From Gammaproteobacteria bacterium (GTDB lineage: Bacteria > Pseudomonadota > Gammaproteobacteria > Ga0077536), in NCBI GenBank assembly GCA_019747795.1, contig JAIEQK010000071.1:1-52822 (forward strand): 52,822 nt of DNA, in the 5' to 3' direction. Every line of letters begins with the position of its first letter. The stretch's first letter is position 1. Below, piece after piece: positions 1-52,822 of the stretch. Under the pieces are notes generated by a model. That model searched no databases, was not told the origin of the DNA, and was given only the letters and a program-made list of their open reading frames with translations. The position numbers and the translations under genes are program-made.

Positions 1-53
1 AGCCCCATCGCGGCCAGCGCCACGCCCACCGCGTGGTGCGCCGCCAGGCTCAC
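1..53 (-). CDS. possible 5' end of a gene cut by the window edge
   Basis: On the minus strand a GTG at 53-51 overlaps the TGA stop of the DUF2834 gene in a GTGA arrangement. It opens a frame reading roughly MSLAAHHAVGVALAAMG, which runs off the left edge without a stop. The overlap is typical of translationally coupled genes and the hydrophobic residues would suit a membrane protein. Only 17 codons are visible, so neither the family nor the reality of the gene can be judged. Confidence 0.25.
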   Translation of the reverse strand, partial: MSLAAHHAVGVALAAMG

Positions 54-367
54 GCCCGCGCCGCCAGCGGCCCGACGGCGGCGCGCCGCTCGCGCGCCAG
101 CAGGTAGCACAGCGGGCCAAAGGACCCCGCCGCCAGGGTGAGCAGCAGGAAGGGCCAGGGATTCAGGCCGCGGCGGCGGGCATCATCGTGGATCCAGAGC
201 GCCGCCAGGCTGCAGGCGATGACCAGATCGGCGAGCAGCTGCGCGCCACCCCAACTGGCGAAGCCCGCGCGCCAGATGCCGAGATAGCCGACCTCCAGCA
301 TGACGTGGGCACTGAGCACGCCGAATACGGCCAGCACAGCAAGCAGCGCGAGAGTACGTAGGTTCAT
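50..367 (-). CDS. DUF2834 family small membrane protein
   Basis: A 105-residue protein starting MNLRTLALLAVLAV, with three predicted membrane segments (about residues 3-20, 37-55 and 67-85) and a short basic tail. The layout resembles the DUF2834 family: a first helix, a segment like WGGAQLLADLVIACSL, then DDARRRGLNPWPFLL before the last helix. The function of that family is unknown to me. A longer frame continues upstream, but ATG 367 gives a clean hydrophobic N-terminus. It is transcribed away from the XRE/MmyB regulator at 535, so the 167 bp between them probably hold both promoters, and regulator control is plausible. Its stop overlaps a possible next gene at the window edge. Confidence 0.75.
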   Translation of the reverse strand: MNLRTLALLAVLAVFGVLSAHVMLEVGYLGIWRAGFASWGGAQLLADLVIACSLAALWIHDDARRRGLNPWPFLLLTLAAGSFGPLCYLLARERRAAVGPLAARA

Positions 368-463
368 GGCAATGATCTCCCGAAGGTTGGAGCCCGCGGC
401 CCTGTGCCGTGGGCGGTTCAAGCTTCGAGGGGGCGCTCGGCGCCAGCAACTACGCCGAGGGTA

Positions 464-482
464 AATTACGCCCCGAGTAATT
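464..482. promoter_or_regulatory. candidate operator: AATTAC-N7-GTAATT dyad
   Basis: AATTAC (464-469) and GTAATT (477-482) form a perfect 6-bp inverted repeat with a 7-bp spacer. It lies about 52 bp before the regulator's ATG and about 97 bp before the DUF2834 start. AT-rich dyads stand out in this GC-rich DNA, and the position between divergent genes suits an operator for the XRE/MmyB regulator. Binding is inferred, not shown. Confidence 0.4.
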
Positions 483-534
483 GAGCGGCCATCACCAGCG
501 TCTATCCTGCGCACACTGTCCTGGAGTCACGTCC

Positions 535-1371
535 ATGAACCAGCTCACGCTGACCCTGCCCGAACTGTCCTTCGGCGCCCTGCTCCGTCAGTGGCGCACG
601 GCGCGCAAGCTGAGCCAGCTCGAGCTGTCGCTGGAGAGCACGGTCTCGCAGCGCCACCTCAGCTTCCTCGAATCGGGTCGCGCGCGGCCCAGTCAACAGA
701 TGGTGATGCAGCTCGCCGAAGTGCTGGAGGTGCCCTTGCGCGAACGCAATACCCTGCTGACCGCCGCGGGCTTCGCGCCCTTCTACCGCCAACGCGGGCT
801 GGCCGATGCCGACATGGCGCCCGTGCAGGGCGCGCTCGCGCGCATGCTCGCGCATCACGAGCCCTATCCCGCGGTCGTGGTGGACCGCGAATACGAGGTG
901 CTGCTGGAGAACCGCGCGTTCAACCGCATGGTCGGACTGTTCGGTGAGCCGGGCGCGGTGTGGGCGGCCTGCTGCCCGCACGGCGGACGCAACCTGCTGC
1001 GTCTCACCTTCAGCGCCAACGGCGCGCGGCCCTACATCCTCAATTTCGACGAGGTCGGCCCGACCATGATCCAGCGCGTGTTCCGCGAACTGGCCGAGAC
1101 CCGCACCGACACGGGTCTCGCCTTCCTGGAGGAGCTGCGCCGCGACCCCGCGATTCCCGCCCACTGGGTGCAGCCGACCGCGACCAATGTCGCGCCCCCC
1201 GTGCTGCCGCTGGTGCTCGGACGCGACGGCGTGGAACTGCGCCTGTTCAGCATGATCTCGACCTTCGGCACGCCCTACGACATCACCACCGACGAGATCC
1301 GCGTCGAGACCTTCTATCCCGAGGACGCGGCGACGGAGACGCTGTTGCAGGCGCTGGCGCAGCAGCCGTAG
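535..1371 (+). CDS. XRE-family regulator with MmyB-like ligand-binding domain
   Basis: A 278-residue transcription regulator. Residues 10-70 form a lambda-repressor-type helix-turn-helix (GALLRQWRTARKLSQLELS, then VSQRHLSFLESGRARPS). The rest (about 105-275) matches the MmyB-like ligand-binding fold that follows such HTH domains in many proteobacterial and actinobacterial regulators; FYRQRG and the region around residue 140 are typical. The ATG at 535 is preferred over the upstream TTG at 481 because GGAG sits 8 nt before it and the family begins just before the HTH. The ligand is unknown. Likely targets are itself and the divergent DUF2834 gene through the dyad at 464-482. The TAG stop is formed by the GTAG head of a REP element. 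Confidence 0.9.
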   Translation: MNQLTLTLPELSFGALLRQWRTARKLSQLELSLESTVSQRHLSFLESGRARPSQQMVMQLAEVLEVPLRERNTLLTAAGFAPFYRQRGLADADMAPVQGALARMLAHHEPYPAVVVDREYEVLLENRAFNRMVGLFGEPGAVWAACCPHGGRNLLRLTFSANGARPYILNFDEVGPTMIQRVFRELAETRTDTGLAFLEELRRDPAIPAHWVQPTATNVAPPVLPLVLGRDGVELRLFSMISTFGTPYDITTDEIRVETFYPEDAATETLLQALAQQP

Positions 1372-1460
1372 GTCGGACTTCAGTCCGACATTCACGCGTC
1401 CAGATAACGGCCCTGGAAACAAAGGCCGTGGAAGGAATGTCGGACTGAAGTCCGACCTAC
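1368..1460. repeat. REPIN-like pair of inverted GTAG REP hairpins (element 1)
   Basis: Two inverted copies of a 22-nt REP flank about 48 bp. Each begins GTAG, followed by stem GTCGGAC, loop TTCA and stem GTCCGAC. Copy one is 1368-1389 on plus; copy two is 1439-1460 on minus. The pair can fold into one long hairpin, as expected for a REPIN. It lies between convergent genes, and both GTAG heads supply their TAG stops (1369-1371 and 1459-1457). Such elements are normally mobilised in trans by RAYT transposases; none is in this window. It may also act as a bidirectional terminator or mRNA stabiliser. Confidence 0.75.
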
Positions 1461-2335
1461 AACTTCGATGGGGCGCGCAGGATCTCGACCAGGCTCGAGG
1501 TGTCCGCGCGGTTGCGGCCCTGGCGCTGCAGTTCGGCGTAATAGCCGTCGATGAGCGTGGTGACGGGCAGCGGCGCGCCGTTGCGACGTGATTCGTCCAG
1601 CACGATGCCCAGATCCTTGCGCATCCAGTCGACCGCGAAGCCGAAGTCGTACTCGCCGCGGCACATGGTGGCGGCGCGGTTGTCCATCTGCCAGGACTGC
1701 GCGGCGCCCTTGCTGATCACCGCGATGACCTTCTCCATGTCGAGCCCGGCGCGCTGGCCGAACACGAGGCCTTCGGCGAGACCCTGCAGCACGCCCGCGA
1801 TGCACACCTGGTTGACCATCTTGGTCAGCTGGCCGGCGCCGCTCGGTCCGATCAGCACGATGGAACGCGCGAACGCGGCGATCACGGGCTCCGCGCGGGA
1901 GAAATGCTCGTGCTCGCCGCCGCACATCACGGTCAGCACGCCGTTCTGCGCGCCGGCCTGGCCGCCGGACACCGGCGCGTCGACAAAGCCCACCCCGCGC
2001 GCCGCGCAGAGCGGCGCGAGTTCGCGCGCCACGCTCGCCGACGTCGTCGTGTGATCCACCACCACGCTGCCGGCAGCGAGGGCCGTCAGCACGCCGCGCG
2101 GACCGCTCACCACCTCGCGCAGATCATCGTCGTTGCCGACGCAGGTGAAGACAAACTCGGCACCGGCAGCGGCGGCGGCCGGCGACTCCGCGCGCGCGCC
2201 GCCGTGCTCGCGCACCCAGCGCTCGGCCTTGGCCGCCGTGCGGTTGTAGACCGTGACCGCGTGGCCGGCGCGCAGGAGATGGCCCGCCATGGGATAGCCC
2301 ATGTTGCCGAGACCGATGAAGGCGACTGTTGCCAT
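1457..2335 (-). CDS. NAD(P)-dependent beta-hydroxyacid dehydrogenase (3-hydroxyisobutyrate dehydrogenase family)
   Basis: A 292-residue member of the 3-hydroxyisobutyrate/2-hydroxy-3-oxopropionate reductase family. The N-terminal Rossmann fold begins FIGLGNMGYPMAGHLL (GxGxxG, residues 8-13). NRTAAKAE follows the second strand, which suits NADP preference. The substrate signature is DAPVSGG (119-125) and the catalytic lysine K172 lies in GAGQLTKMVNQ. The exact substrate (3-hydroxyisobutyrate, tartronate semialdehyde, glyoxylate or succinic semialdehyde) cannot be fixed. ATG 2335 has GGAG upstream and starts directly at the Rossmann strand, so the longer frame upstream is rejected. It begins 19 bp after rimO ends, suggesting co-transcription. 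The TAG stop lies in REPIN element 1. Confidence 0.9.
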   Translation of the reverse strand: MATVAFIGLGNMGYPMAGHLLRAGHAVTVYNRTAAKAERWVREHGGARAESPAAAAAGAEFVFTCVGNDDDLREVVSGPRGVLTALAAGSVVVDHTTTSASVARELAPLCAARGVGFVDAPVSGGQAGAQNGVLTVMCGGEHEHFSRAEPVIAAFARSIVLIGPSGAGQLTKMVNQVCIAGVLQGLAEGLVFGQRAGLDMEKVIAVISKGAAQSWQMDNRAATMCRGEYDFGFAVDWMRKDLGIVLDESRRNGAPLPVTTLIDGYYAELQRQGRNRADTSSLVEILRAPSKL

Positions 2336-2354
2336 GGGCGTGCTCCAGGAGTGT

Positions 2355-3677
2355 TCAGGCGACGAGCTCGGCATCCAGGTCGTAGTCGTCGGCGTCGACG
2401 ACGCGCACGTCGGCGAATGCGCCGGGCGCGAGATGCCCCCCGTCCGCGATGCGCACCACGCCGTCGATCTCCGGCGCGTCGGCGTGGCTGCGCGCGATGG
2501 CGATGTCGTCCTCGACTTCATCGATCAGCACTCGCAGGCGCTGTCCGATCTTGGCCTCGAGCCGTGCGGCGCTGATCGTCGCCTGGGTCTGCATGAAGCG
2601 CTCCCAGCGTTCGGCCTTCACCTCTTCCGGCACGGCGCCGGGCAGCGCGTTGGCCGCCGCGCCTTCCACCGCCGAGTACTGGAAGCAGCCGACGCGATCG
2701 AGCTGGGCCTCGCCCAGGAAAGCGAGCAGCTCCTCGAACTCGGCGTCGGTCTCGCCGGGAAAGCCGACGATGAAGGTGCTGCGAATGGTGAGATCGGGGC
2801 GCGCGGCGCGCCACGCCTGGATGCGCTCCAGGGTCTTCTCCGCCGCGGCCGGACGGCGCATCGCCTTCAACACGCGCGGGTTGGCGTGCTGAAAGGGAAT
2901 GTCGAGATAGGGCAGCAGGCGTTCGTCGCCCATCAGCGGGATGACCTCGTCGACGTGCGGATAGGGATAGACATAGTGCAGACGCACCCACACGCCGAGC
3001 GTGGCCAGCGCCTCGCACAGGCCCTGAAAGCTGGTCTTCACCGGCCGGCCCTGCCAGAAGCCGGTGCGTCGGCGCAGATCCACGCCGTAGGCGCTGGTGT
3101 CCTGCGAAATGACCAGCAGTTCGCGCACGCCAGCCGCGACCAGGCGTTCGGCCTCGTCCATCACCTCGCCGATGGGACGACTGACCAGCGGGCCGCGCAT
3201 GCTCGGGATGATGCAGAAGCTGCACTTGTGATTGCAGCCTTCAGAGATCTTCAGGTACGCGTAGTGCCGCGGCGTGAGCTTGATGCCCTGCGGCGGCACG
3301 AGATCGACGCGCGGATCGTGCGCGCGAGGCAGCGGCGCGTGCAGGTGCACGGCGGACAGCACCGCCTCGTACTGCTGCGGACCGGTGACGCTCAAGACAG
3401 CCGGATGGGCGGCGCGAATGTTGTCGGCGTCGACGCCAAGACAGCCGGTGACGATGACCTTGCCGTTCTCGGCCAACGCCTCGCCGATCGCTTCCAGCGA
3501 CTCGGCCTTCGCGCTGTCGATGAAGCCGCAGGTGTTGACCACCACCAGCGCGGCGTCCTCGTAGCTCGGCGAGATCGCGTAACCCTCGGTGCGCAACTGG
3601 GTCAGGATGCGTTCGGAATCGACCAGGGCCTTGGGGCAGCCGAGACTGACGAAGCCTATCTTGGGCGGTGCGGACAT
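2355..3677 (-). CDS. rimO: ribosomal protein S12 (Asp89) methylthiotransferase RimO
   Basis: A 440-residue radical-SAM enzyme that methylthiolates Asp89 of ribosomal protein S12. The N-terminal MTTase domain carries the three conserved cysteines C14 ([12 protein letters not shown]), C50 (VNTCGFI) and C79 (VTGCLG). The radical-SAM cluster motif CNHKCSFC is at 148-155 and a TRAM domain occupies about the last 70 residues. The [12 protein letters not shown] start and RGPLVSRP (161-168) favour RimO over MiaB. Length is normal. It is followed closely by the beta-hydroxyacid dehydrogenase, and a 73-bp gap separates it from the upstream gamma-glutamyltransferase gene. Confidence 0.96.
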
Positions 3678-3750
3678 GGGCGTGGAGCGCTGCGCGAATG
3701 GGCAGCGCGCATTCTACGGGCCGCGCGCGGGCTTCGCCTACACGCGGCGT

Positions 3751-5376
3751 TCAGAGGCCGACGGCGGCGCCGTCGAAGCGCGTCTCGCTGGCCGCTTCCC
3801 AGCCGTCGGCCACGCGCCGCAAGGCCTGGTAACCGCCCATGAAATGCAGCACGGGGTGACTGGCCGGCTCGAGCCGGTGACCGCGAGTCGCGAGCGCCGC
3901 GAGCAGCTCCGGGGTAAAGCCGGCCTCGTGCAGCAGCACGCCGCCGTCCGACGCGCGCGCGAGGTTGGGCGCGTTCAGGCTGTCGTGGCGCATGCGCGGC
4001 GCGGCGCCCGCGGCGGCGATGTCGAGCCCGAAGTCGAGGTGATTGACCAGCACCTGCACCTGGCCCTGGGGCTGCACGTCGCCGCCCATCACGCCCAAAG
4101 CCATGTGTGGCGCGCCGTCGCGCGTGACGAAGGCGGGAATGATGGTGTGGAACGGCCGCTTGCCCGGCGCATAGGCATTGGGATGCGCGGCGTCCAGGCT
4201 GAAGCCCGCGCCGCGACACTGCAGCGCGAAGCCCAGGTCCGCCGGCGCGAGTCCGGCGCCGAAGCCCTGAAAGATGCTCTGGATGAGCGACACCATCATG
4301 CCATCGCGATCCGCCACGCAGAGGTAGGTGGTGTCGCCGCCCAAGACCACGCCTGGCCGCGGTGCGTCGTCGGCGCGTGGTCCGATGCGGGCGGCGCGCG
4401 CGTGGGCATAGGTCTTGTCGGTGAGCGCCGCGATCGGCACGTCGGCTTGCGTCGGGTCGGCGTAGTAGCGCGCGCGATCCTCGAAGGCGAGCTTCTTCAC
4501 CTCGGTGAAGGCATGCCACCAGTCGGGGGACGTGGGGCTGTAGCGCGCGAGCGGCAGCGTTTCCAGCATGTTCAGCATCTGCAGCACCGCGAGGCCCTGG
4601 CCGTTCGGCGGCAGTTCGTGGACCTGGTAGCCGCGGTAGTCGGTGCCGATCGGCGTGACCCACTCCGCGCTGGCACTCGCCAGATCCTCGGCCGTGATGC
4701 GGGAGCCCGCGGCGGCCAGCGCCGCGCCCAGGCGCGCGCCGAGTTCGCCGCGATAGAAGTCGTCGAAGCCGCGCGCGGCGAGCGCCGCGTAGGTAGCACC
4801 GAGCGCGGGATTGCGGAACGTGGCGCCCGCGACGGGCGCCGCGCCGCCCGGCAGGAAGGTCGCGGCGAAGCCGCTGGCGAAATCGCCGAGACCCGCGTTC
4901 TGCACCGCCTGCGCCGCGTGGTACCACCAGCTCGCGGTGGCCGGCCCGATCTCCACGCCGCGCGCGGCGTGGGCGATGACCGGCGCGTACACGCGCGCGA
5001 GCGGCAGGCGCCCGAAGCGCTCGTGGAGTGCCTGCCAGCCACGCACCGCGCCCGGCACGGTGATCGAATGGGCGCCATGAAAGGGAATGCACGCCGCGTC
5101 ACCCAGCCGCGACTTGAGCGCGGCGAGCGTCTGCCCGCGAGGCGCGCGACCGCTGGCGTTCAGGCCATGCAGGCCACGCGTCGTCGGGTCCCACACGATG
5201 GCGAAGAGATCGCCGCCCGGCCCGCACATGTGCGGTTCGATGAGGCTCAGCATGGCGTTGGCGGCGAGCGCCGCGTCCACCGCACTGCCGCCCTCGCGAA
5301 GAATGTCGCGCGCGACCTCGCTCGCGAGGCGCTGGCTGGTGGCGGCGATGCCGTGACGTGCGCTTACCGGTGGCAT
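3751..5376 (-). CDS. gamma-glutamyltransferase family protein
   Basis: A 541-residue N-terminal-nucleophile hydrolase that should self-cleave into large and small subunits. The expected catalytic threonine is T349 in GGDTTYLCVADRDG; the usual family motif is TTH, so the third residue here is Tyr. Other landmarks are GGSAVDAALAAN (29-40), CGPGGDLFAI (51-60) and GVMGGDVQPQGQVQ in the small subunit. No signal peptide is visible, so it looks cytoplasmic like YwrD-type members rather than the periplasmic GGT. Physiological substrate is not predictable (glutathione or acyl-peptide). ATG 5376 is chosen because a longer frame would overlap the upstream thioesterase, which ends 4 bp away; the two are probably co-transcribed. 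Confidence 0.9.
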   Translation of the reverse strand: MPPVSARHGIAATSQRLASEVARDILREGGSAVDAALAANAMLSLIEPHMCGPGGDLFAIVWDPTTRGLHGLNASGRAPRGQTLAALKSRLGDAACIPFHGAHSITVPGAVRGWQALHERFGRLPLARVYAPVIAHAARGVEIGPATASWWYHAAQAVQNAGLGDFASGFAATFLPGGAAPVAGATFRNPALGATYAALAARGFDDFYRGELGARLGAALAAAGSRITAEDLASASAEWVTPIGTDYRGYQVHELPPNGQGLAVLQMLNMLETLPLARYSPTSPDWWHAFTEVKKLAFEDRARYYADPTQADVPIAALTDKTYAHARAARIGPRADDAPRPGVVLGGDTTYLCVADRDGMMVSLIQSIFQGFGAGLAPADLGFALQCRGAGFSLDAAHPNAYAPGKRPFHTIIPAFVTRDGAPHMALGVMGGDVQPQGQVQVLVNHLDFGLDIAAAGAAPRMRHDSLNAPNLARASDGGVLLHEAGFTPELLAALATRGHRLEPASHPVLHFMGGYQALRRVADGWEAASETRFDGAAVGL

Positions 5377-5380
5377 GGCT

Positions 5381-5878
5381 TCAACTCGGCTTCCAGTCGA
5401 GGCCGATGGACCGGCCGACGAAGGGCGGGCGCGGCGCGCGCGCATGGGCGGCGTGGATCTCGGCGAGACGCGAGAGAGAGGCCTCGGGCATCACCGCCGC
5501 GCGCCGCGTGGCGAAGGAGATGTGCATGAACACGAACTCCGCCTGCGCCGACAGGTAGCGCTGCTCGCGGTGGTAGAGCTCCTGGTAGATGTGGATGCGC
5601 CGCCGATCGAAGCCGAGCAGCAGCGTGGTCATTTCCAGCGGATCGCCCGCCAGCACCTCGCGCCGGAAGTCGATGCTGGAACTGACCATGAACACCGAGC
5701 CCTCGCCGCGATGCGTGTAGTCCCAGCCCAGCCCGAAGTCGTCGAACATCGGGCAGCTGCCGTCGTCGTAGGCCGACACGTAGTGCGCGACGTTCATGTG
5801 CCCGTTGGCGTCCAGCCATTCGGGCTTGACCACCGAGTAGCCCACGTAGGGGGTGGGGATGGAGGTGGTGTCGGGCAT
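5381..5878 (-). CDS. acyl-CoA thioesterase, 4HBT hot-dog fold
   Basis: A protein of about 165 residues of the YbgC/FadM-like hot-dog thioesterase type. The signature DANGHMNVAHYVSAYDD is near the N-terminus (Asp/Asn/His of the active-site loop), followed by SSIDFRREVLAGDPLEM, the usual central strands. It would hydrolyse acyl-CoA esters in the cytoplasm; chain-length preference cannot be told. The start is uncertain: ATG 5878 (MPDTTSIP) and ATG 5890 are both possible and neither has a good Shine-Dalgarno. Its stop lies 4 bp before the gamma-glutamyltransferase gene. REPIN element 2 separates it from the upstream flavoenzyme gene. Confidence 0.82.
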   Translation of the reverse strand: MPDTTSIPTPYVGYSVVKPEWLDANGHMNVAHYVSAYDDGSCPMFDDFGLGWDYTHRGEGSVFMVSSSIDFRREVLAGDPLEMTTLLLGFDRRRIHIYQELYHREQRYLSAQAEFVFMHISFATRRAAVMPEASLSRLAEIHAAHARAPRPPFVGRSIGLDWKPS

Positions 5879-5914
5879 ACAGTTTCGCATCACGCGCAAA
5901 TCGAAGGCTTCAAT

Positions 5915-5987
5915 GTAGGGCCGATTTCAATCGGCCATTCGTGGCAAGACCCCGATGCCCTTCATGGCCGGTTGAAACCGGCCCTAC
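5915..5987. repeat. REPIN-like pair of inverted GTAG REP hairpins (element 2)
   Basis: Copy one (5915-5936, plus) reads GTAG, stem GGCCGAT, loop TTCA, stem ATCGGCC. Copy two (5966-5987, minus) reads GTAG, stem GGCCGGT, loop TTCA, stem ACCGGCC. The single difference between the stems is compensated on both sides, which supports a selected hairpin. Stem sequences differ from element 1, but head, stem length and loop are the same. The minus-strand copy provides the TAG stop (5986-5984) of the upstream flavoenzyme. It lies between co-directional genes. Confidence 0.78.
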
Positions 5988-7390
5988 AGGCCCGGCACCT
6001 GCCCGCCCTCGTAGCCGAAGATCTTCCCGCGATTGAGAATGCCCTTCGGATCGAGCGCGTGCTTCAGGCGCCGCATCAGCGCGATCTCGGTCTCGCTGCG
6101 ACACACGTTCAGCCACGGCTGCTTCTCGAGGCCGATGCCGTGTTCGGCGGACACGGATCCGGCGAGCTTGGCGAGCGGCTCGTAGATCACCCGCTCGATG
6201 GTTTCGCGATGCTGCTCGGTCTCCATGCCCTTGCACACGGTGAAGTGCAGGTTGCCGTCGCCGAGATGGCCGTAGGAGAAGAACGACACCGGCGCGAGCG
6301 CGGCCTCGAGGTTCTTGCGCACCTCGGCGACGTAGTCCTCCATCGAAGGCTGCGCCAGGCTCACATCGAAGAAGATCGACTGCCCGAGGCTCAGCAGATG
6401 CTCGACCTCGTCACGGATGCGCCAGATGGAAGCGCGCTCCGCGTCCGACTTCGCCACCAGCGCGTCGCTGATGAGGCCGGCTTCGTGGGCTTCGGCGAGT
6501 GCGCCGGCAAAGGCCTCGGCCTCGCGTTCCTGGTCGGCACCGAGACTCTCCACCAGGCCGTAGAACGGCTGGTCACCCGCGATCTGGTTGGCGGCGCCGC
6601 CGACCTTGCCGCGCTGAAAGAGGAAGAAGTCCGGCCACATGACCTCGTAGGCCGAGAGGTTGCCGGACAGCGCACCGTCGAGGAAGGACAGCACCTTCAG
6701 CACTGACTCGAAGTTGGGGAACGCGACCAGCGCGGTGTGGCGCGCGGGTAGCGCGGTGCGCAGCCGAAGCACCAGGCGTGTGACGATGCCGAGCGTGCCC
6801 TCGGCGCCGATGAAGAGCTGCTTCAGATCGTAGCCGGAGTTGTTCTTCAGCATGCGGTTCATGGAGGACACGATGGTGCCGTCGGACAGCACCGCCTCCA
6901 GCCCGAGCACGTTGTCGCGTGTCATGCCGTAGCGGATGACGCGCAGGCCGCCGGCGTTGGTCGAGACGTTGCCGCCGATCTGGCAGGAACCACGCGCGCC
7001 GAGATCCACCGGGAACATGAGACCGGCCGCGGATGCCGCGTCGTGGATGGACTGCAGCGGCACGCCAGCCTGCACGGTCAGCGTGCGGCCGAGCGTGTCG
7101 AGTTCCTCGATGCGGTTCAGGCGCTCGGTCGAGATCACCACGTCGTCGGGGTCGGTATCCGCCGCGTGCACCAGGCCGGTCAGGCCGCCGTGCACCACCA
7201 CGTGCTGTCCGCGGTCGTGGCACAGCTTCATCACCGCCGCGACCTCCTCGGTCGAAGTCGGTCGCACGATGATGCGCGCGCGGATGTTGTCGCTGCGCCA
7301 GATGCCGGCGAGACGCCCGGTGGCATCGCCATCCAGCAGCAGGTCGCCCTTGGTGAGCACGCCCTTCAAGGCAGTGACCAGATCGCTCAT
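5984..7390 (-). CDS. FAD-binding oxidase, D-2-hydroxyglutarate/D-lactate dehydrogenase-like
   Basis: A 468-residue flavoprotein of the GlcD/D2HGDH class. The PCMH-type FAD domain (about 35-215) contains VHGGLTGLVHAA, GGNVSTNAGGLRVIRYG and AEGTLGIVT. The C-terminal FAD-linked oxidase domain contains YGHLGDGNLHF, whose histidines usually bind the metal and substrate, then SAEHGIGLEK and DPKGILNRGKIF. It should oxidise a D-2-hydroxyacid to the 2-oxoacid; the exact acid is not clear. ATG 7390 is preceded by GGGAGAG at good spacing. It follows metY by 34 bp in the same direction, so co-transcription is likely. The stop is provided by REPIN element 2. Confidence 0.9.
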   Translation of the reverse strand: MSDLVTALKGVLTKGDLLLDGDATGRLAGIWRSDNIRARIIVRPTSTEEVAAVMKLCHDRGQHVVVHGGLTGLVHAADTDPDDVVISTERLNRIEELDTLGRTLTVQAGVPLQSIHDAASAAGLMFPVDLGARGSCQIGGNVSTNAGGLRVIRYGMTRDNVLGLEAVLSDGTIVSSMNRMLKNNSGYDLKQLFIGAEGTLGIVTRLVLRLRTALPARHTALVAFPNFESVLKVLSFLDGALSGNLSAYEVMWPDFFLFQRGKVGGAANQIAGDQPFYGLVESLGADQEREAEAFAGALAEAHEAGLISDALVAKSDAERASIWRIRDEVEHLLSLGQSIFFDVSLAQPSMEDYVAEVRKNLEAALAPVSFFSYGHLGDGNLHFTVCKGMETEQHRETIERVIYEPLAKLAGSVSAEHGIGLEKQPWLNVCRSETEIALMRRLKHALDPKGILNRGKIFGYEGGQVPGL

Positions 7391-7424
7391 GTGCACTCTC
7401 CCCTCGCTGCCGAGGCGCGCCGGC

Positions 7425-8708
7425 TCAGGCCGCGCGGCTCAGCGCCTGATCGATGTCCCACAGGATGTCGGACAAGGTCTCGATGCCGACCGACAGTCGA
7501 ATCATGTCCGGCGTGACGCCGGCGCGCAGCTGCTGCTCTTCGCTCATCTGGCGATGGGTGGTCGAGGCCGGATGGATGACCAGCGTCTTGGCGTCGCCCA
7601 CGTTCGCGAGATGGCTCAGGAACTGCACGCTCTCGATGAAGCGCGCGCCGGCCTCGCGGCCGCCCTTGATGCCGAAGCTCAGGATAGCGCTCGCGCCGCG
7701 CGGCGTGTATTTCCGCGCGAGGTCGTGATAACGGTCGTTCTTCAAGCCCGGGTAGCGCACCCAGGCGACGCGCGGATGCTGCTCGAGATACTCCGCGACC
7801 GCGAGCGCGTTGTCGCAGTGCCGGTCCATGCGCACCGGCAGGGTCTCGATGCCCTGCAGCAGCAGGAAGGCCGACATCGGACTCAAGGAAGGACCCAGCA
7901 CCCGCAATTGCTCGAGGCGCGCGCGCATGGTGTAACCGAAGTCGCCGAAGGTCTCGTAGAAGCGCACGCCGTGGTAGCCCTCGGAGGGCTCGGTCATGCC
8001 GGGGAACTTGCCGTTGTCCCAGGGGAACTTGCCGCTCTCGACGATCACGCCGCCGATGGTGGTGCCGTGGCCGCCCAGGAACTTGGTCGCGGAGTGGATG
8101 ACGATGTCCGCGCCCCACTTGAACGGCTGGCAGAGATAGGGCGTCGGAAAGGTGTTGTCCAGCATCAGCGGCAGTCCGGCGTCGTGCGCGACAGCCGCGA
8201 CCGCCTCGATGTCCAGCACGTTGATCACCGGGTTGCCGATGGTCTCGGCGTACAGCACGCGGGTGTTGGGACGGATGGCCGCGGCGAAGGCCTGCGGATC
8301 ATCGCTGTCGACCAGGGTCGCCTCGATGCCGAAGCGCTTGAAGTTGAAGTCGAGCAGCGTGTGCGTGCCGCCGTACAGCGTGCGCGCGGCGACGATGTGA
8401 TCGCCCGCCTGGCAAAGCGTCAGCAGCGCGATGGCCGAGGCCGCCATGCCGGAGCTGACCGCGAGGCCCGCACGCCCACCTTCGAGCGCCGCCATGCGCT
8501 CCTCGAACACCGCGGTGGTCGGGTTCGACAGCCGCGTGTAGATGTTGCCGAAGGTCTGCAGGTTGAACAGGCTCGCCGCGTGATCGGTGTCGTCGAACAC
8601 GTAGGACGTGGTCTGGTAGATCGGCACCGCGCGCGAGCCGGTGGCGGCGTCGGGGATCTGGCCCGCGTGCAGGCACAGGGTCTCGAAGCCGAATTCGTGG
8701 TCTGCCAT
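7425..8708 (-). CDS. metY: O-acetylhomoserine sulfhydrylase (aminocarboxypropyltransferase)
   Basis: A 427-residue PLP enzyme of the Cys/Met metabolism family. It starts FETLCLHAGQIPD and carries PIYQTTSYVFDDTDHAA, a feature of O-acetylhomoserine sulfhydrylases. SSGMAASAIALL is the phosphate-binding region, DNTFPTPYLCQPF contains the PLP-contacting Asp, and the Schiff-base Lys lies in HSATKFLGGHGTTIGG. The long insert VESGKFPWDNGKFPG separates this subgroup from cystathionine gamma-synthase. It makes homocysteine directly from sulfide. It lies 37 bp after the CoA-binding protein gene, a pairing I recall from other genomes. No SAM or SAH riboswitch fits in the short gap. Confidence 0.93.
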   Translation of the reverse strand: MADHEFGFETLCLHAGQIPDAATGSRAVPIYQTTSYVFDDTDHAASLFNLQTFGNIYTRLSNPTTAVFEERMAALEGGRAGLAVSSGMAASAIALLTLCQAGDHIVAARTLYGGTHTLLDFNFKRFGIEATLVDSDDPQAFAAAIRPNTRVLYAETIGNPVINVLDIEAVAAVAHDAGLPLMLDNTFPTPYLCQPFKWGADIVIHSATKFLGGHGTTIGGVIVESGKFPWDNGKFPGMTEPSEGYHGVRFYETFGDFGYTMRARLEQLRVLGPSLSPMSAFLLLQGIETLPVRMDRHCDNALAVAEYLEQHPRVAWVRYPGLKNDRYHDLARKYTPRGASAILSFGIKGGREAGARFIESVQFLSHLANVGDAKTLVIHPASTTHRQMSEEQQLRAGVTPDMIRLSVGIETLSDILWDIDQALSRAA

Positions 8709-8745
8709 GGCTAGCTCTTGTCGCTGGAAACGCGCGCTCGGGCGC

Positions 8746-9237
8746 TCAGTTGAACACGGTCTTGGGGCGCTTGGACGACACCACGCGGGTGTTCACGCCG
8801 ACGAAGTTGAGCCCGCCGCACAGCCGCGCGTGCTCGATCTTCATGCAGCGGTCCATCACCACGTCGAGGCCCGCGGCGCGCGCACGGGCGGCGGCCTCGA
8901 GGTTGATCACGCCGAGCTGCAGCCACAGCACCTTGGCGCCGATGGCGATCGCCTCCTCGGCGAGCGGCGGAATGTCCTCCGCGCGGCGGAAGCAGTCCAC
9001 CACGTCGACCTTCTCGGGGATCTCACGCAGGCTCGCGTAGCACTTCTCGCCCAGCACTTCGTCGTAGGCGGGATTGACCGGAATGATGCGGTAGCCGTGG
9101 TGCTGCAGGTACTTGGCGGCGAAGTTGCTGGGCCGGTGCCAGTTCTGCGAGAGGCCGACGATGGCGATGGTGTGACTCTCGGCGAGGATGCGCCGCAGGG
9201 TGGGAATATCCGCTTCGAAATCAGCCGCGCTCACCAT
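8746..9237 (-). CDS. CoA-binding (YccU-type) Rossmann protein
   Basis: A 163-residue single-domain CoA-binding protein. The N-terminal nucleotide-binding segment HTIAIVGLSQNWHRPSNFAAKYLQ is followed by GYRIIPVNPAYDEVLGEKCYASL, the standard pattern of the succinyl-CoA-synthetase-like CoA-binding fold. DVVMDRCMKIEH (C-terminal half) contains a conserved Cys and a metal-like Glu/His. The enzymatic role is unknown. Position directly upstream of metY suggests a link with sulfur assimilation or homocysteine synthesis, but this is inference from context. Upstream on this strand are a hairpin (9293-9269) and a palindrome (9355-9316). Confidence 0.9.
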   Translation of the reverse strand: MVSAADFEADIPTLRRILAESHTIAIVGLSQNWHRPSNFAAKYLQHHGYRIIPVNPAYDEVLGEKCYASLREIPEKVDVVDCFRRAEDIPPLAEEAIAIGAKVLWLQLGVINLEAAARARAAGLDVVMDRCMKIEHARLCGGLNFVGVNTRVVSSKRPKTVFN

Positions 9238-9268
9238 CGTCGTTCACTCACAGGTCGCCATGAAACAG

Positions 9269-9293
9269 GCGCGCCCCGGGTAGCGGGGCGCGC
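9269..9293 (-). promoter_or_regulatory. leader hairpin before the CoA-binding protein/metY operon
   Basis: A 9-bp GC-only stem (9269-9277 with 9285-9293) with a 7-nt loop lies about 31 nt before the start at 9237. On the minus strand a TGCTATCGT sequence just upstream (about 9308-9300) resembles an extended -10 box, so the hairpin would be in the 5' leader. It could be an attenuator or stabiliser; there is no clear T tract. Confidence 0.35.
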
Positions 9294-9315
9294 GGGCGAA
9301 CGATAGCAGATGAAC

Positions 9316-9355
9316 GCCGCGCCGGGGTACCGGCGCGCCGGTACCCCGGCGCGGC
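9316..9355. repeat. perfect 40-bp palindrome immediately after the acyl-CoA dehydrogenase stop
   Basis: Every base from 9316 to 9335 pairs with 9336 to 9355, centred on GGCGCGCC and flanked by GGTACC-type sequence. It begins 1 nt after the TGA stop (9358-9356) of the minus-strand acyl-CoA dehydrogenase. In RNA it would form a very stable hairpin with practically no loop, so it could end or protect that transcript. It lacks a T tract and could also be a dimeric protein site. Confidence 0.6.
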
Positions 9356-11125
9356 TCAGAGCAGCGCGGTGTCCAGGTCGGCGACGAGCGCCGAGCCCTC
9401 CGTGATGACGCGCGCGAGCGCGGCGGTGCGCGGCAGGATCTGCGCCGCGTAGAAGCCCGCCGAGGCGAGCTTGGCGCGATGGAAATCGTCGCCCTCGCCC
9501 GCCGCCGCGGCGCGCGCCGCGGCCTGCGCCATCAGCCAGCCGCCGCAGGTCAGCCCGGCGAGTTCGAGGTAGGACACCGCCGCCGCCGCGGGCAGGCGCG
9601 GATCGGACGCCGCGCCGCAGATCCAGGCGACAACCGTCTCGAGATCATCGACCGCGGCTGCCAACGCGTCGCGCGCGAGCGCCACGGTGCCACCCTGGGA
9701 CTGCAGATCGGCGACCGTCGCGCGCATGTCGGCGATCAGTTCGCGCATGGCATGGCCGCCGTCGCGCAGCGTCTTGCGGCCGACCAGGTCACCGGCCTGG
9801 ATGCCGGTGGTGCCTTCGTAAATCGGCGCGATGCGCGCGTCGCGCAGATGCTGCGCCGCGCCGGTCTCCTCGACATAGCCCATGCCGCCGTGCACCTGCA
9901 CGCCGAGCGAGGCGATCTGCACGCCGGTCTCAGTCGACCAGGCCTTGACGATGGGCGTCAGCACGTCGCCGCGGCGCTCGGCGCGGGCGCGCACGTCGGC
10001 GTCGGGATGCAGCGCCGCGGTGTCGTATTCCACCGCGCACACATAGGCCAGCGCGCGCATCGCTTCGATCTGGCACTTCATGCTCATCAGCATGCGCTTG
10101 ACGTCGGGATGCTCGACGATGGTCGCGCGCGGCCCGGCGCCCGGCGCCTGGCCCTGCACGCGCTCGCGCGCGTGCTCGAGCGCCTTCTGATAGGCGCGCT
10201 CGGCGATCGCCATGCCTTCACGGCCGACCGCGTGGCGCGCCGCGTTCATCATGGTGAACATGTGCATGAGGCCGCGATTCAGTTCGCCGACCAGGTAGCC
10301 GACCGCGCCGCCGTTGTCGCCATAGGACATGACCGCCGTCGGACTGCCGTGGATGCCGAGCTTGTGCTCGATGGACACGCAGCGCAGGTCGTTGCGCGGA
10401 CCGAGCGAGCCATCCGCGTTGACCAGGAACTTCGGCACCGCGAACAGCGAGATGCCGCGCGTGCCTTCCGGCGCGTCGGGCAGGCGCGCGAGCACCAGGT
10501 GGATGATGTTGTCGGTGAGATCGTGCTCACCGTAGGTGATGAAGATCTTCTGCCCGGTGACCAGGTAGTGGTCACCGTTCGGCACCGCGCGCGTGCGCAC
10601 CGCGCTCAGATCCGAACCGGCCTGCGGCTCGGTCAGGTTCATGGTGCCGGTCCAGGTGCCGCTGATGAGCTGCGCGAGGAAAGTCGCGCGCAGCGCATCG
10701 CTGCCGTGCTGCTCGATGGCCTCGATCGCGCCGCCGGTCAGCATCGGGCACAGGCCGAAGGCCATGTTGGCGGCGTCCCACATCTCGCCCACGGCCGTGG
10801 CCAGCACCTTGGGCAGGCCCTGGCCACCGAACTCGGGGTTCATGGCGAGCCCGTTCCAGCCGCCCTCGCAGAACGCGCGATAGGCTTCGCGCCAGCCGGG
10901 CGGCGTGGTCACTACGCCGTCTTCCCACTTGCAGCCGACGGTGTCACCGACGCGGTTCAGCGGCGAAAGCACTTCGCTCGCGAGCTTCGCCGCTTCTTCC
11001 AGCACCGCGTCGCTCAGATCGGCGGTGACTTCATCGAAACCGGCCAGCGCCTGCAGGCGCTCGAAGCCGATCAGATCATTGATGACGAACCGCATGTCGC
11101 GCAGCGGCGCGGTGTACTCGGCCAT
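9356..11125 (-). CDS. acyl-CoA dehydrogenase, DmdC/FadE-like large type
   Basis: A 589-residue acyl-CoA dehydrogenase. It has the N-terminal extension, FAD/substrate motif MNLTEPQAGSDLSAVRT, GQKIFITYGEHDL, SIEHKLGIHGSPTAVMSYGD and the C-terminal region YEGTTGIQAGDLVGRK that marks the approximately 600-residue group including 3-methylmercaptopropionyl-CoA dehydrogenase (DmdC). An extra alpha-helical domain fills the last 130 residues. It introduces a 2,3-double bond into an acyl-CoA, passing electrons to ETF. Substrate could be a medium or long acyl-CoA or methylmercaptopropionyl-CoA; DMSP use cannot be claimed without dmdB/dmdD. ATG 11125 has GGAGA upstream. A perfect palindrome follows the stop. 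Confidence 0.93.
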   Translation of the reverse strand: MAEYTAPLRDMRFVINDLIGFERLQALAGFDEVTADLSDAVLEEAAKLASEVLSPLNRVGDTVGCKWEDGVVTTPPGWREAYRAFCEGGWNGLAMNPEFGGQGLPKVLATAVGEMWDAANMAFGLCPMLTGGAIEAIEQHGSDALRATFLAQLISGTWTGTMNLTEPQAGSDLSAVRTRAVPNGDHYLVTGQKIFITYGEHDLTDNIIHLVLARLPDAPEGTRGISLFAVPKFLVNADGSLGPRNDLRCVSIEHKLGIHGSPTAVMSYGDNGGAVGYLVGELNRGLMHMFTMMNAARHAVGREGMAIAERAYQKALEHARERVQGQAPGAGPRATIVEHPDVKRMLMSMKCQIEAMRALAYVCAVEYDTAALHPDADVRARAERRGDVLTPIVKAWSTETGVQIASLGVQVHGGMGYVEETGAAQHLRDARIAPIYEGTTGIQAGDLVGRKTLRDGGHAMRELIADMRATVADLQSQGGTVALARDALAAAVDDLETVVAWICGAASDPRLPAAAAVSYLELAGLTCGGWLMAQAAARAAAAGEGDDFHRAKLASAGFYAAQILPRTAALARVITEGSALVADLDTALL

Positions 11126-11249
11126 TGAAGGTCTCCGGAATGTAGTCAGCGATCCGCAGGCTGCTGCGCCGGCGTCGATCGCGGCGAGGCCACGAGCCCC
11201 GCTCAGGGTTTGCGCGCGGGTGTCGGCGGCAAACGGTTGTCATCTAACA

Positions 11250-11276
11250 CGAAACTCGGCACCAGGCCGAGTTTCG
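11250..11276 (-). terminator. hairpin downstream of shc
   Basis: A perfect 10-bp stem CGAAACTCGG/CCGAGTTTCG with a 7-nt loop lies 74 nt after the shc stop and 125 nt before the acyl-CoA dehydrogenase start. It resembles an intrinsic terminator stem, but the following minus-strand sequence (TGTTAGATG) has only a weak T content. The rest of the 224-bp gap shows nothing else clear. Confidence 0.45.
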
Positions 11277-11349
11277 CATCTCTCCATCGCTGCTATGGCG
11301 TCAAGCGGGACGGGTCACTTGAACTCGCCTCGCCGCCACGGGAATCGAC

Positions 11350-13413
11350 TCAGGCCATGGCCAGGACCGGTATCGGTCCCAAGTCGATGGGGCCTTCGGT
11401 CATGACCTCGGCCTGACGCGTCGGAATGCCCTGACGGGCCCGCGCGTAGGTCGCCAGCGCCCACACCGGGAAGTAGCGGGCATAGCCGTGGTAGCGCAGG
11501 TAGAACACCTTGGCGAAACCGGTGCCGGTGTACTCCTCTTCGTCCCACTCGCCCGCCGCATTCTGGGTGCGCACCAGGTAGTCCACACCCCTTTGTACGT
11601 GCGGCGTGCCCGCCGCGCCCACCGCCAGCAGGCCGAGCAGCGCCCAGGCGGTCTGCGAGGCGGTGCTGATGCCTCGGCCGGTCAGGCCAGGGTCGTCATA
11701 GGTGTTGCAGGACTCGCCCCAGCCGCCGTCCTCGTTCTGATGATCCTGCAACCACTGCACTGCCTTGCGCACGTAGGGCTTGGCGACGTCCTCGCCGATG
11801 GCGCCCAACGCCGCCAGCACGCTCCAGGTGCCGTAGATGTAGTTCACGCCCCAGCGGCCGTACCAGGACCCGTCTTCCTCCTGGTCTTCGCGCAGGAACT
11901 CGAGCGCGCGTTGCACCGGCGGGAAGCTCTGGTCATAACCGAGCATGGCCAGGAGTTCGATACAGCGAGCGGTGAGATCCGCGGTGCCGGGATCGACCAG
12001 CGCGCCGTGATCGGCGAATGGGATCTTGTTCAGGTACTCGCTGTTGTTGCCGATGTCGAACGCACCCCAGGAGCCGTCCGGGTTCTGCATGCCGAGCAGC
12101 CAGTTGACCGCTTGGTTGATGCGCTTGCGCTTGTGCTGCTTGTCGTGGGCGCCCGCGCGGAGCAGCGCCATCAGCACCATGCCGGTGTCGTCGACGTCGG
12201 GGTACTTGTCGTTCTCGTACTGGAAGGCCCAGCCGCCGGGCTCGAGACCGGGCGCGCGATCGGTCCAGTCGCCGGTGACGAAGATCTGGTGGTCGAACAG
12301 CCATTCCACCGCCTGCTGCACCGCCGGGTGGTCGCTCTGGGCGCCGGCCTCGGTGAGCGCCGACAACGACAGGCAGGTGTCCCAGATGGGCGACACGCAG
12401 GGCTGCACGTAGGTCTCTTCTTCGCCGTCCAGCACCAGGTCCTCGATGGCCTGCACGGTGCGGGTGAAGTCCGGATCGTCCTCCGGCGCGCCAAGTTCGC
12501 GCAACGCCATCGCGGCGTTGGCCATGGCGGGATAGATGGCGCCGATGCCGCCCTTGCCCTTGGTGTGATCGCGCATCCAGTTCTCAGCGCGCTTGATGGC
12601 GCGGCCGCGAATGGCATGCGGGATCATGGGTTCGACCACCTTCAGCAGGCGGTCGAGCAGGATGAAGCAGCTCTTCAGCGGGCTCTTGATGCTGAAAGAG
12701 TCGAGGTTGCGCAGCTTCATCGGCTGGCAATGGAAGAGTTCGGCCACGCCGAGGTGCAGGTCGACGTGCACCACCGGCCGCTTCGCGAACAGGATCAAGA
12801 GCGGCACGATCACGCAGCGCGACCAGTAGGACACGCGGCTCAGGTTGAAGAACCACCAGCGCGGCAGGAACATGATCTCGACCGGCATGGCCGGCACGGT
12901 GCGCCAGGGCAGCTGACCGAAGATCGCGAGCGTGATGCGGGTGAAGACGTTGACCTTCTCCGCGCCGCCGTTGGCCAGCACCCAGTGCCGCGCGCGCACC
13001 ATGAAGGGTGCGTCCGGTGACTGCCCCATGAGCTTCAGCGCGAAATACGCCTTGACCGTGGCGCTGATGTCACCCGGCCCGCCGTGGTACAGCGACCAGC
13101 TGCCATTGCGGTTCTGCATGCGCCGCAGGTAGCGGACGATCTTCTCTTCACGCTCCTTGTTGGAGCGACCGAGGTAGTGCTGCAGCAGGATGTATTCGGA
13201 AGGGATGGTGGCGTCGGCCTCGAGGTCGAACCGCCAGTGGCCGTCCAGCGCCTGGCGCTTGAGCAGGGCCTGGGCGGCGCGATTGAGGCAGGACTGCACG
13301 GCATCCGCCGCGCGGGCCAGCGGTTGGACCGCGCGCTCTTCCCACCATGGGGTGCGCGCCTCGCTGTCCTGGGTGATGACTCGAGATTGTGCTTCTTGTC
13401 GTGCTTCGATCAT
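11350..13413 (-). CDS. shc: squalene-hopene cyclase
   Basis: A 687-residue cyclase that converts squalene to hopene/diplopterol, the first step of hopanoid synthesis; it is a monotopic membrane enzyme. The acid motif DVDD is at 406-409 (YPDVDDTGM). QW repeats occur throughout: DGHWRF (57-62), NRNGSWSLY, NPDGSWGAFD, EDGSWYGRWGVNYIYGTW and QNEDGGWGES. The hydrophobic segment around 198-212 matches the membrane-inserted channel. Length is normal for bacterial SHC. The gene stands alone: no hpn biosynthesis, squalene synthase or hopanoid transporter gene is beside it, so the remaining pathway must be elsewhere. A 464-bp region without clear genes lies upstream. Confidence 0.97.
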   Translation of the reverse strand: MIEARQEAQSRVITQDSEARTPWWEERAVQPLARAADAVQSCLNRAAQALLKRQALDGHWRFDLEADATIPSEYILLQHYLGRSNKEREEKIVRYLRRMQNRNGSWSLYHGGPGDISATVKAYFALKLMGQSPDAPFMVRARHWVLANGGAEKVNVFTRITLAIFGQLPWRTVPAMPVEIMFLPRWWFFNLSRVSYWSRCVIVPLLILFAKRPVVHVDLHLGVAELFHCQPMKLRNLDSFSIKSPLKSCFILLDRLLKVVEPMIPHAIRGRAIKRAENWMRDHTKGKGGIGAIYPAMANAAMALRELGAPEDDPDFTRTVQAIEDLVLDGEEETYVQPCVSPIWDTCLSLSALTEAGAQSDHPAVQQAVEWLFDHQIFVTGDWTDRAPGLEPGGWAFQYENDKYPDVDDTGMVLMALLRAGAHDKQHKRKRINQAVNWLLGMQNPDGSWGAFDIGNNSEYLNKIPFADHGALVDPGTADLTARCIELLAMLGYDQSFPPVQRALEFLREDQEEDGSWYGRWGVNYIYGTWSVLAALGAIGEDVAKPYVRKAVQWLQDHQNEDGGWGESCNTYDDPGLTGRGISTASQTAWALLGLLAVGAAGTPHVQRGVDYLVRTQNAAGEWDEEEYTGTGFAKVFYLRYHGYARYFPVWALATYARARQGIPTRQAEVMTEGPIDLGPIPVLAMA

Positions 13414-13857
13414 TTTCCAACAAGTCCAGCCGGCGCGGTGGCGCCCACGTTTTGTTCAGCGACTGACTGCCCGGCGGCCTGGGGCTCGGTCAGATGCCGT
13501 CATGTCGCACCGCAATCCTTCGATGCTGTGCCGCAGCATTCGACCATGCCAGCGCCTGGAAGTCACGGAGTGGACCAGTGAGAAGCCTGGCCTCGCGGGC
13601 CGTCGCGCGACTCCTCTGAGCCTCGGGCGACCCGAAAGTGCCGTGCCTGGCGATGTCGTACTCCGTGCCGCTGTGCAAAACGCGTGGGCGTCCGGGCCAG
13701 ATCACCTGAAACGCGTTTCGTGATGGCGTTCCCGCGCCGGGAATTCGACCATCGTTGTTTTATTAATACGCGAATGTTCCCCCATCCGGCGATGGGATGC
13801 AAGGTTTTGCGCGGAAAATCATACAGATCGCGAGGGCCCTTGAGGCCTCGACGCAAC
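13414..13857. other. gene-free region upstream of shc
   Basis: About 440 bp with no convincing coding frame on either strand. It has an AT-rich stretch near 13755-13775 (TATTAAT on the minus strand, a possible -10 box pointing to shc) and the dyad at 13701-13724. If that promoter is used, the shc mRNA would have a leader of about 340 nt. Confidence 0.4.
13701..13724. promoter_or_regulatory. LacI-type operator-like dyad upstream of shc
   Basis: GAAACGCGTTTC (13708-13719) is a perfect 12-bp palindrome, flanked by ATCAC (13701-13705) and GTGAT (13720-13724) in inverted orientation with a 2-nt offset. The TGAAA/TTTC halves around CG resemble LacI-family operators. No LacI-type regulator is encoded in this window, so the binding protein is unknown. 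Confidence 0.3.
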
Positions 13858-13878
13858 ACGGCCCATAGCTGGGGCCGT
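13858..13878 (-). terminator. hairpin after the REC-GGDEF-EAL gene
   Basis: Stem ACGGCCC (13858-13864) pairs with GGGCCGT (13872-13878), with a 7-nt loop. It overlaps the TGA stop (13880-13878) of the c-di-GMP protein. It looks like a compact terminator stem but has no strong T tract. Confidence 0.35.
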
Positions 13879-15725
13879 CAGGACAGGAGCGCGTCTCCGC
13901 CCATGGCGACGAGGCGGCCGCCGGCAAATCCGCCCGGCAGGGCGGCAACGAAGTCGTCGAAGGGCAGCGGTTCGCTGAACAGGAAGCCCTGCACCGCGTC
14001 GCAGCCTTCCCGCACCAGGAGGTCGAGCTGGTCCTGGTTCTCCACCCCTTCAGCGATGACGCCGAGGCGCAGGGCCCGCCCGAGCGCAATGATCGCGCGG
14101 GTGATGGCCTCCTCGTCGGGGTTGCCCGGCAGGTCGTCGACGAAGCTGCGGTCGATTTTGAGGCCGTCGATGCGGAAGCGCTTCAGATAGGACAGGGAGG
14201 AATAGCCGGTACCGAAGTCGTCCAGGAACACGGCCACGCCCATGCCCTTCAGGAAATCGAGCTGCTCGCGGCTGTGGCGATCGTCGTCCAGCAGCAGGCT
14301 TTCGGTAATCTCGAGCACCAGCTGATTGGGGTCGGCCCCGGTCTCCTCCAGCACCCGCGCCACCGTCGCGCCGATGTCGCTGCCGCGGAACTGGCAGGTG
14401 GAGAGATTGACCGCGACGCTGAGATCCTCATAGCCCAGCGCGCGCCAGCGCGCGAGATCTTCGCAGGCGCGCTTCAGCACCCACTCGCCTATCGGCACGA
14501 TGAGCCCCGACTCCTCGGCGAGCGGCACGAAGCGATCCGGCATCAGCACGCCCAGGCGCGGGTGGCGCCAGCGCAGCAGGGCCTCGGCGCCCAGCACCGC
14601 GCCGGTCTGCAGGCACAGCTTCGGCTGGTAGCACAGGAACAGCGTTTCGTCGGCCAGCGCGCGACGCAGCGCGGCCTCCAGCTGCAGGTTGTCATCGGTG
14701 ACCGCCTGCAGCGCCGGGGTGAAGACGCACACCCGTCCACGCCCCTCCTTCTTCGCTCGGTACATGGCGTGGTCGGCCTTGCGCAGCAGTTCGCCGACGT
14801 CGGCGAGTTCGCCGCGGCAGAGACTCACACCGATGCTGGCGGACACCGAGATCTCCTCGCCGCGCACGAAGATCGGCTCCGACAGGCTGGCCAGCAGCTT
14901 CTGGCACAGCGGCTCGAGCTCGAACTCGTCATGCACGTCCTCCAGCAGGATGGCGAACTCGTCGCTGCCAACCCGCGCGATGGTGTCGCCCTGGCGCACA
15001 CAGGCGCTCAGGCGATAGGCCACCGTGACCAGGAGTTCGTCGCCGGCGCCGTGGCCGAAAGCCTCGTTCACGGACTTGAAGCGATCCACGTCCAGCGAGA
15101 TGACCGCCACGGTGCGCAGCGCCTGGGCGGCGCGGCGCACGGCCATCTGCACGCAATCGCGGAACTGGTCGCGGTTGGCAAGCCCGGTCAGCTTGTCGAA
15201 TTGCGCGAGGAACGCGAGATGTCTGGAGGTGTGACGGCGCTCGATGGCATAGCGCAGCGTGCGCAGGAGCAGCGCCGGTTCCTCGATGCCGCTCTCGAGA
15301 TAGTCATCAGCGCCGGCGGCGAGGGTCTCGGCGATGCGCGGGTCGTCCGGTCGCGCGCAGAGCACCAGGATGGGCAGTCCAGGTTCGCGCGCTCGAAGCT
15401 CGGCGAGCGTGTCCAGCGGATCCGGGCTGTCCAGCGAGAGGAGCACCGCGTCGAAGGGCTGGGTCGTGAGCTGGGTGCGCGCCGAGGCGGCCCGCGCGGT
15501 GGCGTGCAACACGATGCTGGTCGGCGCGCCGACCTGGCGCGCGAGACGGCGCAGGTGCGCCAGCACACGCGTGTCCTGTTCGATGACCAGCACCCGCAGT
15601 TCGCCGACGCTTCGCAGCTTGGGCAAGGGCCGGCCACCCGAAGCCTTGGCGGCGGCGAGTCGAGGCGGCGTGTTCGCGCGCGTCGACCGCGTCCCTCCCC
15701 CAGGGACGCCACTAATCTTTTTCAT
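13878..15725 (-). CDS. bifunctional-type c-di-GMP protein with degenerate receiver: pseudoREC-GGDEF-EAL
   Basis: A 615-residue protein. Residues 43-160 have a receiver fold (LRVLVIEQD, LPILVLCA, AAGADDYLESG). The phospho-acceptor position in DAVLLSLDSPD reads S97 instead of Asp, and the usual conserved Lys after strand 5 is absent, so it is probably a pseudo-receiver. A diguanylate cyclase domain (175-335) has GSDEF at 253-257 and an RxxD inhibitory site at 244-247. The EAL phosphodiesterase domain (345-600) keeps EALLR (381-385), VNLS, EITES, DDFGTGYSS, KIDRSF and EGVE. Phosphodiesterase activity is likely; cyclase activity possible. ATG 15725 is in AT-rich sequence with a weak ribosome site, so a later start is possible. 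The 213-residue gene lies 100 bp upstream. Confidence 0.88.
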   Translation of the reverse strand: MKKISGVPGGGTRSTRANTPPRLAAAKASGGRPLPKLRSVGELRVLVIEQDTRVLAHLRRLARQVGAPTSIVLHATARAASARTQLTTQPFDAVLLSLDSPDPLDTLAELRAREPGLPILVLCARPDDPRIAETLAAGADDYLESGIEEPALLLRTLRYAIERRHTSRHLAFLAQFDKLTGLANRDQFRDCVQMAVRRAAQALRTVAVISLDVDRFKSVNEAFGHGAGDELLVTVAYRLSACVRQGDTIARVGSDEFAILLEDVHDEFELEPLCQKLLASLSEPIFVRGEEISVSASIGVSLCRGELADVGELLRKADHAMYRAKKEGRGRVCVFTPALQAVTDDNLQLEAALRRALADETLFLCYQPKLCLQTGAVLGAEALLRWRHPRLGVLMPDRFVPLAEESGLIVPIGEWVLKRACEDLARWRALGYEDLSVAVNLSTCQFRGSDIGATVARVLEETGADPNQLVLEITESLLLDDDRHSREQLDFLKGMGVAVFLDDFGTGYSSLSYLKRFRIDGLKIDRSFVDDLPGNPDEEAITRAIIALGRALRLGVIAEGVENQDQLDLLVREGCDAVQGFLFSEPLPFDDFVAALPGGFAGGRLVAMGGDALLS

Positions 15726-15795
15726 TTATTTTTAGGTAGTAACAAGGGTTACCTGTTAACCGTATCACAAATTCCTTTTAAAGCGCTATGCGAAT
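15726..15795 (-). promoter_or_regulatory. AT-rich promoter-like region with short dyads
   Basis: A 70-bp stretch much richer in AT than its surroundings lies before the REC-GGDEF-EAL gene. It contains GTAAC-N4-GTTAC (15739-15752) and GTTAAC (15755-15760). This composition suggests a promoter with an overlapping operator; exact -35/-10 boxes cannot be assigned with confidence. Confidence 0.35.
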
Positions 15796-15825
15796 TGACT
15801 TTTCCGCATCGCCCACGCCTCGGTC

Positions 15826-16467
15826 CTAGGGCGCAGCACTGCCCGACTGCTTGAAGTAGTCGCTGAACAGCGCGCCGAATTCCTCTTCCGTCACCTCGGT
15901 GTCCTCGACCTTCAGGCACACGTAGCGCTCGACCGAGGCGCGCACCAGGTCATTGACCTCGAGCAGAGTCTCGAACGGCACCGTGGCGTAGCGGAAGTCC
16001 GCCACCGCGAGTCCGATGCAACCCTGGTGGGTCTCGATGGGCACCGGCAGGATGACCGGCAGCAGGTGCGCGTCCAGCAACAGCCGAAAGCCGCGGTATA
16101 CGCTGCCCTGGAAGGTGATCAGGTCCTCGCCCGAGACGTTGACGATGCTGCGCAGGAGCCGAAGACGGGTGGAACTCAGGTTGACCGGGATCTTGCAGTG
16201 GTCGGCCCCCAGGTAGGTGAGGCTCTCCCAGTCGTTGCCGCGCTGGTCGCACACCGCGCCGACGATGCCGATGTCGAAGCACGGCGCGACCCGCTCCACC
16301 GGCACGTCGGCCAGCAGTTCGCGGTTCTTCAGCACCAGGCTGCCCTTCTCCATGACCAGGTTGCCGAGCATGGCCAGGTTGCCCTTGTGGCCCATCATCA
16401 GCAGTTCGCCGAGGCCGCGCGGGTAGAGTTCGCGCAGCAGCGCGGGGAGTTGACTGCGATTTTCCAT
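15826..16467 (-). CDS. conserved-looking protein of unknown function, possible GAF-like sensor
   Basis: A 213-residue soluble protein starting MENRSQLPALLRELYPRG, with a strong GGAGGAACG ribosome site. I do not recognise the family. Residues about 75-200 alternate strands and helices (GIVGAVCDQRGNDWE, YRGFRLLLDAHLLPVILPVP, HQGCIGLAVADFRY), reminiscent of a GAF/PAS-like small-ligand fold, but this is only a structural impression. No signal peptide or membrane segment is visible. It lies 100 bp before the pseudoREC-GGDEF-EAL gene on the same strand, so a sensor or partner role in that c-di-GMP circuit is plausible. A longer upstream frame is Arg-rich and rejected. Confidence 0.7.
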   Translation of the reverse strand: MENRSQLPALLRELYPRGLGELLMMGHKGNLAMLGNLVMEKGSLVLKNRELLADVPVERVAPCFDIGIVGAVCDQRGNDWESLTYLGADHCKIPVNLSSTRLRLLRSIVNVSGEDLITFQGSVYRGFRLLLDAHLLPVILPVPIETHQGCIGLAVADFRYATVPFETLLEVNDLVRASVERYVCLKVEDTEVTEEEFGALFSDYFKQSGSAAP

Positions 16468-16793
16468 CGTTCCTCCGAGGCCGCCGGAGCGGCCTGAGCA
16501 TTCGAACTCGCGCGGCCGATCCCGGCGGCGCACGACGAGATGCGTGCAAGTGTAGCGACAGCGTCGAGCGTTGCCGGGGCAGCGCCCGCCGCCGTTCGCG
16601 GCTCGCCCTCGCGGGGCTCGGGCGCCGGCAGTGTAGCGAGCGCGCGAGCACGCCGTGACGTCGTCCGACGCGATCTCATCCATTCCAATATCGTCCGCCG
16701 ACGACGACGCTGGAGCGAGGCCGTGCCGCGCCGCTGGCTCGCCGGCCGGCGCAGCCTCTAGACTGGACCGCCGCACGAGAGGGGAGAACTCGC
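16468..16793. other. intergenic region between divergent genes
   Basis: 326 bp between the unknown-function gene and the P450 gene. I see no coding frame, RNA gene or strong hairpin, only very GC-rich DNA that presumably holds both promoters. GGGGAG lies about 8 nt before the P450 ATG. Confidence 0.5.
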
Positions 16794-18008
16794 ATGCAGG
16801 ACATTCGCGACCTGGCGGTCCGGCCCGACCACGTGCCCCGCGCGCAGGTGGTCGACCTCGACATCTACGCGCCCCACGCGCCCGGCGAGGACTACTTCGC
16901 CGCGTGGCTGCGCTGGCGCGAGGCCACCCCTCATTCGCTGGTGTGGAGCCCGCGCCACGGCGGGCACTGGATTGCGCTGCGCGGCCCGGACGTGCTGCGC
17001 GTGCTGTCCGACCACGAATGCTTCTCGGTGGACGCCTTCGGCGTGCCGCGCGCGCCCGCTGGCCAGCGGCCGCTCGGCGCCCTGATCAAGGACCCGCCCG
17101 CCCACGCGCCGTTTCGCCGCTTCCTCAATCTCGGCCTGTCGCCGCGCGTGGTGAGCGGCAGCGAGGCGGCGATCCGCGCGCGGGCCGTGGCCTTGATCGA
17201 CGGCCTCAAGCCGCGCGGCGGCTGCGAGGTGGTGCGCGACTTCGCCGACGTGCTGCCCTTGAGCGTGTTCCTGGATCTCGTGGGCCTGCCGCTCGCCGAT
17301 CGCGAGATGCTCGCCGAGTGGACCGCCGAGACAGTGCGCGGCGCGAACGTCGGCGCGCGCGAAGCCGCCTTTCAGGCGCTCGCCGACTATCTCGCGCCGG
17401 TGCTCGCGGCGCGCCGCGGCCGCGGGGGCGACGACATGCTGAGCGCCATCGCCAATCTCACTGTGGACGGTGAGCCCATCGCCACCGACGAAGCCGTCGG
17501 CGCCGCCATCCACCTGTGCATGGCGGGGCTGGACACCGTCGCCTCGCTGCTGGTGTTCGTGCTGGCCTATCTCGCCGACCACCCGGACGAGCGTCGGCGC
17601 CTGCGCGCCGACCGCGCGCGGCTGGGGGGCGCCGCGGCGGAATTCACCCGCCGCTATCCCATCGTGGTCATGAGCCGCCGCGCCAGGCGGGACCTCCAAC
17701 TGGGCGGTGTGTGGGTGCGCGAGGACGACATGGTCAGCGCGCCGACCATGCTCTACAACTTGGACCCCGACCTCTTTCCCGAGCCGCTGCGCTTCGACCC
17801 CACGCGTCGCGCGCCGCAGATCGCGACCTTCGGCCACGGCATCCATCGTTGCCCGGGGGCGATCCTCGGTCGCGCCGAACTCCTCATCACCCTGGAGGAA
17901 TGGCTGGCGCGGATCCCCGACTTCGACATCGCGGCGCGCGACGAACTCGTCACCCATGGCGGCATCGTCGCCAGCATGCCGCGCCTCGAACTGCGCTGGG
18001 CGGCCTGA
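16794..18008 (+). CDS. cytochrome P450 (bacterial soluble class)
   Basis: A 404-residue soluble P450 monooxygenase. The oxygen-binding I-helix motif AGLDT is at 244-248, the ExxR pair at 283-286 (EFTR) and the haem loop FGHGIHRCPGAILGRAE has ligand C353. The overall pattern resembles CYP101/CYP111-like terpene hydroxylases (for example FLNLGLSPRVV and the AGLDTVASLL helix), but substrate is not predictable. No ferredoxin or ferredoxin reductase gene is adjacent, so its redox partners must be elsewhere. A good ribosome site precedes the ATG. It converges on the epoxide hydrolase gene, 9 bp away. Confidence 0.95.
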   Translation: MQDIRDLAVRPDHVPRAQVVDLDIYAPHAPGEDYFAAWLRWREATPHSLVWSPRHGGHWIALRGPDVLRVLSDHECFSVDAFGVPRAPAGQRPLGALIKDPPAHAPFRRFLNLGLSPRVVSGSEAAIRARAVALIDGLKPRGGCEVVRDFADVLPLSVFLDLVGLPLADREMLAEWTAETVRGANVGAREAAFQALADYLAPVLAARRGRGGDDMLSAIANLTVDGEPIATDEAVGAAIHLCMAGLDTVASLLVFVLAYLADHPDERRRLRADRARLGGAAAEFTRRYPIVVMSRRARRDLQLGGVWVREDDMVSAPTMLYNLDPDLFPEPLRFDPTRRAPQIATFGHGIHRCPGAILGRAELLITLEEWLARIPDFDIAARDELVTHGGIVASMPRLELRWAA

Positions 18009-18017
18009 GGCCGCGGC

Positions 18018-19049
18018 TCAGTCGAGGCCGGCGAGGAAGTCCAGCAGCAGGCGATTGGTCTCGGCCGGACGCTCCTGCTGGATCCAGTGCCCGCACTTCG
18101 GCAGCACCGCTTCGCCGCGGTAGTCGGCCATGACCTCGTGGGCGCGGGCGCGCGACTCCGCGCCCCACCAGGTGGCGACGTCGAACTCCCCGCCGATGAA
18201 ATAGGCCGGCACCGCGAGCCTGGTCCCGGCGTAGGGCGCGAGCACCCGCTGGTCGTCCGGCAGGTTTCTATAGAAGGACAAGGGGCCGTGCAGGCCGGAG
18301 CGCTGGAAGGCCTCGACGTAGACCGCGAGATCCGTCGCGCTCAGCCACGGCACCGGTCGCGCCGGCAGGAAGCGATCGCGCATGCGCGTGCCGTGGGCAA
18401 TGCACACCGCGCTCTGGCGCACCATGGTGATGGGGTCCGCCATGTCCAGCGCGAAACCGACCGAAGCCAGCCCCTCGCCCGACACCGAGTACATGATGTC
18501 GCCGATCCAGCCGGCGAGATCCGCCTCGATCTCGTCGATGATCGGCCCGAGCGTGCTCCAGTAGGTGTGGTAGAAGTCCTGGCCCGGGCCGGCCAGCTCG
18601 CGCTGGTAGTCCTCCAGCGGATGCTCGCCAAAGGGATTGCCGGGGACGCCGATCAGCCCCTGGCCGGCGAAGGGCACGCTCATGCCCACCACGCCGCGAA
18701 ATACCTCGGGATGCATCCACGCCGCGCTCCAGGCGACCGGCGCGCCCCAGTCATGGCCCACCACCACCGCCTTGGACTCACCGAGCGCGCGCACCACGCC
18801 GACCACGTCGTCCACCAGGTGATCGATGCGGTAGGCGTCCGGTCGCCAGAACTTCGACGAGCGCCCGTAGCCGCGCTGCTCGATGGCCACCGCGCGATAG
18901 CCGGCGGCGGCGAGCGCCGGCAGCTGATGGCGCCACGAATAGGCCAGCTCCGGAAAACCATGCACCAGCAGCACGAGCGGTCCCTGCCCTTCCTCGATGG
19001 CGTAGATGCGTGTGCCGTTGATGTCGAGCAGATGTTCGTTGACGGACAT
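18018..19049 (-). CDS. alpha/beta-fold epoxide hydrolase
   Basis: A 343-residue hydrolase. The oxyanion motif HGFPE is at 30-34, nucleophile D100 sits in GHDWGAPVAW, and the C-terminal catalytic histidine is in KCGHWIQQERP. The nucleophilic Asp in GHDWG is the soluble epoxide hydrolase signature (haloalkane dehalogenases are the main alternative). The cap region contains tyrosines (YHTYW) suited to epoxide activation. ATG 19049 has AGGAG at good spacing; a longer upstream frame is Pro/Arg-rich and unlikely. It would open epoxides to diols, possibly products of the convergent P450, though that link is speculative. Confidence 0.9.
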   Translation of the reverse strand: MSVNEHLLDINGTRIYAIEEGQGPLVLLVHGFPELAYSWRHQLPALAAAGYRAVAIEQRGYGRSSKFWRPDAYRIDHLVDDVVGVVRALGESKAVVVGHDWGAPVAWSAAWMHPEVFRGVVGMSVPFAGQGLIGVPGNPFGEHPLEDYQRELAGPGQDFYHTYWSTLGPIIDEIEADLAGWIGDIMYSVSGEGLASVGFALDMADPITMVRQSAVCIAHGTRMRDRFLPARPVPWLSATDLAVYVEAFQRSGLHGPLSFYRNLPDDQRVLAPYAGTRLAVPAYFIGGEFDVATWWGAESRARAHEVMADYRGEAVLPKCGHWIQQERPAETNRLLLDFLAGLD

Positions 19050-19250
19050 GGGTGCTACTCCTGGCGTCGGCCGCGGCCGTGGCCGCGCGCGTGGTCGAAT
19101 CGGGCGCGGCTCGCAGGCCGCGTGAGGCCCGCGAGTCTCGGCGATGGGCCCAGGCGAGGTCAACGAGGCCCGCGCCGCCGCCCGCCCGCACTAGGCACCC
19201 GCCGCCGCTTCATGCACATTGACGGCCCTCGCCGAACGCGACGCGACGCC

Positions 19251-21698
19251 ATGCTCGAACCCTACCGCGTGCTGGATCTCACCGACGACGGCGCGCAGCT
19301 GTGCGGTCAGATGCTGGGTGCCCTCGGCGCCGACGTCGTCCTGCTCGAACCACCCGGCGGCTCGCGCAACCGCGCCCGCGGTCCCTTCGTCGACGACATC
19401 GCGCATCCCGATCGCAGCCTGGTGTTCTGGTCTCTGAATCGGCACAAGCGCGCCGCCACGCTCGATCTCACGACCGCCGCCGGCCGCGACCGACTGCGCG
19501 CGCTCGCCGCGCGGGCCGACGTGCTGCTCGAATCGTTCACGCCCGGCTACCTCGCCGGCCTGGGTCTCGATCACGCCTCGCTGGCGCGCCTGAATCCGCG
19601 CCTGGTCAGCGTCTCTCTGACACCCTACGGCTGCCACGGCCCCAAGGCCGCCTGGCCGGCCAGCGATCTCACCGCCTTGGCCGCGTCTGGCGTGCTGTAC
19701 ATCACCGGCGACGCGGATCGCGCGCCCGTTCGGCTGATGGTGCCACAGGCAGGTCTGCACGCCGCTGCCGAGGGCACGGCCGCGACGCTCATCGCGCTCG
19801 CCGCGCGTAGGCAGGACGGGCTCGGTCAACATGTCGACGTCTCGGCGCAGACCGCGACCATGCTCGGCACGCAGTACTTCGCGCTCAGCCATGCCTGGGG
19901 CGCGCCGCAGACCGAGCGCGTCGCCGGCGGCATGAAGGCCGGGCCGGTGGTGCTCAAGTTCGTCAATCCCGCGCGTGACGGTCATGTCTCGGTGACCTTC
20001 TTCTTCGGCGAGTCCGGCGGTCCCTTCGCGCGCCGCCTGATGCATACGCTCCACGAGCGCGGCTACGTCGACCTGGCGACCCGCGACAAGGACTGGATCA
20101 ACTACACGAGCCTGCTGCTCTCCGGCGCCGAACCCGCCAGCGAGCTCATGCGCTGCATCGATTGCATCGCGGCCTTCACCAGCGCCCATACCAAGGAAGA
20201 GCTGTTCGCGCTGGCGCGCGAGCGCAATCTCCTGATCGTGCCGGTGGCAACGGTCGCCGAGGTCGCGGCCTCGGAGCAGCTCGCCGCGCGCGACTACTGG
20301 GTCAGCGTGCCGCATCCGGAACTCGAGCGTGCGGTGCGCTACCCCGGCGCGTTCGCCCAGTTCTCCGCCACGCCGCTGCCCACCGGTCGGCGACCGCCGC
20401 TGCTCGGCGAACACGATGTCGAGATCTTCGACGAGCCGCAGGCCGCGCCGCGCGACGAGACGCCGCCGCCCGCGACGCGCCCCGCGCGTCGCGCCCCGCT
20501 CGCCGATCTGAAGGTGCTCGACTTCATGTGGGTGATCGCCGGCCCGGCGTCCACGCGCATGCTCGCCGACTACGGGGCGACCGTCGTGCACGTCGAATCA
20601 TCCCGCGTGGTCGACGCCGCGCGCACCGTGCAGCCGCTGTGGCAGAACCAGGCGGGCATCGAGCGCGCCGCGGCCTTCGCCAACGTCGGCGCCGGCAAGC
20701 TCGGGGTGACGCTCAACCTGGGCCACGAAGCCGCGCGGCCGGTGCTGCGCCGGCTGGTGGAATGGGCTGACGTGGTGACCGAGAGCTTCGCCTGCGGCGC
20801 GATGCAGCGCCTCGGCCTGGACTACGGGACGCTCAGCGACTGGAACCCGCGCGTGATCATGTTGAGCTCGTGCCTGAACGGCCAGACCGGGCCGCACGCC
20901 ACCCTCGCCGGCTTCGGCACCATGGGGGCGCAGATGGCGGGCTTCGGCGCGCTGGCCGGCTGGCCGGACCGCGCGCCGGCCGGTCCCTTCGGCGCCTACA
21001 CGGACTACGTCGCGCCGAAGTTCACGGTCGCGGCGCTGCTTGCCGCGCTGGAAGCACGCGAGCGCAGTGGTCGCGGCCAGTACATCGACCTCTCGCAGTC
21101 CGAGGCCTCGCTGCATTTCATCGGGCAGGCCGTGCTCGACCACGAGGTCAACGGCCGCGTCGCGACGCGCATGGGCAATGCCTCACCGCACGCCTGCCCG
21201 CACGGCGTGTTCCGCGCGGCGGGCGAAGAGCGCTGGGTGGCGATCGCCGCGGAGACCGACCAGCAGTGGCGCGCGCTGGCCGCGACGGTCGGCCCGCCGA
21301 CCTGGCTGACGCGACCGGATCTCGTGACCTTGGCCGGCCGGCAGGCGGCGCGCGCCGAACTGGAGGCGGGCATCGAGGCCTGGACCGCCACGCGCGGCGT
21401 GGACGAGATCGAAGAAACCTTGGTGACGGCAGGCGTGCCGGCGCACCGCGTCGCGACCAGCGCGGACCTGAGCGCAGATCCGCAGCTCGACGCCCGCGGG
21501 CACTTCGTCTCCGTGTCGCACCCGGAGCTCGGCGCGATTCCCATCGAGAATGCCCGCGCGCTGCTGGCGGGCACACCGCCCTCGATCACGCGGCCCGCAC
21601 CGCTGCTCGGCGAGCACACTGATTTCGTGCTGCGCGAACTGCTGGGCCTCTCCGCGACCGAGGTCCAGCACCTGCGCGCGCAGGGCGCGCTCGACTGA
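19251..21698 (+). CDS. double-length CaiB/BaiF (class III) CoA-transferase
   Basis: An 815-residue protein made of two complete class III CoA-transferase units, residues about 1-400 and 420-815. Each has an N-terminal unit start (YRVLDLTDDGAQLCGQMLG and LKVLDFMWVIAGPASTRML), the ADVVLLE/ATVVHVE strand, a GQHVDVSAQ or GQYIDLSQSE segment (where the family's catalytic Asp is expected) and a C-terminal LLGEH. Family members are usually about 400 residues and act as interlocked dimers, so this looks like a covalent dimer. It transfers CoA between carboxylic acids; the acid is unknown. ATG 19251 matches the family N-terminus, and in-frame ATG 19212 is an alternative; neither has a clear ribosome site. 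The frame also stays open far upstream, but that is antisense to the epoxide hydrolase. Confidence 0.9.
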   Translation: MLEPYRVLDLTDDGAQLCGQMLGALGADVVLLEPPGGSRNRARGPFVDDIAHPDRSLVFWSLNRHKRAATLDLTTAAGRDRLRALAARADVLLESFTPGYLAGLGLDHASLARLNPRLVSVSLTPYGCHGPKAAWPASDLTALAASGVLYITGDADRAPVRLMVPQAGLHAAAEGTAATLIALAARRQDGLGQHVDVSAQTATMLGTQYFALSHAWGAPQTERVAGGMKAGPVVLKFVNPARDGHVSVTFFFGESGGPFARRLMHTLHERGYVDLATRDKDWINYTSLLLSGAEPASELMRCIDCIAAFTSAHTKEELFALARERNLLIVPVATVAEVAASEQLAARDYWVSVPHPELERAVRYPGAFAQFSATPLPTGRRPPLLGEHDVEIFDEPQAAPRDETPPPATRPARRAPLADLKVLDFMWVIAGPASTRMLADYGATVVHVESSRVVDAARTVQPLWQNQAGIERAAAFANVGAGKLGVTLNLGHEAARPVLRRLVEWADVVTESFACGAMQRLGLDYGTLSDWNPRVIMLSSCLNGQTGPHATLAGFGTMGAQMAGFGALAGWPDRAPAGPFGAYTDYVAPKFTVAALLAALEARERSGRGQYIDLSQSEASLHFIGQAVLDHEVNGRVATRMGNASPHACPHGVFRAAGEERWVAIAAETDQQWRALAATVGPPTWLTRPDLVTLAGRQAARAELEAGIEAWTATRGVDEIEETLVTAGVPAHRVATSADLSADPQLDARGHFVSVSHPELGAIPIENARALLAGTPPSITRPAPLLGEHTDFVLRELLGLSATEVQHLRAQGALD

Positions 21699-21948
21699 GC
21701 GTGGCTACCCTGACCCGCAGGTCCACGCCTTGATCCGGCTCAAGACTCCCGCGGCGGTGCCGAAACTCCGTGTGTGGCCCGCGCACCAGTACCGCGGGTC
21801 GTTTGCAGGACGAGGCCCTCGTACCGCCCGCTCTTGCGCCCGTCAGGCCAAAGGCCGGGTATGACTTCAGCGTGTAGCATGGGGAGTTCTGCAGTGATTT
21901 CGCAGTCGAGGCTTCACCGCGCTCGGCGCCGGGCGCGACGGGGCAGGG

Positions 21949-24546
21949 ATGGCTCGCATCGACGGCACCTGGCCGTCGCAACGCGCGCGCCCTGGCGCGA
22001 CCCTCTTCACGCCGCGAGGTGCGGCCGACGTGCGCCTACCTGTGGTTGAACGCGCGCTCCGCGCGCTGTGGACCAGGCTCACCGCGCCTGGCTATCTCAC
22101 CGTGCGCTTCAAGAGCGCGCGTTCGCAGGACGTCGAGCCCGAATTCCTCGGCCTGAACGAGCCCCTGGTCGCCCAGCGCGTGCTGACCGAGCGTGTGCGG
22201 GTGTTCGCCGATCGCTCTTTCGAAGGCGCGCTCACCGCCCCGCTCGGCTCGCTGCTGCTCGCGTGGATCGGCGGCTCGCTGGTCGGCTGGTCACGCTCAC
22301 TCGCCTGGCTCGCGGCGTTCGCCGTGGTGGAACTCCTGATCGGGCGCGCCGGACATCGCTATTCGCGCGACAGCGCCCAGCACCCTTCGCTCGCCGAACA
22401 GGGCGGGCGCCTGATCATCCTGAATTTCTTCGCCGGCCTGGTGTGGGGCTCATCCGTGTGGGTGTTCTGGTCGGCAGGCCATTTCGAGGCCTACCTGCTG
22501 AACCTCGTGATCCTGGTCGGCGTGGCGGGCCTGAGCCTGCTCGTCATGTCGCCATTCCTGGGCGCGATGGTCAGCTATTTCGGCGGACTGCTGCTGCTGC
22601 CCGCGATCCACGCCTTCAGCCTGAGTCATCCGCTCGCGCTCAAGCTCGCGGTTGGCCTGGTGATCATGTACGCGCTCATGCTGCAGTTCGGCAGCGCCGT
22701 CGGCCTGCACCTCCTGAGCGACATCGAGGCCAAGGTGCGCAGCCGCCTGCTGGCCGAGCGCCTGCGCCTCGCGCTCGGCGCCGCGCGCCAGGACTGGTTC
22801 GATCTGAACGCCGAGAGCGGCGAGATGACGTCCAGCAACCGTCACGTCGGCATCGGCATCGGCAGCGACGTCACCACGCGCGAGGAACGCGGCTATCGGC
22901 AATGGCTGGACGAGATCCATCCGGACGATCGGCCGAGCGCGAGCCGGGCCTTCGGCATCGCGCTCGACTCCGGCGACACCGCCGACGTCGAGTACCGCCT
23001 GCGTCGCGCCGATGGCAGCTGGTCGTGGATCCGCTCCACCGGCCAGGTGGTCGAGCGCGACGCCGCGGGCCATGCGCTGCGCGTGATCGGCATCCACTCC
23101 GACATCTCCGAGGCCAAGGCGGTGGACGAGACCATCCGCCGCCTCGCCTTCCACGATCACCTGACCCAGCTGCCCAACCGCCGACTGATGGGCGAGCGCC
23201 TGCAGCAGGCGGTGGCGAGTGCCGGGCGCGACGGCACCAGCGGCGCGCTGATGCTGCTCGACATGGACGACTTCAAGACCTTGAACGACACGCTCGGCCA
23301 CGACGTCGGCGACCAGTTCCTGAAGGAGGTCGCCGAGCGCCTGCGCCGCTCGGTGCGCGCGAGCGACACGGTCGGACGCCAGGGCGGCGACGAGTACGTG
23401 GTGCTGCTCGAGAACCTGGGCAGCGGCGCGGCCGCGATGGCCCGCGCCGAGACGGTGGCAGCGCACATCCTGCAGTCCATTCGCGAGCCCTACCTGCTGA
23501 ATCTCTCGCCGGTCGCGGGCGCGCCCCAGACCTATGCCTACCACTGTTCGGCGAGCATCGGCGTCACCTTGTTCGCCGATGATGCGAACTCGGTCGACGA
23601 GATCTACAAGCAGGCCGACACCGCGATGTACGAAGCGAAGTCCGCCGGTCGCAACGGCGTGCGCTTCTTCCATCCCAGCATGCTGGCCGAAGTGGCCGAG
23701 CGCGCCGCCATCGCCAACCAGCTGCGCGAGGCCGTGGCGCAACGCCAGTTCGTGCTGTATTTCCAGCCGCAGGTCGACGCGCAGAACCGCACCGTCGGCT
23801 GCGAAGCGCTGCTGCGCTGGCAGCACCCCGTGACCGGCATCGCCACGCCCGACCGCTTCATCTCCATCGCCGAGGCCACCGGTCTCATCCTGCCGCTCGG
23901 ACGCTGGGTGATCGAAGAGGCCTGCGCGCAGCTCGTGACGTGGTCGCGTGAGCCGCGGACCGCGCACCTCGATCTCTCGGTCAACATCAGCGCCGCGCAG
24001 TTCCGCGACAAGGACTTCGTCGAGCACGTCGCGCTGGTGCTGGCCACCACCGGCGCGCCGGCGCGCCGGCTCAAGTTCGAGATCACCGAGAGCCTCGCGA
24101 TGAGCAATGTCGAGGAGGTGATCGAGAAGATGAGCCGCCTGCGCGCCATGGGCGTCGGCTTCTCGCTGGACGACTTCGGTACCGGCTATTCCTCGCTCGC
24201 CTACCTGCGTCGGCTGCCGATCGAACAGCTGAAGATCGATCGCTCCTTCGTGCGCGACGCCCTGATCAACGCCAATGACGCCGTCATCACCAAGACCATC
24301 GTCGCGCTCGCCAACGCCATGGGTCTCGCGGTGGTGGCCGAGGGCGTGGAGACCGCCGAGCACCGCGACTTCCTGGCGGCGCAGGGCTGTCGTCTGTACC
24401 AGGGCTACTACTTCGCGCGCCCCATGGGGATCGAACGTTTCAACGAGTTCCTGGCCGAGAGGCCCGCGCGCGACAACGACGGCCCGCCGTCCGCGCCGCT
24501 CGCGAACGGCGCCACCGTGCGCCTGGCCTGGCGCGGCGAGCGCTGA
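21949..24546 (+). CDS. membrane-bound PAS-GGDEF-EAL c-di-GMP protein
   Basis: An 865-residue sensor. Residues about 95-255 contain five or six hydrophobic segments (a membrane sensor related to the 7TM/MASE type), followed by a PAS domain with PAC motif (about 275-390: DEIHPDDRPS, EYRLRRADGSWSWIRSTG). The diguanylate cyclase domain has GGDEY at 479-483 and an RxxD inhibitory site at 470-473. The EAL domain starts near 585, with EALLRW at 619-624, VNIS, EITES, DDFGTGYSS, KIDRSF and EGVE. All key catalytic motifs are kept, so both synthesis and hydrolysis of c-di-GMP are possible. ATG 21949 follows GGGCAGGG closely; a GTG near 22029 is an alternative that would drop an Arg-rich leader. Confidence 0.93.
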   Translation: MARIDGTWPSQRARPGATLFTPRGAADVRLPVVERALRALWTRLTAPGYLTVRFKSARSQDVEPEFLGLNEPLVAQRVLTERVRVFADRSFEGALTAPLGSLLLAWIGGSLVGWSRSLAWLAAFAVVELLIGRAGHRYSRDSAQHPSLAEQGGRLIILNFFAGLVWGSSVWVFWSAGHFEAYLLNLVILVGVAGLSLLVMSPFLGAMVSYFGGLLLLPAIHAFSLSHPLALKLAVGLVIMYALMLQFGSAVGLHLLSDIEAKVRSRLLAERLRLALGAARQDWFDLNAESGEMTSSNRHVGIGIGSDVTTREERGYRQWLDEIHPDDRPSASRAFGIALDSGDTADVEYRLRRADGSWSWIRSTGQVVERDAAGHALRVIGIHSDISEAKAVDETIRRLAFHDHLTQLPNRRLMGERLQQAVASAGRDGTSGALMLLDMDDFKTLNDTLGHDVGDQFLKEVAERLRRSVRASDTVGRQGGDEYVVLLENLGSGAAAMARAETVAAHILQSIREPYLLNLSPVAGAPQTYAYHCSASIGVTLFADDANSVDEIYKQADTAMYEAKSAGRNGVRFFHPSMLAEVAERAAIANQLREAVAQRQFVLYFQPQVDAQNRTVGCEALLRWQHPVTGIATPDRFISIAEATGLILPLGRWVIEEACAQLVTWSREPRTAHLDLSVNISAAQFRDKDFVEHVALVLATTGAPARRLKFEITESLAMSNVEEVIEKMSRLRAMGVGFSLDDFGTGYSSLAYLRRLPIEQLKIDRSFVRDALINANDAVITKTIVALANAMGLAVVAEGVETAEHRDFLAAQGCRLYQGYYFARPMGIERFNEFLAERPARDNDGPPSAPLANGATVRLAWRGER

Positions 24547-24562
24547 ACGGCGCGCCACTCAC

Positions 24563-25084
24563 CTACCCACCCTCGATTTCCTGCTCGAGTTTCCGATCCT
24601 CGCCCTTGGCCTGCGCCATGGCCTCCGGCTCCAGTTCCTCCGCGTAGCGGTTCATGCGCACGAACACGCCCCAGCCGGCAAGCAGCGCGCCGGTCGCGAC
24701 CAGGTGTCCCGCGGCGTAGAGGAGATCCACCGGCTCGCCGTGAGCGGCGCGAAAGGTCGCAACCAGGCCCTCGATCGCCACCGCCACGACCACCACCACC
24801 AGGAAACGCGACAGGAAGCGGCGCACCCGCGTGGGCCCGCTGATGAGCGCGTCGCGCACCACCTCTTCCTCGGCGATGGTCTGGGAGATCTGCAGGGCCA
24901 CCACCGCCGCCGCCATGATGCCGAGCGCCTCGATGATGGTCAGCGCGGCGGCGAGATCGAGCCCGGCGATGACGCCGTCCCAGGCCTGCCGCGCCCCAAT
25001 CACCATCAACAGCAGCGCCGCGCCGGCAAACAGCACGGCCATCAGCCCATGCAGGACGGAGAAGGACAGGGTGAGCCATTTCAT
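24563..25084 (-). CDS. four-helix inner-membrane protein of unknown function
   Basis: A 173-residue protein starting MKWLTLSFSVLHGLMAVLF. It has four hydrophobic segments (about 7-28, 44-66, 90-112 and 122-142) and a charged C-terminal tail rich in Glu/Lys (EELEPEAMAQAKGEDRKLEQE). I do not recognise a family. The start ATG 25084 is supported by GAGG and the immediate membrane helix. It converges on the c-di-GMP gene (16-bp gap) and diverges from the aldoxime dehydratase gene, with which it shares a 210-bp upstream region. Confidence 0.75.
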   Translation of the reverse strand: MKWLTLSFSVLHGLMAVLFAGAALLLMVIGARQAWDGVIAGLDLAAALTIIEALGIMAAAVVALQISQTIAEEEVVRDALISGPTRVRRFLSRFLVVVVVAVAIEGLVATFRAAHGEPVDLLYAAGHLVATGALLAGWGVFVRMNRYAEELEPEAMAQAKGEDRKLEQEIEGG

Positions 25085-25294
25085 GTGATGCGCCTCGGCG
25101 CGACGCGGCGTGGTGCGCTCACCGGCACTGTGTCGCGGCGGCGCCGGACTATCTGTAGGCGTGCTCGCAGAGCAACAGGCAGATCGCGCCGATGCTTGTA
25201 CCCCCGCGCCGGGCCGTGGAAAGCTAGTCCTCTGCCGACGCGCGTTGCCTGCGACGCGCCTCCCCAAACTCGCGTTACCCGGGAAGCACCCACC

Positions 25295-26311
25295 ATGACC
25301 CATCCGACCGCCGCCTGCCCCCACGCCGCCGACGTACCCTGGCGCGCCGCACGCCTGCCGCCGGGTGTCGAACGGGTCAGCCACGCGATCCTCGGCGTGC
25401 AGGCGGCGGACGCCGAGGCCAGCGCGGACTGCGCCACGGAACTGCGCGCCCTGCTCACCCAGGTGGACGGTCCCGGCCACCTGGAGTGCATGCGCTTCGT
25501 CGATCCCGAAGGCCTGCACTGCCAGGTGTTCCTCGCCTACTGGCTGGACGCCGCAGCGTATCAGCGCTGGCGCGCCTCGCCGGCGGTCGATGGCTGGTGG
25601 CGGGCCTTACCACGCGATTCGGCGGTCGGCGTGTGGTGCGAGGCGATGAGCCTTCCGCTGACGCGCTTCCAGTACGGCGCCGGTAACGACCGCATCGCCG
25701 GCATGGTGACCCTGACCGGCGTCGAGCCAAGCACCAAGTTCGGCTACTGGGGCGGCTACCGCGATCGCATTCCGGCGTCGGTCGAAGACAAATTCCTGAG
25801 CCCGGTGCAGCAGGTGCCCGCGCCGAACGAGCGCGACACGCGCGGCCGGCGCCTGCGCGTAGAGGCGCCGGACAATCTCTGCTACCTGCGCGAAGGGCAG
25901 TCCTGGGACGAGGCCGGCGCCGAGGAACGCGAGGTCTGGCAGCGGGAAATGGATGCGACCGTCACCGACTGGGTGGCGACGCTCCGCGACGAGCCCGAGA
26001 GGACGGGCTGCCTCTCGGTGCGCTTCTGTCGCGAATGGGACGCCGGACGAGACAGCGCCCTCGAGCGCCAGTCCCAGATCGTGTTCGCCCTGTCCCTGCA
26101 TCACATCGAGCGCGCTGCCCGCACCATTCCCACCCACCTCGCGGTGAAAGACAGCTTCCTGCGCATGCACGCGAACGCCACCTTCGAGCCGCGCATGCAC
26201 GTGTGGGTGGAGATGTTCATCCTGAAGCGCGGCGAGCTGGTCGCGGACTACGTGAACTGCCATCCGCGCACGGGCTTGCTGCCGTACTTCGAGGCCGTGG
26301 AAGTGGCGTGA
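25295..26311 (+). CDS. haem-containing aldoxime dehydratase (phenylacetaldoxime dehydratase family)
   Basis: A 338-residue protein of the Oxd family, which dehydrates aldoximes (R-CH=N-OH) to nitriles using b-type haem. Known catalytic residues of OxdA/OxdRE are the proximal haem ligand His299 and distal His320, 21 residues apart. Here H281 in TIPTHLAVKDSF and H302 in RMHVWVEMF keep that exact spacing. The Arg region matches too (GYWGGYRDRIP, R156/R158). The segment equivalent to IRSGQDW reads YLREGQSW, so the position I recall as Ser219 appears to be Glu. No signal peptide is seen. It starts MTHPTAACPH. No nitrilase or nitrile hydratase is adjacent; instead a PLP-fold protein follows 188 bp downstream. 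Confidence 0.9.
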   Translation: MTHPTAACPHAADVPWRAARLPPGVERVSHAILGVQAADAEASADCATELRALLTQVDGPGHLECMRFVDPEGLHCQVFLAYWLDAAAYQRWRASPAVDGWWRALPRDSAVGVWCEAMSLPLTRFQYGAGNDRIAGMVTLTGVEPSTKFGYWGGYRDRIPASVEDKFLSPVQQVPAPNERDTRGRRLRVEAPDNLCYLREGQSWDEAGAEEREVWQREMDATVTDWVATLRDEPERTGCLSVRFCREWDAGRDSALERQSQIVFALSLHHIERAARTIPTHLAVKDSFLRMHANATFEPRMHVWVEMFILKRGELVADYVNCHPRTGLLPYFEAVEVA

Positions 26312-26499
26312 CCGCGCAGGGCGACGCCGCGACGTCCTCAGGCCCACACCACGCTGCCGTGGGGTAACCGCGAGTCGAGGTGATGCCGTCACGCGCTTCC
26401 GCGTCTCTTACATCGCGCCCACTATCGCCCGACGGAAACCGGACCCGCTCACGGCTAGAGTCGCCTCTTCGTCCTGTCGACGACCATGGGTAGGAACGG

Positions 26500-27879
26500 G
26501 TGTCCGACACGCCGCAGAGTGGCGCGCTCGCTGAAGAGGCCGAGCGCCTCCTCCAACTCGCTGATGGACTGGCCGCGATGGCGCCGGACTTCGTCGAGGA
26601 GGCGCAAAGCTGGAGCCAGCGGCTCCGCGAGCGCATGTCGCGAGCGCCCTCCGCCGCCAGCCTCGAGTTCCAGTTGGAATACATGACGCGCGCTCTGCGT
26701 TGTCGCTGGCTGCGCTTCGCCGCGGCGCGTCCGAGCGCGGTCTACCGCTCGCCGACCGAGGCGCAGCTGGAAAGCCTGGAGGGCGACCCGCTCACGCAAG
26801 CCTATGGCTACGAGCGCGATCTCCGGCCGACGGCCCTCGAGGCACGTTGCGCCGCGTTCTTCCCGCGCACGTCCCCACCCTGGTCCGCGCGACACCTGTT
26901 GTTCTCGAGCGGACAGGCGGCGATGAGCGTCGCGCTCACCATGCTGCGCCAGCGCGTCGACACTCGGCCCCTGCGCGTGCTCCACCTGGGCGGCTACTTC
27001 GAGACCGCGGCGCTGCTCGCCGAGCAGCCGTCGAACTTCACGGTGCTCGCCGACGCGGACGCCGCATCAGCCGACCTGCTGGTGATCGAGCCCGTCGCCT
27101 GCGACGGCAACTTCTCCCGAGTGAGCAACGCCGCGCTGGCACGCGTTCTTGCGACCGCCCGCGCCTGCCGGACCGTGATCTTCGACACCACGCTGGTGGG
27201 ACGCTCGGATCCTCTCGACACGTTTCTGCGGGGCGGTGTCCCAGCGCACGTGGACTGCGTGCTTCGGGTCTGCTCCGGACTCAAGCTCTTCCAGCAGGGC
27301 ATGGAGCTCGCGAACTTCGGGCTGGTCGGTTGCCATGAACGTCGCGCGCCCGACTTTGAGACCAGCGCCGCGCTGGACGCGCTCGAACGGCTGCGCACCT
27401 TGACCGGCACGGGCCTGCGCCTCGCGGACACCATCGCGCTCGAAGCCCCTTGGGTGTTGGATGCGCCGGCGACCGCCGATTACGAGCAGGCGGTATTCGC
27501 CAACAACGCGCGGCTCGCGGTGGCGGTGCAAGCCCGCAACCGGCTGTTTCGTCCGCTCTCCCACCCGACGCTGTGGGGCGGGCACGCGCCCTACTGCGTG
27601 TTTCGTCTGCCGGACGACGATCCCGCGGATCTCTCCAGACTGGAGACCCATCTCGCTCGCGCGGCACGCGCGCGTAGCCTCCCGGTCGACAAGGGCGGAA
27701 GCTTCGGCTTTCGCGGACATCGCTTCGAAGTGGTCTGCCCGGAGTCCGGCGAGCCACCGTTCCTGCGGGTCGCGATGGGCCGCCGCACGGGTTGGTCGTG
27801 CGACGGATTCATCGAACTGATGACGGAGATTGCGGGTTGGGACAGCGTCGCCCCGCTCTCATTCCAGGGCGAACGCTAG
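26500..27879 (+). CDS. PLP-dependent fold-type I protein of unknown specificity
   Basis: A 459-residue protein with the plan of a fold-type I PLP enzyme: a phosphate-binding turn LLFSSGQAAMSVAL (133-146), strand and acid EPVACDGNF (197-205), cofactor-contacting D229 in VIFDTTLVG, and a candidate Schiff-base lysine K262 in CSGLKLFQQG. It resembles aminotransferase/gamma-lyase folds but I do not recognise the subfamily. The N-terminal 110 residues are helical and charged. GTG 26500 is preceded by AGGA; there is no in-frame ATG near. It follows the aldoxime dehydratase on the same strand, so a role in supplying or using an aldoxime/nitrile amino compound is possible but unproven. Confidence 0.78.
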   Translation: MSDTPQSGALAEEAERLLQLADGLAAMAPDFVEEAQSWSQRLRERMSRAPSAASLEFQLEYMTRALRCRWLRFAAARPSAVYRSPTEAQLESLEGDPLTQAYGYERDLRPTALEARCAAFFPRTSPPWSARHLLFSSGQAAMSVALTMLRQRVDTRPLRVLHLGGYFETAALLAEQPSNFTVLADADAASADLLVIEPVACDGNFSRVSNAALARVLATARACRTVIFDTTLVGRSDPLDTFLRGGVPAHVDCVLRVCSGLKLFQQGMELANFGLVGCHERRAPDFETSAALDALERLRTLTGTGLRLADTIALEAPWVLDAPATADYEQAVFANNARLAVAVQARNRLFRPLSHPTLWGGHAPYCVFRLPDDDPADLSRLETHLARAARARSLPVDKGGSFGFRGHRFEVVCPESGEPPFLRVAMGRRTGWSCDGFIELMTEIAGWDSVAPLSFQGER

Positions 27880-27960
27880 TTCGGAATCAGCGGGAACGAC
27901 CCTGCATCGGGCATCCCCATCACACCGCGCCGCCGCACGCTCGACGCGGCTGACGCGTCG

Positions 27961-28485
27961 TCAGCTGACCGACGACTCCTCCGTGTAACTGATGTCGTCA
28001 GCACCGGCGTTACGCAGGACCTCCTTCGCGCGGTCGATCTCGTCGCTGGTGCTCGCGTGCACCGCCAGCAGGATGTTGCCGCCCTTCACCTTGCCTTCAT
28101 AGCGCTTGGCTTCCAGTTCCGGAATACCCATGCCGATGAGCGCGCCGGCCAGGCCGCCGACCATGGCGCCCGCCGCGGCACCGCTGAGTGCGGCCATGAT
28201 GGGCCCGGCCGCGACGAAGGGCCCGACGCCAGGAATGGCGAGCGCACCGATACCCATCAGCCAGCCCAGACCGCCGCCCAGCGCGCCCCCGACGCCGGCG
28301 CCCGCGGTGGCGCCTTCCGGCGCCTTGGTGTTCTGCTCGTGCGCAAAGTCCTTGGTGCCCGACTTGTCCGGAAACAAGGCGGAGATGTCATCGGGCGCGA
28401 AGCCCGCGACCTTCAGCGCATCGGCGGCCCGGATGGCCGAGGACTCATCGGGCAGGATGCCAAACACGGATTTCGATTTCGCCAT
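27961..28485 (-). CDS. glycine-zipper general-stress-like protein
   Basis: A 174-residue protein. The N-terminal part (FGILPDESSAIRAADALKVAGF) and C-terminal part (ILLAVHASTSDEIDRAKEVLRNAGADDI) form a ferredoxin-like alpha/beta domain, as in YflT-like stress proteins that react to small changes. Between them is a glycine-zipper stretch (about 60-120: GAGVGGALGGGLGWLMG, AAAGAMVGGLAGALIGMG) that probably inserts in the membrane. It has no cleavable signal peptide. The role is likely stress-related by family; no target is known. ATG 28485 is the first in-frame Met. It lies 51 bp after the BON-protein gene and may be co-transcribed. Confidence 0.8.
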   Translation of the reverse strand: MAKSKSVFGILPDESSAIRAADALKVAGFAPDDISALFPDKSGTKDFAHEQNTKAPEGATAGAGVGGALGGGLGWLMGIGALAIPGVGPFVAAGPIMAALSGAAAGAMVGGLAGALIGMGIPELEAKRYEGKVKGGNILLAVHASTSDEIDRAKEVLRNAGADDISYTEESSVS

Positions 28486-28535
28486 TACGGATTCCTCTTA
28501 CTCAACATGATTCGTCTATTCGTGGTGGGCCGAGG

Positions 28536-28961
28536 TCACTTGGACTCGACCTCCAACTCGTCTACGACCGCCGCGGGGCTGGCCGACTGTGAGGCAATCT
28601 TCACGACCTTCGCGCGTTCAGCCGCGTCTGCAACGGGCCCGCGCAGCGTCACCTTGCCGTCCACCGCGATGACCTTCACGTTCTTGGCGTTGGTGCCCAG
28701 GTTGTCGTCCTCCATCAAGGCCGAGCGGATCTTCTGCGTCAGGTCCACGTCGCTGGCCTTGGAAGACTGGTCCATGGGCGTCAGCGTCTTGCCGTCGCGG
28801 TCGCGTTCGTTGCGCTCGGTGTTGTCAGCATCGGCGTGGCTGTCGGTCGCTGAGGCGTCACTGCGCATCTCGGTGGGGTGCGTCGGCTGCGACTCCGCCG
28901 CCATCACCGGCAGGGAGAGCGACAACGCGATCGCGGTCAGAATTGGGAGCGCACCATGCAT
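28536..28961 (-). CDS. periplasmic BON-domain protein
   Basis: A 141-residue exported protein. The signal peptide MHGALPILTAIALSLSLPVMA is followed by AES. A Ser/Asp/Glu-rich linker (about 25-65) precedes a BON domain (about 70-140), with the glycine-bearing core VKVIAVDGKVTLRGPVAD and AAVVDELEV. BON domains bind phospholipids and stabilise the envelope under osmotic stress (OsmY type). ATG 28961 follows GAGG at about 8 nt. It is followed by the glycine-zipper gene, suggesting a stress unit. The 447 bp upstream is gene-poor. Confidence 0.87.
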   Translation of the reverse strand: MHGALPILTAIALSLSLPVMAAESQPTHPTEMRSDASATDSHADADNTERNERDRDGKTLTPMDQSSKASDVDLTQKIRSALMEDDNLGTNAKNVKVIAVDGKVTLRGPVADAAERAKVVKIASQSASPAAVVDELEVESK

Positions 28962-29408
28962 TGCATTTACCTCGCTTCTATCAAGCCTGTTCGAACGGCC
29001 GACCACCTCGCTCAATCTGGTGCCCGGAACGGTCGGTCAGGACGATGGCGGGTGGTGTGCGTGCCGGACTGCACTGTAGGGCGGGAGGATGAAGGGCGAT
29101 GTAGGCTGACGCGCCGGCACACTGAAGGAACGCGAGCGAAATCGAGGACGCGCCCGCGTGCCGCGCGATATCAGGCCGCGTGGACCGTGGCACGCGTGGC
29201 CTGGCGCCGAAGCCAGCACCGACGCTCACCTACGCCCAACCTCGGCAAGCGCAAAACATTGTCAACGCCTACACCGGTGTCGGCTTATTCCTACACCCAT
29301 CGCCGCGCGGACCCTTCACGCTCTTGGCCACCTCCCTTGCGGGTAGCGTGGAGTGCCGATGTGTGCCAATGGACCAATGCGGGCAGCAGAGACGAGACAC
29401 TAGAGGCC
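28962..29408. other. gene-poor intergenic region
   Basis: About 450 bp between the divergent BON-protein gene and the small Cys-rich gene. Frames on both strands are short and of shadow-like composition (Arg/Pro/Ser-rich). I see no RNA gene or notable repeat; it presumably carries the BON promoter. Confidence 0.4.
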
Positions 29409-29606
29409 GTGCGGGTGCCGTTGACCTGCGCCTTTTGCGAACTGGGAACCGCGGTGACCGTGGCGTGCCTGAGAACCGAACCGGCCCTCATCACCTGCGA
29501 ATGGTGCGCAAAGCCCTTCGAGCCCGACATAGACGAACTCTTGGACGGCATCGACTATGCCGAGCGCGAACTGCGACTCTTCGCCCGCGATCCGAGGGCG
29601 CGATGA
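29409..29606 (+). CDS. small zinc-ribbon-like protein
   Basis: A 65-residue frame starting GTG (VRVPLTCAFCELG). CAFC near residue 8 and CEWC near residue 32 form a CxxC-X20-CxxC set that could bind one zinc ion, followed by an acidic helix (EPDIDELLDGIDYAERELRLF). AGAGG stands a few bases before the GTG, closer than ideal. The acidic tail and paired CxxC motifs make it more credible than a random frame. It could be a tiny DNA- or protein-binding adaptor. It runs toward the minus-strand GAF gene. Confidence 0.42.
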   Translation: MRVPLTCAFCELGTAVTVACLRTEPALITCEWCAKPFEPDIDELLDGIDYAERELRLFARDPRAR

Positions 29607-29703
29607 CGGCTTGACCGCGGACAGAGAGGAGACATTTCAGGAACAGGCGGCACCACCGGTCCTGGCCCGCCGGCGGGCCAAGCGCCGCGCCACGAGGCGC
29701 GCA

Positions 29704-30420
29704 TCACTCACCCTGGACGGTGACCGCCTCGTCGCGGGGCTGCCGGTCCGCCAGGTGCTGCGCGCATTGCGGGCATATCCCATGGACGATGTCACTGCCC
29801 GACACGCGGCCGACATAGTCTTCGACCGAATCCCAGTAGCCCTTGTCGTTGCGCACGGCCTGGCACCAGGCGCAGACCGGTAGCAGCTTGTGCAGCGCGT
29901 TGATCTGCACCAGGGCATCGGCCAGCTCGCGCATCACGCGACGCGACTCCAGCAACGCGACGACCTGGCGCGACAGTGCGCGCATCGCGTCCATCTGCGA
30001 CCCGGACAGCCGACGCGGCACGACATCGATCACGCACAGCGTGCCTATCGGCGCGCCTTGCGGCGTGATGAGCGGCGCACCGGCGTAGAACCGAATGCGC
30101 GGTTCTGACGTGACCAGGGGATTGTCTCGGAAGCGAAGATCCGCGCGAGCGTCCTCGACGATCAGAAGTTCCGACTCGAGGATGGTGTGCGCACAGAAAG
30201 CGATCCCGCGGAGCGACTCCGGCAGCTCGAATCCGAACCGCGACTTGAACCACCGGCGCTCATCGTCGAGCAGCACGGCCAGGGCGATGGGCGTGCCGCA
30301 GATGAGCGCGGCCAGCCGCGTGATGTCGTCGAACACCGGCTCGGCTTCCGAGTCCAGGATGTCGTACTGCCGAAGCGCCTCGAGACGCTGTTCTTCATTG
30401 GGAGGCAAGGGGTAGGACAT
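29704..30420 (-). CDS. GAF-domain sensor with C-terminal Cys motif
   Basis: A 238-residue soluble protein. It starts MSYPLPPNEEQRLEALRQYDILDSEAEP, the usual N-terminal lead of GAF proteins in this group. The GAF domain spans about 25-165, with FCAHTILESELLIVEDA, YAGAPLITPQGAPIGTLCVID and ALSRQVVALLESR. The C-terminus has CAWCQAVRNDKGYWDSVEDYV and HGICPQC, a paired CxxC module often found after GAF/PAS sensors and possibly metal-binding. It lacks a kinase or output domain, so it may signal through a partner. A histidine kinase remnant lies about 220 bp upstream on the same strand. Confidence 0.88.
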   Translation of the reverse strand: MSYPLPPNEEQRLEALRQYDILDSEAEPVFDDITRLAALICGTPIALAVLLDDERRWFKSRFGFELPESLRGIAFCAHTILESELLIVEDARADLRFRDNPLVTSEPRIRFYAGAPLITPQGAPIGTLCVIDVVPRRLSGSQMDAMRALSRQVVALLESRRVMRELADALVQINALHKLLPVCAWCQAVRNDKGYWDSVEDYVGRVSGSDIVHGICPQCAQHLADRQPRDEAVTVQGE

Positions 30421-30639
30421 GGCGGTGCTCTGAATCTTCACACCGTGAGACAGGACGGTCTGACGCTTCGGTAACAGGCCATGGCGACCGCACTTTGTAA
30501 TCAGCGCGTGGGCCGCGCCGTCGCAACGAGTTACGGAAGCGAAATGCTTGGTGCCGCAGGAGCCGGAATCGAGCACTCGCCCTAACTAGATGACGCGACG
30601 ATAAGTTTCACCGCGCAATATTCTTTGCAACCCCCGTAA

Positions 30640-30925
30640 TTACCCCAAGTTCGATACTTGCTGCGACATGCGCGGGCGGCCCCAACTGCCGCCTGGCTCG
30701 CCCGTCATGCCGACACGGATGTCGACGTCCGGGTTCGCCGCGCGGACTTCATTGATCACTTCGTGGCACAGGTCATCAAGCGCCCGAGTACGGTGGATGG
30801 GCAGCTTCCGTCCGAACCGGGGACGCGCGACGTCGAGCAGACCGCCGATCATGGTGGTCATTTCAGCAAGCGGGTCGCCGCGGCTCGTCGCTCTTCGGCC
30901 GACATCTCCGGCGCGTTCGCCGCCC
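30640..30925 (-). pseudogene. decayed histidine kinase fragment
   Basis: A minus-strand frame encodes AEMTTMIGGLLDVARPRFG, IHRTRALDDLCHEVINEV, RAANPDVDIRVGMTGEPGG and RMSQQVSNLG, then stops. This matches the end of the HisKA helix, the linker and the first HATPase helix of a sensor kinase (the usual continuation is SNLLGNALQH). It lacks the phospho-acceptor His region, the N, G1 and G2 boxes, and the start; the preceding sequence has no homology I can see. It is therefore a remnant, or a fragment left by deletion. Confidence 0.6.
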
Positions 30926-31035
30926 GGGGGCACGCTGAATGAGAACATTTGGCACGGTATCTGCTGCGCCCACCCTGACTGGTTCACTGAATCGGACCGG
31001 GCCCAGAATCCTAATGATAGTGCGGAGACGACGCC

Positions 31036-31290
31036 ATGTTGAAATCTACTTCTCTTACTTTCGCCGCGGCCTTGTTGATCGCGACGCCACTCCATTCGCT
31101 AGCCGATACCTCGACGACGTCGGAGACAACAACCACCACCGACGACGGGCAAACTGTGACGAACAAAACCAAGGAAGAGCTCAGCAGCGAGGACGGCAAG
31201 ATTGAGCACGAGAAAACCAAGGAAACCACCCGCGACGATGGCATGACTCAAGAGAAGGCGATAGAGAAGAAGAAGACCACGTACGAATAG
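31036..31290 (+). CDS. small exported Thr/Lys/Glu-rich protein
   Basis: An 84-residue protein with signal peptide MLKSTSLTFAAALLIATPLHSLA and a mature part of about 60 residues. That part is composed mainly of Thr, Lys, Glu and Asp (TSTTSETTTTTDDGQ, EKTKETTRDDG), with no cysteine or hydrophobic core, so it is likely disordered in the periplasm. GGAG precedes the ATG by about 8 nt. No family is recognised. Strong charge and repeats suggest a stress-type hydrophilin; this is inference. Confidence 0.72.
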   Translation: MLKSTSLTFAAALLIATPLHSLADTSTTSETTTTTDDGQTVTNKTKEELSSEDGKIEHEKTKETTRDDGMTQEKAIEKKKTTYE

Positions 31291-31603
31291 TCGTGTGCAT
31301 ATCCCACACGGCGCTTTGACCAGCAGGTACAGCGCGATGCGCTCGGGCACCCCGAGCGCGGTGGACGAATCATCCAATTCCTACACAGCGTTTGTAAGGA
31401 AGGTTGATTGCTTCGCCTGATCTTGCTTGGTGAAGCGGCTGTGGGTGCGATGGGATTCACGGTGGCGAGGGGGTTTCTGATCCTGCCCCGCCGAGGCCCG
31501 GCTCGCACTACTTTCTGGTGAGTGGTTGGCTCGCGCCGACCGGGCTCGCGCACTTTGGAGGTCGCTTGACCCCGCGTCATCGCGACCGCCGCGCACCGTT
31601 CTG
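31291..31603. other. intergenic region with one perfect hairpin
   Basis: 313 bp between converging genes. A perfect 9-bp stem with a 3-nt loop, GCGCTCGGG/CCCGAGCGC, lies at 31339-31359 and could terminate the upstream plus-strand gene, though without a T tract. Frames here are short and none is convincing. Confidence 0.4.
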
Positions 31604-32023
31604 TCAGGGGGTCAGATAGAACCCCAGCTGTTGCACGAGCTTCAGCGTATCCGTGTCGGAGCGGATATCGATGATCTTTCCTGAAAGGATCCGATACATC
31701 GAGTTGTACTTCATTTCGATACGACGCCCTGTCGCAGGTAGCCCCATGAACATCCCGGAATGCGTGGCTCGATAATCCCATCGGACCGCCACCATGTCTT
31801 CATCCGCCACCAGCCAATCGATTTCGAAGTGGCAATCGGGGAACGCACCTTTCAATCCTCGATACCACGACCGGTACGCTTCCCTGCCTCCCTGGGGGTC
31901 AAATCCCGGGAACTCCCCGGTGACCTCCGGATGGATCAGCTCTTCGATTAGCAACTCATTCCAGCGGTTGTAGTGTTCTTCACCGTAGCGACGAATCAAC
32001 GCTTTATTCGACTCTGTACTCAT
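31604..32023 (-). CDS. SnoaL-like / ester cyclase family protein
   Basis: A 139-residue single-domain protein of the SnoaL/NTF2-like cone fold. Features are the N-terminal helix SNKALIRRYGEEHYN, EELIHPEVTGEFPGFDPQG, AFPDCHFEIDWLVADEDMVAVRWDYRATHSG and a central strand RIEMKYNSMYRILSGKIIDIRSDTD, as in ester cyclase homologues. Such proteins bind small hydrophobic molecules; the function here is unknown. AGGAG about 9 nt before ATG 32023 supports the start. It precedes no obvious partner. Confidence 0.82.
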   Translation of the reverse strand: MSTESNKALIRRYGEEHYNRWNELLIEELIHPEVTGEFPGFDPQGGREAYRSWYRGLKGAFPDCHFEIDWLVADEDMVAVRWDYRATHSGMFMGLPATGRRIEMKYNSMYRILSGKIIDIRSDTDTLKLVQQLGFYLTP

Positions 32024-32061
32024 CAACAGCGCTCCTGGAGCCCCTCCATCGCCGTCGCTCG

Positions 32062-32520
32062 TCAGTCTCGACCGCGGCCCTTCCCATGCCCTTTGCCATC
32101 GCCGCCCCCGTGACCTTTGCCGCGGCCATCGCCACCCCCCTTCCCGCGATGGTCGTGACCGCCGTGGTAACGCTCGGGATGCGCGCGATACTGCGGCACG
32201 TACTCGCGCTCGTACCAGTCATCGTCGACGAAATAGACCTGGCGTCCGCAGGCCCCGTACTGCCCGCAGTAGGCTCCCCACTTCTTCCTGTGGCCGGGGG
32301 GCACTCGCAGGTAAATTGGAGACAGCACGATGCCTGGCTGGGGTGGCGTGACGATGATCGGCTGCGGCATCACCAGGCGTGGCACGAGGTCGTTGCCTAT
32401 GTTGATCTGCCCGTAGAACCCGGGCTGCCCCAGCGTTATTGACACCCCTATGTCCGCGGCTAGAGCGGACGTCGACACCATCAGTGCGGCAGCTAGAACA
32501 GCTTTCATTGATACCCCCAT
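32062..32520 (-). CDS. exported protein with Gly/His/Lys-rich tail
   Basis: A 152-residue exported protein starting MGVSMKAVLAAALMVSTSALA (signal peptide, cleaved near ADIGV). The mature N-terminus has GFYGQINIGNDLVPRLVMPQP and VLSPIYLRVPPGHRKKWGAY. A pair of cysteines follows (CGQYGACGRQVYFVDDDWY), a pattern I recall from conserved exported proteins of beta- and gammaproteobacteria. The last 45 residues are Gly/His/Asp/Lys-rich (HGGHDHRGKGGGDGRGKG) and could bind metal. ATG 32508 (MKAVL) is an alternative start; 32520 has AAGGG upstream. Confidence 0.75.
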   Translation of the reverse strand: MGVSMKAVLAAALMVSTSALAADIGVSITLGQPGFYGQINIGNDLVPRLVMPQPIIVTPPQPGIVLSPIYLRVPPGHRKKWGAYCGQYGACGRQVYFVDDDWYEREYVPQYRAHPERYHGGHDHRGKGGGDGRGKGHGGGDGKGHGKGRGRD

Positions 32521-32690
32521 TTGGTTTGCCCTTCGGCAGCTTGGGCTCGCACGCATGAATGGAATCTGATCCCTACACAGCGCCTGGTGCTCCTCCTCGC
32601 CGAGATCGTCGAGCGCCCCGCGACCATCTAATGCCCTCTGTCACATCAGGCGCTCCGGCGACCTCATGGCAATGGGGGTCAATGAGTCGA

Positions 32691-32777
32691 TGGTGCCCGG
32701 AGCCGGAATCGAACCGGCACGACCTCGCGGTCGGCGGATTTTAAGTCCGCTGCGTCTACCAGTTCCGCCATCCGGGC
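32691..32777 (-). tRNA. tRNA-Leu (anticodon UAA)
   Basis: 87 nt with 3' CCA encoded. Acceptor GCCCGGA pairs with TCCGGGC. The D-arm region is TGGCGGAACTGGTAGACGC, and the anticodon loop in CGGACTTAAAATCCG presents TAA. A variable arm with GACC/GGTC-type pairing (class II) precedes the T-loop GGTTCGAATCC. All features match a class II leucine tRNA. Confidence 0.95.
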
Positions 32778-32903
32778 AATGTGGAGAGATGAGGTCGGCG
32801 ACTCGCTGTGCGCCGCCGCGCTGGCGGCCGGAAGGTTAACCGAAACCCACCCTTCTGGGCAGCCAGCCGAACACGCGGCAACATCGATATACTCGCCGGC
32901 GAG

Positions 32904-34088
32904 ATGACCACCACCTCCCGGAATCTCCTGCTGCTCGCCTGTTGCCAGGCGCTCCTGCTCACCAATTCCGCCGGCCTCATCACCATGAACGGGCTGGTCG
33001 GCTATGCCTTGGCGCCGACTCGCGCGCTGGCGACGCTCGGCGTGACCACCTACGTGCTCGGCTCGGCGCTCACCACCATGCCGCTGTCGCGCTGGATGGC
33101 GCGGGTCGGGCGGCGGCGCGGCTTCATGACCGGCGCGTTGATCAATGTCCTCGGCTGCGGCCTCGCGGCGCTCGCGATGTACTTGCACAGCTTCGCCCTG
33201 TACTGCACCGCCACCGCGGTGATCGGCATCTACAACGCCATCGGCCTGCAGTACCGCTTCGCCGCCACCGAGGTCGCCGCGCCGGAACATCGCGCCAGCG
33301 CCACCTCGCTGGTGCTGGCGGGTGGCGTGGTGGGCGGCTTTCTCGGGCCGTGGATGACGCGCGCCGGTCAGCACCTGCTGCCGAGCGAGTTCCTGGGCTC
33401 CTTCGCGCTGCTGGCGCTCGTGGCCTTGGTCGCGCTGGCGCTGCAGTCGCAGGTGGAAGTGCCGCCGCCGCAGATCGGCGCGCACGCTCGCGACGGCCGG
33501 CGCCTCGGTCTCATCGCGCGTCAGCCGGCCTTCCTGGTCGCCGCGCTGTCAGGGGCGCTCGGCTATGGCCTCATGAATCTCTTGATGACCGCCACGCCGC
33601 TCGCCATGACCTTCTGCGCGCATCCCTACGGCGCGGCGGTGCTGGTCATTCAACTGCACGTGCTCGGCATGTACGCGCCGGCCTTCTTCACCGGCCGACT
33701 GATCGAACGCTTCGACGTGCTGACCGTCATCGGCGCCGGCATCGCGGTGATGGTGGCGGGTTCGGTGGTGGCGCTGGCCGGCATCACGGTCGGCCATTTC
33801 GTGCTGTCCATGGTACTGGTCGGGCTCGGCTGGAACTTCATGTACACCGGCGGCACGGTGCTGCTCGGCGAGGCCCACAGCGTCGAGGAGAAGGCCACGG
33901 CCCAGGGCGCGAACGACTTCCTGGTGTTCAGCACCATGGGCGTGTCCTCGCTCACCTCGGGTGCGCTGGTGTCGGGCGCCGGCTGGGAAGTGATGAACTG
34001 GGTCGCGATCGCGGTGCTGGTGGCAGGCGCGCTCGGCGTGCTGGCCTTCGCCCAGCACCGCGCGCGGACACGCCTGCAGCCGGCCTGA
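32904..34088 (+). CDS. MFS transporter
   Basis: A 394-residue membrane protein with about 12 predicted helices. It begins MTTTSRNLLLLACCQALLLTNSAG. The loop between helices 2 and 3 has the MFS-type basic motif WMARVGRRRGFMTGA, and the middle loop (about 195-210) is charged and cytoplasmic. Substrate is unknown; LYCTATAVIGIYNAIGLQYRF and GWNFMYTGG resemble sequences in small-solute efflux MFS members. It is followed 79 bp later by the Baeyer-Villiger-type monooxygenase on the same strand, so they may be linked. The longer upstream frame overlaps the tRNA side and is rejected; ATG 32904 has only a weak ribosome site. Confidence 0.88.
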   Translation: MTTTSRNLLLLACCQALLLTNSAGLITMNGLVGYALAPTRALATLGVTTYVLGSALTTMPLSRWMARVGRRRGFMTGALINVLGCGLAALAMYLHSFALYCTATAVIGIYNAIGLQYRFAATEVAAPEHRASATSLVLAGGVVGGFLGPWMTRAGQHLLPSEFLGSFALLALVALVALALQSQVEVPPPQIGAHARDGRRLGLIARQPAFLVAALSGALGYGLMNLLMTATPLAMTFCAHPYGAAVLVIQLHVLGMYAPAFFTGRLIERFDVLTVIGAGIAVMVAGSVVALAGITVGHFVLSMVLVGLGWNFMYTGGTVLLGEAHSVEEKATAQGANDFLVFSTMGVSSLTSGALVSGAGWEVMNWVAIAVLVAGALGVLAFAQHRARTRLQPA

Positions 34089-34167
34089 GCGCGTCAGGCC
34101 ACCCCTTGCGCGGCGGCGCGCGGCCTTGCCAAGCTCTAGCCCACACCGCACACGAGAGAAGATTGCG

Positions 34168-35673
34168 ATGACGAGAGCCGAACCGGTAGCTCCGCACGCC
34201 GCGCGCGCCCATCATCGCCTGATCATCATCGGCGCCGGGGCCGGCGGCATCTGCGCGGGCCTCAAACTTCGCGAGGCCGGCCTCGAGGACTTCCTGATCC
34301 TGGAAAAGGCGCCCGCGCCGGGCGGGACGTGGTGGTACAACCGCTACCCGGGCGCGGCCTGCGACGTGCCTTCGCATCTCTATTCCTTCAGCTTCGCGGT
34401 CAAGCGCGACTGGACCGGTCCCTACGCTGGCGCGCGGGAGATCCTCGACTACCTCGTGGACTGCGCGGAACGCGGCGGCGTGCTGCCGCACATCCGCTGC
34501 GACACCGCGGTCAGCGCCGCCCGCTGGGACGATGTACAAGCGCGCTGGGAGGTGGACACGGCCGCGGGCGGCTACAGCTGCGACGTGCTGGTCGCCGCGC
34601 AGGGCATGTTCAACGAGCCCGCCTGGCCCGAGCTGCCCGGCCTCGCTCGCTTCGCCGGCGCCTGCTTCCATACCGCGCGCTGGGATCACGACGTGCCGCT
34701 CGCCGGCCGACGCGTCGGCGTCGTCGGCAGTGCGGCGAGCGCAGTGCAGTGCGTGCCCGAAGTGGCCAGGCTCGCGGGCCGGCTCACCATGTTCCAGCGC
34801 ACGCCGAATTGGGTGCTGCCGAAGAACGACAGGCCCTATACCCGGGAGAAACTCGACTATTTCCGCCACGCGCCCGACGCCGTCGAGCAGAACCGCGCGC
34901 GGCTCTACCCGGAGTTCGCCGGCTTCGCCCTGTTCGAAGACCCGGTGCGCAACCAAGACACCATCGCCGCCGCGCACGCCAACCTGGCGGTGGTCGAAGA
35001 TCCGGGGACCCGCGCGAAGCTCACACCCGACTATGCCTTTGGCTGCAAGCGCGTGCTGCTGTCGAGCGATTTCTATCCCGCCTTCAACCGGCCCAACGTG
35101 TCGCTGGTGACGGAGGCGGTGCGCGAGGTGACGCAGGACGGCGTGATCACCGCCGATGGCGCCGAGCACGCACTCGACGTCCTGGTGCTCGCCACCGGCT
35201 TCCACGTCTCCCGCTATCTCTCGTCCATCGAGGTCACGGGCCGCGGTGGCCTGCGCCTCGCCGACGCGTGGCGGGACGGCGCGCAGGCCTATCTCGGCAT
35301 CACCACCGCCGGCTTCCCGAATCTCTTCCAGCTCTACGGCCCGAACACCAACAAGGGCTCGATCCTGTTCGTGATCGAATGCCAGGTCGCCTACCTGTTG
35401 CGCCAGCTCGCGCGCATGGCGCGGGACGACCTGGCCTGGCTGGACGTACGCCCCGAGGTCATGGCGCGCTACAACGCCGACATCCAGCGCGACTGCGACG
35501 CCATCCATGTGTGGTCCGCGCCCTGCAACAACTACTACCGGCATCCAGGCTCGGGCCGCATGGTCACCCAGTACCCGCGGCACCTGTCGGACTACCGCCG
35601 CGACACGGCGCGGGACGACGCCGACGCCTACCTGGTCGGCGCGCGCGCGGCGCCGGCGACGACCGCGCGCTGA
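34168..35673 (+). CDS. flavin monooxygenase, Baeyer-Villiger type
   Basis: A 501-residue FAD/NADPH monooxygenase. The FAD Rossmann motif is IIGAGAGGICAGLKL (about 20-34) and GGTWWYNRYPGAACDVPSHLYS is characteristic. The BVMO fingerprint FxGxxxHxxxWD is present at 162-173 (FAGACFHTARWD). The second dinucleotide motif follows (RRVGVVGSAASA), and LATGFH occurs in the FAD region. It would insert oxygen beside a ketone to give an ester or lactone; N- or S-oxidation is an alternative. A downstream minus-strand epoxide hydrolase converges 7 bp away. Start ATG 34168 follows GAGAGAAG. Confidence 0.94.
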   Translation: MTRAEPVAPHAARAHHRLIIIGAGAGGICAGLKLREAGLEDFLILEKAPAPGGTWWYNRYPGAACDVPSHLYSFSFAVKRDWTGPYAGAREILDYLVDCAERGGVLPHIRCDTAVSAARWDDVQARWEVDTAAGGYSCDVLVAAQGMFNEPAWPELPGLARFAGACFHTARWDHDVPLAGRRVGVVGSAASAVQCVPEVARLAGRLTMFQRTPNWVLPKNDRPYTREKLDYFRHAPDAVEQNRARLYPEFAGFALFEDPVRNQDTIAAAHANLAVVEDPGTRAKLTPDYAFGCKRVLLSSDFYPAFNRPNVSLVTEAVREVTQDGVITADGAEHALDVLVLATGFHVSRYLSSIEVTGRGGLRLADAWRDGAQAYLGITTAGFPNLFQLYGPNTNKGSILFVIECQVAYLLRQLARMARDDLAWLDVRPEVMARYNADIQRDCDAIHVWSAPCNNYYRHPGSGRMVTQYPRHLSDYRRDTARDDADAYLVGARAAPATTAR

Positions 35674-35680
35674 GCAGCGC

Positions 35681-36847
35681 TCAGCGCAGCGTGCGGAAGA
35701 ACGCGCGCACGTCCTCCACCAGCTTGTCGGGCTCCTCGGCGTGGGCGAAGTGCCCGCCGGCCTCCATCACGCGCCAGTGGCGCAGGTCGTAGTACTGCTC
35801 GGCCCAGCCGCGCGGCGGAATGAGCACGTCGTGCGGGAAGACCGCGATGCCGGTCGGCGCCTCCACCACAGGCGAGCGCGCGTGGCTCGCTTCCCACGGC
35901 CGATGCTTGGCCTCGTAGTAGTAGCGCACCGAGGTCACGAAGGACTCGGTCGCCCAGTAGATCATCAGCGTAGTGAGCAGGTCGTCCTTGTCGAAACGTC
36001 GCTCGACGTCGCCGCCGCAGTCGCTCCACGCGCGCCGCCGTTCCACTATCCACGCGGCGAGCGCGGCCGGTGAATCGTGCATGCCGTAGGCGAGCGTCTG
36101 CGGATCGTGGGTGTGCACCACCACGTGACTGGTGATGGTCGGCGCCGCCTCCATGGTGCGCGCGTAGTGCTGCTGTTCGTCGGCGGCGTAGTCCTCCGCG
36201 CCGAACCAGCCGCCGCGGCTGATGAAGTCCAGCGGCACCGAGAGATTCAGGTGCAGGCCGTGCAGATGCTCGGCGTACTTGTGGCCGAGCTGGCTCGTGA
36301 CCAGCGCGCCCCAGTCGCCGCCCTGGGCCGCGAACTTGTCGTAGCCGAGACCCTCGCGCATGAGCTTCACCCACAGGTCGGCGGTGGTGACGAAGTTCAC
36401 GCCTGTGGTGGTCAGCGGCGTGGAGAAGCCGAAACCCGGCAGCGAGGGCACGACCACGTCGAAGGCGTCGGCCGGGTCGCCACCGTAGCTCGCCGGATCG
36501 GCCAGCGGCCGAATCACCTTGCGCAGGTCCCAGAAGGTCCACGGCCAGCCGTGGGTCAGGATCAGCGGCATGGGCTTCGGGCCGCGGCCCTTCTCGTGGA
36601 TGAAGTGGATGGGGATGTCGTCGATCCGCGTACGGTAGTGGGCGAAGTCGTTCATGTCCGCTTCGTGACGGCGCCAGTCGTAGCCCGTGCGCCAGTAGTC
36701 GAGCAGCGCGTGCAAGTAGTCACCGTTCGCGCCGTAGCGCCAGTCGGCGTTGCCGTCGTCCCGCGCCCAGCGGGTGCGCGCGAGGCGCGCCTTCAGATCC
36801 TCGAGCGTGCTGTCCGGCACCTCGATGCGAAACGGTTCCACGCGCAT
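35681..36847 (-). CDS. microsomal-type epoxide hydrolase
   Basis: A 388-residue alpha/beta hydrolase with the N-terminal EHN domain (PFRIEVPDSTLEDLKARLARTRW) typical of microsomal and juvenile-hormone epoxide hydrolases. The oxyanion motif HGWPW lies near 99-103, nucleophile D178 is in GGDWG, and the C-terminal catalytic His is in AGGHFAHAEEPD. It would hydrolyse bulky epoxides to diols in the cytoplasm; it lacks the membrane anchor of the mammalian form. ATG 36847 has GGGGAGG at proper spacing; ATG 36853 is too close to that site. It diverges from the OYE gene. Confidence 0.93.
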   Translation of the reverse strand: MRVEPFRIEVPDSTLEDLKARLARTRWARDDGNADWRYGANGDYLHALLDYWRTGYDWRRHEADMNDFAHYRTRIDDIPIHFIHEKGRGPKPMPLILTHGWPWTFWDLRKVIRPLADPASYGGDPADAFDVVVPSLPGFGFSTPLTTTGVNFVTTADLWVKLMREGLGYDKFAAQGGDWGALVTSQLGHKYAEHLHGLHLNLSVPLDFISRGGWFGAEDYAADEQQHYARTMEAAPTITSHVVVHTHDPQTLAYGMHDSPAALAAWIVERRRAWSDCGGDVERRFDKDDLLTTLMIYWATESFVTSVRYYYEAKHRPWEASHARSPVVEAPTGIAVFPHDVLIPPRGWAEQYYDLRHWRVMEAGGHFAHAEEPDKLVEDVRAFFRTLR

Positions 36848-37038
36848 TCCCATCCCTCCCCAGTGTGGAACGCCAGCCTATTCCCGCCCTCGGCGGCCGG
36901 GCAAGGCGCTCGCCCGCCCTACCCGTTCGAGTGGATCCCGCGCGACGGGTAGTGAAATGCCGCGACGCTGATTACACTGCCGGCGCGCCCGCGGGCGTCC
37001 CCACTTTTGCCACCCGAACAACACGGAACTCTCTCCCC

Positions 37039-38112
37039 ATGTCGATCATGTTCGAACCGATGAGCTTTGCCCGCGGCCCCGCGATGAAGAATCGCTACAT
37101 GCTTGCGCCCCTCACCAACCTGCAGAGCCATGCCGATGGCAGCATTTCCGGTGACGAATACAACTGGCTGCGCATGCGCGCGGTCGGCGGCTTTGGTCTC
37201 ACCATGACCTGCGCGGCGCACGTCATGACCAGCGGCCAGGGCTTTCCCGGCCAGCTCGGCATCTTCAGCGACGGCCACCTGCCGGGGCTGACCCGCCTGG
37301 CCGACGCCATCCGCGAGGCCGGCAGCCTGTCTTCGGTGCAGCTCTACCACGGCGGCATGCGCGCGCCGGCCAAGGTCACCGGCCATCAGCCCTGGTGCCC
37401 GTCGGCCAACGAGGAGTTCGGCGCGCGTCCGATGACCGTGTCCGAGATCGAGCAGGCCATCGAGGCCTACGTGAAGGGCGCCGAGCGCGCCGAGCGCGCC
37501 GGCTTCGACGGCGTGGAACTGCATGGCGCCCACGGCTACCTGCTGTGCCAGTTCCTGAGCAGCGAAACCAACAAGCGCGAGGACGGCTACGGCGGCTCGC
37601 TCGAGAACCGCAGCCGGCCGTTGTTCGAGGCCATCAAGGGCATCCGCCAGCGCTGCCGCGCCGACTTCCAGCTCGGCGTGCGGCTCTCGCCCGAGCGTTT
37701 CGGCATGAACGTGGGCGACGCGGTGGCGGTCGCGCAACGGCTGTTCGACGAAGGCCAGATCGATTACCTCGACATGTCCGTGTGGGACGTCTACAAGGAA
37801 CCGGAAGACCCGGCCTACAAGGGTCGCTCGCTGATGAGCTGCTTCAGTGACCTCAAGCGCGGCAAGACCCGCCTCGGCATGGCCGGCAAAATCCGCACGC
37901 CGGCGGATGTCGACCACGTGCTGAAATCGAACGTCGACTTCGTGCTGCTCGGTCGCGCTGCCATCCTGCACTACGACTTCCCGCAGCAGGCCGCGCAGGC
38001 CGACTTCACGCCGGTGTCGCTGCCGGTGACGCGCGACTACCTGCGCGCGCAGCACCTCGGTCCGGCTTTCGTCGAGTACATGGCAGGCTGGGAGGGCTTC
38101 GTGTCGGCCTGA
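37039..38112 (+). CDS. NADH:flavin oxidoreductase, Old Yellow Enzyme family
   Basis: A 357-residue FMN TIM-barrel ene-reductase. It starts FEPMSFARGPAMKNRYMLAPLTN, with flavin-binding residues near the N-terminus. FDGVELHGAHGYLLCQFLS is the central substrate/FMN motif, followed by NKREDGYGGSLENRSR, LGVRLSPERFG and the phosphate-binding segment DFVLLGRAAILHYDFP. It reduces activated C=C bonds; 2,4-dienoyl-CoA-type members have an extra Fe-S domain that is missing here. ATG 37039 is chosen over a longer upstream frame. It is divergent from the epoxide hydrolase. Confidence 0.93.
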   Translation: MSIMFEPMSFARGPAMKNRYMLAPLTNLQSHADGSISGDEYNWLRMRAVGGFGLTMTCAAHVMTSGQGFPGQLGIFSDGHLPGLTRLADAIREAGSLSSVQLYHGGMRAPAKVTGHQPWCPSANEEFGARPMTVSEIEQAIEAYVKGAERAERAGFDGVELHGAHGYLLCQFLSSETNKREDGYGGSLENRSRPLFEAIKGIRQRCRADFQLGVRLSPERFGMNVGDAVAVAQRLFDEGQIDYLDMSVWDVYKEPEDPAYKGRSLMSCFSDLKRGKTRLGMAGKIRTPADVDHVLKSNVDFVLLGRAAILHYDFPQQAAQADFTPVSLPVTRDYLRAQHLGPAFVEYMAGWEGFVSA

Positions 38113-38202
38113 GCCGTCACGCAACGGTCACGGCGACGCCACTGGCGGGGCGCGCCGTGACATCTACACTTGTAGCGTCTTCCCGTTGCGCCGCCCGTTC
38201 GC

Positions 38203-38616
38203 ATGTCCGACCTGCCTCCCTCGCCCACCGGCCACATCAGCTACCACGTCGACGCCGCCGGTGGACTGATCCTCGAAACCTGGTCCGGCGAGATAACGCA
38301 CGAGGTCTTGCTCGGCCACTGGCGTCGTTTCCTGGCCGACCCCGCCGTGCTCGCCGTCAAGCGCACGCTGGTGGACCTGCGCGACTGCGAAGTGCGCTTC
38401 AGCGGCGAGGAATGGCTGCGGCTGATCGAGGGTTGCGTGTTGAACCGCCCAGGCCTCGGCGGCTGGAAGGCGGCGATCGTGGTCGACAAGCCTCACCTGC
38501 ACGGCATCGCGCGGCAGTTTCTGGGCCACGCGGCGCGCATCACCCACGGCGAACTGTTCGAACAGCGCGACCAGGCAGTCGCCTGGCTCACGCGCCAGGT
38601 GGCGAGCGACGACTGA
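38203..38616 (+). CDS. SpoIIAA/STAS-like small protein
   Basis: A 137-residue soluble protein, MSDLPPSPTGHISYHVDAAGGLILETWSGEIT, with alternating strands and helices (VKRTLVDLRDCEVRF, WKAAIVVDKPHLHGIARQF). It matches the general layout of SpoIIAA-like/STAS proteins (strand-helix sandwich with a DLRD turn). Such proteins bind lipids or act as anti-anti-sigma partners; no partner is visible here. It lies 57 bp before a small membrane-protein gene on the same strand. Confidence 0.65.
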   Translation: MSDLPPSPTGHISYHVDAAGGLILETWSGEITHEVLLGHWRRFLADPAVLAVKRTLVDLRDCEVRFSGEEWLRLIEGCVLNRPGLGGWKAAIVVDKPHLHGIARQFLGHAARITHGELFEQRDQAVAWLTRQVASDD

Positions 38617-38673
38617 ACGCGGCCGACGCTTTCGCCGACAGACGCGCCCCGCGCGACGCGCTGTGCTGTCGCC

Positions 38674-38934
38674 ATGCCCGCGCTGCTCGATCTGCTGCAA
38701 TGGCCGGCCATGGCCGTCACCCTGTTCGCCACCTGGCTGGTGGGCTCCGACCAGGAGCGCCGTCGCCTGCTCGGCTTCTGGTGCTTCATCGCCAGCAACG
38801 CGCTGTGGGTGCTTTGGGGCTGGCACGACCACGCCTGGGCGCTGATCGCGCTGCAGTTCGGCCTGCTCGCGCTGAACCTGCGCGGCGCTCGCAAGACCGA
38901 GGAAGCGAGCGAGCGCGAGGCCGAGGACCCGTGA
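38674..38934 (+). CDS. small three-helix membrane protein
   Basis: An 86-residue protein, MPALLDLLQWPAMAVTLFATWLVG, with three hydrophobic segments (about 8-24, 34-49 and 52-67) and a charged C-terminal tail (ARKTEEASEREAEDP). It resembles small conserved inner-membrane proteins with an FWCFIASNALWVLWGW core; no function is known to me. It follows the STAS-like gene by 57 bp on the same strand, and an amidase gene starts 112 bp later. Confidence 0.65.
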   Translation: MPALLDLLQWPAMAVTLFATWLVGSDQERRRLLGFWCFIASNALWVLWGWHDHAWALIALQFGLLALNLRGARKTEEASEREAEDP

Positions 38935-39046
38935 GCGCGCGACCCGCGCGAATCGCTCACCGCTTGCGTCGCGGCGGCGCGGGCGCGACAGTGCCGGCGG
39001 GCGCACTGCCCGCCACGCCACCGCCAGGGACAACCAAGGACGCACC

Positions 39047-40456
39047 ATGCAGCTCGCCGACGACACCGTCACGCACATCGCCGCCACGCTCGCCGCCGGC
39101 GGCGCGCGCAGCGCCGACCTGGTCGAGATCTACATAGCCCGCACCGCCCAGGCAGCGGCGCTCAACTGCTACGTGGGCTTCGACGCCGATGCGCTGCGCG
39201 CCCAGGCCCGCGCGGCCGACCAGCGCCTGGCGGCCGGCGAACGCCTGCCGCTGCTCGGCGTGCCGCTCGCGGTGAAGGAGAACGTCGCCTGCGCCGGCCT
39301 GCCCTGCGGCGCGGGCACCGCCGCGCTCGCGGGCCGAGTGGCGACCGCCGATGCACCGATCATCGCGCGCCTGCGCGCGGCGGGCGCGCTCATCACCGGC
39401 ACGCTCGGCATGCACGAACTGGCCTTCGGCATCACCTCCAACAACGCCGTCACCGGTGCGGTGCGCAATCCCTGGGACCCCTCACGCATCCCCGGCGGCA
39501 GCAGCGGCGGCTCGGGCGCGGTGGTCGCTGCGCGGCTGGTGCCGGCCGCGATCGGCACCGACACCGGCGGCTCGGTGCGCATACCGGCTGCGCTGTGCGG
39601 CGTGGCCGGGTTTCGCCCGAGCGTAGGGCGCCTGGACAGCGCCGGCATCGCCCCCATCGCGCTGACCCGCGACACCGCCGGGCCGCTGGCCCATGACGTC
39701 GCCGACCTCGCGCTGCTGGACGCCGTGATGAGCGGTGACGATGCGCCACTCCCCGAACTGGAGGTGTCGGAGCTGCGCCTGGGCGTACCGGTGGAGCACT
39801 TCTGGGAAGACCTCGCGCCCGGCGTGCGCGCCTGCGCCGACGCGGCGCTCGCGCGGCTCGCCGATGCGGGTGTGGAACTGGTGCCGGTCGCGCTGCCGGG
39901 CCTCGCCGCGCTGAGCGAGAAGTTGAGTTTCGTCATCGCGACCTACGAGTTCGCGCGCGACTTCGCCGCGTGGCTCGCGCGCCATCACACCGATCTCACC
40001 CTTCCTGCCGTGGTCGAGCGCATCGCGAGTCCCGACGTGCGCGCGGCGCTGGTGCCGCTGCTGAGTGGCGGCCTGCCGAGCGCCGAGACCTATGCGCAGG
40101 CGCTTCGCGATCGCACCGCGCTGCAGGCGCAGTACGCCGCGGCCTTCGCGAACTACGAGGTGGACGCGCTGCTGTTCCCCACCACCCCGGCGACCGCGGC
40201 GCGCATCGGCGAGGATCGCGTGTTTCTGCACAACGGCCGCGAGATACCGACCTTTCCCTGCTTCATCCGCAACACCGATCCGGGCAGCAACGCCGGCCTC
40301 CCCGGCCTGTCACTGCCCATCGGTCGCGGCGAGGATGGCCTGCCGGTGGGGCTCGCGCTCGACGGCCCGGCGGGCGGCGACCGCCGGCTGCTCGCTGTCG
40401 GGTGTGCGATCGAGCAGGCGCTGCCGCCCATGCCGTTCGCGCCGCTCGGCGGCTGA
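39047..40456 (+). CDS. amidase signature family hydrolase
   Basis: A 469-residue amidase. The Ser-Ser-Lys triad elements are visible: K77 in VPLAVKENV, cis-Ser in IPGGSSGGSGA (148-158), and nucleophile S176 in TDTGGSVRIPA. GMHELAFGITSNN (121-133) resembles indoleacetamide/mandelamide hydrolase members. It hydrolyses a carboxamide to acid and ammonia; the natural amide is unknown. No signal peptide. It is 13 kb away from the aldoxime dehydratase, so a nitrile-amide-acid chain is only a possibility. ATG 39047 is the plausible start. Confidence 0.92.
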   Translation: MQLADDTVTHIAATLAAGGARSADLVEIYIARTAQAAALNCYVGFDADALRAQARAADQRLAAGERLPLLGVPLAVKENVACAGLPCGAGTAALAGRVATADAPIIARLRAAGALITGTLGMHELAFGITSNNAVTGAVRNPWDPSRIPGGSSGGSGAVVAARLVPAAIGTDTGGSVRIPAALCGVAGFRPSVGRLDSAGIAPIALTRDTAGPLAHDVADLALLDAVMSGDDAPLPELEVSELRLGVPVEHFWEDLAPGVRACADAALARLADAGVELVPVALPGLAALSEKLSFVIATYEFARDFAAWLARHHTDLTLPAVVERIASPDVRAALVPLLSGGLPSAETYAQALRDRTALQAQYAAAFANYEVDALLFPTTPATAARIGEDRVFLHNGREIPTFPCFIRNTDPGSNAGLPGLSLPIGRGEDGLPVGLALDGPAGGDRRLLAVGCAIEQALPPMPFAPLGG

Positions 40457-40539
40457 TTGCCCTGTGTGATACGTCACTTGAGGTGCCGCGCCGGTGGTGT
40501 GATAGTCACGCAGATCGCCACGCATGCAAGGAGGCTTCG

Positions 40540-41766
40540 ATGGACGCTCAGACAACGGTCGATACCCACGCGCTGGTCTATGCCAAGGAACGCAGCCTGT
40601 TCGCCCTGTCGGTGCTGATCGGCAGCATCGCATGGATCGCGCTGGTGGTCGGCACCCTGGGTATCGCGCTGGTCTACGCGCTGTTCGGGCTGCTGGCGTT
40701 TCTGCTTGCGCATTCGGCGCTCATCTCCCACCTGCGCGGCAGTGGCGTGCGCATCACCGCCGAACAGTTTCCGGACCTGCACGCGCGACTGCTGCACTGC
40801 TGCCGCACGCTCGGCATCGATACGCCGCCGGAAGCCTATCTCCTGCAGGCGGGCGGCTCGTTCAATGCCTTCGCGACGCGTTTCCTGGGGCGCAATTTCG
40901 TGGTGCTGTTCTCCGACGTGGTGGACGCCCTCGAGGATGACCCTGACGCGATCAACTTCTATTTCGGCCACGAACTCGGGCACCTGCACCGCAAGCATCT
41001 GCAATGGGCGCCCTTGCTGTGGCCGGCCGGCATGCTGCCGCTGTTGGGCGCGGCCTACTCCCGCTCGCGGGAGTACACCTGCGATGGTTATGGCGCCGCC
41101 TGCTGCGGCAGCCCGCAGTCCGTCGCCCATGGCATCGCCGCGCTCGCCGCCGGACACCGTCGCTGGCGCGTGTTGAATGTCGATGCCTTCCAGCGCCAGG
41201 CGCTGGACAGCGGTGGGTTCTGGATGTCGTTCAATGAGCTGATTGCCGACTACCCTTGGCTCAGCAAGCGCATGGCGCGCCGCCTGACGCATGACTATCG
41301 CCCGCCGTCGCGCCACGGCCTCGCCTGGATGCTGGCCGCCGTGGTGCCACGTCTGGGTGGCGGCGGCGCGGGCGGGATGCTGGTCACGCTCTTCGCCGTC
41401 GGCATCCTGGCCGCGGTGGCGGTGCCCGCCTACCAGGATTACACGGTGCGCGCCAGGGTAACCGAAGGCCTGCGCCAGGCCGACAGCGTGAAGACGGCGG
41501 TGGCGCAGCATTACGCCGAGCACCAGTCGGCCTGCGCCAGCAACGACGAGTGCGCGCTGCCCGCGCCCGAAACGCTGGGCAACGACGTGGTCGAGAGCAT
41601 CGCTGTCGGCGATGACGCGAGCGTCACCGTGACCTATGGACTCCCGGCCATCGCCTCGCGCACCGTGGTGTTCGAGCCGAGTCTGGACGCCTCTGGCACG
41701 CTGACCTGGCGCTGCACCGGCGGCACCCTCGAAGCCAAGTATCGTCCAAGCGCCTGTCGCGAATAG
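40540..41766 (+). CDS. M48 metallopeptidase fused to a type IV pilin-like domain
   Basis: A 408-residue two-part membrane protein. Residues 20-60 form hydrophobic segments. The M48 domain (about 70-260) has zinc motif HELGH at 144-148 and a third ligand candidate E178 in SREYTCD. A hydrophobic segment from about 280 begins a pilin-like domain (to 408): AVGILAAVAVPAYQDYTVRA, VTEGLRQADSVKTAVAQHYA, SVTVTYG and TWRCTGGTLEAKYRPSAC, with the two C-terminal cysteines (391, 406) typical of pilin D-loops. The prepilin peptidase site (G/FTLIE) is absent, so it would not be processed like a pilin. GGAGG precedes ATG 40540. Whether it cleaves pilins or merely presents a surface domain is unknown. Confidence 0.9.
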   Translation: MDAQTTVDTHALVYAKERSLFALSVLIGSIAWIALVVGTLGIALVYALFGLLAFLLAHSALISHLRGSGVRITAEQFPDLHARLLHCCRTLGIDTPPEAYLLQAGGSFNAFATRFLGRNFVVLFSDVVDALEDDPDAINFYFGHELGHLHRKHLQWAPLLWPAGMLPLLGAAYSRSREYTCDGYGAACCGSPQSVAHGIAALAAGHRRWRVLNVDAFQRQALDSGGFWMSFNELIADYPWLSKRMARRLTHDYRPPSRHGLAWMLAAVVPRLGGGGAGGMLVTLFAVGILAAVAVPAYQDYTVRARVTEGLRQADSVKTAVAQHYAEHQSACASNDECALPAPETLGNDVVESIAVGDDASVTVTYGLPAIASRTVVFEPSLDASGTLTWRCTGGTLEAKYRPSACRE

Positions 41767-41809
41767 CGCCACGCCTCAACCGAAGCGCTGCGCGCGCCGC
41801 GGGAGTGCG

Positions 41810-41935
41810 CGCGCGCAGCGACTCGCGCAGCACGGCACGCCAGTCGTCGAACTCGTAACGTGAGATCAGATCGATGATCAGCAGGGCCTAGCGGGCCGGG
41901 CCGGCCTTGCGCGGGCGCGCGGCGGCACGCGTCAT
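41810..41935 (-). pseudogene. truncated isochorismatase-like cysteine hydrolase
   Basis: A minus-strand ATG (41935) with GGAG upstream encodes MTRAAARPRKAGPAR, then an in-frame TAG (41890-41888). The same frame continues as ALLIIDLISRYEFDDWRAVL and RESLRA. This matches the N-terminal strand (ALLIID, with the catalytic Asp) of isochorismatase/cysteine hydrolases, whose usual length is about 180-200 residues. After about 41810 the frame turns Arg-rich and the rest of the domain is missing. A premature stop plus a deleted 3' end indicate a decayed gene. The 222 bp to its right hold no clear gene. Confidence 0.55.
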
Positions 41936-42157
41936 GGTGAAATCTCCGTGGGTGACTGGCGAGCAGCATAGGCATCCTGCTCGCGCAGTCGGCCGGACGA
42001 TGGCCACACCTGCACCCACCGCCAAAGGGCTGTGCCCGCGCTTAGTCCTTCGCGGGTAGGCAGCCGGTCGCGCCTTGGTCACGCTAGGCTGGCCCGGGAC
42101 CGCGCGCGCGATCCGCTCGGCAGCCACCACATCATCTCCTTCGACAGCGAGGCAGCC

Positions 42158-43759
42158 ATGCACGACTACGGACGTTTCCCTATCGCCGAGGCACGCACCC
42201 TGCCCGGCTGGTCATTGACCACCCTGCTCGCGCCGAGCGCGCTCTACGGCGCCAACGGCATGAAGGTCGGGCCGGACGGCAAGCTCTACGTGGCGCAGGC
42301 CTTCGGCAGCCAGGTGAGCGCGCTCGATACCGCGAGCGGTGTCGCCGCCACCATCGTGCCGGTCGGCAGTTCGGTGGTCGCGCCGGACGATCTGGCCTTC
42401 GACACCCACGGCGTGATGTTCATGACCGAGGTCATGAGCGAACGCGTCGCCGCGCGCCTGCCGGACGGCACGCTGCGCGTGGTGGCCGACCACGTGCCCG
42501 GCGCGAACGGCATCACCTCGGTCGGCGATCGGGTGTTCATGGACGAGTTCCGCCCCGGCGGCCGGCTGTTCGAACTCTATGCCGACGGCCGCGCGCCACG
42601 CCTCATCGCCGACAACCTGAACTTCCCCAACGCGCTGTCCATGGGACCGGACGGCTGCCTGTACTTTCCGCAGGTGGTGGACGGCGAGATCTGGCGCGTG
42701 AACGCCGAGGGCGGCACGCCGGAACGCGTGATGAGCGGGCTGGCGCTGCCGACCGCGGTGAAGTGGAGTCCGCGCGGCGAACTGTGGGCCACCGAGGCCG
42801 GCACCGGCGACATCACGCGCATCGATCTCGCGAGCCGCACGCGTCACGTGCTCACCCGCGTGCGCAGCGGCATCGACAACTTCGCCTTCGCGCCCGACGG
42901 GCGCATGTTCGTCTCGCACTTCGTCGACGGCGGTGTGGCGGAGATCGGCGGTGACGGTGGCGAGCGCGTGCTGGTCGCCCCCGGCATGCTCGGGCCGTTC
43001 GGGCTGGCGCTCGACGCCGATGATCGGCTGCTGGTGGCGGACGGCATGAGCCTCGCGCTGCACGCGCGCGACGGCCGGCTCGAGGGACGCTGGGGCCTGC
43101 TCATCACCCACGAATTCCCGGGCTTCGCGACCGGCGTGGCGGTGGCCGCTGACGGCGCGTGGCTGATTTCCACCACCGCGGGCACCGTCACGCGCTTTCG
43201 GCCTGAAGGCGAGCGCAGCGTGCTGGCGAGCGATCTGCAGCAGGTGATGGGCCTCGCCGGCATGCCCGACGGCGCCGTGCTGGCCTGCGAACGTGGCGCG
43301 GGACGGCTGCTGCGCATCGACGCCGATGGCCGTTGCACGGTGGTCGTCGGTGGACTGGTCGCGCCGACCGGCGTGGTCGCCACGCCCAACGGCGACTGCT
43401 TCGTCAGCGAAGCCGGCGCGGGACGTGTGACACACGTGCGGAACGGCGTCGCGACGCCGGTGTTGACCGGTCTCTCCGAGCCCCATGGTCTCGCGCTGCA
43501 GGGCGATGAGCTCTTCGTGCTCGATCGCGCCGCACGCAGCCTCACCTGCCTGTCGCTCGCGAGCGGCAAGTCGGCGACGGTCGCGGACGGCCTGCCAGTC
43601 GGTGCGGCGCCCGGCATCGTGCCGCGCGTGCTGCCCGGCATCGCCGGCCTGATGCCGGGGCCCCTGCTGCCCTTCGCCGATCTCGTCGCGACCCGCGACG
43701 GCCGCCTGCTGCTCGGCGCCGATGGCGCCGGCGCGGTGCTCGCGCTCGCGCGTACCTGA
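42158..43759 (+). CDS. SMP-30/gluconolactonase-like beta-propeller protein
   Basis: A 533-residue protein built from repeated propeller blades: GANGMKVGPDGKLYVAQ, APDDLAFDTHGVMFMTE, FPNALSMGPDGCLYFPQ, IDNFAFAPDGRMFVSHF and PTGVVATPNGDCFVSEAG. The repeated xPDGxLyv pattern is that of NHL/Vgb/SMP-30 propellers; it contains about 10 such repeats, so perhaps two fused propellers. No signal peptide is seen. It may be a lactonase or ligand-binding protein; catalytic metal residues cannot be confirmed. A weak GAGGCAGCC precedes ATG 42158. Confidence 0.8.
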   Translation: MHDYGRFPIAEARTLPGWSLTTLLAPSALYGANGMKVGPDGKLYVAQAFGSQVSALDTASGVAATIVPVGSSVVAPDDLAFDTHGVMFMTEVMSERVAARLPDGTLRVVADHVPGANGITSVGDRVFMDEFRPGGRLFELYADGRAPRLIADNLNFPNALSMGPDGCLYFPQVVDGEIWRVNAEGGTPERVMSGLALPTAVKWSPRGELWATEAGTGDITRIDLASRTRHVLTRVRSGIDNFAFAPDGRMFVSHFVDGGVAEIGGDGGERVLVAPGMLGPFGLALDADDRLLVADGMSLALHARDGRLEGRWGLLITHEFPGFATGVAVAADGAWLISTTAGTVTRFRPEGERSVLASDLQQVMGLAGMPDGAVLACERGAGRLLRIDADGRCTVVVGGLVAPTGVVATPNGDCFVSEAGAGRVTHVRNGVATPVLTGLSEPHGLALQGDELFVLDRAARSLTCLSLASGKSATVADGLPVGAAPGIVPRVLPGIAGLMPGPLLPFADLVATRDGRLLLGADGAGAVLALART

Positions 43760-43766
43760 GCGGAAC

Positions 43767-43799
43767 GCGACGCGCGCTCCGCTTCGGAGCGTGCGTCGC
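43767..43799. terminator. bidirectional terminator hairpin between converging genes
   Basis: A 15-bp stem (43767-43781 with 43785-43799, one G-T wobble) with a 3-nt loop lies 8 nt after the propeller gene stop and 54 nt beyond the treY stop. It is very stable and is positioned to end both transcripts, although the T tract is poor, as usual in GC-rich genomes. Confidence 0.6.
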
Positions 43800-43853
43800 A
43801 GCGCGCGGCGAGTACGCCGCTTGCCTTTTGCAACACCGCCGGCCGACGGCGCC

Positions 43854-46691
43854 TCACGCGCCGCGCAGCGCGCAGCCCGGAAAGGTTTCGAACAGATCGA
43901 CGAGCGCGAGCCGGCCGTCGTGCACGCGCAGTTCACGTCCGCGCAGTTCGTCGACGAACACACTCGCGCCTTCCTCCGGCAGCGCCACCGCGGTGTCGCC
44001 CCACAGCCTCGCGCCCACCGGCATGTGGCCCGCTTCGCCACCGAGCGCAGCGAACAGTCGTCCCGCCACCACCACCACGCGCTCGCCGGCGCACTCACGC
44101 TGGAAGGCGACGACGTGCTGGGCAGCGGTGCCGGTCACGGTCAGCGGCTGGTAGCCGCCGTCGCGAAACAGCGTGGGCAGGCGCCGCCGCAGCTCGAGCA
44201 GGCGATGCACGAAGTGCAGCTTCAGCCGCGCATCCGCGAGGTTCTCCGCCCAGGTCGCGAGCGCATCGTTAAGAGCGTCGCCCGCGGCGGCAGCACGCAC
44301 CTCGTCCAGCAGCGCGGCCCGCCGCGCGAAGTCGACCGCGCGACGGTTGTCGGGATCGACCAGCGAGAAGTCCCACAGCTCCGTGCCCTGGTACAGGTCC
44401 GGCACGCCGGGCGAGGTCAGCAACAGCAGCGTGCTGGTGAGCCCATTCAGCATGCCGAACCAGGCGAGGGTGCGCACCAGCGGCGCGAGGTCGGCGAGAA
44501 AGCGCGTCGGGCGCCCGTCGCCGAGCAGCGCGCCGACGAACTCGCGCAGCGCCTGTTCGTAGTCCTCGTTCGGCTTCAGCCAGCTGGTGTCCTGCTTGGC
44601 TTCGCGCGCCGCCTTCAGCACGTAGTCCTCGATGCGCCGGCGGTAGTCGCGGCGCGCGGCGTCATCGCCGAATACCACCGGGCAGCTGCCGACCAGCGTC
44701 TGGTAGACCAAGTACTGGTCGTTGGCCGAAGGCGCCGACCGATCGTCGAGGGACTTCACATGACGCCGGTTGGCGCGCCGCCAGCGGCGCAGCGCGAGGC
44801 GCCAGCGCGCCGGCATCTCCGGCAGCACGTTCAGCCGCGCACGCACGTCGGGCGCGCGCTTGTTGTCGTGGGTGGCGGTCGCGATCAGGGTGTGCGGCCA
44901 GCTGCGCTGGCGATCGAGGCTCGCGCCATGAAAGGCCTGCACGCCGACGCCGAAGGCGGTCGGATCGCCGCCCACGTCGTTCAGGGACAGCAGGCGGTTG
45001 TAGCGGTAGAGCGCGGTGTCTTCGAAACCCTTGGCCATCAGCGGCCCGGTGAACTGCTGGAACTTGCGCGCGAAGTGCCGGGTGGCGGTGAGCAGTTCGG
45101 CGTGCGGCGTCTCGCCGAACAGGCTCGCGCGCACGAAGTCGAACACGCTCGTGTCGGCCGCCTGGCCGCGGCGCCGCGCCTTGGCCACCGCCCAGTCGAT
45201 GTAGCGCCGATCGTCGGCGCCGACCTCGGCGGCGATGTAGGTGCGATAGATCGGGAAGCACACCGCCACTTCGCCGAGCGCGCGTCGCAGCGCGTTCTCG
45301 GTGAAGTCCCGCGTGTCGCGAGCCTGGCGCGCGATGTTCGCCAGCTGGTGGACGAGCATGCCGAGTTCGCTCATGAAGGAATCGCGCAGCACCGTGCGCT
45401 TGGAGTGAAGCACGATGTCCGCGAAGCACGCGTTCTCGCCGGTGAAGCGCGTGTAGACCCGCGTCATGGCGTCGGCGGCGCGCGTGTCCACGCAGAGCGC
45501 GTTGACCAGGTTGGAGAAGCGGTAGCCGGTGGTGCCGTGCAGAGGCCAGTCGGTCGCGACCTTCTCGAACGGCGCGATGATCTTCTCCGCCACGAGGTAC
45601 AGCGGGCGGGCCGTGGCCGGCAGCGAGGCGTCGCTGGCCGCGCCAACCTGCAGGCGCCGGAAGTATTGCGCGGGATCGTAGAGACCATCGGGGTGATCGA
45701 TGCGCAGGCCGTCGACCGCACCACGCCGCACCAGCATCAGCACCAGGGCGTGGGTCCGCGCGAACACCTCGTCGTTCTCCATGCGCAGCGCCGCGAGATG
45801 GTTGACGTCGAAGAAGCGCCGGTAGTTGATGTCGTCAGCGGCCGCGCGCCAGTGACACAGGCGATAGGCCTGGCGTTCGAGGAGCGCATGCAGCGCGTCG
45901 AAGCTCGCCGGCTCGCCGGGCACGCCGTTCCAGGCGACGAGCACGGCGTCCAGCGCCGCGTGTACCTGCGGCTCGCGCGCCAGCACCGCGGCGAAGGCGC
46001 CCTGGCCGAGGGTCAGGGCCTCCGCCGCGCCGGGCTGGACGGCGTCGAACTGCGCGGCGAGACCGGTGAGCGCCACGCGGCTCGGCGCGATGGGCGCACA
46101 GCGCTCGGCGGCGGCGGCGCACAGCGCCGCGTGGCTCGCGGGCGAGAGCGGCAGGCAATGTTCGTAGTAGTGCAGCTCGACTGCGCCGCGCGGAACGTCG
46201 AGCACCAGGCGCAGCTGCCCGGCGTGCAGGCAAGTGCCGTAGTGCTCGCCCAACAGCGGCAGCATCACGCGGTCGCGCAGATCCGGGTTGGCGGGCTGCC
46301 AGTCGATGTCGAAGTAGCCGGCGTGGCGCGCGTCGCGACCATGCTGCAGCACGTCCTGCCACCAGGGGTTGTCGGCCGCGAGCACCGCCATGTGGTTGGG
46401 CACCACGTCGAGGATGAGCCCCAGGCCCGCCGCCCGCAGCGCGGCCACCAGCGCGTCGAAGTCCGCGGCGCTGCCGAGCTCGGGGTTCAGCGCGGCGTGA
46501 TCGACGATGTCGTAGCCGTGACTGCTGCCGGCGCGCGCGCGCAGCAGCGGGGAGCTGTACACGTGGCTGACGCCGAGGCTCGCCAGGTAGGGCACGAGCG
46601 CGAGCGCATCCTTGAAGGTGAAGCCGGCGTGGAACTGCAGACGGTAGGTGGCACGGGGAACGCGCGCCTCGCGCTTCTCCGCTTCAAGCAT
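43854..46691 (-). CDS. treY: malto-oligosyltrehalose synthase TreY
   Basis: A 945-residue GH13 enzyme that turns the reducing-end maltose unit of maltodextrins into trehalose (intramolecular transglucosylation). It starts RATYRLQFHAGFTFKDALALVPYLASLGVSHVY, the typical TreY lead. DVVPNHMAV is followed by a long family-specific insertion, DGLRIDHPDGLYDP carries the nucleophile Asp, and LVAEKI holds the acid Glu. TREY-type C-terminal TSPGVPDLYQGTELWDFSLVDPDNRR is present. Length is within the TreY range (700-950). The start overlaps the treZ stop by 8 nt, indicating coupling. It is the last gene of glgC-glgX-treZ-treY. Confidence 0.96.
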   Translation of the reverse strand: MLEAEKREARVPRATYRLQFHAGFTFKDALALVPYLASLGVSHVYSSPLLRARAGSSHGYDIVDHAALNPELGSAADFDALVAALRAAGLGLILDVVPNHMAVLAADNPWWQDVLQHGRDARHAGYFDIDWQPANPDLRDRVMLPLLGEHYGTCLHAGQLRLVLDVPRGAVELHYYEHCLPLSPASHAALCAAAAERCAPIAPSRVALTGLAAQFDAVQPGAAEALTLGQGAFAAVLAREPQVHAALDAVLVAWNGVPGEPASFDALHALLERQAYRLCHWRAAADDINYRRFFDVNHLAALRMENDEVFARTHALVLMLVRRGAVDGLRIDHPDGLYDPAQYFRRLQVGAASDASLPATARPLYLVAEKIIAPFEKVATDWPLHGTTGYRFSNLVNALCVDTRAADAMTRVYTRFTGENACFADIVLHSKRTVLRDSFMSELGMLVHQLANIARQARDTRDFTENALRRALGEVAVCFPIYRTYIAAEVGADDRRYIDWAVAKARRRGQAADTSVFDFVRASLFGETPHAELLTATRHFARKFQQFTGPLMAKGFEDTALYRYNRLLSLNDVGGDPTAFGVGVQAFHGASLDRQRSWPHTLIATATHDNKRAPDVRARLNVLPEMPARWRLALRRWRRANRRHVKSLDDRSAPSANDQYLVYQTLVGSCPVVFGDDAARRDYRRRIEDYVLKAAREAKQDTSWLKPNEDYEQALREFVGALLGDGRPTRFLADLAPLVRTLAWFGMLNGLTSTLLLLTSPGVPDLYQGTELWDFSLVDPDNRRAVDFARRAALLDEVRAAAAGDALNDALATWAENLADARLKLHFVHRLLELRRRLPTLFRDGGYQPLTVTGTAAQHVVAFQRECAGERVVVVAGRLFAALGGEAGHMPVGARLWGDTAVALPEEGASVFVDELRGRELRVHDGRLALVDLFETFPGCALRGA

Positions 46692-48509
46692 CGCCCGCGC
46701 CGCGCGCCGACGGTGCCTCCAGGCGCCAACGTCCCGACCAGGGGCCGAGCGTATCGGCCGTGACGCGACCGATGGTCAGGATCACGCGCCCGAGCGCGAC
46801 GGCATCACAGGGGACCAGGCTCGCGCTGAAGTTGGCGGCGAGATGCAGGCGCGCACCGTCGCCGAGCTGCCAGCACACTTCCAGCACGTTCGCCGGCGTG
46901 ATCTGCGCGCGGCCGCCGTGGGCCTCGCCGGGCAGGTGCGGCACGAGCAGTCGGCGTCGCAGCTCGAGCATCCGTCGATGGAAGTCGAGCATCTCGCGGT
47001 GCGGAGAGTGCTCGAGCGCGTTCCAGTCCAGCTTGGACGCGGTGAAGGCCGCCGGCGCGGTCGGATCGAGCCACTCGGCCGGGACGTCTGCCGGGTGTTC
47101 GTGATGCGCCTGGTGTTCCTGCGCGCGGCCGGCCCGCACGGCCCCGGCCAGGTCGGGGCTGAAGTCACAGAAGAACAGGAAAGGCGTGCGCGCCGCGAAC
47201 TCCTCGCCCATGAACAGGAGCGGGATGGAGGGCGCAAGCAGCGTGGTGGCGATCGCGAGCGGCAACCGCTCCAGCGGCGTGAGCATGGCCAGGCGTTCAC
47301 CCTGGGCGCGGTTGCCGACCTGGTCGTGGCTCTGCAGGAAGTTGATGAAGGCCTGCGGCGACAGGTGGGCGGAGGGTTCGCCGCGCCAGGCGCCGTCACG
47401 ATGTCGCGAGGTCTCCCCCTGGTAGGCGAAGCCCTCGGCCAGCGCGCGCGCGAGGTGCTCCAGGGGCTGCTCGCTGTAGTCGGCGTAGTAGCGCGCGTGC
47501 TCGCCAGTCAGGAGCACGTGCAGCGCGTGATGATAGTCGTCGTTCCACTGCGCGGTGGCGCACAGCGGACCGGCCGCGCCGCGTTCCAGGTAGCGCGTCT
47601 CGTTGGCGTCATTTTCCAGCACCAGGTGTACGTGGCGCGTTCGTCCGGGCCCCTCGCGCAGGCGCATCGCCAGTTCGGTGACGAGATCGGGCGTGCTCAT
47701 GTCGGTGATGGCATGCACCGCGTCCAGGCGCAGGCCATCGAGGCGAAATTCCTCCACCCAGTAGAGCGCGTTGTGCACGAAGAACTCGCGCACCGTGCGC
47801 GCACCCTCGAAGTCGAGCGCCGCGCCCCAGGGCGTGGTGCGCGTCGCGTGGAAGAACTGCGGCGCGTAGAGATGAAGGTAATTGCCCTCCGGACCGAAGT
47901 GGTTGTAGACCACGTCCAGCAGCACCATCATGCCGCGCGCCTGCGCGGCGAGGACCAGGCGCTTGAAATCCTCGGGCGTGCCGTAGCTCGCCTCCGGCGC
48001 GAACGGCAGCACGCCATCGTAGCCCCAGTTGCGCGCGCCCGGGAACTCGGCGATGGGCATGACCTCGAGCGCCGTGACACCTAGGTCGCGCAGGTAATCG
48101 AGCCGTTCGATGGCGGCGAGGAACGTGCCCTGGGGCGTGAATGCGCCGATGTGCAGTTCGTAGATCACCGCCTCGTGCCAGGGCCGGCCGCGCCACGGCG
48201 TGAGCGGCCAGTCGAAGGCCAGCGGATCGCACACCTCGCTCGCGCCGTGCACGTCGTCGGGATTGCGGCGCGACGCCGGGTCGGGCAGCAGCCGCCCGTC
48301 GCCCAGGCGAAAGCCGTAGCGCAGTCCCGGCTGGCGCTTCGGCCAATGGGCCGCGAACCAGCCGTCGGCTTCCGGGCGCATGGCGAGCGCGCGCTCGCGC
48401 TCGCCGTCGAACAGGCACAGCGTGACCGCCGACGCGGCTGGCGCCCACAGCCGAAAGCGCGTGCCGTCTGCGCGCAGCTCGGCGCCAAATGGCATGGTGT
48501 GGCGCAGTT

Positions 48510-48513
<4 letters not shown>
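46684..48513 (-). CDS. treZ: malto-oligosyltrehalose trehalohydrolase TreZ
   Basis: A 609-residue GH13 enzyme that releases trehalose from the TreY product. An N-terminal CBM48-like domain (FGAELRADGTRFRLWAPAAS) is followed by the barrel with YELHIGAFTPQGTF, DVVYNHFGPEGNYL, LDGLRLDAVHAI (nucleophile Asp) and LVLENDANETRY (acid Glu). The start is GTG 48513, whose last two bases overlap the glgX TGA (GTGA), a classic coupling arrangement; ATG 48495 (MPFGAEL) is an alternative. It overlaps treY by 8 nt. TreZ and TreY together convert glycogen-derived chains to trehalose, an osmo-protectant. Confidence 0.96.
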
Positions 48514-50657
<2,144 letters not shown>

Positions 50658-50675
50658 CACGCCGACCGCGTGAGA

Positions 50676-52019
50676 TCAGTCGTGCGCCGGCGCGTGGTGA
50701 GCGCCCGTGCCGCGCGGCCCGACGTCACGCGCGGCGTCCCGCGTCTGCAGCATGTCCTGGGTGATCAGCACCACGCCCTGGGGCGTGACGTGGAAGCGCC
50801 GTCGATCTTCGGCGTGGTCGAACCCGGCGCGCAGGCCCGCGGGCACGCGCACGTCGCGATCCAGCACCACGCGCTTCAGCGCAGCGTCCGGACCCACCTC
50901 GCCACCCGGCAGCATCACGCATTGTTCCAGGCAGGCGCCTTCTTCGACGCACACGTCGTTGGACAGGAGCGAGTCGTGCACCCGCGCGCCGCGCACCACG
51001 CAGCCGCCGGCCAGCAGCGCGTTGACCACCTCTGCACCGCGGCGCGCGCCGGCCAGCACCTTGGCGGGCGGCGCATGCGGCGGCTCGTTCCGCAGCGGCC
51101 ACGCCGCATCGTGCAGATCGAGTGCGCAGGGTTCTCGAGTCAGATCGAGATTCGCCTGCCAGTACGCGTCCAGCGTGCCTACATCACGCCAGTAGGGTGA
51201 GCCGTCCCGTTCGGTGCCGACGCCGCGGAAGCGATGCGCGTGCACGCGGTAACCTTCGCGCAGCAGGTAGGGGATCACATCGCCCCCGAAGTCATGCCTG
51301 GAATCGTCGTCCTGCGCGTCACGCAGCAACTGCTCGTGCAGGAAGGGCGCATCGAACACGTAGATGCCCATGCTGGCGAGCGCGCGTTCGTCGCGCCCGG
51401 GCACGCAGCGCGGCGCGCTGGGCTTCTCTTCGAAGCCGAGCACGTCCAGCGACTCCGCGACTTCCATCACGCCCATCTCGCGCGCCTCGGCGCGCGGCAC
51501 CTCGATGCAGCCGACCGTCATGTGCGCGCTCGAGTCGAGGTGCTCGCGCAGCATCTCGGTGTAATCCATCTTGTAGATGTGATCGCCCGCAAGCACCAGC
51601 ACGAGTCGCGCGCCGCTGCCGGCGATGATCTCGAGGTTCTGGTACACCGCGTCCGCGGTGCCGCGATACCAGTGCGCGCCACTGCGCTGGTGGGCCGGCA
51701 GCAATTCGAGCCCTTCGCCGCTCCGGCCATCCAGGAACGACCAGCTGCGGCGCAGGTGACGAAAGAGGCCCTGCGAGCGGTACTGGGTGGCGACACCGAT
51801 GTGGCGAATGCCCGAGTTGTGACAGTTCGAGAGCGTGAAATCGATGATGCGGAACTGTCCGCCGAAGGGAATGGCGGGCTTCGCGTCGCGCTCGGTGAGA
51901 CGCCCGAGCCGCGAGCCCCGACCGCCCGCCAGCACGATGGCATAGGTGTCGCGGGCGAGGTCGAGCGCGGGACGCTCGCGCGTCGGCGTCGCGGGCGCGG
52001 CGCGTGCAACCTGGGTCAT
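50676..52019 (-). CDS. glgC: glucose-1-phosphate adenylyltransferase GlgC
   Basis: A 447-residue ADP-glucose pyrophosphorylase. The N-terminal nucleotidyltransferase domain has AIVLAGGRGSRLGRLTERDAKPA, FRIIDFTLSNCHNSGI, WYRGTADAVYQN, LVLAGDHIYKMDY, FEEKP and a C-terminal left-handed beta-helix (DSLLSNDVCVEEGACLEQCV). It makes ADP-glucose for glycogen synthesis and is normally under allosteric control; LRRSWSF lies in the expected region. ATG 52019 is chosen; an in-frame ATG at 52055 would add 12 residues. The first gene of the glgC-glgX-treZ-treY operon; glgA, glgB and glgP are not in the window. Confidence 0.96.
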   Translation of the reverse strand: MTQVARAAPATPTRERPALDLARDTYAIVLAGGRGSRLGRLTERDAKPAIPFGGQFRIIDFTLSNCHNSGIRHIGVATQYRSQGLFRHLRRSWSFLDGRSGEGLELLPAHQRSGAHWYRGTADAVYQNLEIIAGSGARLVLVLAGDHIYKMDYTEMLREHLDSSAHMTVGCIEVPRAEAREMGVMEVAESLDVLGFEEKPSAPRCVPGRDERALASMGIYVFDAPFLHEQLLRDAQDDDSRHDFGGDVIPYLLREGYRVHAHRFRGVGTERDGSPYWRDVGTLDAYWQANLDLTREPCALDLHDAAWPLRNEPPHAPPAKVLAGARRGAEVVNALLAGGCVVRGARVHDSLLSNDVCVEEGACLEQCVMLPGGEVGPDAALKRVVLDRDVRVPAGLRAGFDHAEDRRRFHVTPQGVVLITQDMLQTRDAARDVGPRGTGAHHAPAHD

Positions 52020-52362
52020 GGTGAGACGGGGGTGACGAGGCGTCGAGGACGTCATGGAAATGACCGCTTGCTTGAGGCCAGAGCGGTTTTGCAACTTCGG
52101 GACCAGCGCCGGCGGCGTCGCGCCAGGCTCCGCAAGCGACCGGGTTCACCCGTTGCCACGCGGGTTTGCGTCGCGCACCGTGCGCGAAATGTCGGTTCGC
52201 GCGACGGTGGGCTTTGCAAGATTTGCAAAACGCGCGCAGCGCTTACAGCGCCCTTCCATGGACGCACGGACCGCGTGCCCGCCGACGCGCAGGCACCCGG
52301 CACCCGACATACGCGACACCCAGAGCCGGGCATGGTGGATCGCCAATTCGAGGAGCCTCACC
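52020..52362. promoter_or_regulatory. divergent intergenic region with three TTTGCAA motifs
   Basis: 343 bp between glgC (minus) and the exported-protein gene (plus). TTTTGCAA occurs at 52086-52093, TTTGCAA at 52213-52219 and the palindrome TTTGCAAA at 52222-52229, the last two 9 bp apart. These AT-containing motifs stand out in this DNA and may be regulator sites. No coding frame is convincing. Confidence 0.35.
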
Positions 52363-52822
52363 ATGAACCACACCCCTACGCTCACCCGCTCGAGCCTCCT
52401 GCTGCTCGCGGCGCTAGGCAGCGGCGGCGCGCTTGCCGCCGAGGACACCCGCGGCACCGACGCGCTGGACAACATCGAGACCTCCCCGGGCGACACTCGC
52501 CCGGGCCGAGTGCCGAACTGCAACCCCGCCGCCTCCAACTGCGACCGCAACCCGAACAGCATCACGCCGCAGATCGCACCTCCCGCCGACGTGGGCGACG
52601 CGCGCGACGATGACGGCCTGCGCGCCCCACCCGGCAACGATGCCGCCCGCATCCATCGACGACCGGCGAGCGTCGGTCGAAGCGACGCCGCGGCGCGCGG
52701 CGGCACGGGCGGCGACGTCGACAGCGGCACGTCCGGCCAGAACGCGGCCGGCCGCGGTGTCGATGCCGGACGCGGTGGGGCCGGAACGAACGGCGCCGGC
52801 TCGAATGGCGTCGGCTCGAATG
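52363..52822 (+). CDS. exported Gly/Asn/Ser-rich repeat protein (partial, runs off window)
   Basis: An open frame of 153 codons with no stop before the window end. It starts MNHTPTLTRSSLLLLAALGSGGALA (signal peptide, cleaved near AEDTRG). The mature part has two cysteines close together (CNPAASNC), then a Pro/Asp-rich section. From about residue 105 it is Gly/Asn/Ser-rich (GGTGGDVDSGTSGQNAAGRG), ending in a 15-bp repeat encoding GAGSN/GVGSN. AGGAG lies 8 nt before the ATG. Such exported repeat proteins may be surface or adhesive proteins; the C-terminal anchoring part is not visible. Confidence 0.72.
   Translation, partial: MNHTPTLTRSSLLLLAALGSGGALAAEDTRGTDALDNIETSPGDTRPGRVPNCNPAASNCDRNPNSITPQIAPPADVGDARDDDGLRAPPGNDAARIHRRPASVGRSDAAARGGTGGDVDSGTSGQNAAGRGVDAGRGGAGTNGAGSNGVGSN

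Follow-up and report, generated by a model that had tools for sequence, protein, structure and literature searches.

A conserved fusion of an M48-type membrane protease with a type IV pilin domain that has no prepilin cleavage site

The fusion gene and its family

The stretch of DNA analysed here (the window, 52,822 nucleotides) encodes, on its forward strand, an M48-pilin fusion protein of 408 amino acids in one single open reading frame (40540–41766, ATG to TAG, 408 codons plus stop), as judged from the frame itself, Pfam and a conserved family of homologues. A Shine-Dalgarno-like AAGGAGG, read in the sequence at 40528–40534 (+), ends five bases 5' of the ATG, and neither a sigma70-type promoter nor a terminator was found around the gene. 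The encoded protein, all parts of which lie on the same strand, begins with a membrane hairpin (TM1 and TM2, residues 18–65, 40591–40734) whose connecting loop is nearly uncharged, followed by an M48 gluzincin domain (residues 76–248, 40765–41283) with HELGH at 144–148 and Glu178 within EYTCD. According to alignment and charges, the subsequent linker (residues 249–279, 41284–41376) is first positively charged, then glycine-rich, and sits at the position of a prepilin's leader and cleavage site. Alignment and structural model assign the third membrane helix, TM3 (residues 275–303, 41362–41448), to the alpha1-N helix of pilins. Residues 304–408 (41449–41763) comprise alpha1-C and a pilin head with Cys392 and Cys406, which is probably periplasmic.

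Pfam recognized both halves well above threshold: Peptidase_M48 (PF01435) at residues 76–154 (E 4.2e-14, 53.2 bits versus a gathering score of 20.3) and Pilin (PF00114) at residues 303–407 over the full profile (E 1.5e-16, 61.7 bits versus a cut-off of 22). In addition, the pilin half matched a Neisseria pilin sequence at 2.1e-12. Scanning genome contigs, we obtained 42 loci from other genomes, and 40 of these were aligned with the window protein and one relative's copy (L048) to give the 42 rows of alignment A1. The loci in A1 span from before residue 30 to past residue 270; L042 and L043 were omitted as partial matches, copies duplicating the window or L004 were dropped, and one row (L035) has no pilin head. 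At E ≤ 0.01 the M48 profile was found in all 42 members and the Pilin profile in 36.

Thus, the same domain order exists elsewhere, as a one-protein fusion in each of the 42 aligned rows, which the initial annotation had put up as a check. An assembly error that joined two genes was considered and is ruled out by the same fusion in isolate genomes and on long contigs, several of which reach hundreds of kilobases. Among the hosts are Marinobacter, Gilvimarinus, Duganella, Comamonas, Psychromonas and Methyloversatilis. One locus (L010) stems from a metagenome-assembled genome listed as Helicobacteraceae; its fused pilin groups inside Marinobacter and the taxonomy of the bin is doubtful. Of 58 related genomes, 40 gave some match to the fusion, mostly via stand-alone pilins, while three encode it at near full length (G000, which is the window's own genome, G010 and G001) and G003 has a partial frame. 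In a sample of the class (369 genomes), 13 matched the M48 part at 1e-10; a pilin-type helix is carried by five of the six that did so at 1e-40. Nine of 398 genomes in a sample of the phylum matched at 1e-30; six have M48 plus helix, one of them (G536) from outside the class. These counts therefore describe a family that is widespread but patchy. In the literature searched by title and start of abstract, preprints excepted, we found no description of an M48-pilin fusion.

An M48-type protease part with an altered plug motif

The HEXXH residues H144, E145 and H148 and the third zinc ligand, E178, are invariant in all 42 aligned members. The best HtpX score among NCBIfam models was 24.4 bits, far under the model cut-offs of 245 to 422. 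Peptidase_M56 was absent among the Pfam matches of the window protein at E ≤ 1 and matched one of the 42 members (E 0.0024), and phmmer found no PDB sequence for the M48 part at E ≤ 1. An AlphaFold model built from A1 (mean pLDDT 87.9) contains two N-terminal helices (residues 17–38 and 42–68) and a mixed catalytic core, in agreement with the peptidase with N-terminal membrane helices that had been annotated initially. VIA-align matched the M48 part to ZMPSTE24 (Z 10.6, 190 aligned, rmsd 3.4), BlaR1 (Z 10.4, 182 aligned, rmsd 4.6), BepA (Z 9.2) and the HtpX domain (Z 7.3). The BlaR1 match does not show a shared function, since its Z is tied with that of ZMPSTE24 and is of a size at which, for helical models, the tool cautions that the arrangement may simply be a common one. 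With the M48 proteases HtpX, ZMPSTE24/Ste24p and BepA the fusion shares HEXXH, the distal Glu and the gluzincin fold; it differs from them by a YPX4R motif, a C-terminal pilin and the lack of any HtpX model match at cut-off.

PMC7950410 describes an HPX4R active-site plug that is shared across the whole Pfam M48 family. The His of this motif acts as a fourth zinc ligand and is thought to need displacement; the BepA variant H246N appears deregulated (PMC7950410). At the corresponding place the window protein reads ADYPWLSKR (residues 236–244, 41245–41271, +), that is, the form YPX4R with Tyr238, Pro239 and Arg244, and these three residues are present in 42 of 42 aligned rows where HPX4R is found in none. 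We extended the survey to 21 loci beyond A1, 10 with a pilin helix and 11 without, of which L042 (its frame departs early from the match) and L086 yielded no plug motif. YPX4R recurred in all 10 further helix-bearing loci, hence in 52 of 52 altogether; Pro22 in these extra loci is no evidence, because the helix pattern used there requires it. Homologues without pilin helix, in contrast, have HP in eight of nine readable cases, YP in none and QP in one (L082). As far as these sequences go, the change from His to Tyr marks the fused branch. The count is not independent, as the rows share descent and the change may have been one event. Given YPX4R in place of HPX4R, we therefore file the protein only as a divergent M48-type protease.

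Three further observations concern this part and its relatives. Near the zinc-binding Glu178, cysteines 181, 188 and 189 (CDGYGAACC, residues 181–189, 41080–41106) occur in 42, 38 and 41 of the 42 rows, and a cytosolic redox role is possible. A helix-less homologue with an HP plug, L081 (G234:C193), carries a different C-terminal domain with weak likeness to the pseudopilin GspG (phmmer E 0.075); as this value is weak and no Pfam pseudopilin matched, we do not claim such a relationship. The distant homologue L082 (G239:C142) has a C-terminus that resembles, by eye, an FHA domain.

A pilin part without the residues for assembly

The initial annotation had placed a C-terminal pilin module at residues 270–408, with a DYTVRARVTEG segment and a cysteine pair. 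The segment is present and the pair (Cys392/Cys406) is found in 41 of 42 rows, the exception being the headless L035; the limits were refined to a start at about residue 275. In the model, one long helix (residues 276–328) leads into a four-stranded head with strands between 351 and 395. All seven Foldseek matches at E ≤ 0.001 were Neisseria pilins, and VIA-align superposed 4v1j (Z 14.8, rmsd 1.8, 111 aligned, residues 296–408) and 2hi2 (Z 14.6, rmsd 1.8, 132 aligned, residues 275–408). The Comamonas members have an altered head; a second model, of a divergent member from this genus (pLDDT 85.6), still gave pilin matches with Z up to 9.2 over residues 301–415. The predicted fold is pilin-like, so the objection that the domain might not be a pilin by structure falls away.

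Compared to a prepilin of the GFTLIE type from its own genome (L001), the window protein is identical at 22 of 24 positions from Gly14 onward but shows no identity at pilin positions 1 to 13. Across the aligned rows, Gly14 (G288 in the window protein) and Pro22 (P296) are kept in 42/42, whereas Phe1 and Glu5 are found in 0/42; position 5 is Ser in 31, Gly in 10 and Pro in one. Gly14 is altered in L049 and L169, both outside A1. The pattern for the prepilin motif had no match anywhere in the 42 proteins, which bears out the absence of a cleavage site noted initially. The fusion has the fold, alpha1 from Gly14 on and the terminal cysteine pair in common with type IVa pilins (PilE/PilA, PF00114), but it lacks leader, cleavage site, Phe1 and Glu5 and is joined to a protease. 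Cleavage by PilD and assembly into a pilus should both be impossible for such a pilin.

The initial annotation had further suggested a membrane peptidase that displays, or is tethered to, a pilin fold. Tethering stands, with a conserved pilin that has no cleavage site; display in a pilus is unlikely because both Glu5 and the cleavage site are absent. Pilus entry with the protease carried to the base or tip seems extremely improbable: the fold and the retained Gly14 and Pro22 would fit, but in 42 of 42 rows Glu5 and the cleavage site are missing and the protease replaces the leader. A different arrangement is reported for CpaL of Caulobacter, a minor pilin fused to vWA and linked to surface sensing (PMC12607857). 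The model for CpaL places it at the tip of the pilus, from which vWA projects outward, whereas the added domain of the fusion precedes the helix and entry into a pilus is not expected.

About five lysines and arginines per protein lie ahead of TM3, and next to none in the TM1-TM2 loop. From this charge distribution the positive-inside rule puts the protease inside and the head outside, and we infer a cytosolic protease with a periplasmic head, as in BlaR1, whose gluzincin is described as facing the cytosol with the sensor outside (PMC9834060). The order of parts predicted for the fusion, a membrane-embedded cytosolic gluzincin followed by an extracytoplasmic domain, agrees with that of BlaR1/MecR1 (M56). 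There are also differences. The fusion has a pilin where BlaR1 has its penicillin-binding sensor, no repressor gene was seen nearby, and two helices are modelled ahead of the catalytic core compared to four membrane helices described for the BlaR1 protease part. We regard the fusion as a variant among M48-type membrane proteases, perhaps BlaR1-like in its working, and outside both M56 and the filament-forming pilins.

Conservation is uneven along the protein. Mean pair identity, measured on the 26 A1 rows left after thinning at 75% identity, was 0.77 around HEXXH, 0.75 for residues 226–248, 0.43 for TM1 and 0.62 for TM2. Within the pilin part it was 0.59 for TM3/alpha1-N, 0.25 for alpha1-C and 0.30 for the head. 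Three members (L035, L078 and L169) stop shortly past the helix, yet keep a pilin-type helix; searches for head remnants in the surrounding DNA gave just weak matches (E 0.014 or worse), none of them downstream on the coding strand. Within the pilin module, stability thus resides in the membrane helix, which is the best conserved and is kept where the head is lost. Part of this conservation may be ancestry, since alpha1-N is conserved in any pilin. Moreover, a generic membrane helix would likewise be retained, and TM2 is as conserved as TM3.

Median dN/dS was 0.044 for the M48 part (residues 14–272), 0.064 for residues 273–303 and 0.121 for residues 304–408, with 49, 47 and 42 usable pairs, respectively, among 63 close pairs that are nearly all from Marinobacter and in many cases have high dS. 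In the close pairs tested, these codon ratios show purifying selection on all parts. They bear on the notion of a gene-fusion relic whose pilin part decays without function, which we consider very unlikely. The lost heads of L035, L078 and L169 and the altered one in Comamonas would be in line with decay; against it stand the low ratio for residues 304–408, the near-invariant cysteine pair and the Comamonas head that models as a pilin.

In head trees, the window's head grouped with unfused pilins belonging to its own family, and the other fused heads mostly fell into separate clades. A single clade of fused heads was not rejected (AU p 0.163 with 48 rows, 0.105 with 56 rows). The first tree had 69 rows; 21 were dropped by hand before the 48-row tree, namely 10 nearly identical Marinobacter rows and 11 that were long or divergent. 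Before the 56-row tree 13 rows were dropped by hand, and one own pilin, L146, was removed by a cysteine filter. Swapping of heads stays a suggestion, because rows were dropped by hand and the AU tests followed sight of the first tree.

Genomic context and possible functions

The neighbours in the window are of metabolic type. An amidase is encoded directly upstream; the others are a flavin oxidoreductase, an alpha-amylase-type enzyme, proteins resembling epoxide hydrolase and Vgb-lyase/SMP-30, and one that matched nothing in Pfam. Across 41 loci (crude gene calls, up to 6 kb), no neighbour cluster occurred in more than eight, and those were all from Marinobacter. Ten shared neighbours were annotated, all of housekeeping or signalling type: topoisomerase I, citrate synthase, a thiolase, a dehydrogenase, a succinate dehydrogenase/fumarate reductase flavoprotein, a valyl-type tRNA synthetase, an M17 aminopeptidase, an AMP-binding enzyme and two response regulators, one of them GGDEF-EAL. 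Neither the window neighbours nor these ten included a pilus gene by Pfam, and no BlaI-like repressor was among the ten. In four of the 41 loci (L011, L022, L030 and L035), from three genera, the fusion has a GGDEF/EAL response regulator as a neighbour within 6 kb, at varying positions; we give it no weight, because the gene type is common and this may be chance.

Presence of the retraction motor PilT was not enriched among genomes with the fusion (31 of 35, versus 192 of 229 in the class sample, p 0.62), where the class count may be low, as only 8 candidates per genome were scored, and its sample contains some carriers. The 35 genomes comprise eight from the genome searches and 27 of the 42 scanned loci; one of them (G234) has only a helix-less homologue, and excluding it PilT is found in 30 of 34. 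PilT did not reach the cut-off in four genomes: G000, G003 (62% complete), G375 (85% complete) and G404 (a partial match). In the window's own genome G000, with a listed completeness of 99%, no protein exceeded the TIGR01420 cut-off for PilT, perhaps through loss of the motor or an assembly gap, although a true prepilin, PilM and a prepilin peptidase are encoded.

Is the protein a sensor that truly works as BlaR1 does? Its periplasmic head would bind an outside signal, such as surface contact, DNA or a ligand, upon which the cytosolic protease would cleave a transcription repressor. The predicted layout is like that of BlaR1, and the profile of the DNA-binding minor pilin ComP (ComP_DUS) matched 10 of the 42 members at E ≤ 0.01 (best 8.2e-05). 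But these weak ComP matches may reflect the pilin fold alone, some members are headless, no neighbour cluster recurs in more than the eight loci mentioned, and the annotated neighbours lack a BlaI-like repressor. We consider this explanation quite unlikely.

Our tentative preference, held at somewhat less than even confidence, is a zinc protease of M48 type in the inner membrane that acts as a pilin-guided sensor or in quality control and has a permanently tethered, non-polymerising type IV pilin as its third membrane helix and periplasmic domain. Within the membrane, the pilin-like helix would dock to pilins that are not assembled, or to the platform that assembles them, comparable to PilA and PilS. 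Docking would control or target the cytosolic active site, which would be located where the leader of a (neighbouring) prepilin lies. As output, surplus or misassembled pilin-system proteins may be degraded, or a cytosolic regulator cleaved. We favour reading of pilins via TM3 because the order of parts equals that of BlaR1, the input is a pilin, and the Pseudomonas kinase PilS is reported to interact with PilA and thereby to read membrane-held pilins (PMC6058289). In its favour we count the conserved fusion, TM3 as the best kept stretch of the pilin part, the survival of the helix upon head loss and a YP plug that tracks the helix. Against it count the absence of pilus neighbours, the missing PilT enrichment and a host without PilT over the cut-off. 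The protein may also process or anchor pilins or sense surface contact, as the initial annotation had suggested; for these roles the conserved and retained helix is indirect support, and the last three points likewise speak against them.

If this pilin-reading protease exists, pilin turnover becomes testable with one gene. PilS-PilR in Pseudomonas is a known gauge of pilins in the inner membrane, and a conserved protease with a built-in pilin helix would add a second, direct route. The fusion-linked exchange of the plug His for Tyr offers a concrete way into the question of how activity is switched on in M48 proteases. A wider generalisation is rather doubtful: Proteobacteria might use a single-chain surveillance protease for the type IV pilus system, in which the captured pilin helix is a bait that reads unassembled inner-membrane pilins and loss of the plug His puts the active site under control of the helix, and, more broadly, tethered non-cleavable pilins might be an unrecognised class of pilin-reading membrane proteins.

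The strongest rival is a general, HtpX-like membrane quality-control protease with a pilin head as a borrowed periplasmic module for ligand binding, anchoring or dimerisation and no link to pili. We hold it to be quite possible, if short of an even chance. It is the strongest because tethered heads are also found with GYF_2, with ankyrin, DUF2628-like or lipoprotein-like proteins and, in the window's own genome, with a bare anchor; such heads without prepilin motif recur on unrelated anchors, and the fast evolution of the head, the lack of pilus neighbours and the missing PilT enrichment agree with it. What speaks against a borrowed head is that the helix, not the head, is conserved and that three headless members retain such a helix.

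Judged by their sequences, non-cleavable pilins are a recurrent class on differing anchors, and they are a warning that a match to PF00114 does not always mean a pilus subunit. The XAC3805-type DUF4339 (GYF_2) proteins of Xanthomonas and Lysobacter are described as pilin-like, without prepilin leader and away from pil genes (PMC10333488, PMC4960238); the N-terminal domain of the fusion differs from theirs. Among our loci, L127 (G047) carries a pilin head without prepilin motif on GYF_2 and is likened to XAC3805 by domain type. Corresponding heads were seen in L119 (G201, DUF2628-like, below cut-off), L121 (G090) and L129 (G036), both large and lipoprotein-like by eye, L128 (G049, an ankyrin protein) and L120 (G154, a two-helix protein). 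A further pilin head in the window's own genome is attached to a bare membrane anchor of unrelated type, L126 (G000:C69:3500-5385; 265-aa frame at 796–1593), which matched Pilin at E 7.7e-11 for a 152-aa reading and has no alpha1-N motif.
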